Shown in pieces: positions 1-64,000 of a stretch of DNA of 64,000 nt. The stretch lies in assembly GCA_013995675.1 (NCBI GenBank), contig VWRR01000012.1, positions 482,606-546,605 on the forward strand, read 5' to 3'. Source of the DNA: Cyanidiococcus yangmingshanensis. Taxonomy: Eukaryota > Rhodophyta > Bangiophyceae > Cyanidiales > Cyanidiaceae. Positions within the stretch are counted from its first letter, which is position 1; the number at the start of each line of letters is the position of its first letter. Under the pieces are notes generated by a model that saw only the letters and a list, made by a program, of their open reading frames with translations, made no database searches and was not told the origin of the DNA. The translations under genes were made by a program, and so were the position numbers.

Positions 1-1
1 G

Positions 2-457
2 CGTCGGCATGCTTCTGTTTGTTGGGCAAGTGTTGAGCGCGATCCTGAGGCTGTCGACGCTGCCGTTCGGCTCGTGCCTGACTATGAGCACTTTGTGGAG
101 TGGGTTCGTGGCGACACGGCTGCCGGAAGAGCTTCTCTGGTCATGTTTAAAGCGAGCTGGTGTCATGCGTGTGCGAAGGTTTATCCGCACTTTGTGGAGC
201 TGGCGCGCGAGTACGGCACCGCGGGCTGCATCCGATGTTATGCTGTTCAATTCGATGAGAACAAGAAACTATGTCGATCATTGGGGGTGAATTCGCTGCC
301 TTATTTTCAGGTTTATGGTGGTCCTCAAGCCGGCATATGTCTGGAGGAGAGAGGCATCGGGCCGAAACGGCTTCAAGAACTGGACGAGCTTTTCGCGCGA
401 TATCGATTCGGCTGGAAGGGTGTCACGGACGCCGACGAGCATGGCAGTACCAGCTAG
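2..457 (+). CDS. Atypical chloroplast-type thioredoxin (ACHT-like), 5' end missing
   Basis: Thioredoxin-fold thiol-disulfide oxidoreductase. The frame is open from the first bases of the window, so the N terminus, probably including a plastid transit peptide, lies outside. The redox motif is FKASWCHACAKVYP, followed by a strand and helix containing DENKKLCRSLGV and the cis-proline segment SLPYFQVY. The pattern of an extra Cys in KLCRSLGV, and another shortly after the cis-Pro strand, resembles the atypical Cys/His-rich thioredoxins (ACHT) of plant chloroplasts rather than classical Trx m or f. In plants ACHTs oxidise targets such as 2-Cys peroxiredoxin in the stroma; transferring that role here is inference. 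A GTG at base 74 is only where an ORF caller would begin and is not supported as a start. The stop is at 455-457. Confidence 0.8.
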   Translation, partial: RRHASVCWASVERDPEAVDAAVRLVPDYEHFVEWVRGDTAAGRASLVMFKASWCHACAKVYPHFVELAREYGTAGCIRCYAVQFDENKKLCRSLGVNSLPYFQVYGGPQAGICLEERGIGPKRLQELDELFARYRFGWKGVTDADEHGSTS

Positions 458-460
458 GTC

Positions 461-1570
461 AGCGCAGTGGCGTCCCTGTGGAATGGATCTGGACGCTAGG
501 ATGTGGATAGTGCGCGTCGAAACGGTGGGGGATGCTTGTGATGCCTCGACTGGTCGATCAAGGCGCTCTGCAGGTTGTGGACGACGACGCCAAAACGCCC
601 AGATGATATTCGTGTGGCGAGCTCCGTGCGTAGGGCCCTGGAGAAGTTGTCTGTGGATTCCATGCAGACCATCCCATGTGCTGAACTCCTTCCAGCGCGG
701 CCCGTTTTAACGGACGCTCGGTGGTTGGCGTTACTGCATGGAGCTTGTTGTCTGCTCAAGACCTTATCTGAGCGAGTGCTCTGGATTTTCCTTGACGCTC
801 GTGTGCCCATAACAGATCTTACTCTCAAATACAATAGGGTGCTTTGCGAGAGCCAAGCGTATTCAGTGGTGAGCATGAGAAAGCGCCGACCAGAACGAGC
901 CCATGGCCTCTAGCCCGGTCCCTCGGCTCGTTTCCTGGAGCCAGAGGGCGTTCTCAGCACCCTGGTCGCAAGCGCGAAATGACACGTTCAACAAGCGCTT
1001 TGATGTCTTCGTTTTTTTTTCGTAAAAGCAAGTCGGCATTCATTTTGGCTCGACGAGAGCCGTTCCTTTTCATCGCAGCAACCCTGGTTCGGTCGAGTAC
1101 CTAGCTTCGTATGATCAGTGTCCTGCGCGGGTCTAGGTGGATGGGGTCGGCGTCGGTGAGACGCCAGGTGCACTTTCGCGACGTGTCCACCAGCCGGTCG
1201 CGCTGTGCTGTCAGGTTTTCGTAGACAACGTTGAGAGCAACGACGACGTTCAGCTCACAGACGTCACTAGAGGTCACTCGGAGTGTATCAAGGTTGTTTT
1301 CTGTGCAACTGCAGGACTCGTGGCGACCCACTCACCTGCGGAATGAACTTGTGCTGATATCTCTAGTTCGGATATCGGGCTTACTGAGCTTGTTTCGGGC
1401 GTTTCAGATAAGAGGGTGCGCTTGACGACATCCAGCACGCGTATTTCGATCTTGTGGGACAGGACTGGAGCTTTACCCGCCTCGCCGAACAAGTTGGCGC
1501 TTGCACGGCCCCTGTACACCGCGAACACGGTTGTCAAAACGAGGTCAACGCTGGCAACGAGGAAAGGTAC
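461..1570. other. Intergenic region, no supported gene
   Basis: About 1.1 kb between the thioredoxin and the esterase. Short open frames occur on both strands, but none shows a recognisable motif. A T run near 1011-1020 lies after the thioredoxin gene. The esterase promoter is presumably in the last few hundred bases, but I see no clear element. Confidence 0.5.
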
Positions 1571-2914
1571 ATGTTCGTCACTGGTGGGCCGGTTCACAAC
1601 AACCGCTCCAATAGACCAACCCAGCACCATCGGGCTCCGGTAGAGCGAGACCAGCGGCTGCGCAAAGAGTTCAACGACACTTCTGGCTCGTCCCTGGTCG
1701 CTGGACGACACAGACCTCGGCGCGCAAGGTTGCACGGTCGAGCTATCCTGGCGGAAATGCAGGAGAACAACAGCGATCACATCTGCTTTTTGGTTCATGG
1801 ACTACAAGGAGCACCAGGCGACCTCTTCTATCTCGCGAACGTTCTCCAGAGACAGCGCGTCCTAGTACATATGGTCGAATGCAACTGGGGACGCACGACG
1901 GATGGAATCGTTGCCGGAGGTGAGCGAGTTGCTGCGGAGATAAAGCAAGTTGTTGCCGAGACAAAGTCACCGCTTCGTTTTATTTCTCTTGTCGGTTTCT
2001 CGCTTGGCGGGCTGTATGTGCGCAGCGCGCTCGGGACGCTCGTAGATAATTCCGAGGCGCCGACACAAGTCGCTGGCCTTGAGCCGCATGCAGTTGTGTT
2101 CATCGCAACTCCTCACCTCGGCGTTCGTGGTTTTAGATGGTGGCATCTCTGGCCCCGATGGACACACGGGCTGGCTGGTCTTTTTGCAGGACTTACTGGG
2201 AGAGAGTTGTTTCTGATAGACGCGAGCCATGAGCCGCTTCTGCTCCGTATGGCACGGGACAGAGCGGCGCTAAGGGCGCTGGATTTGTTTCGGATTCGCT
2301 TGCTGGTGGGGAATCTCTGCTACGACCTCATGGTGAGTGCGGGCACCTCCCTGATCATACCTCACGAGCGTCGCTATCGAGTTTCACCGGCATCGTTGGG
2401 GGGATACTGCGTCCTGGAGAGCCCCCATGTGCGCGCCTGGACGATCCCTGACCCGAGTGTTTGCCTGTCAGCTGCGAAGCAAGACACGGCAGCGGATGCG
2501 CCAACCCACGGTGGAGTGTTCCTGGTGCTCTATCTCTGGACGCGCCTGTTCATGTTTCTGGTGGCTTTTGTCGAGCACCAGAAACAATGGGCGTACGGTC
2601 GTCTGAAGCGATTGCGTTCAGTGAGAGCTCGCAAGCAACGAGATCGTGATGACGCTGTGTCGCTCGAACTTCAGATGGCGATGGCTCTAGACGCGCTTAC
2701 CTGGAGAAGGTATGCCGTCGCCTTTGATTCACCTTGGATACCTGCCCATAATCGCCTCGTTGCGTGGAGTCGTCACCGCCTCGGTGCCTGGCTCTGGCGA
2801 CATGGTCGGCCAGTCGTAGAACAGATCGTTGCGTTTATGGATTTATCACCATGCGTTCCGTCCATTGCGCCCCAGGTAGAATTGCGCTCGCCATCGGATG
2901 AATTGAGCAAATGA
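1571..2914 (+). CDS. DUF676-type putative serine esterase/lipase
   Basis: Alpha/beta-hydrolase of the DUF676 (putative serine esterase) family, whose known members act on lipids; the substrate here is unknown. The domain opens with HICFLVHGLQGAPGDLFYL (oxyanion-loop HG motif). The nucleophile elbow is LVGFSLGGLYVRSALG (GFSLGG), then FIATPHLGVRG, and a late segment NLCYDLMVSAGTSLI that matches the family region carrying the acid residue. The C-terminal third has a hydrophobic stretch (GVFLVLYLWTRLFMFLVAFV) that could be a membrane segment or amphipathic helix. The start is uncertain: the frame opens without an ATG at 1454, the first ATG is 1571, and a second ATG at 1757 lies just before the domain and may be the true start. 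The gene is intact and has no obvious operon partner. Confidence 0.8.
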   Translation: MFVTGGPVHNNRSNRPTQHHRAPVERDQRLRKEFNDTSGSSLVAGRHRPRRARLHGRAILAEMQENNSDHICFLVHGLQGAPGDLFYLANVLQRQRVLVHMVECNWGRTTDGIVAGGERVAAEIKQVVAETKSPLRFISLVGFSLGGLYVRSALGTLVDNSEAPTQVAGLEPHAVVFIATPHLGVRGFRWWHLWPRWTHGLAGLFAGLTGRELFLIDASHEPLLLRMARDRAALRALDLFRIRLLVGNLCYDLMVSAGTSLIIPHERRYRVSPASLGGYCVLESPHVRAWTIPDPSVCLSAAKQDTAADAPTHGGVFLVLYLWTRLFMFLVAFVEHQKQWAYGRLKRLRSVRARKQRDRDDAVSLELQMAMALDALTWRRYAVAFDSPWIPAHNRLVAWSRHRLGAWLWRHGRPVVEQIVAFMDLSPCVPSIAPQVELRSPSDELSK

Positions 2915-3564
2915 GTGTGTCCGGGCCAGTACGGATCGCAACAGGATCAGGTCGGAGCAGTTGCCCGGTGTCGTCTCGGGGTGCACGATATGGTTCAGCG
3001 TGTTGGTCGCGACGCCCAACCAGCTTTGGGCTGTCGTGTACGCGAAATGTTTGTCGGCGTCATGCGCTCTTCCAGAAGCCAGCACAGAGCCCATTGTTGA
3101 TGAGGCATGCACCACAACGCGCGCCATCATTCCGTCTTCGAGTAGTGCTGCGTCGACGTTCATATCTCAAGCGCTCACGCGATCGGTGATATGTGCATGA
3201 AAAGTATGTGGTGCGTCTGCCATTGGTGCCTTGAGTACGCGTCTCGGCCTTGCATTAAGCGGTAACACCGCCCGATTATCCCACAGCGATCATGTCGGAG
3301 ACCGTTGCGGTGCAGCGAGAATACGGATATACAAAACTGTACACAGGCGCCGGTTCGGTAAATTTCTGTGCAGAGTTGCTGCTGCGCACCCGCAGCGTCC
3401 TGGCCTTTCACGCAGGTGTTGCTCATTGGGCATTCGTCCGCCTGGGCGTATTTTACCTTGACAGCGCATGCCTTCAGGTCATTTCACGCAAACGCAGTCA
3501 CGGTGTTGGATGATCTGCTCCTAGGAGCACACCTTGCCGGAACGAATACCGCTAATCCAGTACC
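2915..3564. other. Intergenic region between convergent genes
   Basis: About 650 bases between the 3' ends of the esterase (+) and GAPN (-). I see no gene, RNA or repeat I can support; short open frames here lack conserved motifs. Confidence 0.5.
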
Positions 3565-5046
3565 TTAATTCGCAATCATATAGGCCTCCTGAGGCAGGTT
3601 GATCACCACCGACTTGAGTTTTGTCATGGCCTCAATGCTCCATTTGGCACCCTGTGCATTGATTCCCGAATCCTTATGTCCGAGGAATAAGAAGTGATCA
3701 GGGCCGCGGGCCGGTGCCCCGTTGACCTGTATGGTTCCCGCAGTGATCTCCGAGGACAACATGATGGCACGGTTCACATCGCGGGTAAAGACGCAACCCT
3801 GCAGGCCGTACCGGAGGCGATTGGCAAAGGCCACGGCGGCTCTCTCGTCTTTCACTCGCATGACCGGCAGCACTGGCGCGAATGGTTCCTCCCAAGCCAA
3901 TTTCATCGACTCGTCAACCCGGTCGACGACAAGCGGATGGATCAAATTGCCCTCGCGCCGATACTCCAGCAAGAACTTGGCTCCTTTCTCCTTTGCGTCC
4001 ATCGCAAGGCTCTCCGCATAATCCGCTGCCGCCTTGTTGATCACAGCCGTGACTTCGCAGTCGTCTTCGGGGTGCCCAACCGTCAGGGCCCGAGTGCGCT
4101 CAACGACTTTTTGAACAAGCTCGTCTGCGATCGACTCCACAGCAAGAACGAGTTTCACCGCCGTGCAACGCTGGCCCGAGTACGAGAAAGCACCGGATAC
4201 GATGCACTTTGCGGCCAAGTCGAGGTCGGCGTCGTCACAGACGATCGCCGCATCCTTGCCACCGAGTTCCATCTGCATGGGGATCATGTGCGCTTTCTTA
4301 GCAACCTCAAGCCCAATATTTCCACCAGTAAATGAGATGCAGTTACATAGAGGATGCGTCACGAGGTAGTCCCCGATTTCAGATCCGCGTCCCGAGATGT
4401 AGTTCACGACACCAGCCGGGACGCCAGCGAAATGAAACGCGGCCGTCAGGTAAAGCGCTGCCACCGCGCCCTGAGTCGGACCCTTCACCACACACGAGTT
4501 CCCGGCCATCAGCGCTGGGGCCACTTTAGAGCCTGTCAGGTTACACGGATAGTTGAACGGGCCTTGAGCGAGGACCACCCCGAGCGGGACTCTCTGCACC
4601 AGACAAAGTTTGTTGCGTGGCTGCCCAGGATACGAGTCAGATACAAGCAGCTGCCCTTCCATACGCAGACCCTCTTCCGCCGTATAGTCGCACAAGTCCG
4701 CTGTGCGCAGGACCTCACTCACGGCGGACTTGCGATTTTTCCCAACCTCACGCAATATCACCGTCGCAATCTCGTCCACGTGTTCTCGCAGAATAGTCGC
4801 TGCTTTATGCACAATTTCGGCACGCTTCCAGAGCGCCACCTGACGCCACGACCGTTGCGCAAGCGCTGCGCTCTCATAAGCACGGTCGATTTCCGCCTTG
4901 GTGGCTGCCTGTATCGTGTAGGTTGGGGTTCCGTCGAAGGGCGTTTCCCCCGTTATTGTCTTCCCTGACTCGCTCTGAACAAACTTGCCATTAAGCAACA
5001 AGAAATAAGTATTCCCCTCATGAATTGAGGCAAACGTGCTCGTCAT
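3565..5046 (-). CDS. GAPN: Non-phosphorylating NADP-dependent glyceraldehyde-3-phosphate dehydrogenase
   Basis: Aldehyde dehydrogenase superfamily enzyme (EC 1.2.1.9). It oxidises glyceraldehyde 3-phosphate directly to 3-phosphoglycerate, making NADPH in the cytosol without ATP yield. The 493-residue length is normal for the family and there is no targeting extension. Visible features are the conserved PFNYPCNL segment, the general base Glu260 in MQMELGGKDAAI, the catalytic Cys294 in YSGQRCTAVK, and the C-terminal sequence GPDHFLFLGHKDSG characteristic of GAPN rather than betaine or succinate-semialdehyde dehydrogenases. The start is an ATG at 5044-5046. The frame is intact. In photosynthetic eukaryotes GAPN works with triose-phosphate export from the plastid to supply cytosolic NADPH; that role is inferred here. 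Confidence 0.93.
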   Translation of the reverse strand: MTSTFASIHEGNTYFLLLNGKFVQSESGKTITGETPFDGTPTYTIQAATKAEIDRAYESAALAQRSWRQVALWKRAEIVHKAATILREHVDEIATVILREVGKNRKSAVSEVLRTADLCDYTAEEGLRMEGQLLVSDSYPGQPRNKLCLVQRVPLGVVLAQGPFNYPCNLTGSKVAPALMAGNSCVVKGPTQGAVAALYLTAAFHFAGVPAGVVNYISGRGSEIGDYLVTHPLCNCISFTGGNIGLEVAKKAHMIPMQMELGGKDAAIVCDDADLDLAAKCIVSGAFSYSGQRCTAVKLVLAVESIADELVQKVVERTRALTVGHPEDDCEVTAVINKAAADYAESLAMDAKEKGAKFLLEYRREGNLIHPLVVDRVDESMKLAWEEPFAPVLPVMRVKDERAAVAFANRLRYGLQGCVFTRDVNRAIMLSSEITAGTIQVNGAPARGPDHFLFLGHKDSGINAQGAKWSIEAMTKLKSVVINLPQEAYMIAN

Positions 5047-6113
5047 GGTTTGTCACAACAAGAGTGTCAAGCACGCTGGGCGATATTCACTCGACAGGCC
5101 ACCGCAGACACCGCGCCGATGATCACACACATTCCGGATGCGTGCGTGCGTTTCCACGCGTGCGTGTGTTCGCACCCGCGGGCGCGCAAACAAATGCGTG
5201 CGTGTCCATGCATGGGCGCTTGCGAGCGCGTTCTCGCACGGAGACGATACGTCGAGCATGATGCGGACCGCAGCTGTGATGCTGTAGTCTCACTCGGAGT
5301 ATTTGTCCGTTCCCCAGATGATATGAGGAGCAACCCAACGGCATGATGTGTGACCCGGCGACTGCACGTGATACCGAAACCTGCCATACCCGCCAGCTTC
5401 GGGCGTAGAGCGCGATGGGATCGCACCCAGTCGAGATGCGGGCCCTTGGCGATGCAAGCAAGCTCGCTTGTAGTCTCTGCTGCGATCGGCAAAGATGCTT
5501 GTTTATTGGCTGGCATTGCGCCATCAAGCATCTTGGACATTCAGCAGCTGGCACACAAGACGACACATTGAGGGTACAGGCGCCTCTTTGAAAGTGGCTG
5601 TAACCCCTGGACGAGGAGATACAGCGATGTTTGTGGTTTCAAAACAGACTCGAGGTGAGGACGAGTGGATGCACCTCGCTGCCGCCTGGGTCAAGGCTGA
5701 ATCGACGAGGGCGAATGCCTCCCGAGCGCGGCATCGACGCGTGGATGGCTGCATGCAGAAATGGTTCAAATAGGTATTTATGTTCCATACCTCCGATCCG
5801 TCGGCTCCGGGGGGTCGTTTGCGAACGCACCGACACGTATCCGCGCAGCATGCCTCTAGAGTGCGCTTCCATCGCAACTTGCTATCTATTCCTCGCAGCA
5901 GCTTTTCAGGCATGCTGATGAATCCTAACGTTTAGCGCATGAGAGGTTTTTTTCGTAAGCCTTTAATAAGCAGATAAGAGACTTTTACATAATATCCTCG
6001 GTTCACTTGGTTTGAACCTGACCTTGGTGGAAATCCCGGCGCCCGACGCAACGGCTTGGGATGCGCTTGGCGCACCTGCCACTGCCCCGGTGAACGCGTC
6101 CCTTGCTGCCATC
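5047..6113. other. Intergenic region with a GTGC-rich low-complexity stretch
   Basis: Spacer between the divergent GAPN and ubiquitin-fold genes. Bases 5136-5235 are a purine/pyrimidine-alternating stretch rich in TGCGTGCG and GCGCGC words, which could adopt Z-DNA or be a simple decaying repeat. No gene is supported; open frames over 5067-5913 are low-complexity by-products of this composition. Confidence 0.5.
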
Positions 6114-6981
6114 ATGGAGACAGCACTCAGTGTGGATAACGCGAGCAGCGTGACAGTGGAGGTCCAGACCGCAACCGCAAGCACTGAGGCCAACGCTGCG
6201 TCGGCGCTGGCACCATCCGCCGTGGAGGTCGAGTCTGCCAAAGGAATAGGCCAGGGCGTCAACGGTGGCGCTGAGAGCGAGCCCAGCTTCTCTAAGGATA
6301 GCGACTTGCCGGAACAGGGAGCCGTTTCTGCTGCTGTTCCGGCCCGACTGAGCTCGGAACAGGTACTGAAACCCTCAACATTTGCACTGGAGACGACGAA
6401 GATTCGCTTCCTTAGCGTGACGGGGAAGGCGTTTACGGTTTCCTTCCCTGTATACGCCACCATCCGGCAAGTGAAAGAGGCGCTGGTGTCTTTGCGCCCG
6501 GCAGAGCTGGACGAGCAGCAACGTGCACTGCAGCGGCCCCCGTTGTCAGACGCATCCGAGCTGCGAATTCTCTATCTTGGGGCCGTTCTGGATGATTCCG
6601 ATACGCTGTTGGAGTGCGGCTTTCAGGTCGGCCTCTGTCAGACGGTCCATGTGATCACTCGATCTGCGGCTGATTCGAACACGACCCCTGAGAGCAATGA
6701 GGCTCGGCAACAGTCGTCTGGTGTGAACCTTGTGTCTTATTTATGGTATGCTCGAAGCCCCTCGCGAGGCAGAGGGCCAGACTCGGTTACCCTGCAATCG
6801 GGGAGTAGGCGGGGACATCGCAGCGCATCACGACAAGCGGCATCACCGAGGGCGCAGGACATCGTCAAACCATGCGGAAAGCGGACTTGCGCAACAGCAG
6901 GGAAGTGCAACACCCGGTGAGGCGACGAGCCAGCCGGTGGCGAACGAACGGGTCGGTTGTACGTCCTGCTCGATTATGTGA
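6114..6981 (+). CDS. Membrane-anchored ubiquitin-fold (MUB/UBL3-like) protein, one frame break
   Basis: A ubiquitin-like domain (about 6400-6663; KIRFLSVTGKAFTVSF to LCQTVHVITR) is preceded by an Ala/Glu-rich N-terminal region. It is followed, in another frame, by a Gln/Gly-rich tail ending VGCTSCSIM-stop. That end is a CaaX prenylation box with an extra upstream cysteine, exactly the arrangement of plant MUBs and animal UBL3, which are prenylated (and palmitoylated), sit on the plasma membrane and recruit ubiquitin-conjugating enzymes. The Ubl frame stays open to 6920 and the CaaX frame opens at 6727, so the join lies between them. It needs removal of one base, or a short intron with length 3n+1; a GT at 6721 with AG ending at 6757 or 6772 would fit. 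The start is the first in-frame ATG, 6114; with one base removed the protein is 288 residues. Confidence 0.68.
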
Positions 6982-7484
6982 CCCACAGCATGCCATGGTC
7001 TGGAAACCTGTCGGTGGATTCCATGAACGGCAGGTCGCCTCTCCGAAATGCGATCATCGGGAGTGGGTCTGCTGTCGCCAGGCCAACGCTGGCGCACCGG
7101 GAAATTCATTGCCGGCCCAGTGCTTTCTCCTTACAAAAGGTTGTAGGCGATTCCGATTCCATGGAGAGAAGGATCCAGCGAATCTGGAGAAATCGGGTGA
7201 GTATAGTGCTCCGATAAACCGCCAGAACAAGACTAGCGTGCCCTACAAAACAGCGTTCAATTTGGCCCAGTTTTGATTCACCAGAATCCTTGTTGAAACG
7301 GTTAAGTGGCACCCACGGAGCCGCAGACAAGCAGGTTGTCGCCCCGCGTTAGCATCTTGCGCAACAGCGAAAACTGCATTCTTGAGTCGAGCTTTCAGGC
7401 AGACGCTATTCGATACGGTTCCAACCGACACATCCGAGCGGGCGAGCCTATCCTCTATCTGCGCAGACACGTTAGATACAGCGA
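6982..7484. other. Intergenic region between convergent genes
   Basis: About 500 bases between the ubiquitin-fold gene (+) and the nucleotidase (-). I see no gene or repeat. Confidence 0.5.
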
Positions 7485-8360
7485 TCAACGCCTCGCTAAC
7501 CGGTCGGGGCTTGTCGACCGCCGCGTCACTACCCTCGAATCCCGTGAGCAATAACGATGCGTCGAACGCGTCCGCGAGCCTTGCCTGTCCCTTGAAGAGA
7601 GGCTCGTCCTTCTCGTGTCGACGATCGCAGGGTGGAATGAGGTCGACGTGGCCCGCCCTCGCTGAACATCGTGAGAACCTTCAGCAGAGCTCGCTCGTGA
7701 CAACTCCTCTCTGTGCCGAATGCATACCGCTGAACAAGAGGCATATTCTGTCTCGATAACATTTACACAACGTGACCTCGAGCTTGCAGGACCGGTATAA
7801 GCCCTTGTCCTCCAGTCGGACCACTGACGTAACCGACCCATTGCTTTGGCATCGCGGTTATACGGCTGATCAAAAATAATGTGAGCCCATTCCGGTTCAG
7901 GATAGAATCCCGTCACAACTGGTTTGTCATCAATCAGAACAGAACCGCGGACGCACGTTTTATCGCGGACGATAATGATACGGTGTAGCCAGTCGCTGCC
8001 GAGGTGTTCACGCACCCATGCGTACTTGTCCCGCACGCAGTCCTCCCACTGCAGCGGGTGCGGAGCCGTGCATAGACGCACCTCCCATGATTGCGCGATC
8101 ATTGCTTGCAGGGCCTGAATTGCACCTTCCAGAGGCTTGAAGGAGGCATAGAAACCGGCAGACCCCATGATTTTCTCCGCTACCGGCCGCAGCTTCGGAG
8201 GCAAGTTCTCCTCCAACTCGAAGTGGCGGCGCTCTCGGATAAGATTTTCGTCTGCCTGCGGATCGAGCGCTTTCCAACGTTCAATGAATGCATCATCGAA
8301 AGAGACTACTGTGTTGTCCATGTCAACAAGAATAAGCGGTTTTGGTGCCCCGCTTCCCAT
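7485..8360 (-). CDS. 5'(3')-deoxyribonucleotidase (NT5C-like HAD phosphatase)
   Basis: HAD-superfamily phosphatase of the 5'(3')-deoxyribonucleotidase family, which removes phosphate from deoxynucleoside monophosphates and helps balance dNTP pools. Motif I is ILVDMDNTVVSF (DMDNT: nucleophile Asp plus acid/base Asp). Then come the substrate-pocket segment and family signature GFYASFKPLEGAIQAL, motif II WEVRLCTAPH, motif III IIIVRDKTCVRG and motif IV GSVLIDDKPVV. The start is the ATG at 8358-8360, giving 291 residues. The conserved enzyme ends near LRQWSDW (about 7835). The Ser/Arg-rich remainder, some 115 residues, has no counterpart in usual family members of roughly 200 residues. It may be an artefactual read-through caused by a frame error at the real C terminus. 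Confidence 0.85.
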   Translation of the reverse strand: MGSGAPKPLILVDMDNTVVSFDDAFIERWKALDPQADENLIRERRHFELEENLPPKLRPVAEKIMGSAGFYASFKPLEGAIQALQAMIAQSWEVRLCTAPHPLQWEDCVRDKYAWVREHLGSDWLHRIIIVRDKTCVRGSVLIDDKPVVTGFYPEPEWAHIIFDQPYNRDAKAMGRLRQWSDWRTRAYTGPASSRSRCVNVIETEYASCSAVCIRHREELSRASSAEGSHDVQRGRATSTSFHPAIVDTRRTSLSSRDRQGSRTRSTHRYCSRDSRVVTRRSTSPDRLARR

Positions 8361-9308
8361 TTCGTAAACGTGCTGCAACGAGGTCGGGAAGCGAACGCTA
8401 GGTCAGCGCCCATCTTCGCGCGGGTGTTTGGCGAGCGCTGCGTCACTCGGTGCGCGATGATGCGAGCGCTGCTGCCCTGGATCGGTCGCTGTGTCAGTGC
8501 GACGATAGTACCGAGATCAGACCATGGATACCGGTACGGTACCAAGATGAAGTTATGGATCCACAGCATTCAGATGGTGGTTACAAGAGCTAGGCATTGG
8601 TCGCTGTCACAGGATGCTCTCCACGGGAGGTGCACGACTCGTGGGTGTGCTCGCGATAGAGCCGCGCACATCCGGGGGACAGCACTGGCCCCAGCTTGAC
8701 GGCGATGCTATGCAGAGGCGGGCAGAGCGCATCACCTCCGAGGCCTTGCCAGGAATCGCGGAATCGCATATGCAAGCAAGTTTCCGTTCTGCATGATGCT
8801 TCCGAGTCGATTCGGTTCTTGCGGAGCAGAGAGCGCTCTCTTGTTCATCGGTGATTGGAGACCAGTTTATGTATGTGGGAATGGTTCCAGGATGATTGCC
8901 CTATCTTTGGATGATCGTTTATACATTCGAAGCATCGTGTCGGTGCGCTCTTTTTCAGGCTCTCGAGTCGTGCCAAGCTGCAGTGATGCTTCAGGAACTG
9001 TTATCATCATTCGTGCTGCATAAACACTGCAGGTCATTCGATGACAAACTCGGGATCTGAACGTTCCACCGAGACTTGTTCGCTGTGATGCTCGTGGCCT
9101 GTTCCATAGGTCGACGCCGCCACCGCCGCCAGCGATCGGTGCCGTGCGAATCGGATTCCCTTAAAGGCCATTTAAGGCAATTCCTTCCATCGAATCAGGG
9201 AATTTCCAGGCGGCGGCATCGGGCGCGCTCGTTCGCTCTCTTCTTCCATCATCGTCGTTGAATCCAGTGTTCTCGTTCGGTGCTTCGTTCTGGACACACA
9301 ATACTGCA
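8361..9308. other. Intergenic region, promoter side of two divergent genes
   Basis: Roughly 950 bases between the nucleotidase (-) and eS30 (+) starts. It should hold both promoters; no defined element, RNA gene or repeat could be supported. Confidence 0.5.
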
Positions 9309-9497
9309 ATGGGAAAGGTACACGGCTCTTTGGCCCGTGCAGGCAAAGTCAAAGCGCAAACACCTAAAGTCGCTAAACAGGAAAAACCGAAAAAGCCTCG
9401 AGGACGGGCGAGCCTTCGGGCCAAGTACAACCGACGGTACGTGAACGTGGTCGCCGGCCCGGGTCGGAAACGTGGACCCAACGCACAGTCGCTCTAA
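9309..9497 (+). CDS. RPS30: Ribosomal protein eS30 (40S subunit)
   Basis: A 62-residue, very basic protein with the complete eS30 signature: [19 protein letters not shown], then [10 protein letters not shown] and YNRRYVNVV. eS30 sits in the 40S subunit near the decoding region and mRNA entry. The start is the ATG at 9309; the 17 residues the open frame adds upstream (from 9258) are not part of any eS30. Unlike animals, where S30 is made as a fusion to the ubiquitin-like FUBI, no ubiquitin-like domain precedes it, so it is encoded alone as in fungi and plants. The frame is intact and no intron is visible. Confidence 0.95.
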
Positions 9498-9961
9498 GTG
9501 TAGCGGCACTGGGAGCGGCGCGTTGATCTGGAAAGTTACCGAGATCGATGGATAGCTTCGTCAGGGGAACTCTGTTGTGCTATTGGTTTGGAGGCCCCAG
9601 GAGGGGTTGCTCCAGTGTCGTCGGCGGCGAGCCGGGGCACGGCGCATAGGCTGCGCAGCGTCGGCGTGCTGGCAGCACTAGACGACCAGCCCGGGGCTGG
9701 CAGTTTCGAGGGACGAGTTCAGAGGTTGTAAACGACACCAGGCCAACGCTTGGGTGAATATGTATCGTTTAAAACATCAGATTGGAGTTTGATGAACCCG
9801 TGTATCGTCGGGTTCTCGTGAGCGTCTTAGTGAACCAAGACATCGCTTGTGCGAACATGCACTGGAGCTCCAGCGCCGCCGGACAAGTGACCGTGTCCGC
9901 TAGCCGTCTGCCACCAGGTTCTGTTCCTTCGGTCTTTTCCACTGCGCGTTGGCAGCTTCTC
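9498..9961. other. Intergenic region between convergent genes
   Basis: About 460 bases between eS30 (+) and the formylglutamate-hydrolase gene (-). Nothing beyond the two presumed 3' UTRs is seen. Confidence 0.5.
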
Positions 9962-11332
9962 TCACGACGGACTGCGAAACTCGCCCGTAAATGATAATGA
10001 CTCGGTGAATTCAGGTTCCGCATCATAATCGTCGTCGAGATCGTCATTCGAGTCCGGATCGGATTCGTGCCCTCCGTCCGCATCACCAAGGAGTAATGGC
10101 TCCAGGAGACTCGCCGACACCCTCATACCAGAACTGCGCAGTCGCCGGGCGACCGACGGGAGAACGCGATCGACAAGCTCAGCCTCACGTGCATCCGCAG
10201 AGGCGGGCTTGGTCATGGTGTTCGCAGCGCGCTCGACGGCCCAACATGCAACCTGGTCGAACACGCGAGCGAGTGCGCTCTGCAGTCGCTCAAAACGACC
10301 ATCATGGTGGCATTCTACTTTTTCCTCGTCCAGATACAGTGCTCGGTTCAACTCAATTTGCAGACAATGTACACCATCCATGGGGGCACCGAATCGTCGG
10401 AGAACACCGGCGCCAGCGTACGGCTTGTTGACACTCACCGAGAGGCCCTCTGCCTCGAGAGCGCGCACGACGAACTGAGTAAAGTCGGGTTCGCAGGCCG
10501 CACCCCGCAAGTCGCCAACCACAACGTCGGGTCGAAGCGTGCCCGCACCGTCTGGCGTCATTGCATTCCCTCGCGATTTCATGGAGTGCACATCGAGATG
10601 ATAGACAACGCCAAATTCGGAATGAAGGATATCTATCGCGTTCGCGATGAGTGTCAGATACGGTTCATAGTATGAAACAATGCGATGGTGGACTTGCTCC
10701 ACACTGAGACGCGTTCCCGGAGCGTAGACTGGTTCGCCGGGGACCACATAGCGACGCAAAAGGCCCAGGCCGCGGGCGCTTTTTTCCGAGGGCCGGACCG
10801 GATACGGCCACGGAGACGATAGCAGCTCCACATCGATATCGTTCTCGTGGCGGTTCACATCGATATATGTCCGGGGGAACAGTGCGGCGATGACGGATGC
10901 GCCACTACGCAAGGCTGGCGCGATGAGGCGATCAACATAGGCATCTTCACCGCGCCTTAACTTGGTGAACTCCGGATAGAATTCAAAGTCAGCCGGGTAA
11001 ATCCTCCCCGAGTGTGGCGAGTCGAGCAGCAATGGCGCTCGAGGACGCTGGCTGGAATTCGAACTATGTACAGTCGGTTGCAGATAAACGGCAACGTGGG
11101 CCTCCTCGACGGGTGCCCTGCTGTCCACCTCGATGTGCCGATGGCAGGTGCCTACACCGTTCGCCATCTCGCCAGCCACGTGATTGAGTCGTTCGGCCAC
11201 CACTCTAAATCGTTCACTCAATTGGCTGTGCTGTTGGTGTGGAAGCATAATCGGTTTTGGTGCAGCCAGAGAGCATGCCTCCAGCGTTATCCAATCCACA
11301 GACCCGTGAATCACGGGTACAAAGGGACGCAT
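9962..11332 (-). CDS. N-formylglutamate amidohydrolase (FGase) family protein
   Basis: Zinc-dependent amidohydrolase family; bacterial HutG-type members split N-formyl-L-glutamate to glutamate and formate in histidine breakdown. Family motifs are clear: PLLLDSPHSGRIYP near the N-terminal third, FPRTYIDVNRHENDIDVEL, the metal-site segment VYHLDVHSMKSRG, VVGDLRGAACEPDF, and the C-terminal VHCLQIELNRALYL. The core is about 270 residues. About 90 poorly conserved residues precede it and an acidic, Asp/Glu-rich tail (DPDSNDDLDDDYDAEPE) follows it. The 456-residue frame is intact and starts at an ATG (11330-11332). The family is chiefly bacterial, so a horizontal or organellar origin is possible. 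The substrate in this alga is unknown. Confidence 0.85.
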   Translation of the reverse strand: MRPFVPVIHGSVDWITLEACSLAAPKPIMLPHQQHSQLSERFRVVAERLNHVAGEMANGVGTCHRHIEVDSRAPVEEAHVAVYLQPTVHSSNSSQRPRAPLLLDSPHSGRIYPADFEFYPEFTKLRRGEDAYVDRLIAPALRSGASVIAALFPRTYIDVNRHENDIDVELLSSPWPYPVRPSEKSARGLGLLRRYVVPGEPVYAPGTRLSVEQVHHRIVSYYEPYLTLIANAIDILHSEFGVVYHLDVHSMKSRGNAMTPDGAGTLRPDVVVGDLRGAACEPDFTQFVVRALEAEGLSVSVNKPYAGAGVLRRFGAPMDGVHCLQIELNRALYLDEEKVECHHDGRFERLQSALARVFDQVACWAVERAANTMTKPASADAREAELVDRVLPSVARRLRSSGMRVSASLLEPLLLGDADGGHESDPDSNDDLDDDYDAEPEFTESLSFTGEFRSPS

Positions 11333-12953
11333 TTTGGTCGATCACGCTTACGAGTCGACGTTCCCTGCGGCAATTGATTCGAATAAAGACGCAAACAGCC
11401 AAGAACAAACGTTCGAGGCCACCTTATCGAGCGTGCGTGTTCACCCAAAGTCCCACAAGCCTTGAGTCAACTCTCACCTGACTTGGTTGACTCGCCAGCG
11501 ACTCGCCTTCGTGCCTCTGCGGCGTCCGTTGGGAGCAGCGTCGAGGGCGCCAGCTCACAGTAGCGCTCGGTTGTAGGGCTCAGTTCCGTCCTCAACAGAA
11601 ACTTCTCGGAGCAATCAAAGACTTTGACAATGCCAGTGCTAAGACACCGTCAACGGCTCGTTTCGACACAACTATCACGAGAACAGACGTAAGTAGCCAA
11701 AGCGACAGGTCTGCAGCACACTGTGTCCTTTCAGCGCCGTGTACTTGCGAGTCGAACAACGTTTCTCGTTGTACACAGATGTTGCTACAAATATCCAGAC
11801 ACGAAAGAATCAGTCCGAGCCCCTCGACTCCTGGAACAAACTCGTTGCAACTGGACGGGTCTGCGTCAGCAGTCACTATCGACGCGCCAACAGCGTTACA
11901 CGTTCGCTCAGTATCGTTCGGCGCCGCTGGGTGGTTGCAGTGCGTCGCGCCGTCGCGGCCATGCCAAGCCACTGCAGCGCGGCCAACGGCGATCCATCGA
12001 ACGCAATGCGGCCAATGGCGCGATCCATGGAATCGTTTCACGTGGATGACGACGAGGGGCTCTCGGATCCGGCGCTCTGCTAAGGCAGCCAGCGACGTTG
12101 TCGTTGTTTCTTCGGTTCGTGATGGAGCGTGCTACGTTGATGGACTGGTGAATCTGGTGCCCCCAGTGGCTGTCATCAAAAAAGATAGTTTGTTTCTCTG
12201 AAATGAGGGCATATATGTTCGAGCGCATGCATGAGGCGGAGCAGCGCTTTCGTGTTGATCGCGAACCCAGTGACCATTGCATTGAGGTTCAGCGTTTTGA
12301 CAGGACCCGGTGAGATGCTCGCTCTCTCTGGAAGCTGTGAATCTTTTATGAATTCCAGTCATGTTGCCGTCGACTTTTCCCGTGTCCACGATATGGTCAG
12401 GTTATTGTGTTTGGCGGATTGGCCAGTACCTTGGCTTTCAGATGTACTCTCGAGTTCGATGTTTGTTCTTTATCGGTCGAGTCTATTGGTGGCATCGCTT
12501 GCCGCCGCGACGGGTGCGTAGGTGCGCGGGCGTCTCGTGTATCCGTTCCAAACAGGGCGTTCAGGTGGGTGTGTCAGCGCATCCGCGTCGACGCGAGCAG
12601 CGCGATGTGTTTTAGAGGGAGCGATCACACCGCTGGGCGTCCCGCAAACATCAGCTTTTTACGGCAGACATGCCCATGGGAACAAGACCATCGACGCATC
12701 AGCAGCTCGTCTGTGCGGAAACCAGATCTGGTCGCTTTCGGTCGGAGATGGGTTCCTTCTTCGGCCTGGCTCGAACATGCTGCCCTCAGGCGCTTGTCTC
12801 AAACGTACGCATTCTGGGCATGGGCCGGAAGCAGAGACCAGTTCGGCCCGCCAAAGAGACAATGGCTCCCTTTGCGTACATGTTTACGTTGCCTGTATGT
12901 GAAATTCGGTCCCAGAAGCCAAAGTCGGGACCAAATTGTCTTCACGTTTCCGT
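11333..12953. other. Long intergenic region, possible small ORF
   Basis: About 1.6 kb without a gene I recognise. The most coding-like short frame is an ATG at 12203 running to a stop at 12311-12313 (36 residues, charged, MRAYMFERMHEAEQ...). An acidic frame starting around 12028 (MESFHVDDDEGL) lies upstream. They could be exons or frame-broken parts of one small protein, but this is speculative. A 149-residue frame on the minus strand (11592-12041) shows no family features. Confidence 0.4.
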
Positions 12954-13880
12954 TCATGGCAACTGACGAGTCTCGAAGATTTTTTCGACCGCAGGCCAAT
13001 TGACCACACGCCACCAGGCATCGACATAGGCACCTCGGTCTGGTCCATAGCGCAGATAGTACGCGTGTTCCCAGACGTCCAGCCCCAGTAACGGCATGTT
13101 ACCCTGCATGAGCGGTGAGTCCTGATTCGCAAAGGTCCCGATCTTCAGCTCGCGTCGCGGCGACTTGCCGACCTCGTAGAGCCACACCCAGCCGGAGCCA
13201 AATAGCGTCTTGGCCGCTTGCGCAAACTCCTTTTGGAAGGCCGCCAATGATCCGAACTGGCGGTTGATGGCATCCCCCAGAGCGCCCCCGGGAGTGTTCT
13301 TCTGGGCATCCGCAACTGGTGTGCGCATGATTTCAAAGAAAACGCGATGATTAATCGCTCCGCCGCCTTGGTTCCGCACCGTCTCCCGCACCGTTCGATC
13401 TGGAATCGTCGAGAGTCGCGTTAAAATCGAAGGAAACGTCTTGCGCTGTTCCTCCGTGAGTGCGGCATTCACCTTGGTTACATATCCCACAAAGTGCTTA
13501 TCGTGGTGCAGCCGCATCGTCTTGGCGTCAATTACAGGCTCTAGGGCGTTGTACGGGTACGGAAGCGGAGGAACCGGAACCTCGATGCCCAGACTCGTCC
13601 CTGAACCCGTTGCCGTTCCACCAGTCGCAGTTGCCGCGTTAACCTGTGACGACATACCGACGGCCACCGGTAACAGCACCAGCGTGCGCAGCACCGCCCG
13701 CCGAGACACCTCTGTCTGCAGGGATAAGGATGAAACGCCGCCCTTGCAATGTCGCTTCGATGAATCGGGCGGACGCGCAACCAACCAGCATGCAACACTG
13801 GCACTCGAGCGGCGTTGCACTCCAGAGAGACCGCCGCTCACGAACGCAACACCACGAGGAACATCAAACACAAGCGTCAT
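12954..13880 (-). CDS. Fe/Mn superoxide dismutase with bipartite, Tat-like lumen signal
   Basis: Converts superoxide to oxygen and hydrogen peroxide. The catalytic domain (from about residue 95) shows all family landmarks: LPYPYNALEPVIDAKTM, metal-ligand His in LHHDKHFVGYV, INHRVFFEIM (second His), LFGSGWVWLY and the DVWEHAYYLRYG signature with ligand Asp and His. An N-terminal extension of about 80 residues looks bipartite: a Ser/Arg-rich transit region, then a segment with Ser59-Arg60-Arg61-Ala-Val-Leu-Arg65, a hydrophobic run (66-75) and an Ala-X-Ala-type cleavage site around residue 82. That matches a twin-arginine thylakoid-lumen signal, so the enzyme is predicted to act in the lumen. 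The metal (Fe or Mn) cannot be decided by eye. The ATG start is at 13878-13880 and the frame is intact. Confidence 0.93.
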   Translation of the reverse strand: MTLVFDVPRGVAFVSGGLSGVQRRSSASVACWLVARPPDSSKRHCKGGVSSLSLQTEVSRRAVLRTLVLLPVAVGMSSQVNAATATGGTATGSGTSLGIEVPVPPLPYPYNALEPVIDAKTMRLHHDKHFVGYVTKVNAALTEEQRKTFPSILTRLSTIPDRTVRETVRNQGGGAINHRVFFEIMRTPVADAQKNTPGGALGDAINRQFGSLAAFQKEFAQAAKTLFGSGWVWLYEVGKSPRRELKIGTFANQDSPLMQGNMPLLGLDVWEHAYYLRYGPDRGAYVDAWWRVVNWPAVEKIFETRQLP

Positions 13881-14606
13881 TCAGCCTAGCTCAGCGCAAG
13901 ATACTCAGTGTCGCTCGTGTAAAGTTCGCCGGCCAGTCAGCCAAAACACGCTTACACGCTCTGGTACAGCGAGGACAGACCACGTCTCCGTTCAAGACGT
14001 ATTCGCCAACACGAATAATTCGTTCTATTCAGAGGACGGTACGCGTGATCGCCCGCGCCCGTCCGAATGCCCTGCTCGATCTCGACGAGGCGAACGAGAT
14101 CCCGCTGTGTGGCGACGCGGCACCTGTTCGGCACAACGTTTGGTCGGCGAGTTTTCTTCCCCGACGCAGGCGACGAACGCACCGCATCGCTGGGCCAATG
14201 CATGTCGTCGTCTGCGCCCCACGAGACGCAACGCGCAGGCGAGCATCCCGCCCCCGCGGGCGCATGACACCCAGCCGCTGAGACGCCATCCGCTCGTCCA
14301 TCATTGACGGATCGCAGCGTCCCCGTCCAGCGAGCACTCGATCGGGCGACAGATGCGTGCATCGGTGCGGCGAGACGCGCAGCCCGGCGCCTGCTGTCCT
14401 GTGTCCGATCGATGCTGGACGGGACCGTGTTGGCATCTCTCGTCGTCGTGGCGGCGGCGGCGGCGATGCCAGCGGGGTGGCCAGCGTCATCTCGTCGGGC
14501 TAGGATTGTCTCGCGCGACCGCAACACCCAAAGTGTCGGATTTTATCGCTCTCTCAGCGTCGGTATCGTGAAGCGTTTCGAGCGCTGCTGGATACCTGAT
14601 TTTACA
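13881..14606. other. Divergent promoter region
   Basis: About 725 bases between the starts of the SOD gene (-) and the coiled-coil gene (+). An open frame runs in from 14304 toward the latter, but its residues before 14607 are Arg/Ala-rich and show no conservation signal. No promoter motif could be assigned. Confidence 0.45.
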
Positions 14607-15110
14607 ATGTTGTGCTTCCAGTCGAGTTTTTTCCCAGGGGCGACCTTGAAAACAGGTTTATCAATCTGTACGGCGCCCCGTTCATTGCGTCTCGGGACGC
14701 GAAGCCGAGTGTTGGCGGCACGCGCGCTGCGCATGTCTGTGGACGAGCAGGATCGTTTGACGGTTCGCAAGCAAGCGCAGATTTGTTTGGAGGACGGTTG
14801 TTCGTTGGAGGACCTTGACGCACTGTTGGATCGGACGCGGTTGATACGTGACGAGCTCATGAAGGACGTCAAAGAGCTGAACGACATCATCACCAAACTA
14901 CAGGCGTTAAGCGAAGCGTCGAAGAAGCTTCCGGGCGGTGAAGTCGCGGATACGGTGACCATTCCGGTAACCGGAAAGGAAGCACGTCTGGAGGACGTTG
15001 TGCGGGCAGTGCTTCGTATCTTTAGTCGTGCCGAGGACCACTACCCAAGGATCGGTTTACAGCCCTGGTCTATGGATAAGCCGAAGAAGAACAAGAAAAA
15101 GCGGTTTTGA
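14607..15110 (+). CDS. Unknown small protein with coiled coil, probably plastid-targeted
   Basis: I do not recognise the family. The 167-residue product starts at the ATG at 14607. Residues 1-42 are rich in Ser/Thr/Arg/Leu and nearly free of acidic residues, as in a plastid transit peptide, ending around RALRMSV. The mature part is charged and helical: LEDLDALLDRTRLIRDELMK and DVKELNDIITKLQALSEASK give heptad-like hydrophobic spacing (short coiled coil). A segment LEDVVRAVLRIFSRAEDHYP follows, and the very basic C terminus is KPKKNKKKRF. No enzyme motif is seen. It is convergent with the helicase gene downstream. Confidence 0.6.
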   Translation: MLCFQSSFFPGATLKTGLSICTAPRSLRLGTRSRVLAARALRMSVDEQDRLTVRKQAQICLEDGCSLEDLDALLDRTRLIRDELMKDVKELNDIITKLQALSEASKKLPGGEVADTVTIPVTGKEARLEDVVRAVLRIFSRAEDHYPRIGLQPWSMDKPKKNKKKRF

Positions 15111-15518
15111 AGGAATCATACCTGAATTCGACGCGTCTTTGAAGGGAAATGGGGGCTTGCCCCGGAGGTAAGCGACTCACAGACAGACGCTCGTTGGGTT
15201 TTTGGCGGACGTTGACATAGCCTCGTGAGGGAGCGTGCGATGGCCTGCGTGCAGACGTCGCGGGCTCGAAACGGCTCACGCCTCTAAGGGACATACGCTC
15301 CGGTGTTGATGAGTTGTCAGCGCTTGGATACCGAACAAAGCGGTCTCAAACTTGGTTTGCCGGAGCGTGTGCGTGCACCTCGTGCGACCACTTCGACGTG
15401 ATGGAACGCCCGCAGCATCCAGTGAAGTTTTAAAGTTTTTCACAGCGTTTCGCTTGAGTCCGCGCGATTCCCCGTCGGTTGGTTTCGATGCAAACACCCA
15501 GATGATCTGATTTGTGCT
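15111..15518. other. Intergenic region between convergent genes
   Basis: About 400 bases separating the coiled-coil gene (+) from the 3' end of the RecD2-type gene (-). No gene or repeat is seen. Confidence 0.5.
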
Positions 15519-18500
15519 CTAGCCGATTTGCTCCAGACGTTGTACCAGACTGGTGTTTCGTCTCCTTCCTGATTCGTTGCGGATTGCCATACTGATCGCC
15601 CGATAGCTGCCAATTACGACGCAGAGTTCCTGCGCTCGCGTAATTGCCGTATATAGGAGGTTGCGGGTCAATAGGATCGAGTGCGTCGTAAAGACGGGGA
15701 CGACAACACAAGGATATCCGCCGCCTTGGGCTTTGTGAACAGAGAGCGCCCAGGCGAGCTGCAGCTGGTCCGCTGCCTCGGTCGGATAGTCGTAGGAGAC
15801 CCAGTCGCTGCTGTTCCCGAAATCCACCAGCAGCTGAGTACCTTGCCCGTTGTCATTCTCGATGGCGTCCGGGTCCGGTATGTGCATGACCATACCGATA
15901 TCCCCGTTGAAGACACCCTTATCGTAATTGTTCACGGTTTGAACGACCCGATCTCCGATCCGCAAAAAGACCTCGGAACTGCGAGCCTGGTTGGACAGTG
16001 GCATACGCTGGGGATTCAAGCGCTTCTGCAGCTCAATGTTCAGGTTGCGAACGCCGATCTCACCGCGATAGCCTGGCGATAGAACCTGAATTTCTCGTAG
16101 CGGGTCGAAGGGGAGTAGGGGTTTCAGCTCAGCGTCGGAATCCCCATCTCTTCCGCAACAGAGATCGATGAGAAATTTCGCTCCGGTCTCCGGATCGGGC
16201 GCCTCAAGGAAGATGAGATCTGACTTTTCGGCCACTTGGGGGACCTCGTCTGATGACGTCGCTCGGGGCATGAAGGGGAAACGCCCGTTTCGGATCTCGT
16301 GCGCAACGCGCACGATCGTCGACGTCATCGCCTGCCTGAAAATGTCCCGCAGGTACACGGTAGGAAAGATTTGGCTCTCACACAAGTCTGCAAAAACGCG
16401 TCCTGGCCCCACGCTCGGCAACTGGTCTGCGTCACCAATGAGGACCAGACGCGCCCCTGTTGGGATCGCTTTGAGCAGTGAGTGCGCAAGTTGTGCATCG
16501 ATCATGGAGCATTCATCCACAATGATTGCTTGTGCGGGCAGCGGATTCCGTTCATCTCGAACAAATCTTCCCTTCTTGTCACATTCAAGACATCGATGGA
16601 TGGTAATGCCACGTAGCTCCTCAGTGGGTCCGGCAGCGGCGCTGAGACGATTGGCTGCTCGTCCCGTCGGAGCAGCCAACTGGATCTGCTCGATCTCCAT
16701 CAGCTGCCGCCACATTTGCACAATTGCTGCAGCTGTGTGCGTCTTCCCTACGCCCGGGCCACCCGACAGAATCATGATGGGTCGCTCGGCAGCGATGCAG
16801 ACGGCTTCGCGCTGCGCTGGCGTCAATGTCGGGTATTTTTCATTGATCCAAGTGATTACCTGTTCGCGAGTGACGCTGCGTCCGACGGCAGCGATTCGCA
16901 GATCGCTCGAGTGCTTCCCGCCTGAGGCAGAGACCAGACGACGCAAGTGTTCAACGATTCCCCGCTCAGCCTTGTCCATGGCTGGTGTGAACAGACGCGG
17001 CTCTTCGTCGTCGACGGTGACGAGGGCCCGCCGACTTTGCAGCGCCTCGACTGCTTGCTGGAAACGCTCCCGGCGATCGACCGAGCTCGGTGTCTCCACC
17101 GTGGTCATATTGCCGAAGAGCAACTTGAGAACCCGCTCGTAGGCGTTGTTCATGTTCAGATAACTGTGACCATCAAAGTTCTCAGCCTGTCGGAGTACAT
17201 GGACGAGTCCAGCTGCATAGCGATCGACCGCCTCAGGCTCTATACCGACCCCAGCTGCAATACGATCCGCAATCGTGAAGCCAATGCCCGCGACATTCTC
17301 CACCAGCTTATACGGGTTCGCTCTAATGTGTTCAACTACATTTGGGTCGCTGTCGTAGGTGCGTGCGATACGACTGCATAGAGCAGGACCGATACCGAAA
17401 GGTTTCAGAAAGAGCATCAGATTGCGCAAAAAGTACTGCGCATTCCAGGCCGCTGCGATCTGCTCGGCTCGTTTGCGACCGATACCTTCAACTTGCACGA
17501 GCGTATTCACTGGGTCGCTGTTCAGCACTTCAAGCGTGCGCTCGCCAAAGCGCTCGATGATCCGCTCCGCGAATTTCACCCCGACACCTTTCAAAAGACC
17601 AGACGCCAAGTACGCTTTCAACGCAGCGAGAGAGATCTTGTCCCTGTCGTCATCGCTATCCAATACAATATCTGTTTCACGAATCCTGTCGGCTTGGAAC
17701 TGCCTGCCGTAGATCGGCTGGTCCACCCAGATGCCTCGCAGCCGGACGTGAACACCCTGCGTCAGCAACATATCCACGCCGTCTGCAAAGCGCCCAGTGA
17801 ACTTTTCTCCGGTTGTCAACGTGCATACTGCATATCTCGTGTTCATATTCTTGAATAAAACTTTTTCGATCTTTCCTTCCAGTGTGGTTCGGCCAGCGTT
17901 GCGAAAGGGATCCACTCGGGCGTTGCTCGCCATGCCACTTGGTGTCGCCGAGTCCGACGCCCGATACGTCTCCCGACTAGTCGTTACCGGTTTCTGGTCC
18001 TGTCTCCGATTCTTCTGCCAACCGTACGGCCTGGGATCTTCAAAAGAGCTCGATCTGAACGAGCCTGACTCTCCATTGAGTCCCGTTTGCGTCTTCGGGC
18101 GGCTCCTCCAAGTTCGGTCTGCAGTGGGATCTTTGAAGCCGCCTTCATCCTTGTGCTGAATTTCGTCCAATGCTGCCTCAAGATCCTCGATTTCGAACAT
18201 GTCAGCACTGTTCGACATCGCATCCTTTGTCTTGCGGAACGCCTCGGAGGATCTCTGCTTGCCGTTGGTAGCTGCGGGGGCATTACCCGGTGCAATATGC
18301 TCAGCCGATACCCTGCTGTTTCCAAAGAAACGAGCGTCGCGGGCCTCGAAAACTTCCTCACCGCTCGCGTCTACGACAAAGCGGCCGAAGAGCTTCACTT
18401 GAGCACCCTCGGCGGGCCGTTGCGCGTGTTCAGGATAGACAACACGCACAAAGTCACCCGTCTCAAACGAGCGGACGCCTTGTACAGTGTCGGCGTTTGG

Positions 18501-18767
18501 ATTGTCCAAAGAGGAGAGGGTTTCTGCCAAGCCGGTGATCTGGACAAGGCGTTCGTGGCCTTTGCTTCCGTATCGATCAGGTTCGAACGAAGGTGCTTCC
18601 CCAGCCTCTGGATCATCTGTAGCGCTCACCAGCGTCCGAAGGCCAAGCGTCGGGCGCCGCTTATAGCGCCCAAGTCGAGCACACTTGGTCGAGACTGAGT
18701 GCCAACCAGAGCCACGTCGTGCGAAAACGGCACAAGGGATGAAAGCGAGTGCATGATTATCGTTCAT
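15519..18767 (-). CDS. recD2: RecD2-type ATP-dependent DNA helicase, probably organelle-targeted
   Basis: Superfamily 1B 5'-3' DNA helicase of the RecD2/TraA type. Order: N-terminal linker of about 285 residues; OB-like domain from GKIEKVLFKNMNTRYAVCTL (about 295); helix-hairpin-helix repeats (LLKGVGVKFAERIIERFG, then VEGIGRKRAEQIAAAW, about 385-425); Walker A GGPGVGKTHTAA (about 666); Walker B VDECSMIDAQL (about 750); LIGDADQLPSVGPG; and motif VI-region WALSVHKAQGG (about 1005). It lacks RecB/RecC partners, as expected for RecD2. I chose the ATG at 18765-18767 (1082 residues) because the following residues look like a transit peptide (few acids, many Arg/Ser/Ala) ending near LVSATDD. The frame is open a further 195 codons upstream, but that part is unconserved and overlaps the presumed promoter. 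A role in plastid or mitochondrial DNA maintenance is inference. Confidence 0.9.
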   Translation of the reverse strand: MNDNHALAFIPCAVFARRGSGWHSVSTKCARLGRYKRRPTLGLRTLVSATDDPEAGEAPSFEPDRYGSKGHERLVQITGLAETLSSLDNPNADTVQGVRSFETGDFVRVVYPEHAQRPAEGAQVKLFGRFVVDASGEEVFEARDARFFGNSRVSAEHIAPGNAPAATNGKQRSSEAFRKTKDAMSNSADMFEIEDLEAALDEIQHKDEGGFKDPTADRTWRSRPKTQTGLNGESGSFRSSSFEDPRPYGWQKNRRQDQKPVTTSRETYRASDSATPSGMASNARVDPFRNAGRTTLEGKIEKVLFKNMNTRYAVCTLTTGEKFTGRFADGVDMLLTQGVHVRLRGIWVDQPIYGRQFQADRIRETDIVLDSDDDRDKISLAALKAYLASGLLKGVGVKFAERIIERFGERTLEVLNSDPVNTLVQVEGIGRKRAEQIAAAWNAQYFLRNLMLFLKPFGIGPALCSRIARTYDSDPNVVEHIRANPYKLVENVAGIGFTIADRIAAGVGIEPEAVDRYAAGLVHVLRQAENFDGHSYLNMNNAYERVLKLLFGNMTTVETPSSVDRRERFQQAVEALQSRRALVTVDDEEPRLFTPAMDKAERGIVEHLRRLVSASGGKHSSDLRIAAVGRSVTREQVITWINEKYPTLTPAQREAVCIAAERPIMILSGGPGVGKTHTAAAIVQMWRQLMEIEQIQLAAPTGRAANRLSAAAGPTEELRGITIHRCLECDKKGRFVRDERNPLPAQAIIVDECSMIDAQLAHSLLKAIPTGARLVLIGDADQLPSVGPGRVFADLCESQIFPTVYLRDIFRQAMTSTIVRVAHEIRNGRFPFMPRATSSDEVPQVAEKSDLIFLEAPDPETGAKFLIDLCCGRDGDSDAELKPLLPFDPLREIQVLSPGYRGEIGVRNLNIELQKRLNPQRMPLSNQARSSEVFLRIGDRVVQTVNNYDKGVFNGDIGMVMHIPDPDAIENDNGQGTQLLVDFGNSSDWVSYDYPTEAADQLQLAWALSVHKAQGGGYPCVVVPVFTTHSILLTRNLLYTAITRAQELCVVIGSYRAISMAIRNESGRRRNTSLVQRLEQIG

Positions 18768-19320
18768 TTTCGGGTGTTCTGCGCTGGGTGGCAGGGCTTG
18801 CACACAAGACTTGCCAACCGTCTCCAAACGGATACCTCTCCGTATATACGATGCCAAGCCCGGCAACGTTCGAGCCGCTCGTTGAGCAATCGTTGCCGTG
18901 CGAATGGTCGTGCTGACGTTGCCCTGGAACGAACAAGGTTGCTTTGATGTCGAAGCGCAGGTTGGTGCTGGCGCCATGCCGGAGCGCGCCCATCGAGCGG
19001 CGGCGGCAGGGGCGTCCCTGCGAGAAGCAGCAAGGTCTACCCACCCACACACACATACAAAGCGGTCGAAAAAGCCAGGAGGTTTGGAACTTTCTCGGAG
19101 AAAGTTTTGAAAGGCTTTGTCTTCGCAGAAAACGTTGCGAAATAGCATTCCTGACCCAGAGCGGCTGTGAGCACGGCCTGCTGTTTCCGATGCGCATCTA
19201 AAACGCTTACCAACGACGTACCTTCCGCTGCGGTCTATTTGCCGCTGCCAGTGCCCAGAGCCAGCGATTCCAGAGCAACAGTGGTACACAATACAGTATT
19301 CTTGTGGGAAATTTGTGCGC
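18768..19320. other. Spacer between tandem minus-strand genes
   Basis: About 550 bases between the arsM stop and the chosen start of the helicase. It is open in the helicase frame but without recognisable domain content; I treat it as arsM 3' UTR plus helicase promoter. A CA-rich run lies near 19038-19050. Confidence 0.45.
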
Positions 19321-20518
19321 TTAACAGCACCGTCCACCAGCGCAACACGCACTGCCGTTCACGGGATTCCCTTTCGAACAGGCAGTGGACTTGTTATCTG
19401 CTTTGTGTATGACCTGCTGCACCAACAACGGAAGCGGCTCGTGCAGGAGCGTCCGCAAAGCAGTGTCCTGGAACAGACCCTGGTGCTGCTGCTCATTAGT
19501 TACGCGGAACCATTGCCCAAGGCGGCTTCGGCGTAGTATCTCTGCAGTATTTCTGTCGACACGCTGAGGTTTGCCTTTTTCGAACGCGTAGAAGCTATCG
19601 AGTTTGAAGGATTCGCCGAGGCCCCCCAGATAGGTCGCACTTTGGCCGTAATCCTCCCGCGTATCTTCCAGGCCTTGCACTTTAAAGCACCGAAACGTGC
19701 ACGAATAAAACTGCACATCTGGCACCAGTTTCCGCAACTGGGGATCGTTGACCTCGACCGAACCAACCGAGACCAGACGGATGTCACGGAATCCGGCCTC
19801 GTTCATAACCCGTCTGAAATCCTCCAGATACAAGGCCCCGCCCAAACATTCACCGTAAAGCACAGGGTCCTGTTGAGCGTCGGGAGTCAGCCTCCGGTCC
19901 GCATAGACGTCGGAAAAGTAGAGTTCACCACCAGTCCCGCAGAACGCGGTAGATTTCCTTAAACAGGGCCAGCTTATCCGTGGACAGATTGCAGACACAG
20001 TTACTGACCACAATGTCGATAGAGGAGTCCGAGATACCTTCCGGCTCGGCCGAGGACAGGTCCTCGATGAGGCCCCGTACAAAGCGAACATTCGACCGCT
20101 TCGGGTCACCAAAGAACTTCTCCGCATGATACTCGACGTATTTCTGCGCGACTGCAAGTTGGCTATCGAGCATGTCGACCCCGATGACCTTTCCGTTCTC
20201 ACCCACAAGCTTCGAAGCCAGGTACACGTCGCGACCTGTACCGCAGCCCAGATCTAGTACCGTGGCGCCAGCAATCGAGCCATCAGACGGAAGCGTCGAT
20301 CCACAACCATAAAACTTCTCCAGGACCTCGTCTGCAATCTGAGAGAGTATTACGCGATGAGACTCCGGAATGGAGGTCGCAAGTTTGCAGGCACTCGTCT
20401 TCAAGTCAGCAGTCGACTGCAGCGTTTTCCCATAATAGTCCGCGACCTGTTCCCGTATAGTCCCGTTGGAGCCCCCAACGGCTGGTGTTTCACCGCTTTT
20501 CTTACAGCTACACGGCAT
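19321..20518 (-). CDS. arsM: Arsenite S-adenosylmethionine methyltransferase, one-base frame break
   Basis: Methylates As(III) using SAM, a detoxification step. The N-terminal Rossmann methyltransferase domain has [14 protein letters not shown] and [15 protein letters not shown]. From the ATG at 20516-20518, arsenic-binding cysteines fall at 44 (TSACKLA), 72 (YGCGS), 174 (VSNCVCNLS) and, after the break, 224 ([10 protein letters not shown]), the positions I recall for the characterised Cyanidioschyzon enzyme. The reading frame is broken at 19933: an A in the plus-strand context CACCAGTCC turns the conserved [15 protein letters not shown] into RVLRDWW-stop. Removing that base restores a 398-residue frame ending in a Cys-rich tail ([10 protein letters not shown]). 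No intron consensus or gap exists there, so this is an indel, either error or mutation. The helicase gene follows on the same strand. Confidence 0.93.
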
Positions 20519-22136
20519 TGCCTCACTAGTTCTCAAAGAAGATCAAGTGTGCAGCTTGTGATCACTGTCGTGAGTCGTCGACGATCACGGTCACGAACAA
20601 CGACAACGCTAAATTATGGAACGATGCAGAACGTGCATGCGACAATCCGTGGCACTCCAGCCGCGTCTCGATGCATGCAATGCGCGGATGCGTGTGCAGT
20701 TCGGGTCGCGCGACCGGCATGAACCCCCGCAGTGGCTGTGCGAGGAATCAAGCGTCCACAATGTCTCATCCGTACTGAGGGACCATTGTTTCACCGGATT
20801 TTGGTCGTCATGTCTCATCCGTACTGAGGGACCATTGTTTCACCGGATTTTGGTCGTATGTCTAACCTATACTGAAAGACCCTCTTCTGCCTAATGGGGT
20901 CCACAAAAGTCGCCTTGCATCGGTCAAGAGGTGATGCATGTCATGCGATTCGTCAGGACCAGCGCTCGGCATGTGTTCTGTTGAGCGCGATGATCACTAC
21001 ACCGAACTCGAGTTTCTTGCCCTTGTTGTGATCTTCAGGCAAGCCGATCTTTATTCATTGCAGCTTCCATGGCAGTTGCCCCCGATATGGGACACAAAGC
21101 TCGTTTAGGTAGCGGTCGTGTCTCTGAGCAATGAATGCTTTCGACGCAACCCCCGCAGAGAATGGGCGCCTCAGCGCGAATTTGTCCACCTCGAGGCATC
21201 CTTGCCTCGTTTCTGTATCGAGTACTGATTCAGCGAGATGAGTGCTTCTCATTCATGGCAACTGAGGTCGAGTACGAACTCAAGACGAGAATACCCTTGA
21301 GCGCGATATATTTGGCTACAACGGCGTCTGTGGGTCCGCTGATGGTGTTGCCGACCATAAATTAGCATTTGCAGGCAGGGATGCAGTTCCCGCCACGGAA
21401 AGTTCGGCTGATACTGCCCGTTGGTCTCCACCTGGCGCCATGAAAGCTCCATACGGAACGGAACAAAATCGTTTTCGTACTGCGACGTCGACACGATCCA
21501 TGAGGGACCGCCTCCCCGATGCCGTTGCGTCCTTCTCGCTCGTCCGTGGCTGTGGACAAAAATGTTGAATGGTCCGAAGAGAGGTTTTGACACCTCAACG
21601 CAATCGCTTTGATGAAGTGGCCGACTGAGTTTTTTGTCGTATGCTCAATTCGCGGGCCATTGGTGACACGAGCAACCCCGTCAAGTTGTGGCTCCCGTTT
21701 CCTCTCGCAGCATCGGGCTCTCTGGACAGCTTACGCATGTGCAGGTGAACCAAGATCCCCACAAATACGTCGATCATGTGCCAATCATACCATCACCGCG
21801 AATCCTCCGCCTCAGTGTCTTGGTGCCGTCATCGGCATCCGAGCCCGCAGCTATCGGGAAATGGAAGCATTTGTCTGAACTAGCAGGCGGCCGGTCGCCA
21901 TTGCGCGAACAAAGGCCTTGTTCATGTCCTAGACGTGGCGTGTATTGTGAGGCGAGTCAATGCCCTGTGACAACTGAGTCAAGAGGTCATCACCCAGCTC
22001 AAAGATAATACTTCCGTTGAGATCCTTGAATCCTTCGGCTGCGCCTCTGAGACGTCGCCACTGGGACGGTTCGAAACTATTCGGCGTTGTTGTACCTTTT
22101 AGGCAGGTCACGCTCGCTAGTTCGTTTGTTTCTCGG
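20519..22136. other. Long intergenic region
   Basis: About 1.6 kb between the divergent arsM and SURF6 genes. It contains the tandem repeat listed separately. Open frames at 21135-21365 (+) and 21249-21593 (-) overlap each other and have no recognisable motifs. Confidence 0.45.
20761..20880. repeat. Short tandem repeat, two 49-base units plus a decayed third
   Basis: Bases 20761-20809 and 20810-20857 are nearly identical units (starting ATGTCTCATCCGTACTGAGG and containing GACCATTGTTTCACCGG). A third, diverged unit follows from 20858 (ATGTCTAACCTATACTGAAAG). It lies about 240 bases upstream of arsM, outside any gene. Confidence 0.9.
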
Positions 22137-22968
22137 ATGAGCACAGGGTTAGCGCTCAGTGCCGACGACGCCTATTTCAGGCACTTGGACGAGTGGGTAT
22201 GGACGGAAATTGCTAGTACCATTCCGACTGCGGCTCGCTACGGTGAAAATGCGAAGGATCTGGGCAGAGAGGGGACAACTGAAAGGTCTCAGGTAGGTAG
22301 AGAGGCGTTCCTCAGAACCAAAAAGGCAGCGAAACGCCGACCCAGTGCGGGACTCGCCCACAAAGAAGCAGCGATTCTCACTTCAGCGTCAGCATCGGAT
22401 TCAGAACGGATGGACGTTACGGTGGAACCACCAAGTTCATGCGACGCGAAGAACGAGAACCTGGCGACGGGTGCCGCGACAAGCGCACGACTCGCGTCCT
22501 CGGAGCACCGAACTTCGGCTAGAGACGAGGCCCATGGTAGGGCACGTGTCCCGGACGCGGCTCCGCTGCCAGAAAAGCGCTACACGTTCTCCCGGACTGT
22601 AGAGGAGACGCCGCCCAAAAGCGCTCCAAAACGAGTAACAACGGCACACGTTAAGGCAGCTCGTACCGAGGAGAAGCGAGCGGCTGTTGAACCTGATGAA
22701 ACGCTTAGAGCCTGCCAATTCGAAAAGGCCATTACACGCGCAGCGGGCGCTAAGGTGAAAGACGACCCAAGGCTTCTGCAACGCACGCTAAAGCGACAGC
22801 ACAAAGAGCGTGCTAGGCGCGCCCAAAAGTGGAAGGCTCGCTTACAAATGCAAGGAGGCTGCAGATGAGGCTCGCCGACGCAAGCGAACTCTCTCTCTAA
22901 AGGCGCGTCAGCTAAAGAGGAAGGAGAAACGCATACTCGCCCGTGCCAAGAAGCTCGCCAGATCCTGA
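22137..22968 (+). CDS. SURF6/RRP14-like nucleolar protein, frame break near the C terminus
   Basis: SURF6 (yeast Rrp14) is a nucleolar protein needed for pre-rRNA processing of both subunits. The diagnostic C-terminal domain is present: FEKAITRAAGAKVKDDPRLL followed by LKRQHKERARRAQKWKARL, matching the family pattern of a Lys/Arg-rich helix after a KVKDD motif. Before it lies a long disordered, charged region. In the initial frame a stop occurs at 22866-22868, but one base out of phase the basic helix continues (RRRKRTLSLKARQLKRKEKR ... ARAKKLARS) to a stop at 22966-22968, as the family requires. Removing one base near 22839 restores a 276-residue protein. The start is the ATG at 22137 (MSTGLALSADDAYFRHLDEW); the frame upstream lacks an ATG. 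Confidence 0.75.
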
Positions 22969-24609
22969 GTTGGGCTTTGAATGGGCCACGCGGAGCGTCT
23001 GCTTCCCTAAACGGTGGTCAGGAGGGCGTGTTCAACCTTGGGTTTGCGACCATACATCCATGTATGCTTATGAACGTCGGATTGGATTGTTAGGCTCATC
23101 GCTTGTGGCTCTGATAAAAATGCGGGGTTCGTACTCAGTCGTGGAACCGTATGTGGGTCCAAAGGCTTCGGAGCAATGTAGAGCCCAGAGCCCCATGCTC
23201 GCAAAGCGAGCTCCCCGCCATCGTGGATTTGAGGTGGGCGTTTCAACATTCTCAGAAGATACTTGTTAACTGCCATGCAAAGTCAGTGACGCTCGTTGGC
23301 CTGGATGCTCGCTCACCCGAACGATGAATCGACCGCTAATGACGCCTGTTGAATGGACAGTACCTGTAGATGGGGCATATATCTCGTCGCGAAACAGCCT
23401 TTCCACGTGCGTTGAGCGTGAGTTGTCGGCTACCTTCGAGCTCGCGGCGTCAACTTGCTCTAGCACTAGATGACGCTGGCGTGAACGAGTCAGCATTCGA
23501 AGAGTATCCCGATATGCGCTTTGCCTCGCTTGCCGAGACGACCGCTGAGGCAAAACGTCTCAGCGCACTCTCCTGTCCCTGATGGTCTCATCTCGTCATC
23601 TATGATAAGCATAAAGAGGGCATGCGTGGTCATGAATGGTTTTAGAACGGCCGGGGCAGCAGGACGAGCATCGTAAATTCGATGTTTCCATTGGCCGCGT
23701 AACCACCCAAGCCACGACTAGGAGGAAAAACATGTGCCATATGGGTGTCTTCTGCTGGCCAGCGGTATTGTGACCGCCCCTTAGAGTCTATGCGAGGCAT
23801 TATATGGGAAAATTTGTGTTTACACGAAGAGAATTGAGAGATTTCATGGACATGGGTTTTGTTCTGACAAGCCAGCATCCTCGACACCGGGTCTAGTCGT
23901 CTCGCGCCGAAGAATGCTTGCTCTGCACGCGCTCGAGCATTCAGTACAAATCTTGCGGGTATCAACTGCACCAGCTTCGATCTCTGGACGAGACCAGGGA
24001 CCGTCATTCAAATCCAGAGACCGGGCGTCCATGCTCTGGCTGTGGCTGCAGAATGATCTTCGTATTCCCGCCCTGTGTGCATGTTTGTTTCTGGGAGATG
24101 AACCTTGCCCTTGCGAATACTTCGCTCGAATCGGGGGTACCTTGGGGAGCGTTCAACATTTGGTCGCTCCTTTTCTGATGAGAGCGCTGTCGGTGCGAAT
24201 CAATCGTTCCATGACGCGAGCATCTTTCCAACGAGACACCACAAGGCGACACGTCGAAAGCGATGATGATACGTTGGAGTTGACCAACCAGACATACTCG
24301 TACTGAAAAGCTCGCCATGCATGCGACGAGCCATTCTAGCCGTCGAGGTCCTTGTTGCCCAAATTCAGCCAATCGACTGGGCCTCGGCACTGTGACTCAT
24401 CCATTCAGATTGGTTCCGGGAAGCATCGTCGCTACCATCGGCGAGCCGGGCAATACTAACGCGGCGCCTCGCTGGACTGGCCATCCCAGGTCTCGAGCTT
24501 GCTGCCTCCCATATTGTCCGTTTATGGCGGCCGCCTGTGCTGAACGAAGAGGATGGCTGTCCGAGAGGCTGCAATCGAAGAATGAAGAGGACTGCAACGA
24601 GCTCGGTCC
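22969..24609. other. Intergenic region between convergent genes
   Basis: About 1.6 kb between SURF6 (+) and the ParA-like gene (-). Overlapping open frames at 23914-24306 (+) and 24004-24390 (-) are each other's antisense and have no motif. A 70-codon frame at 23370-23582 (+) ends in an acidic, helical stretch, but I cannot assign it. Confidence 0.45.
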
Positions 24610-25772
24610 TTAGAGGATATCGGCGAGTTCTCGTACATTGGCACGCAACAGATCCAACATTTCGGCGCTAATGTGGTACTCGACAGCACCGCCAGTTAGC
24701 GTTCCCGGCTGCATCGAAGCAAACGGAATGCCAAGGTCTGCACTGGCCATACCCGTGACCCCGAATGTGCGCATGATCATGGAGCTGTTCTCCGAAAAGT
24801 GCTCAGCTGCTTGTTCTGGGCTTGCATTGTCGGGTATTGGCTGAACAAACAAGGTGCTGTACTGGGCCGCCACCCCCGCCAGTAGCGAGTTAAGCTTCTC
24901 GATCACGGTCTGTGCAGCCTTGGTTGGGGTTATATTGCGTGAAACCGGGAGCCACGGCCGATTATAGTGTACATCGACGTTATTCCAGACCATGAGCTGC
25001 ACTTTGGCGTCCGTCTCACCATTCTGGCGCATCTGAAACAGCTCTTCCATGAACGTTTCAACGCGATGAAAGTCGGTAAACGACGGGAACAGGGGCACCA
25101 CGAGATGGTCGGCCATGCCAATCGCGATTCGCGTATAGTCAGAGAAATGCAGGTCTCCGTCAGTATCGAACAGCGCTTTGTATGGATCGGGTGCCTGCTG
25201 AAGCGCACGACGAAGGCCCTGCACCACTGTCAAGCGCTCTTCAAGACGAAAAGGATGCTGGGACCCACCGCCACTGGACATGGCCAAGTAGATATTGGGC
25301 GGGAATATGCTGGTTGACGTCAGCAACCCGAAGAAGGTATTTTTCGATGGGGAAGCGGTACGTATCGACCGCGGAGCCCTTCTCTGCGCTGCCGACTCCG
25401 CCACCGAACGTCTGCCGCAGACGACTAACGAACGAGAGCGGGCCAGAGCCACCACTGCCGCTGCGGGCGACTGGGTCTGTTTCGCGCAGCGCGCCAGACT
25501 GATAACCGAGTTCGAACGCGAGGCAGTCGAAAAGGAGTTTCGTCGTTCCGCCCTGGATGGCCGCAAAATCACTCAAGCTCACCGTCGACGAACGCTCAAA
25601 GGCGTCACCGCCTATGAAGAGCCGGGTCAGGTCACCAACCACGGTCATGTCCATGACGAGAACGTGCTGCTCGGGGTGCGAGAGGGCGTACTCCGTCGCG
25701 GACTGGAACAGAAGCACGGACTTGCCACAACCGCCCTTGTGATTTCGCGAAGACTGTGCTTGAAATCAGCAT
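24610..25772 (-). CDS. ParA/MinD-like P-loop ATPase, two frame breaks
   Basis: SIMIBI-class ATPase related to ParA, Soj and MinD. The deviant Walker A box reads NHKGGCGKSVLLFQ (about 25722), with the signature lysine before GG, followed by VLVMDMTVVGDLTRLF. A later strand is ADHLVVPLFPSFTDFHRVE, then VQLMVWNNVD, where ParA proteins carry the nucleotide-base contact. Three frames must be joined. From the ATG at 25770-25772 (MLISSTVF) one surplus base just before the Walker A shifts the frame, and a second surplus base, in a CCC run near 25300, separates NQHIP from PNIYLAMSSGGG. Removing both gives 386 residues. An intron before the Walker A (AG at GCACAG) is an alternative for the first break. 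No ParB-like partner is adjacent. The function in this alga is unknown. Confidence 0.74.
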
Positions 25773-28078
25773 CGAATGGTAAGCGTCTTGCGTTTCCGGA
25801 GAAGGTTTGCGCGGCAGGGAGTCGGTGGGATACGGGGTTTCAGGGGCTTGCCAGCTCCTCCCGAGGAGAAACGTCGTACGACCGGTTTTATGCGACGACG
25901 ACGCCGGACGATCCGGCGCGCTGCCACGATCTGGAACGCGATCGCCGAGGACGCCGACGATGTTCGGCCACGATCCATCAAGACTGGCCCTGCGATACAC
26001 TTCGCCGAATCCAGTACTGGTCCGGCCTGTCGTCGAATGCGCCTCAAATCAATCGCTTGCGCGACAAGTCCATGCGAGCAACGACGGCCATACCGACTCG
26101 GGGGAGAGCGTTCTCGTGCCTCGGGGACTGTATAGACACGCCGTGCGATCTCAGTCGGATGCTTGGCGTGATACACAAGCAGCGTCTGTGCGCTGCGCTG
26201 ATTCCCCGCAACGCGCCCATGAATCATGGGGCGCAGCGGCTGGTCGACGGCTCGAAGACTGTTTCCGTGTTCCGAAACGACTCGAGGCGGCGCTCGGTGA
26301 CCCGCGCAGCGCCACCACCCGATGTGCCCGATGGAGCACGCGCTCAATGGCCTCTCATGGGTGATTCCTAGAAGCGTCGTTTATGATGACAGCGCAACCA
26401 TGCACTGGAATACGCTGATCCAGGGAAGAATGGTTGAGGTCTTGACTCGTTTGCACTTGCAGTACCGGCAAGTGCGCTGCTGCACACGAATCTGATCGGA
26501 TTCATGCCCATTCTCTTACGCCTGATCATGGTTGCGACACGGCCTCGCCGTCCGTGCCACCAATCTGCCACCGTTCTCGGCTGCGGTGACTGCATCTGCA
26601 GTCGGGCGCACTGCAACGCGCAAACCTGCCACTGCCCTGGGTCGAGGGTGTGCCTCTGGTGACGAACGGCGCGATCGCGCGAGGACGCCGCCAGCTAGGC
26701 GTTACAAATCGGCGCTGGCGGTTGCGCACGCATGCGGGCCGATCGGAGATTGCATTCGTGCTGGGCGCGCCGTTCGCGTCGCCAGAGGCGGCACCCCCTC
26801 GGACGGTTACACCGACCGTCCTCATCACCTGCGCCGTCGGATGTCGCGTCTTGGACGACGGCACGCTCGCTGGATATGATGCGCAACCGCAGTAGCCGGC
26901 GCCCCGACAGAACGCCAGCGTGGCGATCGCAACGGTCTCGTGGGCCGCCCACTCCCAGCAGGCGGCAGCGGTTGCGGAATTTGCGCTGCCTTGTTCGTCG
27001 CAGGACGGGCGTGCGCACGAGTCTTGTCGTTCGCTCGTACATATCGTTGCGTTCGGTCTCGGTTCGGAACATAAGCGTTTCTGTCCGCAAGACGTTCGAG
27101 GGTAGCGACTTGGTTAGGGTGGGAGCGTCGGCAGCTTGGCTCAGAAGACCTGTCTTTACAGGGCATCTGCTGGTCTGGTCTAGGCTAGGTAGGTCTTTGG
27201 CGTCAACCACGACCAGGTTTCGTATGATGGGTACCATGGGGCGCGGAAACGCAGCCACCGCGGCGCGCGAACTGGAAAGTACTCGTTCCGGGTGTGACGT
27301 GCCCAACGTCTGGGCAGGTCAGCGCCGAGTCTTCCTGTCGCCTTCCGTTGAGTTCGCACCACGAGTACGACCCTGGGAGACAAGTGTCGAGTCGTGCCAA
27401 CGGGACCCGACGGTTGTACTGGGGAGTTTTGATGCACTTCACGGGAGCGGAGAGAACTCGTCATCATGCACTCCATCAAGTCAGGAAGGGGTACAAGAGC
27501 CGCGTTACCTCTGCGCGAAGAGTCCCCGGCCAGGGACGATGCGCACGTATGCTGGTGCTCCTGCCGGCAACGACTCGCCACAAGGCAAACGGGCGCTCAG
27601 GTCGCCTGTCGTTCCCCCCGCTCAAAAACTGACGGCAATTCCCAGAACCAGCGCTTTTGCAGATGCCAGCAGTAGCCAAGGCTCGAGCTCGTCAACATCG
27701 TCACTGCTGTCTCGCGTCTATCGATCGCAATGCGTTCATGGCGAGCCTGACCCAGATATGGTTGCAAGTTGGTGCGTGGAAGGCTCCGCAAGAGGCGGAA
27801 AACGTCGTCGCGTCTGCAACGCTTCCTCGATGCTCTGTCGACAGTCAGCGCTGGTATCAGACTCGCCGAAAGTTGCTGTATCGCTGGGAGTGTGCTTATC
27901 GGATCGACTAGACCCTGCAGGACGCCGCCCTCAACACAAATGGGATCATGAACCGCTCGATGCGCTCCGAACACGCGAGACCGGCTGCCTTCGAGGCAGT
28001 GCACTACGGTGCGCCACCCTGGCGCTGCGCTTCCGCAGCATGCGCTTGCGTCAAGAGTACGACGCCAATGCCAACAAC
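25773..28078. other. Region upstream of the beta-propeller gene; possible N-terminal extension
   Basis: An open plus-strand frame runs from 26732 into the propeller gene. The portion from an ATG at 27224 (MMGTMGRGNAAT) to 28078 is Ser/Arg/Pro-rich (SSSQGSSSSTSSLLS) and could be a disordered N terminus. Upstream of 27224 it is Arg/Ser-rich antisense-like sequence with no support. The 25773-26730 part also has long open frames on both strands (GC-driven), none with a motif. Confidence 0.4.
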
Positions 28079-29474
28079 ATGAGTTTCAAACTGCCTCTGC
28101 TGAGACGTCGAGCGAGCGTCGTAGAGATCGTCGCTGTTGATGACGTTGTCTTCACCCTTACAGCCAATGGTATCTGCACGGCATTCAAGGCAACCACCCA
28201 GAAACGTCTATGCTGCCTGAATCTGAGTGCTGATGAAGTCGTGCGCTCAATCTTCCTGAACAAGGCAAATCACGCGCTCATAACGGTCTCGGTGCGTCAC
28301 GAGGACCGATTTCTAAGGCTGCGCTGCCGCAGTACTCCTATTGAGGCGATATGCCGTGGTCGACCTGAGTGTGGCTTTCCGTTGTTTACCAGCGAGTGTT
28401 TGAGTTGGCCAGGGTTTGTAGAGTTTGATGATGTCAATTCGAAAGTGCTCACATTTAGTGCGAACGATCGAAGCTACACGGTCTGGGATCTGGCCACTTA
28501 TCGGCGGTTGTATCGTATTGCCTGCCGTTCCATCGCGGAAATCAAGATCTCTCCGGGATGATGTTGCTGATCCATCAACGGGTCGGGTCGCATGTGCCTT
28601 TGCAGTTTGTCGAGATGGAGACCGGTGTGGTTCGACGAGAAGCTTTTCTATCTGCTTGAATCGCTCGCGAAAGATCGAATTTATCGAGCTGTTTCATGAC
28701 AAGTTGCTGGTGAAGCAGGAAGGGACCAATTTACGCATCGTCGATCTACGTACGAACGAAGAACGGGAGGTGCCGTCCTCACAGCATATGACACCGAACC
28801 ATTTCATCTTCCTGTACGAAACAAAATTGTTTCTGCTCTTTCGGGATCAAAAGGTGCAGGTTTGGGACTTTTTGGCGCGGCGAGTGGTGCCCCGACTAAC
28901 GAATCACGCGCTACGCGTTTCGGCAACACCGACAAACACGCTCTACATATCCACTGCTCAGGATATACTGGTTTCCTATCGCGCATCGCCAGTGCTGGAA
29001 CGACGAGGATGACTGTACCGAAGACTGCTCGACTTGGTCGGCCATCAACGTGTTCGTCTCCGCATACCAACTGTCCGCTGTCGTCGTCTTGGAACGCGCT
29101 GTCGAGTAGTTCATCGTCGAGTAGTTCGAGTGATGTCTGGGAGGGACAGGGCGCACCGGATCAGTGCCATGGCTCCAGACGGGGTTCCAACCTCGTCCAT
29201 CGAGCGCAAGATGCTTCGCGCTGACGGTGGCGATCGGGAAACATCCCAGGCGGACGGCGATGATTGTCAACATGAACGATATGACGCCCACAGTGGTTCG
29301 ATTTGGATCTCTCACATCCCCACCGGAGCTTGTCTTGGTCGAATTCGCGCTCGTCTGGATTCCTTGGATGAACGCCGTGCCCTCAGCGATGTCACTGCCA
29401 TATACTATCACGAGGACCGGAACGAAATCTACACAGCAAGCCGCTCAGGTCTCGTTCATCGCTGGTCTGTGTGA
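28079..29474 (+). CDS. WD40-like beta-propeller protein, several frame breaks
   Basis: Homologous, by sequence feel, to an uncharacterised WD40-like family conserved in plants and green algae. The successive blocks FKLPLLRRRASVVEIVAVD, DEVVRSIFLNKANHALITVS, CRSTPIEAICRGRPECGFPL and WPGFVEFDDVNSKVLTFS lead to EIKISPG. The protein then continues in a second frame (MMLLIHQRVGSHVPLQFVEM) and a third (RKIEFIELFHDKLLVKQEG ... TPNHFIFLYETKLFLLFRD). The C-terminal blade HIPTGACLGRI ... DVTAIYYHEDRNEIYTASRS ends at 29474. Breaks lie near 28555 and 28640 (each as if one base were missing). The stretch 29010-29200 changes frame again across an acidic part and a poly-Ser part. The start could be 28079 or 27224. 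The molecular role of the family is not known to me. Confidence 0.66.
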
Positions 29475-29668
29475 GCGATCTCGTCGAGCCGCGGAACTCG
29501 AAGAGCCACCATCTGTCTGCTGCAGCCTCTTGTGATTGGCACCTCCTCGGTGAACGCGCTTGTGTCCTGTTCGCCGTCACTGGTACCGATCGTTGGAGTC
29601 AGACCAGACTGCTCTTTCGGGCGGCGGCTCGAATCCTGGTCTCCGTGGAATAAGAGCTGGTGGCTGGT

Positions 29669-29705
<37 letters not shown>

Positions 29706-29820
29706 CGCCAGTTAATAACGTGTTCGGTAAAGCGCTTTTCGCAGTCACACAAGGATCTCTGTCATCGAAAGACCCAAGATGCGCCTGCGCTTCATTCAAA
29801 TTCACACCATGTAACCATTG
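29475..29820. other. Intergenic region with a tetranucleotide repeat
   Basis: About 345 bases between the convergent propeller and unknown genes. The only feature is the GGCT microsatellite listed separately. Confidence 0.6.
29669..29705. repeat. (GGCT)n microsatellite
   Basis: About nine consecutive GGCT units, with one interruption near 29668. Copy number is likely to vary between strains. Confidence 0.95.
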
Positions 29821-30795
29821 TCACGGTTCGGGGTCTGCAGCTCGTCCCAGCGGCGGCTCTAGCAAGGGACGCTCGTTTATCAGCGAGTTCGAGTTGTCGG
29901 TCTTGCCAGCTATCAATGCTGTGATTTCGTCGCCGTCCGCAGCAGCAACAGGAATCCAGTTTGGTTCACGCAAGTATTGCTGGGGTCGCTTGAGAATTTT
30001 GCGGGTGTACTTGGCCGGTTTCCGACGATACTTGGCGACATACTTGGTTCGCAAATGCGTTGCCGCTTCAAACACCATAGCAGCGCTCCCTAGGCCTGCT
30101 TGTCGGGATTTGGCAGCAACATTGACTGAAATGGATGCAGGAATATCCCGATGATCTATGGTTGTTACAACATCGGGTTCGGTCGCAGCCTCGTATTGGC
30201 CACTTTCCACTGATATAGTCGCTGGCTTGGCATTCGTGGCCTGCGCTAGTTCCCGAACGTAGGGCCAGATGCGTTCAGCTGACTGTTGTCGTTGGTGACG
30301 CCAGCGCCTGCACTCCTCTGGTGGCAACTGGGTCAGGCACTGCGCCGTTGGTAACAGCTCTAGTGTGGAGCGCGCTCGCTGCGGTGCATCTGCAGTTGCA
30401 CGCAGTGAGGCGTTAGCTTGTGCAGTCTCTCCTACTGCCGGTACCGACTCTACTGAGTCTCGATTCCCTGCGTCCTTTTGGTTACACTCTGCAGAAACCC
30501 AGAACTTTGCAAGACCGACCATGTGCTCCAGCACGACATCTTCTGCAGGTGGCTCGTCGAGCTTGGCCCAACGAACGGTAGCGACACGTTGTGGCTGCTT
30601 CAAAAACTGAACAATGAGGCGATCTGATCCTTCAGAAGACGCTTTCCTTAAAGTTGGACCAAACAGGGTCGCTTCATCCTGGTCAAGGAGCTGATCCGCT
30701 TGAGCTTCAAGCACGAGGCCGTCAAGCTGTTGTAGTGTCAAGTTCGCTGGAAGCCAGGCCAGGAACACACGTTCGTGTCCGATCTCTGGGGGCAT
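29821..30795 (-). CDS. Hypothetical protein with basic helical C-terminal region
   Basis: I do not recognise this 324-residue protein (ATG at 30793-30795). The first 100 residues look folded and mixed alpha/beta (ERVFLAWLPANLTLQQLD, LIVQFLKQPQRVATVRW). A low-complexity Ala/Gln/Arg-rich middle follows, then a basic stretch FEAATHLRTKYVAKYRRKPA continuing as KYTRKILKRPQQYLREPNW. The frame is intact over almost 1 kb while the neighbouring genes are broken, and its composition is gene-like, so I believe it is coding. It has no signal peptide and no membrane segment. A nucleic-acid-binding or scaffold role would fit the basic segment but is a guess. Its start faces the SKI3-like gene about 330 bases away. 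Confidence 0.55.
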   Translation of the reverse strand: MPPEIGHERVFLAWLPANLTLQQLDGLVLEAQADQLLDQDEATLFGPTLRKASSEGSDRLIVQFLKQPQRVATVRWAKLDEPPAEDVVLEHMVGLAKFWVSAECNQKDAGNRDSVESVPAVGETAQANASLRATADAPQRARSTLELLPTAQCLTQLPPEECRRWRHQRQQSAERIWPYVRELAQATNAKPATISVESGQYEAATEPDVVTTIDHRDIPASISVNVAAKSRQAGLGSAAMVFEAATHLRTKYVAKYRRKPAKYTRKILKRPQQYLREPNWIPVAAADGDEITALIAGKTDNSNSLINERPLLEPPLGRAADPEP

Positions 30796-31123
30796 CAAAG
30801 AATCAGCAATTCGCCAACAACGTTCGCATCAAGCTCAGTTTACTGACCAGAGAGCGTATACGTTCGCTCCAGTTGAACAGGCTCAGAGACCGTCCCCGTC
30901 CTGCACCGACACTCGAGGCCGGCGTGCGGAGCGTTCGACGCGGGCACCATAGTTGTGTTCTCCTAGCCTGCGAACGTTCATCGTTTCAGGACTCTACCAA
31001 ATATCGAGACTTGTGTGAGCAGTTGGTCGCTTGTCTCAGTTCATAGCGTACTCAAGCACCGGTTCAGTCGGGTACTCTTCTTTGCAAGTTGAACCAAGTG
31101 AGCGATGCAACGCGCTCGCTTCC
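30796..31123. other. Divergent promoter region
   Basis: About 330 bases between the starts of the unknown gene (-) and the SKI3-like gene (+). The SKI3 frame is open upstream to 31031, but the chosen ATG at 31124 starts the conserved part. Confidence 0.5.
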
Positions 31124-34100
31124 ATGGAGAAGGAACCGCAGCTATCGTTGGCAGCGCTGCTGCGACAAGCCAAGGAAGCGCTACGGGAACGACAGTACGA
31201 TCGCACACTGCAGTACGCGCGACAAGTTCTGCAACGAGATCGAGATAACTATTTCGCTTACGTTTTCGTCGGTGCAGCAGCGGCGGGTCTTGGTGAGCGC
31301 GAGCGAGCCCTGCAGGCGTACCAACGAGCGACTGCGTTACGTCCAGCCGACCTGTTGGCTTGGCGCGGTCTCTGCGAGTCTGCTGCAGAGGCAACTGGGA
31401 GCGAATCGGACGCTTACTGGAATGCCGTGATCGCTGGCTGTGATCGGTGCCTTGAGGCCGAACTTGAAGTTCAGAACGAGCGCGTGATTGCACAGCTGCT
31501 CCGACACCGCTGGCGAGCACTCTCTGTACTGAGTGAGCGCACTCCCTTGACTTGTTGTTTTGAGGAGCTCGACTGTAAACGCCTTCAGGCGCTCTTTGAG
31601 TACGAGCATAGAGATCCCAGCGTGCCTGAGTGGATGACCATTGCCCGGTGTGCGCGTATGAGCACTGCTCATGGACTGCGCTCGCTCTGGAAATGGATTC
31701 AACGTGTGGCCCTCACGGCATGGCAACAGGAGCCTGCTCTCCTATCATCGTATATCGATGTGAGCATTCGCATGTGGCAGTGTGCGAGTGAGCGTGCCCT
31801 CTTATTTCAGGAATGGATTACTGGCGCAGAACGCGGTGATCTCATATGCTTGAGCGTTTTGGGGGAGTTGCTGGCAGAGGACACGGCACCGAGCGACCTC
31901 GTAGAGAATCGACTCTTCTGGTCTCAGTGTATCGCTCATCGAATGCCGTACGAACAATGCGTTATAGGTGCAGGATGGGTACTCATCCAGCTGGCATCGG
32001 TGCGTCATGACCCCACAGAGGACGAGCGACGTTTCCCCAAATCCTTTTCGGGGCCACGCGAGGACACCCCTCGGACAGTGGAGTGCACTACCATTCTCTA
32101 TCGATGTCCCTACTCCAGATTGGTCTTGGTATGCGCCTTCACCACTGGAATGACGTCATTCGCTCTAGCGGCATAGCGCTTGATCTGATTGGCATGTCGC
32201 GAAAGCAGGGGCGGGAGCTATCGTTTCTCGAGTCTTCGATCCAGCTAGCGCTGGGTATTGCGCAGCGTGCTCAGGGTAGCTCCAACGAAGCGCTGTTGAC
32301 GTTGGAGGCCGCCCTCGAGGCACTGCACGGGCCATCTCGTTCCGCAGATACGAAACATTGGGCCGAACGAATACGTTGTTGCATCTGGCGCATTCTAGCC
32401 GAGTGTTTCTGGCAACAGAGCGAGCCGGAATCGCGTAAGCGGGCGCTCTCGTTCTGCGCTCAGATACTTGCAGTCGATGAAGACGAGCCATGGGCCCTTC
32501 TACAACGAATGGAGTGGACAGATGAGCAGGCATCGGCTAGGCTACGGCCGCAAGCACAGACCACGGCTTGCACTTGTGTCGATTGGCTAAGGCACTGGCG
32601 CGAGCTCAGACACATCAAAGACTTGTTCACAAGACTGGATAATCGAACGATGCCTCTGGGGCTGGCCCTCATTGATTGGGGAAACCGAGTGGCTGCTTCG
32701 TCGCGCGTGCGAGCACTGGCCTTTTTATCCCGAGCTCGACATCGCCGTTTGCTGGCACATCCAGCATTTCGTATGAATGCTGACTCGGAAGACGTGTCAG
32801 GGAGTGAGCTGGATGATCTGGTAGCAGCAATAGAGGCCGATCCACATGTGACTGCAGCCTACTGGGCACTGGCTCGATCCCTCTGGAACGAGGCGTTGGA
32901 GCTTGGTGGGCCCTACCCAGATACTGAGCAAGGCCTCCGCCAGACTTCAACAAGTTCAGTATCGGCTATGCGAGGGGCCCCAGGCCCGTCCGTTCTGCTC
33001 CATAGTGTTCGGTCTGTCCTGCGGACGGCTGGATTCCCCGATTCAGTCAACAAATGAGACTGCGATCGAGGCAGCGAACGTTTCCGGTGCTCACGAAAGC
33101 GAAGGAGAAAGTCACAAGGAGCCCCATTTAGCAACGCCCGAATGCGAGGCTGGTGACAATGCGATGCAGCCTCCAAGATTACCGACATCTCCACCAATGC
33201 TGTCGTCTCCAACCGAAAAGCTGACCCAATCCAGAAAAGACGTCCCAATGTCTTCGAGCCAAAATCTGGGGCAAAATGGCATCGAGGCCTGTTCTCTGAC
33301 GCCGGATGGTGGATACCGCGATGCAGACACCAAAGGACGCTCAAAATCATCTTCTGATGAGGCATGCATTTCTTCTGAGTCGCATCGTGACCGAGACGGC
33401 ACGCCTAGTGCAGGAGCGTCGGGGCGCTTCCGCTCGGGAAAGCGCCGCCTCCAAAGCGTCGTGGTACTGGTACATGGCGATGCGTTGCCTTGAGCGGGCA
33501 CATCTGCTCGAGCCTAGTCACCAGGGGATATGTCTGAAGCTGATGCGGGTGTACGCTTGGGAGATGCACCGATGCATTCGGCAAAAAGACTCCGGTGGCA
33601 TTCGTTCTGCGGTGTGTCGAATCGAGCGTATTTGTCTAGAGGCGATCGCTGCGAGCACGGGACCGTTGCCTTGGGCCTGGTTCACACTTGGTTGGTTTCA
33701 GTTTGAGTGTCGATCGTGGTCAGAATGTGTACTTTCGCTGCAAAAATATGTGCAGATGGAGGACAGGAGTGCATTTCGAGACAAGCGCCATCTGCTCTCG
33801 TGGTACGCTCTTGGAGAAGCGTACCGGCGCCAAGGGAAGGTACTCGCGGCCTGGTCAGGCGCTTGCCCGAAGCTGGCAATACAGCAGTTTGATGTCTGCT
33901 GCTATGCGAGGCTGCTCCATAGAGGTTATCGTCCTCGTTGGTACCGCGTATGCCCGTGTTTTGACTGCTCAAGGTCAGCACACCGAGGCGCTGGAGCTTG
34001 TTCTCCAGCTGAGTAACTGGCTGGGTGAGCGTCACCCGTCAAAAGAATCTGATGAAGGAATTCGACACCAATGGGATACATTCGCTGATGCCGAAGCCTC

Positions 34101-35670
34101 CACAGCGACGGCCTCCTTGGGCGTATCAGAGCCGAGCGCTCGCGTCGCTCGGGAACCGATCCCCGACGAGTCTCCAGTCCGTAGCTCAAGCGCGCACGAT
34201 TTTCGAGCACGCCAAGAGATGGTTCCGTTCGGCGACGATCCATTGCCTGGTCGCAATGAGCCGGATCGACCGAGTGTTGTTCCTCGTGAATCGGGCTCTA
34301 TGCACGCTACTCCGTACCCCAGATCAGCTCAGTGGCTCGATGCGCTGGTATATTCGGGCCTCGCCCAGGTTCGCGATAGCCGTGCCGAGCGCCTCTGGTT
34401 GCTCGGCCGCCGACAAGCAGCGACTCAGGACTGGAAGATGGCCATGTTGGAGTTAGAGAGGGCTTGCGCGGCACTTCCAGCAGCCGCTGCCGAAGAGCTT
34501 CGTTCGAGGTTCTTCATCATTGCATTGAAATTGTTGCAGCGTGTTGGACCAGCTTCACTACATGGTATTTTTTCTAGGACGCCCGCCAATGCAGCGCTAG
34601 TTGGAATTGAACACGGACGCGATCATGACAAGGTTTGTGGACGCGCACCAGAGGCTCTTTTGACAGAAATCGTCCGATCGCTCTCGACAATGCAGACACT
34701 AGAAGCAGGTTCGACATCACACCCGGAGCTCTCAGCTCGGCTTCTGGTCGTCGAGCTGCTACTTTTGGCGTCGCGCGCGACCTCGTCTCCGGAGCAGGGC
34801 AAGGTAGATCCAGCCGCCATCCTTCAACGTCTCGCAGAGCTGGCTCAGACGACATCTGGATGGGTTCGTACACGCATCGCTGGGGCCTTTTTGGCATCGC
34901 TTGCCTTTGTAGGTTTCCTCTGCTATCATGAGGTCGAAGAGTGGTCGCTTTTGGAACGTTTTGGACCGCTCGATCGAGATACTGCGGTCGTCATTGTCGC
35001 GCTGGCTCTCTTGAATGAGCATCACCTGCGACGTCGTGAAACATCATCGAATGCCGCTGCATCGCCAGCGGAACGGGTCGATACCACGCTGCTTGGCCGA
35101 GGGCTCGATTGGCTTCATGTTCATCACGCAGACAGTGCCTTGGGAGCGACGCTCATGGGCATCATCTACGAGCGCCTCGTTGGTGATGTTGTCATGGCGG
35201 ATCGCTTCTATGAACTCGGGGTCCATTTGCACCCCAGCGAGCCATTGGCTCAGCTACAAGCAATTCGTGCCCGGCTTCGTCGCACCAGGCAGGCGGAAAC
35301 AACTGCTCAACCAGCGGAATGGATGCAGTACGCCTTCTATTGGCAACAAGTTCGTAAGAGCGGAATTCTTTGGTCCCGAGAATGGTGCGGAGGGCAAAAT
35401 CAGAATCCATCGGCTAATATTATGGACGCGGACGCAGAAGGATGAAGTGTGTTCTCAGTTAGATGCATACTGGCTGAGACGGATCGCCCAGATCGCTGTG
35501 GACGAGAACAGCGAGCAATCGAGTGCGCTACAGGTCTGGACGCCAACATCGAGTCGTATCAACGCTGGCTCCATCGGTACGCGGACCTGATGGCCATGAA
35601 TCCGCACCAGCGGCTCTGGAATGAGCAATTACACGAGTGCCAAGCATTCAACCGGAGGCTTCAGTCGTGA
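31124..35670 (+). CDS. SKI3: SKI3-like (TTC37-type) TPR protein, about six frame breaks
   Basis: Ski3 is the TPR scaffold of the Ski complex, which feeds mRNA to the cytoplasmic exosome. The N terminus is typical: LLRQAKEALRERQYDRTLQY, ARQVLQRDRDNYFAYVFVGA and ALRPADLLAWRGLCESA, matching Ski3's opening repeats. Further TPR-like helices follow throughout (LGIAQRAQGSSNEALLTLEA, WYWYMAMRCLERAHLLEP, AYARVLTAQGQHTEALELV, ADRFYELGVHLHPSEPLAQL), and the end is YADLMAMNPHQRLWNEQL ... FNRRLQS. The coding frame changes near 32100, 32950, 33330, 33860, 35380 and 35535, each by one base, without intron-like gaps. Removing (or, at the first and last, adding) single bases would give about 1500 residues, a size usual for the family. 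It is either an error-rich stretch or a decaying gene. Assignment to SKI3 rests mainly on the first 100 residues and the overall TPR layout. Confidence 0.7.
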
Positions 35671-36833
35671 TAAACCCGTAAAAGCTACGTTGCCTCCCAG
35701 ACAAAAAACTGAATTCTCAGGTCTCCAAACCTCTTCCGAGATTGACAACGTGACCCCGTTGAGTCTGAGGGCTTGAGGACGCCCGAATGCCGACCAATCC
35801 AAGGCGGTTGTTGGCCCTCACCTAGCTGGGGATAAATTCGGTATGATCGCCTGCCTGCAGATGCTGGCAGTCTTTGGCTGCTCCGCCAGCGTCTTGGATC
35901 AGGGCGAGAACACTGCATTCTCGACAAGGCCGCAGAGGCACCGCGCAAGCGAAGGTCTGCACAACGATCGCTGTCGATCGCTCTGCAAAAGACATCAGTC
36001 CTTTGACGACCATGAGGCGGCTCCTCGTCCGTACACTTCCTAGAAAAGAGGCTTGGTGAGTGTAGCATCCGGTGGATGCACGCGTCTTGACGCCCCAAGT
36101 ACGATGATGCCAAGGCGCCGTGCATCCTGGAGAAGATTTCATCGTTCTGAGCAGTTTCGAGCGCACATAGCAAGTAGGAAACATCGCTGACTAAGGAGCA
36201 CTGGACCGCCATGGCCAACTACATTGATAACAGCATGAAAGCGCAACAATCAACTTTGTGCTCGTTCTGGAAATTTCAAGTGACCAGAAAAACTCCTCTG
36301 TCGACGTCGCAACTCTGAAAAATATTCGTTCAGGATGCTCGATCAATAGTCGATCTTGAGCTCATTTTAGGTCCAGTGCTTTCAAGAAACCGAAATGGTT
36401 CAGCACTGCATCTGCAGATCACTGGTTCCAGCAAACTGGATCTAGACGCGGCTCCGGTTCATAAACAGTATGGGGGCGAATCCTCGTCGCACACGACACG
36501 TATGCGCTGCATGCGTGCGTGCCTCGCAGAACAGGCCAGGACTTGTTGAGGGCAGATGCAGGACACGTGTAGGCTGTATGCATGCATTTTTATGGATGGT
36601 TGAACGTCACTGGATGGATATAGAAGGATACGTATGCGCTGCATGCGTGCGTGCCTTTCGAGAAAACAGACCTGGTGGATCTTTGGAAAGGACGCGTGTC
36701 CAGAGGACATGAACCGACGCCGCATGAAACGGGGCCGTTCCGGCCGTCGCCTTCGACGGTCCAGGGATTCGCTGCTGTCGGGTCAATCATTTGGGTCGCT
36801 CTGTCGAGTCGTTGTCGTTTGCTCCGTTAAGGA
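35671..36833. other. Intergenic region
   Basis: About 1.2 kb between the SKI3-like gene and UTP14, both on the plus strand. It contains a short direct repeat (separate entry). The 177-residue minus-strand frame at 35685-36218 has no recognisable motif and I regard it as chance. Confidence 0.5.
36499..36656. repeat. 26-base direct repeat pair
   Basis: Bases 36499-36524 and 36631-36656 are identical; the unit begins CGTATGCGCTGCATGCG. They are 132 bases apart and sit within 340 bases upstream of the UTP14 start. Confidence 0.9.
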
Positions 36834-39767
36834 ATGAGCGGACGTGACGAGTTAGAGATCGATCGGCTACCTAGAGAGGATCCTGCCGCTTCTATTCAGC
36901 GGTGGCTGGATCCGGCTCTGGACTCGGACGGCGTTTCCGAAGAACACGACGGTGTCCCGAACGGAGCGTCTCCGACTGGAGACTCGAAGGAGTGGCTCTT
37001 GCTCAGCGATGAGAGCGATGAAGAGGCAGCCGCTGAAGCGCATGATGAGCTCCTTCGATCGGTTCTGGGTCGCGTGCCGAGTCGCGCACGTCACGTGCGC
37101 GAGCGGCTGGATGCACCGACTGAGCACCCCGAACAGCCGTCGTTAGGGTGGAGTGCAACTGCTCAGCAGCCACAAGTACAAGTCGAAGACTTTTTGGATA
37201 CGTTTTTGGCACGGGATGTCCATCACGAAGAGCTAAAGCGGCACCTTGAACGGTTGGCACGCCTTCGGGCGGAGAAAGAGCTGGAGCCACCTCCGCACCG
37301 CCTGGCAGCGGCTCGGGCAAAGCAGCAGGCATCCTATTGTGCGATGACGACTGAACTAAAGGTTTGGCAGCCCGCTGTACACCGTCTCGAGTCGAAGACA
37401 CATCTTTCATTCCCATTGCCCGACGCATCAGGTCATGAGGGAGCTGCTGAACTGGGGGCAGCGAGCGACCTGGAATGGATGCATCAGTCGCTATGCAAGA
37501 CGCCGCGACCTGGGCTAGAGCAAACAGTGCGGGATCTCTTGGCTGCGCAGGAGGCATTGGATGAACAGCAAATCATGGCTGCGGAAGCACGTTCTGTACA
37601 GCATCTTACACTGGCGGAAATGGAACGCCGGCGGGATGAACTGGCCCGCAATCGTGCTCTTGTCTTCTACAAGGAACAGCGAGCAAAGCGACAGAAGCGC
37701 ACCAAGAGTCAGCGAAGCCGGGGTTTGCAGAAACGTCGACGAGAGCGCTCGCGTGAACTTTATACACGTGACCTGGAAGCCATTGTTGCTGCCGCGGCGC
37801 CTCGTCAGGAGGCGGCCTCTGACCATGATGCCGAGCAGGTAGCGGCAGCGCGCAGGGAGTTGGAGGCGCTTGGGCGTGAACAAGAACGTCAGCGGGCTCT
37901 TGAGCGAGCAAACCAACGTCATCGTCAGAGGAGCCGATGGGTCCGCCATCAGCTGCGACGCGGCGTTGAAAAACTCGACGCATCGACTCGAGAAGCCGTT
38001 CAAGAGCAGCGACGTCTCGGGGAGGCTGCGCTCTGTCGACCATCCGTGCAACTCGGTACCAAAGAGGATGGACTGGAGTTAGAGCGAACAAAACGACTAG
38101 ACTCCCCGGAGCTGCATTCAGAAGTGAAAGACAGTGACAGCGACGGTGATAGTGTCGTTCCAGCGCGTTCGAAATCAAAGAGCGGCCAAAGACAATGGGA
38201 CCTGACGGGCTCGGCAATCTCCAATCTGGCTTTTATGCGACGCGCAAGCCAAGGGGCGGAAGCTCAGGACGCTGATCAGTCACAAGTGCCCGTCGATGAC
38301 TGGATTCAAGCCCGACGACGCTTCGGAGGTTGCCCAGAAGAGGCGGAATGGGTCGAAGCGGATGCACCCTCCAGCGATGAGGGAATCGACCGCGATTCAG
38401 ATGGCTGCACCCGAAGCGCTTCCTCGAATTCCAATGAGCGCAGTGCTTGCGGCATCCGCACTTTGCCCCACGACCGCGGCTCGTGGCCTTCCAAGAACAC
38501 TTTTGAACGCTCGAATCAAGTGCCTGGTGAGGAGACCCCGAAGCATGTGTCAAACAAACGTCCACTTGGACAACGATTCCATGGAACTTTCACGGATGAC
38601 CCACCACGTCCTGTATTGCAGAGCGCGGACACGGCTCAGGGTATTGATGCGAGCAGAGCAATGACGCAAGCGCCTCCAAACTCAGTTCCCGTTTCCGACA
38701 ACGTCCAATCGAAAGAGGAGTGTGCCAATGCCGCGGCATTACTGTCAGTAGACGAGCAAGACACACAAACAGCGCAGGATGGATCGGATCACCGTATCGA
38801 CCATAGATCGAAGGCGAGCGAGAGCCAGTTACTAGTTGCTGGGTATATGGCCAAGAGGAAAGGCGCATCTTTGGGTCGCGGTCGTACGAATCCCTGGTTG
38901 CACATGGCAACAGCAATTGCAACCGGAGCTGGCGATGCTGTGGAGGACCCGCCGCCACCGACGCATCCAATGGTCAACGAACATGCGCCTTCTCCGGCAA
39001 CAAAACCCTCCAACAAAACCCTCAAATTGGCTGATGGTTTAGGGGCAATGGCGGATGCCTTCTCGACCGGTTCTGGTCAGACTTTGCGGGAGGGAACGCC
39101 TCTTCATTTCGCCGACCGATCACCGCCTCCACCGTCTCGAGTAGAACATCCGCATGCCGGAGTCGATGCCCAGGCATCGACTGGAATGGTCTTTTCAGAG
39201 ACATTCATACCAGAGCAGCCCAATCCGGGCCAAGAGAGTGTGGCAAAAACTACAACAGAACAAGAGCACTGGATACGGATGGCTTTTGAAGGGGCCGGCG
39301 TCGCAACAGCCGAGGATGAGGCCGAGTTCGCCCGCCACAAGTCAAAACAGCTAGATGCCGAGGTCGACGAGCTCGAAGACACCAGCGTCATTCCAGTTGT
39401 TCTCCCTGGCTGGGGTTTCTGGTCTGGGGCCGGCCTAGAGAGCGCCTACGAGCGTCGCTTGAAACAACAACAGCAGGAAGCAGCTGAGCGCGTTCGTGCC
39501 ATGGCCCAGGCCCGTCGACGAGATCGACAGTCTCGTCACGTCATCCTCTCTGAGCGTCGCGTCGCTCGAGCTGCAGACACACTTCAGGTACGTCGGGTTC
39601 CAGCTCCTTTTCAGACTGCGGCTCAGTTTGAAGCGGCGACCGTGGGCAACACACCTTTGGGTCCCGAGTGGGTCACTGCACGTACCCACGAACAGCTCGT
39701 GCGTCCGCTCGTTCAAACTAGACGCGGAGTTCCCATTGCACCTTTGCGTCGACACCAGGCACCTTGA
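36834..39767 (+). CDS. UTP14: UTP14-like SSU-processome protein
   Basis: Utp14 is a nucleolar U3 snoRNP-associated protein that activates the Dhr1 helicase during 18S rRNA processing. The 977-residue product is intact. An acidic N terminus (WLLLSDESDEEAAAEAHDE) is followed by a long basic coiled-coil (about 250-400; RDELARNRALVFYKEQRAKR, KSQRSRGLQKRRRERSREL), then a disordered middle. The conserved C terminus contains VVLPGWGFWSGAG (family motif PGWGxWxG) and VILSERRVARAADTLQVRRV followed by PAPFQTAAQFEAAT and TPLGPEWVT, all hallmark UTP14 sequences. The start is the ATG at 36834. It is followed by RRP40 on the same strand after about 200 bases, but each probably has its own promoter. Confidence 0.88.
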   Translation: MSGRDELEIDRLPREDPAASIQRWLDPALDSDGVSEEHDGVPNGASPTGDSKEWLLLSDESDEEAAAEAHDELLRSVLGRVPSRARHVRERLDAPTEHPEQPSLGWSATAQQPQVQVEDFLDTFLARDVHHEELKRHLERLARLRAEKELEPPPHRLAAARAKQQASYCAMTTELKVWQPAVHRLESKTHLSFPLPDASGHEGAAELGAASDLEWMHQSLCKTPRPGLEQTVRDLLAAQEALDEQQIMAAEARSVQHLTLAEMERRRDELARNRALVFYKEQRAKRQKRTKSQRSRGLQKRRRERSRELYTRDLEAIVAAAAPRQEAASDHDAEQVAAARRELEALGREQERQRALERANQRHRQRSRWVRHQLRRGVEKLDASTREAVQEQRRLGEAALCRPSVQLGTKEDGLELERTKRLDSPELHSEVKDSDSDGDSVVPARSKSKSGQRQWDLTGSAISNLAFMRRASQGAEAQDADQSQVPVDDWIQARRRFGGCPEEAEWVEADAPSSDEGIDRDSDGCTRSASSNSNERSACGIRTLPHDRGSWPSKNTFERSNQVPGEETPKHVSNKRPLGQRFHGTFTDDPPRPVLQSADTAQGIDASRAMTQAPPNSVPVSDNVQSKEECANAAALLSVDEQDTQTAQDGSDHRIDHRSKASESQLLVAGYMAKRKGASLGRGRTNPWLHMATAIATGAGDAVEDPPPPTHPMVNEHAPSPATKPSNKTLKLADGLGAMADAFSTGSGQTLREGTPLHFADRSPPPPSRVEHPHAGVDAQASTGMVFSETFIPEQPNPGQESVAKTTTEQEHWIRMAFEGAGVATAEDEAEFARHKSKQLDAEVDELEDTSVIPVVLPGWGFWSGAGLESAYERRLKQQQQEAAERVRAMAQARRRDRQSRHVILSERRVARAADTLQVRRVPAPFQTAAQFEAATVGNTPLGPEWVTARTHEQLVRPLVQTRRGVPIAPLRRHQAP

Positions 39768-39973
39768 AGTGTAGTTCGAACGTTCGCAGCCTCGAGTGCC
39801 ACCCTAGCGCAGCGCCAAGTAAAGCGAAAAGTGTACGCTGCCCGTCGAGGCGTCTGGCCAGTTCCCTGCCGGTCGCGGCGTTTGTCACAGTTTTCGGTCA
39901 GGCTTGGCTCGTTCGGACTCGCGACAGCAACGGCTCACTAGGTACCAGCGGTCGTTTGTGCCTGGTTTTGGGC

Positions 39974-40786
39974 ATGGCCGAGCAAAGCAAGTCCAGTTCA
40001 ACGGAGCTGTGTTTCTACACCGAGTCGACATGTGTGCTTCCAGGCGATCGAGTCGTCAACGCCACGTCTGACTTGCCGGAGACCATGCGGCCTCTTCGAG
40101 TAGGTCCTGGCATCACGGCGCTGCCGGACTGGAGCCAACCACAGCAGCTCGTGGCCACACGGGCTGGCCGTCTTCGCTATGCTCCTCGACTGCACGTTGA
40201 AGTCGATCAACGTCGCTATATCCCGTACGTCAACGATGTTGTGGTGGGTCTAGTCCTGGATCGTGTCGGTAGCGAGCACTATCGAGTGGATATTGGGGCG
40301 TCCACGCCTGCTCTGTTGCCTGTACTCGCTTTTGAGGGGGCAACCAAACGGAATCGCCCTCATTTCACGACTGGTCATGTCGTCTACGCCCGCGTTACGC
40401 AGGTGCCAACACCTCAGCGTTACGTAGAAACTGAGCTGAGCTGCCAAGCGCCTGGCAGTCGAAAGAACTGGACCAGCGGTGAGACGATCTTCGGACGGCT
40501 TGTTGGCGGCTCCCTCTTTCGGGTATCGTTGGCCTCAGCACGCCAGCTGATTCGACACGAATGTTCTATCCTGGAACAGCTAGGCCGTGTGCTTGTCTTT
40601 GAAATTGCTATCGGCATGAATGGCACCATCTGGATCAAGGGCAACTCATATCGTACAACGGTTTTGGTTCAATACACGATCGAGCACGGTGTTCGCTTAA
40701 CGACGGAGGAGTCGCGGCGGCTCATTCGCCGAATCCTGGGTGTCATCGAGCAGGATATGCCCGACTCTATGGATATGACTCGATAG
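39974..40786 (+). CDS. RRP40: Exosome cap subunit RRP40 (EXOSC3)
   Basis: RRP40 is one of three S1/KH cap proteins of the RNA exosome (nucleus and cytoplasm). Landmarks: STCVLPGDRVVNA at the N terminus; the S1 domain RRYIPYVNDVVVGLVLDR and HYRVDIGASTPALLPVLAFE; the highly conserved GATKRNRPHF; and the KH-domain loop IGMNGTIWIKG (family GxNGxIW). The start ATG at 39974 (MAEQSKSSST) gives 270 residues, the usual length. The open frame extends about 70 codons further upstream, overlapping the UTP14 end, without conserved residues. The frame is intact. It is functionally linked to the Ski-complex gene 4 kb upstream. Confidence 0.92.
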   Translation: MAEQSKSSSTELCFYTESTCVLPGDRVVNATSDLPETMRPLRVGPGITALPDWSQPQQLVATRAGRLRYAPRLHVEVDQRRYIPYVNDVVVGLVLDRVGSEHYRVDIGASTPALLPVLAFEGATKRNRPHFTTGHVVYARVTQVPTPQRYVETELSCQAPGSRKNWTSGETIFGRLVGGSLFRVSLASARQLIRHECSILEQLGRVLVFEIAIGMNGTIWIKGNSYRTTVLVQYTIEHGVRLTTEESRRLIRRILGVIEQDMPDSMDMTR

Positions 40787-41810
40787 CACACGTCATCGGA
40801 GATGGTCGCCTCATTGGCGAGTGTTCGTATCGATCGTGAACTGGTTTGCGCTGGAGTTTGCAGTGGGCGACGCTCCTCTGATGTGACGAACTGGTGATGT
40901 TGTTTCCATTGTCGACCTGGGGCGACGATGTCTTCATTGAAGCCCTGGCGTCAGAGCCTGATGAACGCTTCGCTCATGTTGGTTGCAAAACGCATGGCGT
41001 GGCGCAAGCAACACAAGTTCTCGGTTCCGAATATAGAATGGTGGAGCTTGAGCGCGACTGCTCTCTGTACCTTATCAGCGACGCAGTTGCACACGATTGA
41101 TTTCCGATTCGAGCCGACTGCAGGTAGCCTACTTGGCAAACACCGACTCGTCAACAAGGATGGCTGTCCTGAGGGAAATACCAAGTTGTGGATCAATGCA
41201 GATTGCGTTTAATCTCTGCACCGAATTCCAGTCAACCATTCCAGTGTCTCGCAAGCCGCTTCCAGATCGAATACCCGCACTCGCTTGACCGAGTCTCTTG
41301 AATGGCCCAACACGAATACTTTCAGCGTTTTCATTCTTCCTGCGCGTTCCTGTTCGGAATGCAGCCGGAAGAGTCTGGCGCAAAGGAGGTTTTGGCGCAG
41401 TGACGAGTTCAGCTTGGAATATCTCGAATACCTGCGTGGTTTGTCTGATCAATGAGCAGGACTCTTGGATGTCCAACCTTCCTCAGATTTCTTTCATGTC
41501 GCCGACTGACCATAGAGCGAGATACCTGGTTTGTCTCTCACGCCCTCGTCACTCGAGCGTTCTACATGAAACAATCTGAATGGCTTCTCCAGAGCGAACC
41601 CGTCCCATCGATAGGTGGTCTCTGGACGAGCACGGTTGGATGTCCGGTTCCGTTCTCTGTCAGCAAGGCGACGCAGCCCTAACGTGTCCCAAACGGATCG
41701 AACGCTTGTCATGCGATGCGAATCAAGTTCTCGTCCAGATGAATGAACTCTGACACAGTAGAGACGACTGCGAAATCGCTTCATCTGAAGCACTTTACGA
41801 GGCACTAAAG
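40787..41810. other. Intergenic region between convergent genes
   Basis: About 1 kb between RRP40 (+) and COQ3 (-). Several short frames of 60-115 codons lie on both strands and none has family features. Confidence 0.5.
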
Positions 41811-42992
41811 TCATCGCGAAGCAACTCCTTCCGCAACTTGGCCAGTTACCGGTACCATACGCTCCCGCTTTGCGGATGGATCATGCATAACATGGCGTTT
41901 TCGTGCAGCGCAAATGTAGTTGACGTCAGTCCAGGTCGAGAGTTGGAATCCGCCCGATAAGAGGTCGAAAACCAACCCGCTGATACGGAGAATCTCCATG
42001 GGGCCTCTGCGCGACTCGATCACCTCCGTTGGCGTATCTTCCGACCACGCTATCGTCAGCAGCGCTTCACATAATTCCTCTGGTTGAACAAATCGTCTCC
42101 AATCATGTGTTCCTTTTGGCAGGAAACCGAACAAACGCTCAGCCAATCCAATTGCAACGAGATAGGAGACTGCTGATCGATCTAGTGTACTGATAAAGAG
42201 CACACCGCCTGGTCGCAACATGCGAACGAGATTCGCCAAGAAGGGTCGTGGGCTCTGGACATGTTCCAGTATCTCCAGAGCAGTCACGATATCGTACGAC
42301 TCAAGGTGCTCCGACTCTTGTGCCAGCTGCTCCACAGTTATGCAACGATAGCGTATCCGTTCGGCAATGCGAGTCGCCCGAACGGATTGTAACGTTCGCT
42401 GTGACGAGCGCTGCTCACGTTCAACGAGTGCTCTCATGGAGTCCTGCCGTCGCTGAGCAACCGCAATAGCCTCTTCAGCTGCGTCAATTGCAGTGATATG
42501 GGGTCCAAGAAGCGCCAACGACTCGGTGAGCAAGCCAGCTCCGCAGCCCACGTCGAGTACACGAAGACCATGCAACGACATGTTTGAGGCTTGTTCGAGG
42601 CGGTTGTTTTCTGCGACCGCACTCTTGGCTGCGAGTTGTTCGTCAACATTATGTCCAAGCGTCGCTGACACAACTTGCCTGATGAACTGAATACGGGTGG
42701 TGTTCATTCGCTGCAACATGGCTGCAGGTCCGAAGGGCTTCCACCAGTCCGCTGCCTGCTCAGCGAAGCGTCGCACCTCGTCCTGATCAACAGAGCTAGA
42801 GTCAGATTGGTTCAGTTTTCTTCCAGAGTTAAGCTTTCGAAACGACTGTGAACCTGAAACAAAAGACCAGCGTTTCTTGCATGACCTCCCAGGTTGCACA
42901 GCAGCCAAGCCAAGACCAACCAGCCAGTTCCCGAGTGTTGCGGCTCGAAACCAAGGGCCAACCGCACCGCTTGAAGCGCAGCAGGGGGCCAT
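41811..42992 (-). CDS. COQ3: Ubiquinone biosynthesis O-methyltransferase (UbiG/COQ3)
   Basis: SAM-dependent enzyme that performs both O-methylations of ubiquinone synthesis on the matrix face of the mitochondrial inner membrane. Signature segments: ADWWKPFGPAAMLQRMN (family motif WWdxxGxxxxLHxxN), SAM motif I LRVLDVGCGAGLLTE, motif II VTALEILEHV, MLRPGGVLFISTLDRS, and the characteristic GTHDWRRFVQPEEL. The N terminus from the ATG at 42990-42992 is Ala/Arg/Ser-rich for about 80 residues and lacks early acidic residues, consistent with a mitochondrial presequence. At 393 residues it is intact. The C-terminal 25 residues after YICAARKRHV look unconserved. Confidence 0.92.
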   Translation of the reverse strand: MAPCCASSGAVGPWFRAATLGNWLVGLGLAAVQPGRSCKKRWSFVSGSQSFRKLNSGRKLNQSDSSSVDQDEVRRFAEQAADWWKPFGPAAMLQRMNTTRIQFIRQVVSATLGHNVDEQLAAKSAVAENNRLEQASNMSLHGLRVLDVGCGAGLLTESLALLGPHITAIDAAEEAIAVAQRRQDSMRALVEREQRSSQRTLQSVRATRIAERIRYRCITVEQLAQESEHLESYDIVTALEILEHVQSPRPFLANLVRMLRPGGVLFISTLDRSAVSYLVAIGLAERLFGFLPKGTHDWRRFVQPEELCEALLTIAWSEDTPTEVIESRRGPMEILRISGLVFDLLSGGFQLSTWTDVNYICAARKRHVMHDPSAKRERMVPVTGQVAEGVASR

Positions 42993-43773
42993 CCTGACCA
43001 AGCGCCAGCTACTGAGCCTGTCTGGAACAACAGCCTTGCTCGATCAGTAGATTCAACCTCAACGCACGTAACCGTTCGACGCCTGCTCTCGGCTCAGTCC
43101 CTATGGCGACACACGTTGAACCAGAGCGACGCTCCGAGGCAAGCGAGCGTTTCAGTCGATTTCTGGCAGACTTCAGAGAGATTGGTGACCGTCTCCAGAA
43201 TATCACCTTTTCCGGTGTTCGAGGTGTGCACAAACCACCTCGCCTAGACGGGACGGTGTCACAGTCTCTCGCTCTGGTACCGAACTGAACCTCGAAAGCG
43301 GCTCGAATGGAAACCCATTCCTTTGAAGCAGCCGCCGTTGGCCTCAGCCGGTATGAGAGCGCCCTTTACCACTCTATCCTATTGCCGCATGCCAAAGAGG
43401 GTTCCCAGATGCTCATCGTCCAGACACCAAAGCGTTTATGTGTTGGAGCTGCTTCATAAGTATCCGATAAAAGCACATCATGCCGGAGACTTCACAGGCA
43501 CATGTCTCCTGCTGAAGACATGCAGCACTACGGGCCGCGTGCCGACTCTAGGTGTCGATTCAGTGGTATGCAGTGTCGATGGAAACAACGTAAGCGAGAC
43601 TCGATTCATGCCCTCTGCAGTAGATCGAAACTGCTTGAACGCTGCCGCCTGCCGTGTGCCGTGGACAATCAGAGAGCCGTTCTCAGTGATCAGGAACTGG
43701 ACAACTAGACGCGAACATTACAGCACTGGATTTTCCTCGGGCCGTTGATCGTTCCTAAGCTTCTAAAAACTGC
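42993..43773. other. Intergenic region with a possible small gene
   Basis: About 780 bases between COQ3 and the asparaginase, both on the minus strand. It contains the small plus-strand frame listed next; otherwise nothing is recognised. Confidence 0.5.
43103..43288 (+). CDS. Possible 61-residue protein
   Basis: A short ATG-started frame 110 bases from the divergent COQ3 start. The first 30 residues form a plausible amphipathic helix (ERFSRFLADFREIGDRLQNI). The remainder is unstructured. No family is recognised; codon bias and position make it a candidate only. Confidence 0.22.
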   Translation: MATHVEPERRSEASERFSRFLADFREIGDRLQNITFSGVRGVHKPPRLDGTVSQSLALVPN

Positions 43774-44944
43774 CTATCGAGGCTGACGAATATCAGCTCG
43801 GAAACGACTCTCTAGGCAATCGCTCATATCCTCGTCAATGCCGGAGCGCATGACGCCGTCGCTAATCGATGCCCAGACCATGCGCTCCGTCGTAAAGGAG
43901 ACGCCAAGGTCACCATTCTTTGTAATCACGATCACGCCGCCACGGCCGCCAACACGGGCATCCATATGTCGGAGTGCATCTCGGGCAGCCTCTTGAGCGC
44001 TCAGACCAGATTGCAGGAGCGAGCATACTCGAGCAGCGAGCATGATGCGCATGATCGACTCACCGTGACCGGTGGCCGACACCGCTCCGATAGCGTTATC
44101 GCCATAGCAACCACAACCAATGAGCGGTGCATCACCAACTCGGCCAACCATCTTTGAGGTAATACCTCCAGTCGATGTGGCTGCAGCCAGATTGCCGTAA
44201 TTGTCAATGGCTACAGCGCCGACCGTGTCATGACCCGGGTTTGGGTATCGATCAGGCTGGCTTCGGTCCGCGGTGCCTGTGGATCGGGGGCGGCTACCGG
44301 TGTCTACTTTCTCGCCTGGGGTTGGTGCTCTAGACCGAGAAAGACTCCCATTGGTCGATGGGTGGCGAGTTGTCACCGCTGAAAACCCACCTCCGAACCA
44401 GTCGCGAACTGCAGAGCGAAAGAGGCGATGACGCTTCCATTCAGCGAGTGCCTCTGGCGTCATTAGCTCGGCACGTTCATTCTGCACTGGCTCTACGATA
44501 CCCTCGCTCGCACAACGCAGGGCGAAACGATCCGCTCCAGCCCCAACAAGCATGCAATGTTCAGTGAGTTCCATGACCGCTCGCGCGACGGTTATTGGGT
44601 TGCGCACACAGCCACTGAGGCCGGCCACTGCACCGTATCGTAGAAAGCGACCTTCCATAATCGCAGCATCCATTTCAATCTTACCATCTTCGTTGAGAAC
44701 CGGACCCTCGCCCAGCATCGAAAACAGGGTCATCCTCCATTGTGCGCACGGCTGCTTCGACCGCATCCAGTGCAGCGTGATGGTTCTCCGGTTGCAAGAG
44801 GAAAGCATGGCCAGCAAGCGCCGCTCGCCGAACACCCACCAAGGACGCATCGGTACGATCGTTTGGTATCGACCAAGCACCACCGTGTACAATGATCGCG
44901 ACCCGCTCCAGTGGAACGGGAGCGCCAGGTCTCAGTGGCGGCAT
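43774..44944 (-). CDS. Plant-type L-asparaginase / isoaspartyl peptidase, one frame break
   Basis: N-terminal-nucleophile hydrolase that splits asparagine and isoaspartyl dipeptides after autocleavage into two subunits. The alpha part begins VAIIVHGGAWSIP and has AALDAVEAAVRTMEDDPVFDAGRG. The break follows: removing one G from the GGG near 44712 joins it to PVLNEDGKIEMDAAIMEG, as the family demands (FNAGxGSxxTxxGxxEMDA). The autocleavage site with nucleophile Thr is GHDTVGAVAID (about 44228), then STGGITSKMVGRVGDAPLIG and GYGD-like CGCYGDNAIGAVSATGHGE. A Ser/Pro-rich insert (RSRAPTPGEKVDTGSRPRST) before the cleavage site matches the usual variable linker. I start at the ATG 44942-44944 (389 residues after repair), but coding-like sequence continues upstream. 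Confidence 0.85.
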
Positions 44945-44975
44945 CGGGCGCTTTGGAACATGCTGCGACTCCGTA

Positions 44976-45375
44976 CTAGAGACTGAACGGCGACCGGGAG
45001 GCAGCGGTCGGTGCGGCGGAGGCGGAACCGCTGGCATCGAAGCTGCTCCAGAAGATGCAGATCGCGTTGCGGCCTGAAGGCGAGCAGCATCGCGCACCCA
45101 CTCGGCGACACGTTGCGATGACTGATCCGAGCAACTTTGCCAGCTTCCACTCATCAGTCGGGGTGACCTCGAACACCAACAGCTTCTCGGGAAGCTTCGA
45201 AAGGTCGGCAGCTCCGCCGAAAGCGTGCAGCTGCGTTGCCACCAAGCACCGCAACGCCGCTTCTCGTCCCGAAAACAAGCTAGCGCGCTCTCGAAACGAC
45301 ACGCGCACACCGTTCGGAGCTCCGACAGCCAAGCGGTAAACCAGTTCAGAGCACGCTCGACGATGTATACTCGCT
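44976..45375 (-). other. Coding-like stretch upstream of the asparaginase, unresolved
   Basis: Reading on the minus strand, three frames in turn look protein-like: RVYIVERALNWFTAWLSELR (about 45375-45315), then RASLFSGREAALRCLVATQL and KLPEKLLVFEVTPTDEWKLA (about 45290-45150), then SQRVAEWVRDAARLQAA (about 45125-45070) leading through a Pro-rich linker into the asparaginase frame. Changes are again by one base. It may be an N-terminal domain of the asparaginase or the remains of a separate gene; no ATG precedes it before a TATC/CAGA microsatellite. No family is recognised. Confidence 0.4.
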
Positions 45376-45431
45376 ATCTATCTATCGCGCACACAGACAC
45401 AGACAGACAGACAGACGGATAGACAGACAGA
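45374..45431. repeat. (CTAT)n and (ACAG)n compound microsatellite
   Basis: Three CTAT units followed after a short gap by about eight ACAG/ACGG units. It abuts the coding-like stretch above. Confidence 0.95.
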
Positions 45432-47595
45432 GGTGCACACCGCTCTAGACGGCACGTCCAGCACAGCAGGAGCTTGCAACCCACTGAATAGGGAGCCCCC
45501 GTATTCGCGAGGCTTCAAAGACCCTTCCACGAGACAGCGTCGTGATTTCGCGTGGCGGCCCGCAGGCCAGCCAATCAACGATCAGCGTGCTGGCGGGCCA
45601 GTCTCGTTGGCGCGTGGCCAGGCCCTGGCGTGTCCGCCCACGTGGTGGCCACAAAAATCCCGCACGTGTCCACTGCTGCTCTGTACAAATAGGGAGCATC
45701 TTGGATATAAAGGGTCATGATGGATCGATGGGCGGGTGCGGATGGAAACGATGAACACAGATGCTAGACCAAATGAGAATTCTATGGATATAAGAGACTC
45801 TGTTGATGGGCACGGCCCGTGAAGACCAAGACGCTGGTGTGTTCGATTTCGACGTCGGCACGTTGCGCGGCGTGCGCTGTGCCAGCGGGTACGCAGTGCG
45901 GGCACCGCAAACGGAACACGATGCTGGGTATGCCTTGTCTATGATAGGCGTGAGCATGCTATGGACAGTATTGGCGCGTTGCTGGAACGTCTAGCAGTCA
46001 GATTCATTCACGTCTGTGGATATATTCTGCGTACTTGCCAGAGATCGCTCTATGGCGCATGAGTGTACAGAGGCCATCGATGAAGTTGACGTATCCGTCG
46101 TAGTCGCACCGGCTGAATGATCGTCTGTGAGACTCGCCAGCAGCGCTCTCGCCAGACGGTCATGGCCATGTGCACAGTTCTTGATTTCAAAGTAGATACG
46201 GGACACGGATAAGTGGATGTTCACGCATGTTCAATCATAGCATTGCGTTCGCTTGGCTTGCGGGCATCTGTGTCCGGTGCGACTCGGATATTGAGGGGAG
46301 TGCTCACACTCGACGCTTCCGCGAGGGATCTCTGGCCAACTGGCCGCATCGGCTTCGTACACGGATCGTATATTGGTTTCTTGTGGCAGAACTTCGGCTC
46401 GAGGCCCGGAGGCATGGGGGCATTGATCCACAGCGTAATTCGGGCATCTCGTGACGCCAGGAACGATACGAGACGAACTGCAGTGAACGAGCGCTGTCGT
46501 CGACAACATATTTCACTGGAAAGCATGGGTGATGTCGGCAGCGATTCCCGTCCAAAGAGTACTCGCGTTTTCGTTAGCGTGTGCGGGGCGTGCAGCAGAT
46601 CTGTCGGATTTTCCTTGAGCGTGTTTCGCATTGTTATGAGAAGTACTTTAAGCGATTTCGCTGCTAAGCATGCGCGTAGAGCGCCAGTTTTTTGGAGCGC
46701 GTCCGCCGGCTGCGCTCGAGGGCGACCTGGAGGCGTCTGAGAAAGCGCAGGTTTCGATACCAACGAGTCGACAGCCGCTCGCAATGTTCCCATAGACTAG
46801 TGCAGAATTTCGAGGTCCTGATGCCAAGCCAGTGATGCCAAATGCATTCGTTTGGCAATTCCATGACGCAGCGATCTGCACGGTCACTTGACCAACAAGA
46901 GGAAAAGACAAGCGCTTCTCAAGTCTGGGCTTTTTCGGTAGACGAGGTGCACTACCCCGTCCTACACTGGGCTATTGGTGCTTGCACTCGGTCCTAGTCA
47001 AGGCGATTTATGCTTGCTCTTGTGACATTCCGTCAAAGGCGATTATTCAGCCGCGTAAGTGACTCTGTGAAGGAGCTCGATCGAGCTGACCAGCGTTTTG
47101 GAGAACCCTTCGAAGCAGCCGCTGGTGTTGCGTCTGGAATTCTCAGAGGCTCCCGCCTCTGCCCAAGTTTTTGTCGGCGCAAAAACCGAAATGAAAATAG
47201 TCCATACAGATTTCTTCTTGAATTCCAGCGAAAAATCCAAGGAAGAGTACCCACAGCAGCAGAGCGAGGGTAACCAGGTGACGCAGAGACTCGAACGTCA
47301 CCAGTGCCCTTGCAACCACTGTCAAAACGACGTGTCTAAACGCTCGTTCAGCTACCGCAAATGCATCCCATCCTTCTCCATTGACCAAATGTGAAGCATT
47401 CTACTCATTCGGAAACAAGCAAAGCTTGCTAAACGGAAAAATGCAAGGCTTGAGTCTTCCCAAGCGAACACGTCCGAAAAGTCTCGGGTCGCCTCCCAAG
47501 TGGTCCTTCCGAGCTTGCGAATCGCAAAACCGTGTGATCGTTCTTGCGGCAGCACTGTTCTGCATTTGGGAACGTCTTTCCGAAACTGCTGCCGA
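45432..47595. other. Long intergenic region, possible small membrane protein
   Basis: About 2.2 kb. The only suggestive frame is minus-strand 47143-47388 (81 residues), with one convincing hydrophobic segment (LVTLALLLWVLFLGFFAGIQ) after an amphipathic stretch; its support is weak. Larger frames at 46213-46740 (+) and 46221-46793 (-) are antisense to each other and unconserved. Confidence 0.4.
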
Positions 47596-50308
47596 ATGTC
47601 TGCTCGTGGTCAGGATCCCCGTGATGAAACGCTAGACGAGCAGTTACAAGAGCAGGGATCAACGGAGCAGGTCGCGGAAAACGGACCAGGTCGGGAGAGT
47701 GCTCACAACCGATCGCAGAGGCAACCTGGTGGCCACCAAAGCCACGAGGAGCCCTCGTTCGCCGCCAGTCGTGCACGTGGCGGAGAAACCATGGTTGAGG
47801 AGAGAGGCCACAGTGTCGAAAACGTGCAGATAGTCTACCGAGGCTCAGAAGGACGGCAAACCGCTTTTGTCAACGAGGTGGTTGCAGCTGCGCCCCAACA
47901 CCTCCAGGAGCACCCAACCTTGACGGATGCGAACCCTGACGAACCGCAGTCGCCTTCAACAGCATCCGGATACACTTTAGCACCTGCAGCAGCAAACAAT
48001 TGGCGAGCATCCTCGCCACGTATAGTGCCAGTGGCAGCTCATGAAGCAAACCCTGAGCGCGAAGTGCAGTGGCCACCGGCACTGACCGCTGCTGCCTTGC
48101 CACCTCGTCCGACACCGCCTTGGCGAGGTGCACTAGCCTGGCGAGCACAGCGGCCTTGGCCTGCATTTGAGCATCCAATGCAAGCTCCCCAAGAGGACGC
48201 TGGTGTCGTGCGAACAGCCGCAGCAACCGCAACTGTCGGTTTGGCAAACGACTCGGCAGTCATGCTAGCCACTGACTGGGATCGGACCACCATCGATGAC
48301 GTTTTTGCCGAACGGCTCGTGCAAACGCTCGAGGAGCTTTTCAACTGGCGTCAGCGAGAAGCCTCAGACTCGGAGGAATCTCTCGAAGACGTTCCAGCGG
48401 CTGGTCTGAACGTCTTCGCCTGGCGCGACGTTGCCGGGCCAGGAGACGACACACCTGCGGTTACGCAACATCATTGGAGCTCGCTCTTGGATATTCTGCC
48501 CAGTGACACGCAAGCATGTGGATCAATGATGGATAGCCAAGGGATTCCATGGGGGAGCGACACCAGCATCAGAGCTGCTCACCATCGCCAGCGTATCCGC
48601 GAATATCCCAACTATACGAATGTACCGGACTCGCTTCTCGCACGCGAATGTGATGTTAGCGACACCAAACGAATGCAGAGTTGTCTTTTGGGAGGATATG
48701 GCCGGGATCGTTGTGGAAGGTCTCAACGTGCCGCTTACGATCTTCGTCGTTGGCTGCAGAGTGGGGCGCCGTGTGCGCCCCCCCACAGCCTGGTCGAGTG
48801 CAGCTCCAAGAGGCAGTCCAAGCGCGGACAGGTGTCGCATCGTCACCACAACGCAACCTCTTGGGGGTATGGCGCACCCATGCTGCCGTCATACTCGGTT
48901 CTGGAATGCACAAGACGAGTACGACCAACGGTGGTACACTTCCAACTGCGCCATCTTTTGCGTGCGACCAGTGAGGACGATGTCTATCTTGTGCAGAGCA
49001 ATTGTCTATTACGATACTGCCCTTCGACGCATCAAGTACAGTGTCTGCTGAATCTCAGCGGGCAGACAATCTACTGGAGCTCGGGGCGGATGCTGGGCTT
49101 TGCCACGAACGCTCTTTCGCGGGCATTTCGAGAGCGACCACCAGCGTGGCGTTCTGCTTCTCGTATTGGTCGTCTCAGGGCGGGTCGCATGCACGGCGAC
49201 GAGGCAGCAACAGAGCTGCAGATGCACGAACGAGTCAACGCAGATACCGTACCAGCACCAGAGACCGTCGCGGAGCACGGTGTCTCCAGCGACACTACAG
49301 AATACCAAGCCGAGACCTCTGAGGTCGTATATCGAAAACCACCGTATCGAAATGACGGCCTCCGAGTACAAATGAGCACCATGTCTTCTGACGGCTGGCT
49401 TTGTGTCGCTGGTGGTTTCGCCGGAGAGATCATCGCCGTCGACTGCCGCACAGGGTCTGTCCAATTCGACTGGCGAGTTGCAGGCAACGCTGAGAACGCA
49501 ATAACCAACTATATAGAACTCTTTTATCGAGCAGAGGCGAGCGACCCGGGATCTCTCAGGCCGAGCGCGGCAGATGGCCACCGCCAACAATGACTGTTTC
49601 GTTCGTATCTTTGATTTGGAGCGATGCGGCCACAGCAGCGCGAACACGTTATCTTCGCAGGCCGTTCTTCGAGAGATCCCTTTTTCATGGCCAGTGAACC
49701 ATGTTACCGTTCAACCGCTGGGTTCCTGGCGTCATCCCGAACCTGGTTCGCTGCTGGCGATCGCCGGCGACCACACCGAGGTGCTCTTGGTGCATCGCGA
49801 GACGGGCGAGCGGGTGATGTGTCTCAGCGGGCATCGCGACTACGCTTTTGCTACTGCGTGGCATCCCAATGGCGTTCACTTGGCGACTGGGAACCAGGAC
49901 GGCACGTTCCGCATCTGGGATGTACGTCGAACAGATGCACCCCTGCGCCATGTATTTCCGGCTCGTCTCGGGGCAGTGCGTAGTCTACAGTATTCCGATG
50001 ATGGCAGGTTTCTGTGTGTTGCTGAAGTTGCTGACTGGGTCCATATCGTGGATGCATTCAGCGGCTCGCGTGGAACTCCTGAAACAAACTCATCCATGCA
50101 TACTGATGATCGTTACCTGTACACTAGTAGTGAAGGTTATCTTTCTGAGACTGTGATTGACGTCTTTGGCGAGATTGCTGGGGTTAGCTTCTCGCCGGCT
50201 CGCGGTGAGTACCTATTCGTTGGTATATCTGATCCCACTTACGGCTGTTTAATGCAGTATCGCCGAAATCGGGAGTCCTACAGCGTATCGCGCTGGATAG
50301 GTTCCTGA
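47596..50308 (+). CDS. WD40 protein of the fission-yeast C2A9.03 / plant transducin-like family, one frame break
   Basis: The C-terminal half contains the family's unmistakable order: VRPTVVHFQLRHLLRATSED, DVYLVQSN, later MSSDGWLCVAGGFAGEIIAVD, then NNDCFVRIFD, FSWPVNHVTVQPLG, GHRDYAFATAWHPNGVHLAT, GNQDGTFRIWDVR and DVFGEIAGVSFSPARGEYLF. The latter blades are typical WD40 repeats. A 300-residue acidic/Pro-rich N terminus starts at the ATG 47596 (MSARGQDPRDE). The frame breaks at 49574-49593: PSAADGHRQQ-stop versus TANNDCFVRIFD; removal of one base gives 903 residues. The longer N terminus distinguishes it from fungal members. Some plant relatives respond to ABA or phosphate, but the molecular function is unclear. 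Confidence 0.85.
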
Positions 50309-50343
50309 AATAGCGCGCGTCGCATTCGGATGATGCGAATCGA

Positions 50344-51549
50344 TTAGCTAGCCCGAGCCAGAGATGGAGATGAAGCGGACTCTGCTGAAGTGCCTGAGCT
50401 CGCACTCTCATTCGCTGTACTTGTCGTCCTAGTCGTTGTCGGCGCAGCAGTCGGTCTCTGAACAGGGGTGGTACTTGCCGTAACTCCCGTTTCCATCGGG
50501 TGCGATGTCGAAGGGGTCCCTGCTGCTGTCGCCATACCAGCGGCCATTGTAGATGGCTCCTCTGTGCTTGCAACAGTTGCCAGAGGTGATGATATCGCGG
50601 ATGCGGTCTCAGCAGGCCGCAGCGCCGCGGAAGGTACCAAAGAGGATGCTCGGCCGCTCCACGTTGCCGCAATATGTTGAGCGCCAGAGCGTCGACGGAC
50701 AGGGCGTGCCGAAGCACCGCTAGGGCCGCTTGGCTCTGCGCTTGTCGACACCATCGCACGTCCAGGAGAAGCAATTCGTCCTGTTTGAGGCAGTCCAAGC
50801 GAGGCTGTTGTTGGTGCTATCGCTGGCTGCATTTGTTGATATGGAAACGGACCAACTGGCGGCATTATCTGCGCTTGAGGCGGCGTCGCCACAGCAGTCA
50901 TCAATGTTGGCGGCGTAACTGCCGCCGCCGCCGCACTTGTTTGCGGCGACGTGTAAGGTGACTGAATTATTTGGCCATCTGATCGCATCACCGTCTGACA
51001 AACCAGACACATGATTGGTGAGGAGGGCGCGGCGTTGTAAAGGAGGCACGCTCGGCAGGCGGCACATGTGATCTGTTGAGGTGGTGCCACATCGATGGTC
51101 AGAGAGCAGTACGCACAAGTTACCCGACGACACTCAACAGGAAAGTAGACCATAAACTGACAGCCCGGGCAGATGACATGTCCACCAAACGCTCTGGGAT
51201 CCAGCATAGGCTGCAAATTGAGCACCGTTAGACACCCCGGACATAGGATCCAAGCACTACTCGGTTGAAAGCTCAGATGTGATCCGCAGACGAAGCACTG
51301 CACCTGCTGGAGAGGCATCAATCCCGTCGTGCCAGCAGACCGACTCGACTCGGCGACTGGTGCCCCCGCGACTGCTGTTGCAGCCGACGTTCGCTGCGCC
51401 ATTGGCGAAGCAGTTGACATCGAATACGTTGCACGCTGAGCTGGCTCCTCATGCTCACCAGTTCTTCTGCTAGAGGACAGCTCCTGTTCTCTGGACGAGC
51501 GAGTTCCTTCAGGCGTCTCTGCTCGCGCTCCTGCGCGCTTTGAAGGCAT
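50344..51549 (-). CDS. LSD1-type zinc-ribbon protein
   Basis: Three consecutive Cys4 zinc ribbons of the LSD1 kind lie in the first 215 residues. The first is QCFVCGSHLSFQPSSAWILC PGC; the second is HVICPGCQFMVYFPVECRRV with TCAYC; the third is ITCAACRACLLYNAAPSSPI with MCLVC. The spacing CxxC-x(~16-18)-CxxC is that of plant LSD1/LOL proteins, which regulate programmed cell death and act as transcription or scaffold factors. The C-terminal half is Thr/Ala/Ser-rich low complexity, partly with (TTT/ACC)-like codon repeats. The start is the ATG at 51547-51549 (401 residues). It lies convergent with and 35 bases from the WD40 gene. Function in red algae is unknown. Confidence 0.7.
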   Translation of the reverse strand: MPSKRAGARAETPEGTRSSREQELSSSRRTGEHEEPAQRATYSMSTASPMAQRTSAATAVAGAPVAESSRSAGTTGLMPLQQVQCFVCGSHLSFQPSSAWILCPGCLTVLNLQPMLDPRAFGGHVICPGCQFMVYFPVECRRVTCAYCSLTIDVAPPQQITCAACRACLLYNAAPSSPIMCLVCQTVMRSDGQIIQSPYTSPQTSAAAAAVTPPTLMTAVATPPQAQIMPPVGPFPYQQMQPAIAPTTASLGLPQTGRIASPGRAMVSTSAEPSGPSGASARPVRRRSGAQHIAATWSGRASSLVPSAALRPAETASAISSPLATVASTEEPSTMAAGMATAAGTPSTSHPMETGVTASTTPVQRPTAAPTTTRTTSTANESASSGTSAESASSPSLARAS

Positions 51550-53093
51550 CGACAACAACGACTGCTTCGTTGCGACGAGCCCAGTTCAATCGAGTCGGCT
51601 CAGAGCAAGCAACGTAATCCCAAAGTTTGCACTGCTTCGTTTCAGGCATACACGCGCTCGTTTCCGGTTTTGATCGAACGATCAAAGGCACACGACGCTC
51701 AAAAGCGCTCTCGTCTCTCGTACGCGCCATACACGAGCAACCTGTGCACACCTAGTCGCTGAAAACAGCTCGAAAGCGTTGTTCGCGCAAAGCAGTCCCC
51801 AGTCGGGACACCGAGCAACGCTGAAACCAATATCTGTTCCAACAAGAATAGTGCAATCAGCTCCGTCCACTTCAACTAGACACTCGACAGGCACTAGAGG
51901 CGACTCCGAGCTCACTTATCTCGTTAGCGTCGCTCCTGCAGACGAGAGCCGACTTATTAGCCTTCAGGGCGCTATTCCCAGATAACCCGCGACAAGCGCC
52001 CAAACGCCAGCGAGCCGTGCTCGAACTTAAAGTGTTCCCAACTCAACAATCAATTGGCTATGAATCACCGAGTTTCTGAAGTAAACAAAACTATTCGAGG
52101 TGAGTGCGTCCCTGGCACGCCTTGGTGCCGCAGAAGCATCTCGGCTTGAGCTCGATAGGATGGCGCGTCTGCCGGCGAGATCGCTGCGCTGCTGCGCGCG
52201 CGCATTAAACAAGTTTGACGACGCCACAGCCCGGATGCCACGCGATTGATTGGATGGATGGACCAGAATGCACGTGGATAGCACGGAACCGGCTGCTCTC
52301 TACTTTCGAATGGACTTGGAATCGGATCTCTCTGGACTTGTCATACATGAATAGGACTGGATGAGTTTAGAATGAGTTGCTACGGGTTGAATCATTGGAA
52401 TGGGATCTCTCTGGATGGATCTTGAGTGTATGAGAATACATTGGTTTGTGCATCCACAGAGTCGCTTCAGATCGGTTCTGCTGAATCGTGCCGAACCCAA
52501 GAGCGGGCCAACCGATGATAACAGAACCAACTGGACGGCGTGCCGTCGCTGGGACACTGATCGGAAGCGCCTCATCGCCTCGGTGTCCGCACGCCCGATT
52601 GGCGAAGGTCAAGACGCATCGATTGCGGCAGCATCTGCGCAAAAACAGAAAGATATCATGCTGTGCCTCCCTGCCTATTCGAAGACTTGTTCCATGCGAA
52701 ATATACTGGAAAATCAATACGTGTTTGAAGAAAGAATCTCGTTCTATCAACGATCTTGCCAAGTGTGTCCCATCTGGATCGCGATCGCCGCGTGTCCGTA
52801 CTAGTCCCATTTCGACCGGTTCTTCGTTGTCGTGACGTGTCACGCAGGCGAGGTTCGTCATCGACCATTTGGTGCAGGTTCGAAAGGACGACGTGGTGCG
52901 AGATCAGCGAAACTGTCGTGGCGATGGCGCTCGAGTACCTGGACTTGCTTTGAACGGCGCAAATGTCGAGTATACGACGTTGCGGAGCGTTTGAGGATTC
53001 TCTTTTTGTGAACACTGACGTATCTTGGTTTTAGGTTCGTGGGTTTGGTCCGAGCCTACTCATACGTAGGACACTACGTAGCTTCCCGACGAG
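51550..53093. other. Intergenic region with a decayed duplication
   Basis: About 1.5 kb. Around 52310-52430 two diverged copies of an approximately 85-base segment share GGATCTCTCTGGA and flanking ATTGGAAT-like sequence. No gene is supported; the frames at 52367-52861 (-) and 52400-52804 (+) are mutual antisense. Confidence 0.5.
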
Positions 53094-55679
53094 ATGGGGT
53101 TCTCCAGCAATACCTTCGTGATAGTTTTGTCCGTTCTTCTGCTCTCTCTGGTCAGGACCCACGTAAGTGAGGCTGCCGCTACCCCGGCCCCTGTGAACGT
53201 TGTAAGCTGGACCTGGATTGGTGGCGAGAACGGAACCAACAACCCAGGAAACTACGGAACGCTGAACGAGACTTTTGAGGGAAACGTTCCTGGAGGACGG
53301 GTGGGCGCAGCGGCGTGGGTTGGAGGTTCGAACTTGGTCTATTTATTTGGTGGTACTGGTTACGATAATGTGACAGGTTCCGGATATTTGAATGATTTTT
53401 GGCAATTTAATACAAGCTCTTTGGAGTGGACATGGATCGGGGGTAACAAAACCGCCAACCAGCCAGGAGTCTACGGATCGTTCCGCGAGGGCAGCCCGAC
53501 GAATATTCCTGGGGGGCGTACCAACAGCGCATTCTGGCAATCTGATGAGCAACATTTCTGGTTATTCGGTGGAGTCGGACTTGATAGAGATGGCAATCTG
53601 GGCGAATTTAATGACATGTGGTTGTATGACACAGCGAGTGGCAACTGGACTTGGGTAGCAGGAAATGGCACCGCCAATGCTGTGCCGGTATACGGGCCGA
53701 AAGGCACGTATGGTCCTGACTATAATCCTGGTGGTCGGTTCGACACAGCCTTCTGGACGGGGTCAGATGGATTACTATGGTTGTTTGGTGGAGGGAGCTT
53801 CTTTGATAAGTATTTTTCGGATTTGTGGTCCTTCAATACATCTTCGTTTGAATGGGCATACCAGGGTGGCTCTATAGCGCTCAATCAACAAGGTAACTAC
53901 AGCACACCAGGCGTTGTGAACGCCTCCAATGCACCGGGTGCGCGTGCTGGACCCGCTACCTGGACGGACGCCGAAGGAAATCTATGGCTGCATGGCGGAT
54001 CTGGCCTCGGAAACAACGCAACACAGCAAGGTTATCTGAATGACCTCTGGGTCTATAACGCGAGTTTATCAGTGTGGATTTTCATTGCAGGGAATGACAC
54101 GGTGGATAATCCTGGAGTATATGGTACCTTTGGAGAGCTGTCACCTTCCAATTATCCAGGCGGAAGGGCTTTTGCCATGAGTTTTGTGGATGCTCTGGGT
54201 AACCTGCAGCTTTTTGGCGGCCTTGGTATTGGAAACTCGACCAACAACGCTCCTAATTTCCTGAATGATTTGTGGGTGTTCGACCTTAGCTCGCGTCAAT
54301 GGGCATGGATCAACGGGAGCACAGAGGTGAATGCAGTCGCTGATTATGGGGTGTTTAATGTCACTAGCGCAAATGTTGTGCCTGGAGCACGTTATGGCTC
54401 TGTACTCTGGAACATCAACGGCAATGATCCAATTCTATTTGGCGGAGATGGGTACTCGAACACATCTGGTATCGGATTGTTGAACGATGTGTTCACACTG
54501 ACAGAGGTATTGCCGACACCAACACCGACGGCTACGCCTACAGCGACACCAACACCGACACCAATATTTATCACGGAGGTATATTTGGTTCCGAATCGAA
54601 CAGTGTGTGCTGAAGTCTTGGTGAATATCACCAACTATATCAAGAATACGCTCGCAAATCGGAGTGTTGCGGTGAAAGTTACGAGCAATTGTGATTCTAT
54701 TTTTCCCCTTCCTCCAGTTATACGTCTCTTCAGTACAAAGAGGACCTCTACGAGACTGTCGGGGCCAATAGCTTTTCGTGCTTCTGGTGATTATCAAGCT
54801 ATATACAACATATCAGTCGCATGTAACACGTCCAGCACGTGCAACTCGACAACCTTGTCTCAGGCTGCTACCACAAGCAGGACGGCCCTCAGCAATGGCA
54901 CTGCATATTTGCCACCTGGTGCCAGTGGCCCGATCGCCACACCTTCACCAGAGCCAGAGCCTGTTCTGACTGATGGCAGTGCTGTGTGCTTCCCTGCTGA
55001 TGCATCCGTGCTCATCGATGACCAGAACCATGTCGTCCCCATGAGTGAGATACGTCCCGGCATGAGCGTGATGGGCGCCGACCAGCATGGCCGTCTCGTC
55101 CCAGATACGGTTCTGAGCTGGCTGCACTATGAGCCTAGCGCTGTCGGTGAGGTGCTGGTCATTGCGACCGCCTCGGGCAAGCGGCTGCGTCTCACCAGAC
55201 ACCATCTGGTGTATCGTCTTCAACAGCAACAGCAACAGAAAGATCAATACAAAATCCACGACAGGCAGAGGCATCAGTCGGGTACCGACCTGGGGAGCGC
55301 CTTTGAGGCTGTCTATGCGGAGCGCGTCCGCGTTGACGATGCTCTGTATGATGCCGTGTCGTGTTCGCTGGACCGTGTCGTGTCCATAGAGAGCACCCAG
55401 ACCCTGCATGGTCTGTACGCTCCCCTGACGCGTACGGGACGCCTCGTGGTCGACGGACTCCTGGTGAGCTGCTACGGCACGTATCCTTCGCACGCGGTGT
55501 CGCATGCGGTGCTGTGGCCAGCACGCGTCGATACGCTTCGTGGTCGCTGGGCGTCATTGCTGGGTGTCCATCACACCCAGGGTATTATGCCATACGCAGC
55601 ACACCTTTATGGGTTGTGGACGAGCATCGATCGCATGAGCCATGCGATCAAAGCGGGCATGATCGCTGCGGCCTGCTAA
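53094..55679 (+). CDS. Secreted kelch-repeat protein with C-terminal Hedgehog-type Hint (Hog) domain
   Basis: The 861-residue frame is intact. Residues 1-28 are a signal peptide (hydrophobic VIVLSVLLLSLV). Residues about 35-470 hold six kelch repeats, each with a WTWIGG-like strand, PGGR or PGAR, and LWLFGG ... LNDLW, forming a beta-propeller rich in N-glycosylation sequons. A Pro/Thr linker (about 473-493) and a 110-residue Ser/Thr/Asn-rich domain follow. Then comes a Hint domain from Cys632 (AVCFPADASVLID). Its key residues are visible: nucleophile Cys632, block-B Thr701 and His704 in LTRHHLVYR, and VVDGLLVSCYGTYPSHAVSHAVLWP (Cys793), very close to Hedgehog Hog sequence. Such domains cut themselves off at the Cys via a thioester, attaching a sterol or water to the released N-terminal part. 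A Gln-rich insert interrupts the Hint domain (about 711-716). The first four kelch units align closely with bacterial-type kelch proteins. Confidence 0.9.
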   Translation: MGFSSNTFVIVLSVLLLSLVRTHVSEAAATPAPVNVVSWTWIGGENGTNNPGNYGTLNETFEGNVPGGRVGAAAWVGGSNLVYLFGGTGYDNVTGSGYLNDFWQFNTSSLEWTWIGGNKTANQPGVYGSFREGSPTNIPGGRTNSAFWQSDEQHFWLFGGVGLDRDGNLGEFNDMWLYDTASGNWTWVAGNGTANAVPVYGPKGTYGPDYNPGGRFDTAFWTGSDGLLWLFGGGSFFDKYFSDLWSFNTSSFEWAYQGGSIALNQQGNYSTPGVVNASNAPGARAGPATWTDAEGNLWLHGGSGLGNNATQQGYLNDLWVYNASLSVWIFIAGNDTVDNPGVYGTFGELSPSNYPGGRAFAMSFVDALGNLQLFGGLGIGNSTNNAPNFLNDLWVFDLSSRQWAWINGSTEVNAVADYGVFNVTSANVVPGARYGSVLWNINGNDPILFGGDGYSNTSGIGLLNDVFTLTEVLPTPTPTATPTATPTPTPIFITEVYLVPNRTVCAEVLVNITNYIKNTLANRSVAVKVTSNCDSIFPLPPVIRLFSTKRTSTRLSGPIAFRASGDYQAIYNISVACNTSSTCNSTTLSQAATTSRTALSNGTAYLPPGASGPIATPSPEPEPVLTDGSAVCFPADASVLIDDQNHVVPMSEIRPGMSVMGADQHGRLVPDTVLSWLHYEPSAVGEVLVIATASGKRLRLTRHHLVYRLQQQQQQKDQYKIHDRQRHQSGTDLGSAFEAVYAERVRVDDALYDAVSCSLDRVVSIESTQTLHGLYAPLTRTGRLVVDGLLVSCYGTYPSHAVSHAVLWPARVDTLRGRWASLLGVHHTQGIMPYAAHLYGLWTSIDRMSHAIKAGMIAAAC

Positions 55680-57769
55680 TCATGGGCTTAGCGAAAGCGT
55701 AACGAAGGCTACTGGTGGAGTGGTCGATACCGCTAGCGTGTTTCGATGAACAACCGCCACGGAGCCTAGACGGCTGATGAGCACCGAGCTGGAAATGATG
55801 AGCATGAGGATCTACATGGAATCGGTTGGACGACGAGAACTCTAGTTGACATGACTTGTCAACACGAATCGCAACACGGAGAGAGATGAATGTGCACAAC
55901 TGGACAGGGAAGCAAAAAGAAAAAGAAAAAAATACTTTTGTCAAAAACCAACTCGTAATGAGACAAACGAAGTATGATTGTGCTGGAGCGCCATGGACAG
56001 AATCTATAAAGAACAGCCGATAACGACGATTACAAATCATTGAAGCGTATCCAAGTATGGAATCAGATCCGTCATAGATTTACGACCTCTCTCATCGTCC
56101 ATATTGGCTTGGGTCCGCATGGAAGTCGCAAACGTATTTGGCGAATCATCTGTCTCTACTTGATCAGCGATAGGGTAACGATGTTCTGCAGCTGGATACA
56201 TTGCTCTTAGTCCCATATGCTTTCAGAGAAGATGACCGGGCTGTCCATACGAGCATACCGACTTGTTTGGTTTGAGTCTCTATCTCTCTCCTTCTCATTC
56301 TCTCATTCACTCCTTGAGAGACATTGAAGCCCGCCATAAGTGCAGAAAAGCGGTGCTCCTGGCCTCTGGCCGAATGGAGCGTGCGCAGAAGGCACTCCTG
56401 CACTAGGAACGAGCCTAAATGCAAGAAAGCGCTGGGAAACAGCTCTGTCCAGAAACAAAGTGCTGCACGAAACGAAATGACCAGTACATGCAATTGACAT
56501 CGAGTAACAGATTCCGAGTCGCGGTGAAGCAACCATCCTATGAATCCTCCTAGTGACTGTCGTGTTGTAGGTTGAAACACCCATGCAGAGACGAACTTTC
56601 AGAATAGCTTCGCGCAGCTGCTCCAGACTCGATGATGCGCGCTCGATCAATAACGGGGCTGGCACGTCTCGGTGCCATACCCAAATCCTCGACATGGTGT
56701 TTCTGTCGTGTATTGCTGTCCCCGAAGACTTGAATAGAGCACTTTTTTGTTTACGAGTCCTTTTCCGTAAAACATTGACGACTTTGGGGTTCTCGCTCAG
56801 CTGGACTCTGCGTGCTTGCAAAGATCACCCAGGTCTTTCGTGATTGGGTGCACCCACAGAAGCGAGGGCCGTTCTGTCGGCTTTGCCCGTTCCGCTCGCT
56901 CTGAACGCTCTGCCCGCTGTGCCCGGTGTCGTCGGCTAGGCCAGGGCCTGAGTGGAGTTTTTTTTCATAAGATTTTTTCCAGTACATTTCTGGTCTTTTT
57001 TTACGTATTTGGTCACTAAGTGCTTATTTGGTGGTTACTGGTTACATGAAGGCAAGTTTGGTATGTTCTGCTGAGATTCAGAAAATCGTCCGTAACAAGG
57101 GTGCACCCCAGGAGAGCGGCGTCCCTGTCGATGGCCGTGCCAGCGCGCACCGGCAATGGATCGAAGGCGGCGCAGCCGCGGCCAGCAATTTCCTCGGGCC
57201 AGCTAGTCGATAGCGCACACCCATCATGATTTTTCGGGGGGTGGATTCGGCTTCATCTTGCGCTCTGGGTCTACGCGATTGTTTGTCGGCGATCGTTAAA
57301 GTTGTTGGTTGTCGCTGGCGTTTTTTAGTGCTCAGACCAGTCGCCGGTGGCTAGGAGCGCCGAGATGCGCCCGGCGCCTCTAGCACGTATATAGAATGGG
57401 GATAGTATTGACTCCAGGACTGGTTGCGGTCATGACACTTAAAAATGTTTTGGTACATAACTCTCCAAATATTCGTTTTCTTCTTTTTCTGTTCACCTTG
57501 TTTTGCATGAATGTCATGCAATTTTTTTAGTGTGGTTGATACTTGAGAGACCGGACCCTGATGATCAGGTCCAGCTGGCGGCAGGGATTCAGTCCCAGGA
57601 CGGACTAGCGCAGTGATGATCAGCTCCGCCAGTAGAGGAGAGCGCATCCGATGCTATAGCGGCCGGTCCATGGGTCTGGTCGCAGCCGCTGAGTTTGGCT
57701 GGTGTCTCTACAATCCAGAACAGTGTATATGTCGAGCAGAGTGGATATTTTCCACTCCTGAATGGTTTC
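55680..57769. other. Gene-free subtelomere-like DNA
   Basis: No convincing gene. Short frames lack motifs. Bases 57057-57110 (TTTGGTATGTTCTGCTGAG ... AATCGTCCGT ... GGTGCACC) are a diverged relative of the 200-base tandem unit at 60541-61190. T-rich runs lie near 56961-57002. Confidence 0.6.
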
Positions 57770-58441
57770 GTCGATCCATAATGTCAGGTCATTATAGGCC
57801 CATGTCTAACGTTCATGGTGCTTGTCATAATTTTTCGATCGACCATAGCGACGGCCATGACCATCGATGGCATCGACTCTCAAAGGTGTGTCATCTGGAC
57901 CAGGGATCCATGATGCTGGTATGGCGACTGTTGGCGTTGTCTTCATGTTTTTGATCGATTCTGGCAACGGTCACTCCCATGACTGAAATCGTCTCTTATT
58001 GAAGGGTCACCTGGATCTAGGATCGAAAAACTAGCAGGGCTTTTGTTGGCACTGGCGCTGGCCCGCCTCGGTTGGAGTGCCATCCCGCGATTCTGTCGTA
58101 AGACGCTGTGGCGCAGCAAGTGCTGCCTCCGAGCGCTGTCCCGTAGATCTTGTGACGGTGAGCTGTCCCGCCGGCGCGCTGTCCCGCGTATGCTGTCCGG
58201 CCAGAGGCGGTGGCGCATCACTGCAGGGGCGACGCTTCGATTGCGCGTGCAGGCGTTGGCGTCCAATTGCTCAATCGTATGCTGGTGTTCGCTGGCGATC
58301 TCGTGCGGCGTCGCAGCGTCTGTCCATTTTCGGTCAGGCAAAAGCGTGCGTGCGCCTGCGCCTAGGCCTGCGCCTGCGCAAAGGCGTTGGCGGGAAATGC
58401 GCGCCGCGCGATGGATCTGTCGCGGCCAGTCGTGTCCAGTC

Positions 58442-58557
58442 CAGTAGTGGCCTGTGCTGTCCAGATGTGTCTAGCTCCGTCGAGATCAGTCGAGTCCAAT
58501 GCAGTAGTAGCCTGTGCTGTCCAGATGTGTCTAGCTCCGTCGAGATCAGTCGATCTA
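58442..58557. repeat. 60-base tandem duplication
   Basis: Two nearly identical units (58442-58501 and 58502-58557) containing GCCTGTGCTGTCCAGATGTG and TCTAGCTCCGTCGAGATCAG. It is present in copy A of the dispersed repeat but not in copy B. Confidence 0.9.
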
Positions 58558-58885
58558 TGCTGTCGTAGATTGCCGGGCGACCGATGGTGACCGATAGTGC
58601 CCGATCGTAACCGTTTGTTCCAGCTCCGTGTCTCCAAAGATTGATTTTCGATCTCCAAGCGCCGGTGTGTTTGTTGTCTGCTCGTATGATAGAGCACTCG
58701 CCAGTGGCGATCCATGCCTGATATCGCTTGAGTACCATGGATTGATTGGCATGATGAACCGATGATTGCTTGACGAGTTCATCACTAGACAGGTGTGTGT
58801 ATGCGCAAAAGGCTTGAACGCGCCGCTGCTGCCATGCCATGGCTCGTCCCAGCGACAAGAAAGAAAGCAGCCCCAAGGCATCCCC

Positions 58886-58978
58886 GGCGGCGCCCTTGAA
58901 TCGGGTGATGTGCGCAGCCTAGATCGGGCGGGACGGCGGCGCCCTTGAATCGGGTGATGTGCGCAACCTAGATCGGGC
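58886..58978. repeat. 49-base tandem duplication
   Basis: Two units starting at 58886 and 58935 with GGCGGCGCCCTTGAATCGGG and TGATGTGCGCA. The frames they create are by-products. Confidence 0.9.
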
Positions 58979-59756
58979 TAGGCGGCGGCGCCCGATCCGA
59001 TGGAGGCGGCGGCGCGAAATCGCCGGAACGAATCGCCAGGAGCGCGGCGCGGCCGGCGCCAGCGTACCCATCCTCGAAATCGAGTCGATCTCGGTGCGCT
59101 CTGATCGTCGGCGCCAGCAGGAGACCGATCGAGCCGGGTATCCATTGATCAGCGGCGATAAAAAAATTCTGGGAGCGATCTGAATCGGACGCGTGCGCAA
59201 GCGCCGTGTCCGTAGAAAAGCCCCATGGCAGCGAACGATCGATAGGGATGGAGGACACCAGCAGAGCGCTGAGCTAGAGCGATCCTACAGGAATGCCCAA
59301 AGTAAGCAGCAGGCTACTGGTAAGGATCTACACCGATATTGATAAACAAGATTGAACCCAGCGCGACGAAAACAACCAACGCTCGCAGCAACCGTAAACA
59401 AACATACTGCCGACCAGTTCAGTCTGGAGAAAATACACCATCCCAAGAAAAAAAACTAAACAAGTAATTGTAAAGGCAGACCGCGAAAAAAAAGCAGATT
59501 ACCCGTAAAAAGCTGCTAGCGGCAGCAGCCCAAACGCGAGTTCATCGAGAAAGACAGCGAATCTCGATGCAAAGGGAAAAAGTACGCGAGCAATCCGTAA
59601 ACACCATGGAATGGAAAAACCTAAACATGGACAGCAAAAGCAAAGCCGAACAGTCCCAAGAACGATCCATGAATAGGCATCGCGCAGAGCCAATGCTCGA
59701 TCGAACCTGAGTCATCATTGAAAGTCTGTAGATACGGGGAATATAGAAAAAAAGAT

Positions 59757-59920
59757 GAACGAGCGGAGCGTGAGGAATATGTGGAATAGGGTGAATGAGA
59801 TGGCTCAGTAAAATGGGGTAAATGGAGTGAATGAGATGCCTCAGTGAAACGCGGTGAATGGGACTGACATGATGAAATTGTGGTGAATGGGGTGAATGGG
59901 CTGGTCGGATATGATTGTTC
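59757..59920. repeat. Degenerate G-rich GGTGAATG-type array
   Basis: Irregular repeats of GGTGAATGAGATG, GGTGAATGGGACTG and GGGGTGAATGGG. The words resemble the reported Cyanidioschyzon telomere unit AATGGGGGG in degenerate form, G-rich strand pointing right, as an interstitial telomere-like or subtelomeric satellite would. The link to telomeres is a weak inference. Confidence 0.65.
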
Positions 59921-60351
59921 TGGGCCCTTTCGATGGAGCCAAGCTCCCTATCAACCAGAAGTCGGTTTTCTATTTATCGTTAGGGCTTCAGAGTGTGTCC
60001 TGGTTACGCACTCCATGCTGGCTGGCAGCGCTCAGCTGGACGCGGGTCACAGGTGAGCGGCCCTTGGGCGATCGAGGTCGCCTCTCAAGCTCGATCGGGC
60101 GTTGTGTCTGCGCTCGTCCGCTGCTCTTGAGCTTGTGGTTGAGTGTTGGTGACGTTTTCCTTCTCTCTGTTTTGTTCGGTTTTGTTTTTTTTTGTGGTGA
60201 AGTTTCTTTTGGTCTGGTTTCAGTTTCAGTTTCAGTTTCTGTTTTTGTTATTGTTGTTGCTTTTAGTTTTTGGGTATTTTGATGACCTCTCGAGAGAGTA
60301 CGGCTGGGCAGTCGAGGGTGGTGTGTGCCCGAGTCCGCCAGGGCTGAGAGC

Positions 60352-60427
60352 TTAGCCTAGCCGAGCGCAGCCAGGCGCAGCGCAGCCCAGCCTAGCCGAG
60401 CGCAGCCCAGCGCAGCCCAGCGCAGCC
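60352..60427. repeat. GCGCAGCC-type minisatellite
   Basis: Tandem variants of 10-base GCGCAGCCCA and AGCCTAGCCG. It lies directly upstream of the 200-base tandem array. Confidence 0.9.
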
Positions 60428-60540
60428 TCTTGTGGCGTGTCAGGCTAGGGCTGTAGCCGTGTTTTGAAGAGCTTTGGCGGTGCGTTTGAGGTGTTGTTCT
60501 TTTGTTTTTTGTTATTTTCTTTTTGTATATTTGTTGATTA

Positions 60541-61190
60541 GTATGTGAGGGACGGTTTGGTGTGTTTTGTTGAGAGTCTGAGGATCGTCGGTGATTGGGT
60601 TCACACCGGCTGGCCCGGGCCAGTCTATCGACTGGTGGCGTTGAGCCGGGGCCTAAGCTGTGTTTTCACAGGCTCTCGAGGCTGGTTTCTGGCCTTGTTC
60701 TTCAGTTTTTCTCCGGTTTCTTTTTACACACGTGTTATTGGTAGCTTCAGGCCTGGTTTGGTATGCCTCGCTGTGATTTTGAGAATCGTCGGTGATTGAG
60801 CACACTGGCTGGCCCGGGCCAGTCTATCGACTGGTGGCGTCGAGCCGGGCCCGAAGCTGTGTTTTCGACAGCTTTCGAGGCTGGTTTCTGTTCTTGTTCT
60901 TAAGTTTTTCTCCGGTTTCTTTTTACAGACGTGTTATTGAGGGCTTCAAGAGTGGTTTGGTATGCCTCACTGTGATTTTGAGAATCGTCGGTGATTGGGT
61001 GCACCGGCTGGCCCGGGCCAGTCTATCGACTGGTGGCGTTGAGCCGGGGCCGAAGCTGTGTTTTCACAGGCTCTCGAGGCTGGTTTCTGGCCTTGTTCTT
61101 CAGTTTTTCTCCGGTTTCTTTTATATTCTTGTCGCTGAGTATGTGAGGGACATTTTGGCGTGATTTGTTGATTTCGCCAAAATCGTCGGT
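60541..61190. repeat. Tandem array of about 200-base units, three copies plus a partial
   Basis: The marker ATCGTCGGTGAT begins at 60584, 60785, 60984 and 61183, giving periods of 201, 199 and 199. Each full unit has GGCTGGCCCGGGCCAGTCTA (containing the SmaI-like palindrome CCCGGG), GACTGGTGGCGT, GAGCCGGG, GAAGCTGTGTTTTC, TCGAGGCTGGTTTCTG and TTTTTCTCCGGTTTC. The ends of the array share GTATGTGAGGGAC. The open frames it produces repeat with the units and are not judged genes. Confidence 0.95.
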
Positions 61191-61829
61191 GATCAGGTGC
61201 TCCCCCCGAGATCGTCCCTCCGTTTCTAGGGACGGTACGAGGGCGCGCCCGCAACGGGACAGCGTGGCGCGATGGCCGCTGCGTATCCATGCATCTATTC
61301 CTCGCTGGCCAGCTGTGCGAGCTGGTCGACGCGTCGTACGTATCGTTTCTGGCTGGGTCGGTTTCTGCATTTTGTTTTTTATTTTATTATTTATTTTTTT
61401 GCTATCGCTCAGTCTAGAATACTGGTTGTTATTGTTATTGTTGGTGGTTTTAGTTTTGGTGTTGGTTTTGGTGTTGGTAGTGCTCAGCTCAGTCGACTGC
61501 AGGTGGGTCTGCGGAGGCGCTCGCCGGTGCCTCCAGTGCCTGTAGTGCGTCTGGTGCGCTCAGTAACTGTAGAGAGAAATGGTCGTGGCTCCAGGGCGAG
61601 CTACTATCTCACCGGCTCTGGGCGCTTTGTTTCTTGAGCTGCGCAGTTTTTCTTTTTCTTTTTCTTTTTTCGGTTCCCCTGTGTTTGTAAAAAAGGTTCA
61701 TATGATTTTTATGGTTGCTGAGAGCTGTGGGGTCGGAGCATGATCCGGTCCCACCAGGGTGCGTGCGTGTGTGTCGGTGCTAGTGCTGCGCACCGCGTCG
61801 AACAGAACCACGACTGGAGGGTGCAGCGC

Positions 61830-62008
61830 AGCTCTGTTCAGCTCCGTTAATCTCCGGTAACCTCTGTTCAGCTATGTTGAGCTCTGGTCGGCTCAGTTAA
61901 TCTCCGGTAACCTCTGTTCAGCTATGTTGAGCTCTACTCAGCTCCGTTAGTCTCCGTTAGTCTCCGTTAGTCTCCGGTAATCTCTGTTCAGCTCAGTTCA
62001 GCTCAGGC
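61830..62008. repeat. Minisatellite of 10-base TCTCCGTTAG/TCTGTTCAGC units
   Basis: A 50-base higher-order period (TCTCCGGTAACCTCTGTTCA at 61851 and 61901) built of related 10-mers, expanded by two extra TCCGTTAGTC units before 61971. Confidence 0.95.
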
Positions 62009-62109
62009 CAACAAGGCAGGTTGCTGAATTTTTTTTGCACCAACTCTGTTTTGTATTGCTATTTTTTTCAGGTAACCCTCCATTCAAGAGCAGGGTAAGA
62101 ATCAGGCCG

Positions 62110-63990
62110 AGTAGATTTTTTTTGTTATTTTTTTGCATGCCCATGGTCGCTTCGTTTCGGATCGTCAAGTCACCATTAGGTCCGTTCCCAGTGTTCATGG
62201 TGTCGTTTCCTACTGTGATCGATGCTGGCACCAGCAACTGCGCAATCTCTGTGAATACCGCTGCTGCTACTGTTGCCGCTGTTGGCCATCGCGATCGGAA
62301 TTGTCAATCGGCATCGGCATCGGCATCGCTCTCGACCATCGGCATCGGCATCGGTATCGCTCTCGGCCATCGGCATCGGTATCAGCATCGCTCTCGGCCA
62401 TCGCTGAAATCGTCTCCGTCAGGCGCGCCGTGAGGATCTAGGATCGATGATACCGGATGGCATTGTTGGTCTGGTTCTGGCGCTGGCGCTGGCGCCGCCG
62501 ACCAAACGACAGTTGCGCGTTGAATTGGGTCGGACGCTCGGATTGGCTGCTTGCACGCCTCGGCTGGGGTGCGCGCCGTGTCCGTCTGTCTGTCGCAGGA
62601 CGCTGTGGCGCAGCAGGTGCTGTCCTGGGGAGCTGTCAGGGAATGATGTCTTGGGGAGCTGTCACGTTGATCCTGTGACGGTGAGCTGTCTCGTGGACGC
62701 TGTCCCGTCAGAGGCGGCGGCGCATCACTGCTGGGGGCGGCGCATCGATTGCTCGTGCGAGCGTTCGCATGCAATCGCTCGCTGGCGTCCGCTGGCTTCC
62801 GCTGGCGTTCGCTGGCGCTCGCTGGCGATCGCGTGCGGCGTCGCAGCGTCTGTCCATTTTCGGTCAGGCAAAAGCGTGCGTGCGCGTGCGCGTGCGCCTG
62901 CGCCTAGGCGTTGGCGGGAGATGCGCGCCGCGCGATGGATCTGTCGCGGCTAGTCGTGTCCAATTCTGTGCTGTCCAGTCCAGTCGTGGCCTGGCGATCG
63001 ACAGCGGCGCAGGATGCGTTCGCTGTTCTCAATCGCCGACCGACCGAGCGTGTCCGAGGTGAACGATCGTGCTGTTCGCTACTCCCCAGAGGTTTCCATA
63101 ACTGATATTCATTGAATACGACATAGCATAGCATGTCGTCAGCTCGAATAATATTGAGAAAGCGCCAATACCAATCATTGTTCATACAGACAAGACAACC
63201 ATGGGTCTATTGAGATGTTAAATAGTCAGTTGGTCCGATCAATCTATATTTGAGCAGTTGGGCACAAAAGAGTAAGTCAGAGCGAAACGAAAACCTTGAA
63301 GATCTATGCGAGTCTCCAACGATTCATGCTGTGGTCGACGAGCGAACCAGCATCGTTCGGATCTGCATGGGTCCTTGGTTGTGCAGCCATTCGCCAGCTC
63401 GTTATTGTCTCAAACCGGAAAAGATCCCTGCAGGAGCGTCTAGGCCAGGCAGCGGCGTCGTGGAGGATCGTAACTGTGGTCCCAGCTGCGACGTCGAGGG
63501 CTCGTCCGAAGCAACCCCGATCGGCAGCATGCCTATCCAAGATGAGCAGGCGCCATTGGGCCAGTGAAGTATATCCAAGAGATCAGGTTGGACGCCGGGC
63601 CTCTGGGATGGGAGCGGCGGCATCGCAGAACGGCCAAGGAGCGCCGAATCGATGGCGGCGATGGCGGCGCCAGCATAGCACCCCTGGGCTACCTAACGAG
63701 TACCGTGTGATCCGATGGTTGTGCGCAAGGAGGTGCGCCTATCGAATCTGGAATCGAATGATCCGCGACGAGTAACCCTGGGAGCGATCCAAATCCGAGG
63801 CGTGCGCCAGCGCTGCGTCCAGTATGCATGTCCAACGGAGGCGAAAGAGCACTGAGGATGAAGATCTGAACAAGAGCACAAAGATTGACAATACGAAACG
63901 GTTCCCCAAACCGAGAAGCAACCTACTGGTAAGGATCTAGACCTAAATCGTTACCGAAGAAAAGACCCAGAGTTAAACAAATTAAGAGCT
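62110..63990. repeat. Dispersed subtelomeric repeat, copy B
   Basis: Second copy of the element at 57770-59420, about 4.3 kb away in direct orientation. It differs by many substitutions and by local expansions (GCGTTCGCTGGC-type repeats near 62780-62830; GTGCGC run near 62880). It runs almost to the window end. Confidence 0.8.
62311..62400. repeat. GGCATC hexamer array inside copy B
   Basis: Variants of (GGCATC)n and CGCTCTCGGCCATC in a roughly 33-36-base higher-order pattern. Confidence 0.9.
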
Positions 63991-64000
63991 AGTAGCGTCC

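Follow-up and report, generated by a model that had tools for sequence, protein, structure and literature searches.

The closest described systems to the gene reported here come from the same group of algae. Nozaki et al. (2007; PMC1955436) listed trefoil-factor and hedgehog genes at the chromosome ends of C. merolae, and Cho et al. (2023; PMC9812998) described the K, T and H modules, the linker and the subtelomeric duplication, counted three K+H genes for Cyanidiococcus against 11 for Cyanidioschyzon, and stated that the benefit could not be determined. A study in Plant Cell (2026; PMC13353863) describes walled diploids and wall-less haploids and reports, with proteome support, that eight of ten Hog genes of C. 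yangmingshanensis are haploid-predominant and one is diploid-predominant. The trefoil-type transcripts were mixed (7/16 diploid-predominant, 5/16 haploid-predominant), many of the proteins being mostly diploid by proteome. The same study terms the Hog proteins non-Hh Hog and, in its available text, mentions lipid modification as a possible general role. Furthermore, nickel stress alters the expression of trefoil-type genes in C. merolae (PMC12112623). The Hog family as such goes back to Burglin (2008; PMC2362128), who noted red algal members. The original prediction regarded the present locus as the best candidate for an undescribed system, which cannot be upheld, because the accessible text of these papers shows the family in print in 2007 (PMC1955436), 2023 (PMC9812998) and 2026 (PMC13353863).

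The fusion of kelch and Hog is already known; what we did not find elsewhere in the openly licensed literature searched are a subclass of Hog domains with a native His in the place of the general base and a homogenised block whose edge lies beside the predicted cleavage site. Our preferred reading, to which we assign a probability of roughly one half, is that of a self-cleaving precursor: a kelch propeller that is secreted and probably glycosylated would be cut from its Hog domain and would end up, probably sterol-linked, on the wall-less haploid cells, where it would have a recognition role.

Architecture and chromosomal place of the gene

The window, a stretch of 64,000 nucleotides from the thermo-acidophilic hot-spring red alga C. 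yangmingshanensis, is the right end of contig C4 (C4R) and reaches its final base; the assembly comprises 12.07 Mb in 20 contigs. The reading frame of interest is intact, with 861 residues and zero internal stops, and the following parts can be distinguished:

53094..55679, + strand: kelch-linker-Hog gene, 861 amino acids (open reading frame, Pfam match, paralogues)
53094..53177, + strand: presumed signal peptide, residues 1-28 (hydrophobic segment, judged by eye)
53196..54515, + strand: six-repeat kelch domain, residues 35-474 (Pfam; PGxR motifs at residues 66, 139, 212, 281, 355 and 430)
54516..54986, + strand: Thr/Pro-rich linker and some 130 further residues (approximately 495-625), which recur in the kelch-less Hog genes C1L and C9R
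54939..54986, + strand: zone where the shared chromosome-end block starts (pairwise boundary mapping)
54987..55676, + strand: Hog domain (Hint plus sterol-recognition-like part), residues 632-861 (Pfam, alignment with Hedgehog)
55680..64000, no strand: H-type subtelomere, its first 1401 bases repeated across the genome, with tandem repeats farther out

The Hog/Hint-type domain that had been proposed from the sequence was confirmed by profile search: Pfam Hint PF01079 matches residues 630-843 (E 3.5e-37; score 128.5 bits, cut-off 29.7), and the profile is covered up to position 209 of 213. The solved structures closest to this tail are those of human SHH (3.4e-13) and Drosophila Hh. The head is a kelch domain of six repeats, as predicted, with Pfam kelch families matching from E 5.3e-29 and several of them above the cut-off. 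A Hedge signalling domain is absent, Pfam (E up to 1) giving only kelch-type families and Hint, and the segment 54570-54971, which overlaps the stretch of about 130 residues after the linker, has zero Pfam matches. The name galactose oxidase stems from the Pfam descriptions and from Cho et al. (2023; PMC9812998, in its available text).

The proposal of a secretion-type, sequon-rich head also found support. The N terminus is hydrophobic on the Kyte-Doolittle scale, all 24 N-glycosylation sequons lie upstream of Cys632, and residues 35-474 hold 17 of them compared to a mean of 6.4 after shuffling, with 0/1000 shuffles attaining 17. Past residue 34, zero 19-residue windows exceed 1.2 on the same scale, i.e. 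the protein has no second strongly hydrophobic anchor. The stop codon lies 8321 bases from the contig end, in agreement with the predicted subtelomeric place. By its kelch, Thr/Pro-rich linker, hint, subtelomeric position and occurrence at many ends, the gene is a member of the Cyanidiales kelch+hint family as far as this is described in the available text of Cho et al. (PMC9812998); the active site, the block boundary within the gene and the loop pattern treated below were not found in that text. In the non-Hedgehog Hogs of Burglin (PMC2362128), too, the part in front of the Hog domain is unrelated.

Family members in the C. yangmingshanensis genome

Profile search of the genome gave 14 Hint loci, all 14 scored ones exceeding the cut-off. 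Nine of them are situated at chromosome ends, the window included, and so the paralogues suspected at other ends do exist. Where the accessible text of Cho et al. (PMC9812998) counts three kelch+hint genes, the chromosome ends carry here:

Intact kelch+Hog genes: four, at C4R (the window), C5R, C5L and C12L
Hog genes with broken kelch frames: two, at C16L and C11R
Kelch-less linker+Hog genes: two, at C9R and C1L
Truncated Hog: one, at C20L

Moreover, 12 intact kelch genes at other ends carry a common, different C-terminal part, which is trefoil by Pfam (C13L being the one copy scanned). The 20 compared genes (8 Hog, 12 trefoil-type) all have their 3' end toward the contig end, at a distance of 3.3-13.3 kb.

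The active site of the Hog domain

The following positions of the Hog domain were assigned by alignment with Hedgehog:

54987..54989, + strand: codon of the nucleophile Cys632, with the predicted scissile bond Val631-Cys632
55125..55127, + strand: codon of His678, found where Hedgehogs have their general base (Drosophila Asp303) and paired by HMMER with the engineered His of PDB 6TYY
55194..55205, + strand: block B, Thr701 to His704 (TxxH)
55470..55472, + strand: Cys793 of SCYG (motif J), at the Hedgehog SCYA position
55587..55589, + strand: Met832 in GIMPY, at the place of the Hedgehog HWY His

The features already named in the original prediction, Cys632, Thr701/His704 and the SCYG segment (with Cys793), match the Cys1, TxxH and SCYA positions of Hedgehog. 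One feature was missed there: the general-base position is occupied by His678 and not by Asp. With the autoprocessing domains of Drosophila Hh and human SHH the window Hog shares Cys1, TxxH, SCYA/SCYG and the sterol-recognition-like tail, but the protein differs from Hedgehog by the missing Hedge domain, His for the Asp general base, Met for the HWY His (its GIMPYxxxLY aligns with the GIHWY-type motif) and Val for Gly at position -1.

All eight full-length subtelomeric Hog copies and the C. merolae proteins agree in Cys1, TxxH, the general-base-site His and the Cys of motif J. The same His occurs in the internal C13 gene, in P0004 and P0006 of C. merolae and in the metagenome proteins P0003, P0005 and P0008; Asp occupies the site in the remaining four internal loci, of which C15 and C20 have two each. 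With regard to motif J, the complete red algal and moss Hogs in the available text of Burglin (PMC2362128) have Ser, Thr or Asp at this position, in contrast to the Cys of the eight copies studied here.

More variation exists directly before the nucleophile. Typical Hedgehogs carry Gly there, and six of the eight subtelomeric copies have Val, C12L has Lys and C11R has Arg; these residues may slow the first cleavage step. Among alignment rows showing Cys1 and the preceding residue, Gly at -1 is found in 13/19 rows with Asp vs. 1/24 rows with His at the general-base site, related rows being non-independent in this count.

A native His at the general-base position

The general-base column was compared over 61 aligned Hog domains, and contains His in 34, Asp in 26 and Tyr in one of them. 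These rows comprise 13 from C. yangmingshanensis itself, two chains from animals and 46 proteins out of the 48 numbered P0003-P0050. P0007 and P0009 duplicate genome rows and were left out, as were P0051 and the truncated C20L copy, in which the column is missing, and P0001 and P0002, whose same or nearly same genes are already among the genome rows. The 46 proteins result from word-limited searches, one of which scored the best 7993 candidates by shared words, and hence represent a sample rather than a census; a protein search with the internal C13 Hog as query gave two proteins among the matches listed.

Parsimony on the Hog tree needs six changes between Asp and His. Well-supported branches force only one change, and a repeated origin of the His is therefore not established. 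A coupling of the Asp-to-His change with that from HWY His to Met was also considered and rejected. The HWY His is Met in the clade of the window Hog and is retained in other His rows, among them the Pocillopora-named protein P0025; therefore, the two substitutions are not tied.

In the openly licensed literature searched, we found no mention of a Hog domain that naturally has His at this position. The corresponding change is known from the laboratory: according to the available text of PMC9163320 and PMC8529194, which report on Zhao et al. (2019), the engineered Drosophila Hint D303H kept structure, pKa and cholesterol activity and increased its coprostanol activity over 200-fold. Its His (PDB 6TYY) stands in the same alignment column as His678 of the window Hog. 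However, D303H was introduced alone into a Hedgehog domain, whereas the window Hog has its native His alongside other changes. Hence, what was a laboratory mutation becomes a natural subclass (34/61 aligned Hogs, including the Pocillopora-named protein), and we predict for many non-Hedgehog Hogs a different catalytic base and, possibly, the acceptance of other sterols. The existing assay together with a genetically tractable alga makes this prediction testable.

Sterols and the probable fate of the kelch head

The genome contains one locus each matching the C-terminal profile of sterol C24-methyltransferase and the profile of squalene/oxidosqualene cyclase. In view of these two profile matches, 24-alkyl sterols are possible in C. 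yangmingshanensis. For Cyanidium and Galdieria, ergosterol and 24-ethyl sterols have been reported, and for C. merolae the cholesterol pathway was inferred from the genome without a measured sterol profile (PMC8172173, in its available text). A six-frame genome search with the Patched/sterol-sensing profiles PF02460 and PF12349, in which introns could hide a gene, gave zero matches; hence, nothing in it points to release or reception in the manner of Hedgehog.

In the preferred reading, the protein would enter the secretory pathway, where Cys632 would attack the carbonyl of Val631 with the assistance of Thr701/His704 to form a thioester. His678 could then act as general base on a 3-hydroxy sterol bound by the sterol-recognition-like C terminus, which would yield a kelch head bearing a C-terminal sterol ester. 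Such a head would be retained at the plasma membrane of the wall-less haploid cells. In the walled diploid a similar head might be held via the trefoil module of the kelch+trefoil proteins, many of which are reported as mostly diploid by proteome. The profile matches, the conserved catalytic residues, the hydrophobic N terminus and the family and block structure are observations, whereas cleavage, lipid attachment and location of the protein at the cell are what we infer. In favour of the reading as a whole stand the Hint profile, the catalytic residues, the widespread general-base-site His, the active engineered D303H, the lack of another strong hydrophobic anchor and the cyclase and C24-methyltransferase loci. 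The published phase bias points in the same direction (PMC13353863, in its available text). Val, Lys or Arg in place of Gly at -1, Met for the HWY His, the missing Patched/sterol-sensing match, the unrejected single division of Hog-type from trefoil-type kelches and the mixed trefoil-type transcripts count against it.

Both His678 and Val631 bear on the question of lipidation. The Hog could alternatively cleave before Cys632 and leave the thioester to water or another small nucleophile, which would release a soluble, lipid-free kelch head. Val at -1, Met for the HWY His and a genome in which the six-frame search found no sterol-sensing or Patched profile match speak for such hydrolysis. However, the GIxxYxxxLY segment and the SCYG Cys are retained, the Hint profile is covered almost to its end (209 of 213), and an engineered His at the general-base site permits sterol transfer in Drosophila (PMC9163320, in its available text). 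We regard lipid-free release as less likely than the preferred reading, with a chance somewhat above one quarter.

It is also conceivable that the Hog is silent or very slow and that the uncleaved extracellular precursor is the working form. The two subtelomeric copies with broken kelch frames and the truncated Hog show that the family tolerates decay. Against this stands the invariance of Cys1, TxxH, the general-base-site His and the motif J Cys across full-length copies and C. merolae proteins, and we consider an inactive Hog improbable.

Homogenisation of the Hog half with its chromosome end

The Hog half of the gene is part of a chromosome-end block that has been homogenised, and the kelch heads in front of it remain distinct. 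Among the four intact kelch+Hog genes, pairwise DNA comparisons gave 54-68% likeness for kelch and 92-97% for Hog. The 1401 bases 3' of the window stop have at least nine copies in the genome, the window included, each directly behind a Hog stop codon. Over 1.4 kb, the eight Hog ends compared have 3' flanks of 88-94% likeness, and the 5' flanks are unrelated except for C9R/C1L and C4R/C11R (the latter over 475 bases).

The block edge was determined in 28 pairs by extending the alignment without gaps from the Cys632 codon in the upstream direction (+1/-2, X-drop 25). Three pairs share the upstream part (C4R/C16L 447 nt, C5R/C11R 1010 nt, C9R/C1L 786 nt). In 23 of the 25 pairs with different upstream lineages, the edge lies no more than 48 nt upstream of the codon: the extension is 1 nt for C12L vs. 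every copy, 3-12 nt for C9R or C1L vs. the remaining copies, and 27-48 nt for C4R or C16L vs. C5R, C5L and C11R. The two exceptions both include C5L, with 96 nt at 86% vs. C5R and 78 nt at 81% vs. C11R. The low-complexity linker itself may halt conversion tracts. In the openly licensed literature searched, we found no statement on a block edge beside a cleavage site; such an edge means that chromosome ends can hold a C-terminal domain uniform behind unlike partner domains. The trefoil-type ends share their 3' flanks and also their 5' flanks (C7R only about 200 bases), and the mean DNA likeness of their genes is 96.5% in the trefoil part and 79.3% in kelch.

A comparison with the metagenome protein P0003 adds to this picture. 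The kelch of C5L is 68% identical to that of P0003 and 48-51% to those of the other three intact kelch+Hog genes of its own genome, and its Hog is 55% identical to that of P0003 and 89-91% to the Hogs of its own genome. A single clade of the four own-genome Hog-type kelches is rejected (AU p 7e-13), C5L grouping with P0003 (99/99). The Hog of P0003 is closest to those of C. merolae (72-74%), which suggests that P0003 comes from another species; if so, the kelch lineages would be older than the species split, and the Hog would have been homogenised since. The flank, boundary and C5L/P0003 comparisons are in line with the preferred reading, according to which the telomere-side Hog half is homogenised among ends together with the DNA behind it while the kelch heads stay distinct.

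At the protein level, the window kelch is 70-72% identical to nine of the 12 trefoil-type kelches, 62-68% to the other three, and 51-64% to the other three intact Hog-type kelches. An exchange of C-terminal modules between similar kelch heads was considered and dropped, because the tree is compatible with just one division between the Hog-type and the trefoil-type kelches (AU p 0.44); the concerted evolution of the Hog block was kept.

Variation and selection in the kelch heads

For the 16 intact kelch domains, positions were classed by sequence landmarks, which makes the assignment to faces landmark-based: DA comprises the three residues after PGxR, BC starts behind GG and extends as far as ND, AB and CD are the loops of the opposite face, and then come the long D-A linker and, as the rest, the framework. 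Mean entropy was 1.64 bits for DA, 1.48 for BC, 0.98 for AB, 0.90 for CD, 0.84 for the long linker and 0.34 for the framework. DA and BC together (mean 1.52) exceed AB and CD (p 5e-5), and 0/439 circular label shifts attain 1.52. A second comparison, of the similar metagenome protein P0005 with two C. merolae proteins and with the AB and CD loops pooled with the other columns, gave 34/62 variable DA/BC columns vs. 49/368 among the other kelch columns (p 6e-12). In Keap1-like propellers, ligand contacts are located on the DA and BC loops. The variation is concentrated mainly in loops placed by landmarks on a single face, which in known kelch propellers binds the ligand; this pattern, seen in both protein sets, counts in favour of the preferred reading.

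Positive selection in these loops was expected; NG86 showed none. Over all 16 kelches, with synonymous sites near saturation in places, dN/dS was 0.30 for DA, 0.39 for BC, 0.31 for AB+CD, 0.26 for the long linker and 0.07 for the framework, and among the 10 closest trefoil-type copies 0.41, 0.53, 0.39, 0.25 and 0.08, respectively. Diversifying selection is thus not indicated in any kelch class (NG86, 0.07-0.53), and in the 10 closest copies the ligand-face loops (0.41, 0.53) differ little from the opposite loops (0.39). The synonymous differences are high in the loops too; part of the variation may therefore stem from segment conversion or from misaligned loops that differ in length. For the preferred reading, dN/dS below 1 counts as a further point against.

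The suggestion of a variable surface family stood in part: subtelomeric copies and a set of variable loops exist, but dN/dS below 1 and the haploid predominance of 8/10 Hog genes (PMC13353863, in its available text) do not fit. The same evidence bears on the stronger idea of a subtelomeric variable-antigen system with switching expression. The uniform placement and orientation of all 20 compared genes near the contig ends and the concentration of kelch variation in loops resemble such a system; dN/dS below 1 (NG86) speaks against it, and so many Hog genes predominant in the same phase are unlike one-at-a-time switching (PMC13353863, in its available text). Immune pressure on the free-living C. 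yangmingshanensis is likewise not known. Taken together, we regard antigen switching as improbable.

A bolder extension of the preferred reading, to which we give only a slim chance, would be a recognition repertoire with alternative retention modules. The His-based Hog would add the alga's own sterols on naked haploids and trefoil would serve on walled diploids, the Hog end would be a portable anchor cassette edged at its self-cleavage site, and the heads could act in haploid mating or kin recognition.

As a minor observation, the H-type subtelomere contains a minus-strand open reading frame at 56303-56695. It is not called a gene, because at 78-93% the proteins are not clearly more alike than the DNA (about 90-93%); its aligned 124-136 residues are open in all eight other Hog ends.

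Conserved residues of the Hog domain and internal Hog genes

The last residue of the window protein, residue 861 (codon 55674-55676), is a cysteine in all eight full-length subtelomeric copies, and the final residue is likewise Cys in the related proteins P0003-P0006. At the other end of the domain, the residue directly preceding the nucleophile differs with the general-base site: Gly was found there in 13 of 19 aligned Hog domains with Asp at this site versus only one of 24 with His, kinship among these rows being ignored.

Hog genes also exist in the chromosome interior:

L017 1911-3413 (G000:C13:293410-294912), minus strand: internal Hog gene
L043, L044, L045 and L046: internal Hog loci, two on contig C15 and two on C20, the pair on each contig about 3 kb apart

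The C13 gene has His at the general-base site, its N-terminal part is of another kind and contains cysteines, and the metagenome protein P0008 is a relative with 61% identity. The four loci on C15 and C20 possess Asp at this site and retained the HWY-type His of the sterol-recognition region; in L043 (C15), Cys1 is absent from the open frame.

Linker of the window gene

about 54573-54968: linker stretch of approximately 130 residues (EVYLVPNRTVC...)
left end of C4: trefoil-type gene L018

A Pfam scan of the linker stretch gave zero matches. It also occurs in two Hog genes that lack kelch, at C1L and C9R, and a trefoil-type gene at the left end of C4 shares it weakly. L018 includes a long linker of Thr/Pro/Ala repeats, and two of its frames overlap; it is apparently frame-disrupted.

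Sequence beyond the Hog stop

55680-64000: subtelomere with several tandem arrays
60579-61122: one example of these arrays, 199 bp x 2.7
56303-56695, minus strand: ORF of 130 codons, of doubtful coding status

The aligned part of the ORF is uninterrupted at all eight other Hog ends, with a protein identity of 78-93%, which is not clearly higher than the DNA identity. The segment 57500-59500 has at least 62 matches in the genome (best 40 of 72 candidates scored), many of them at contig ends.
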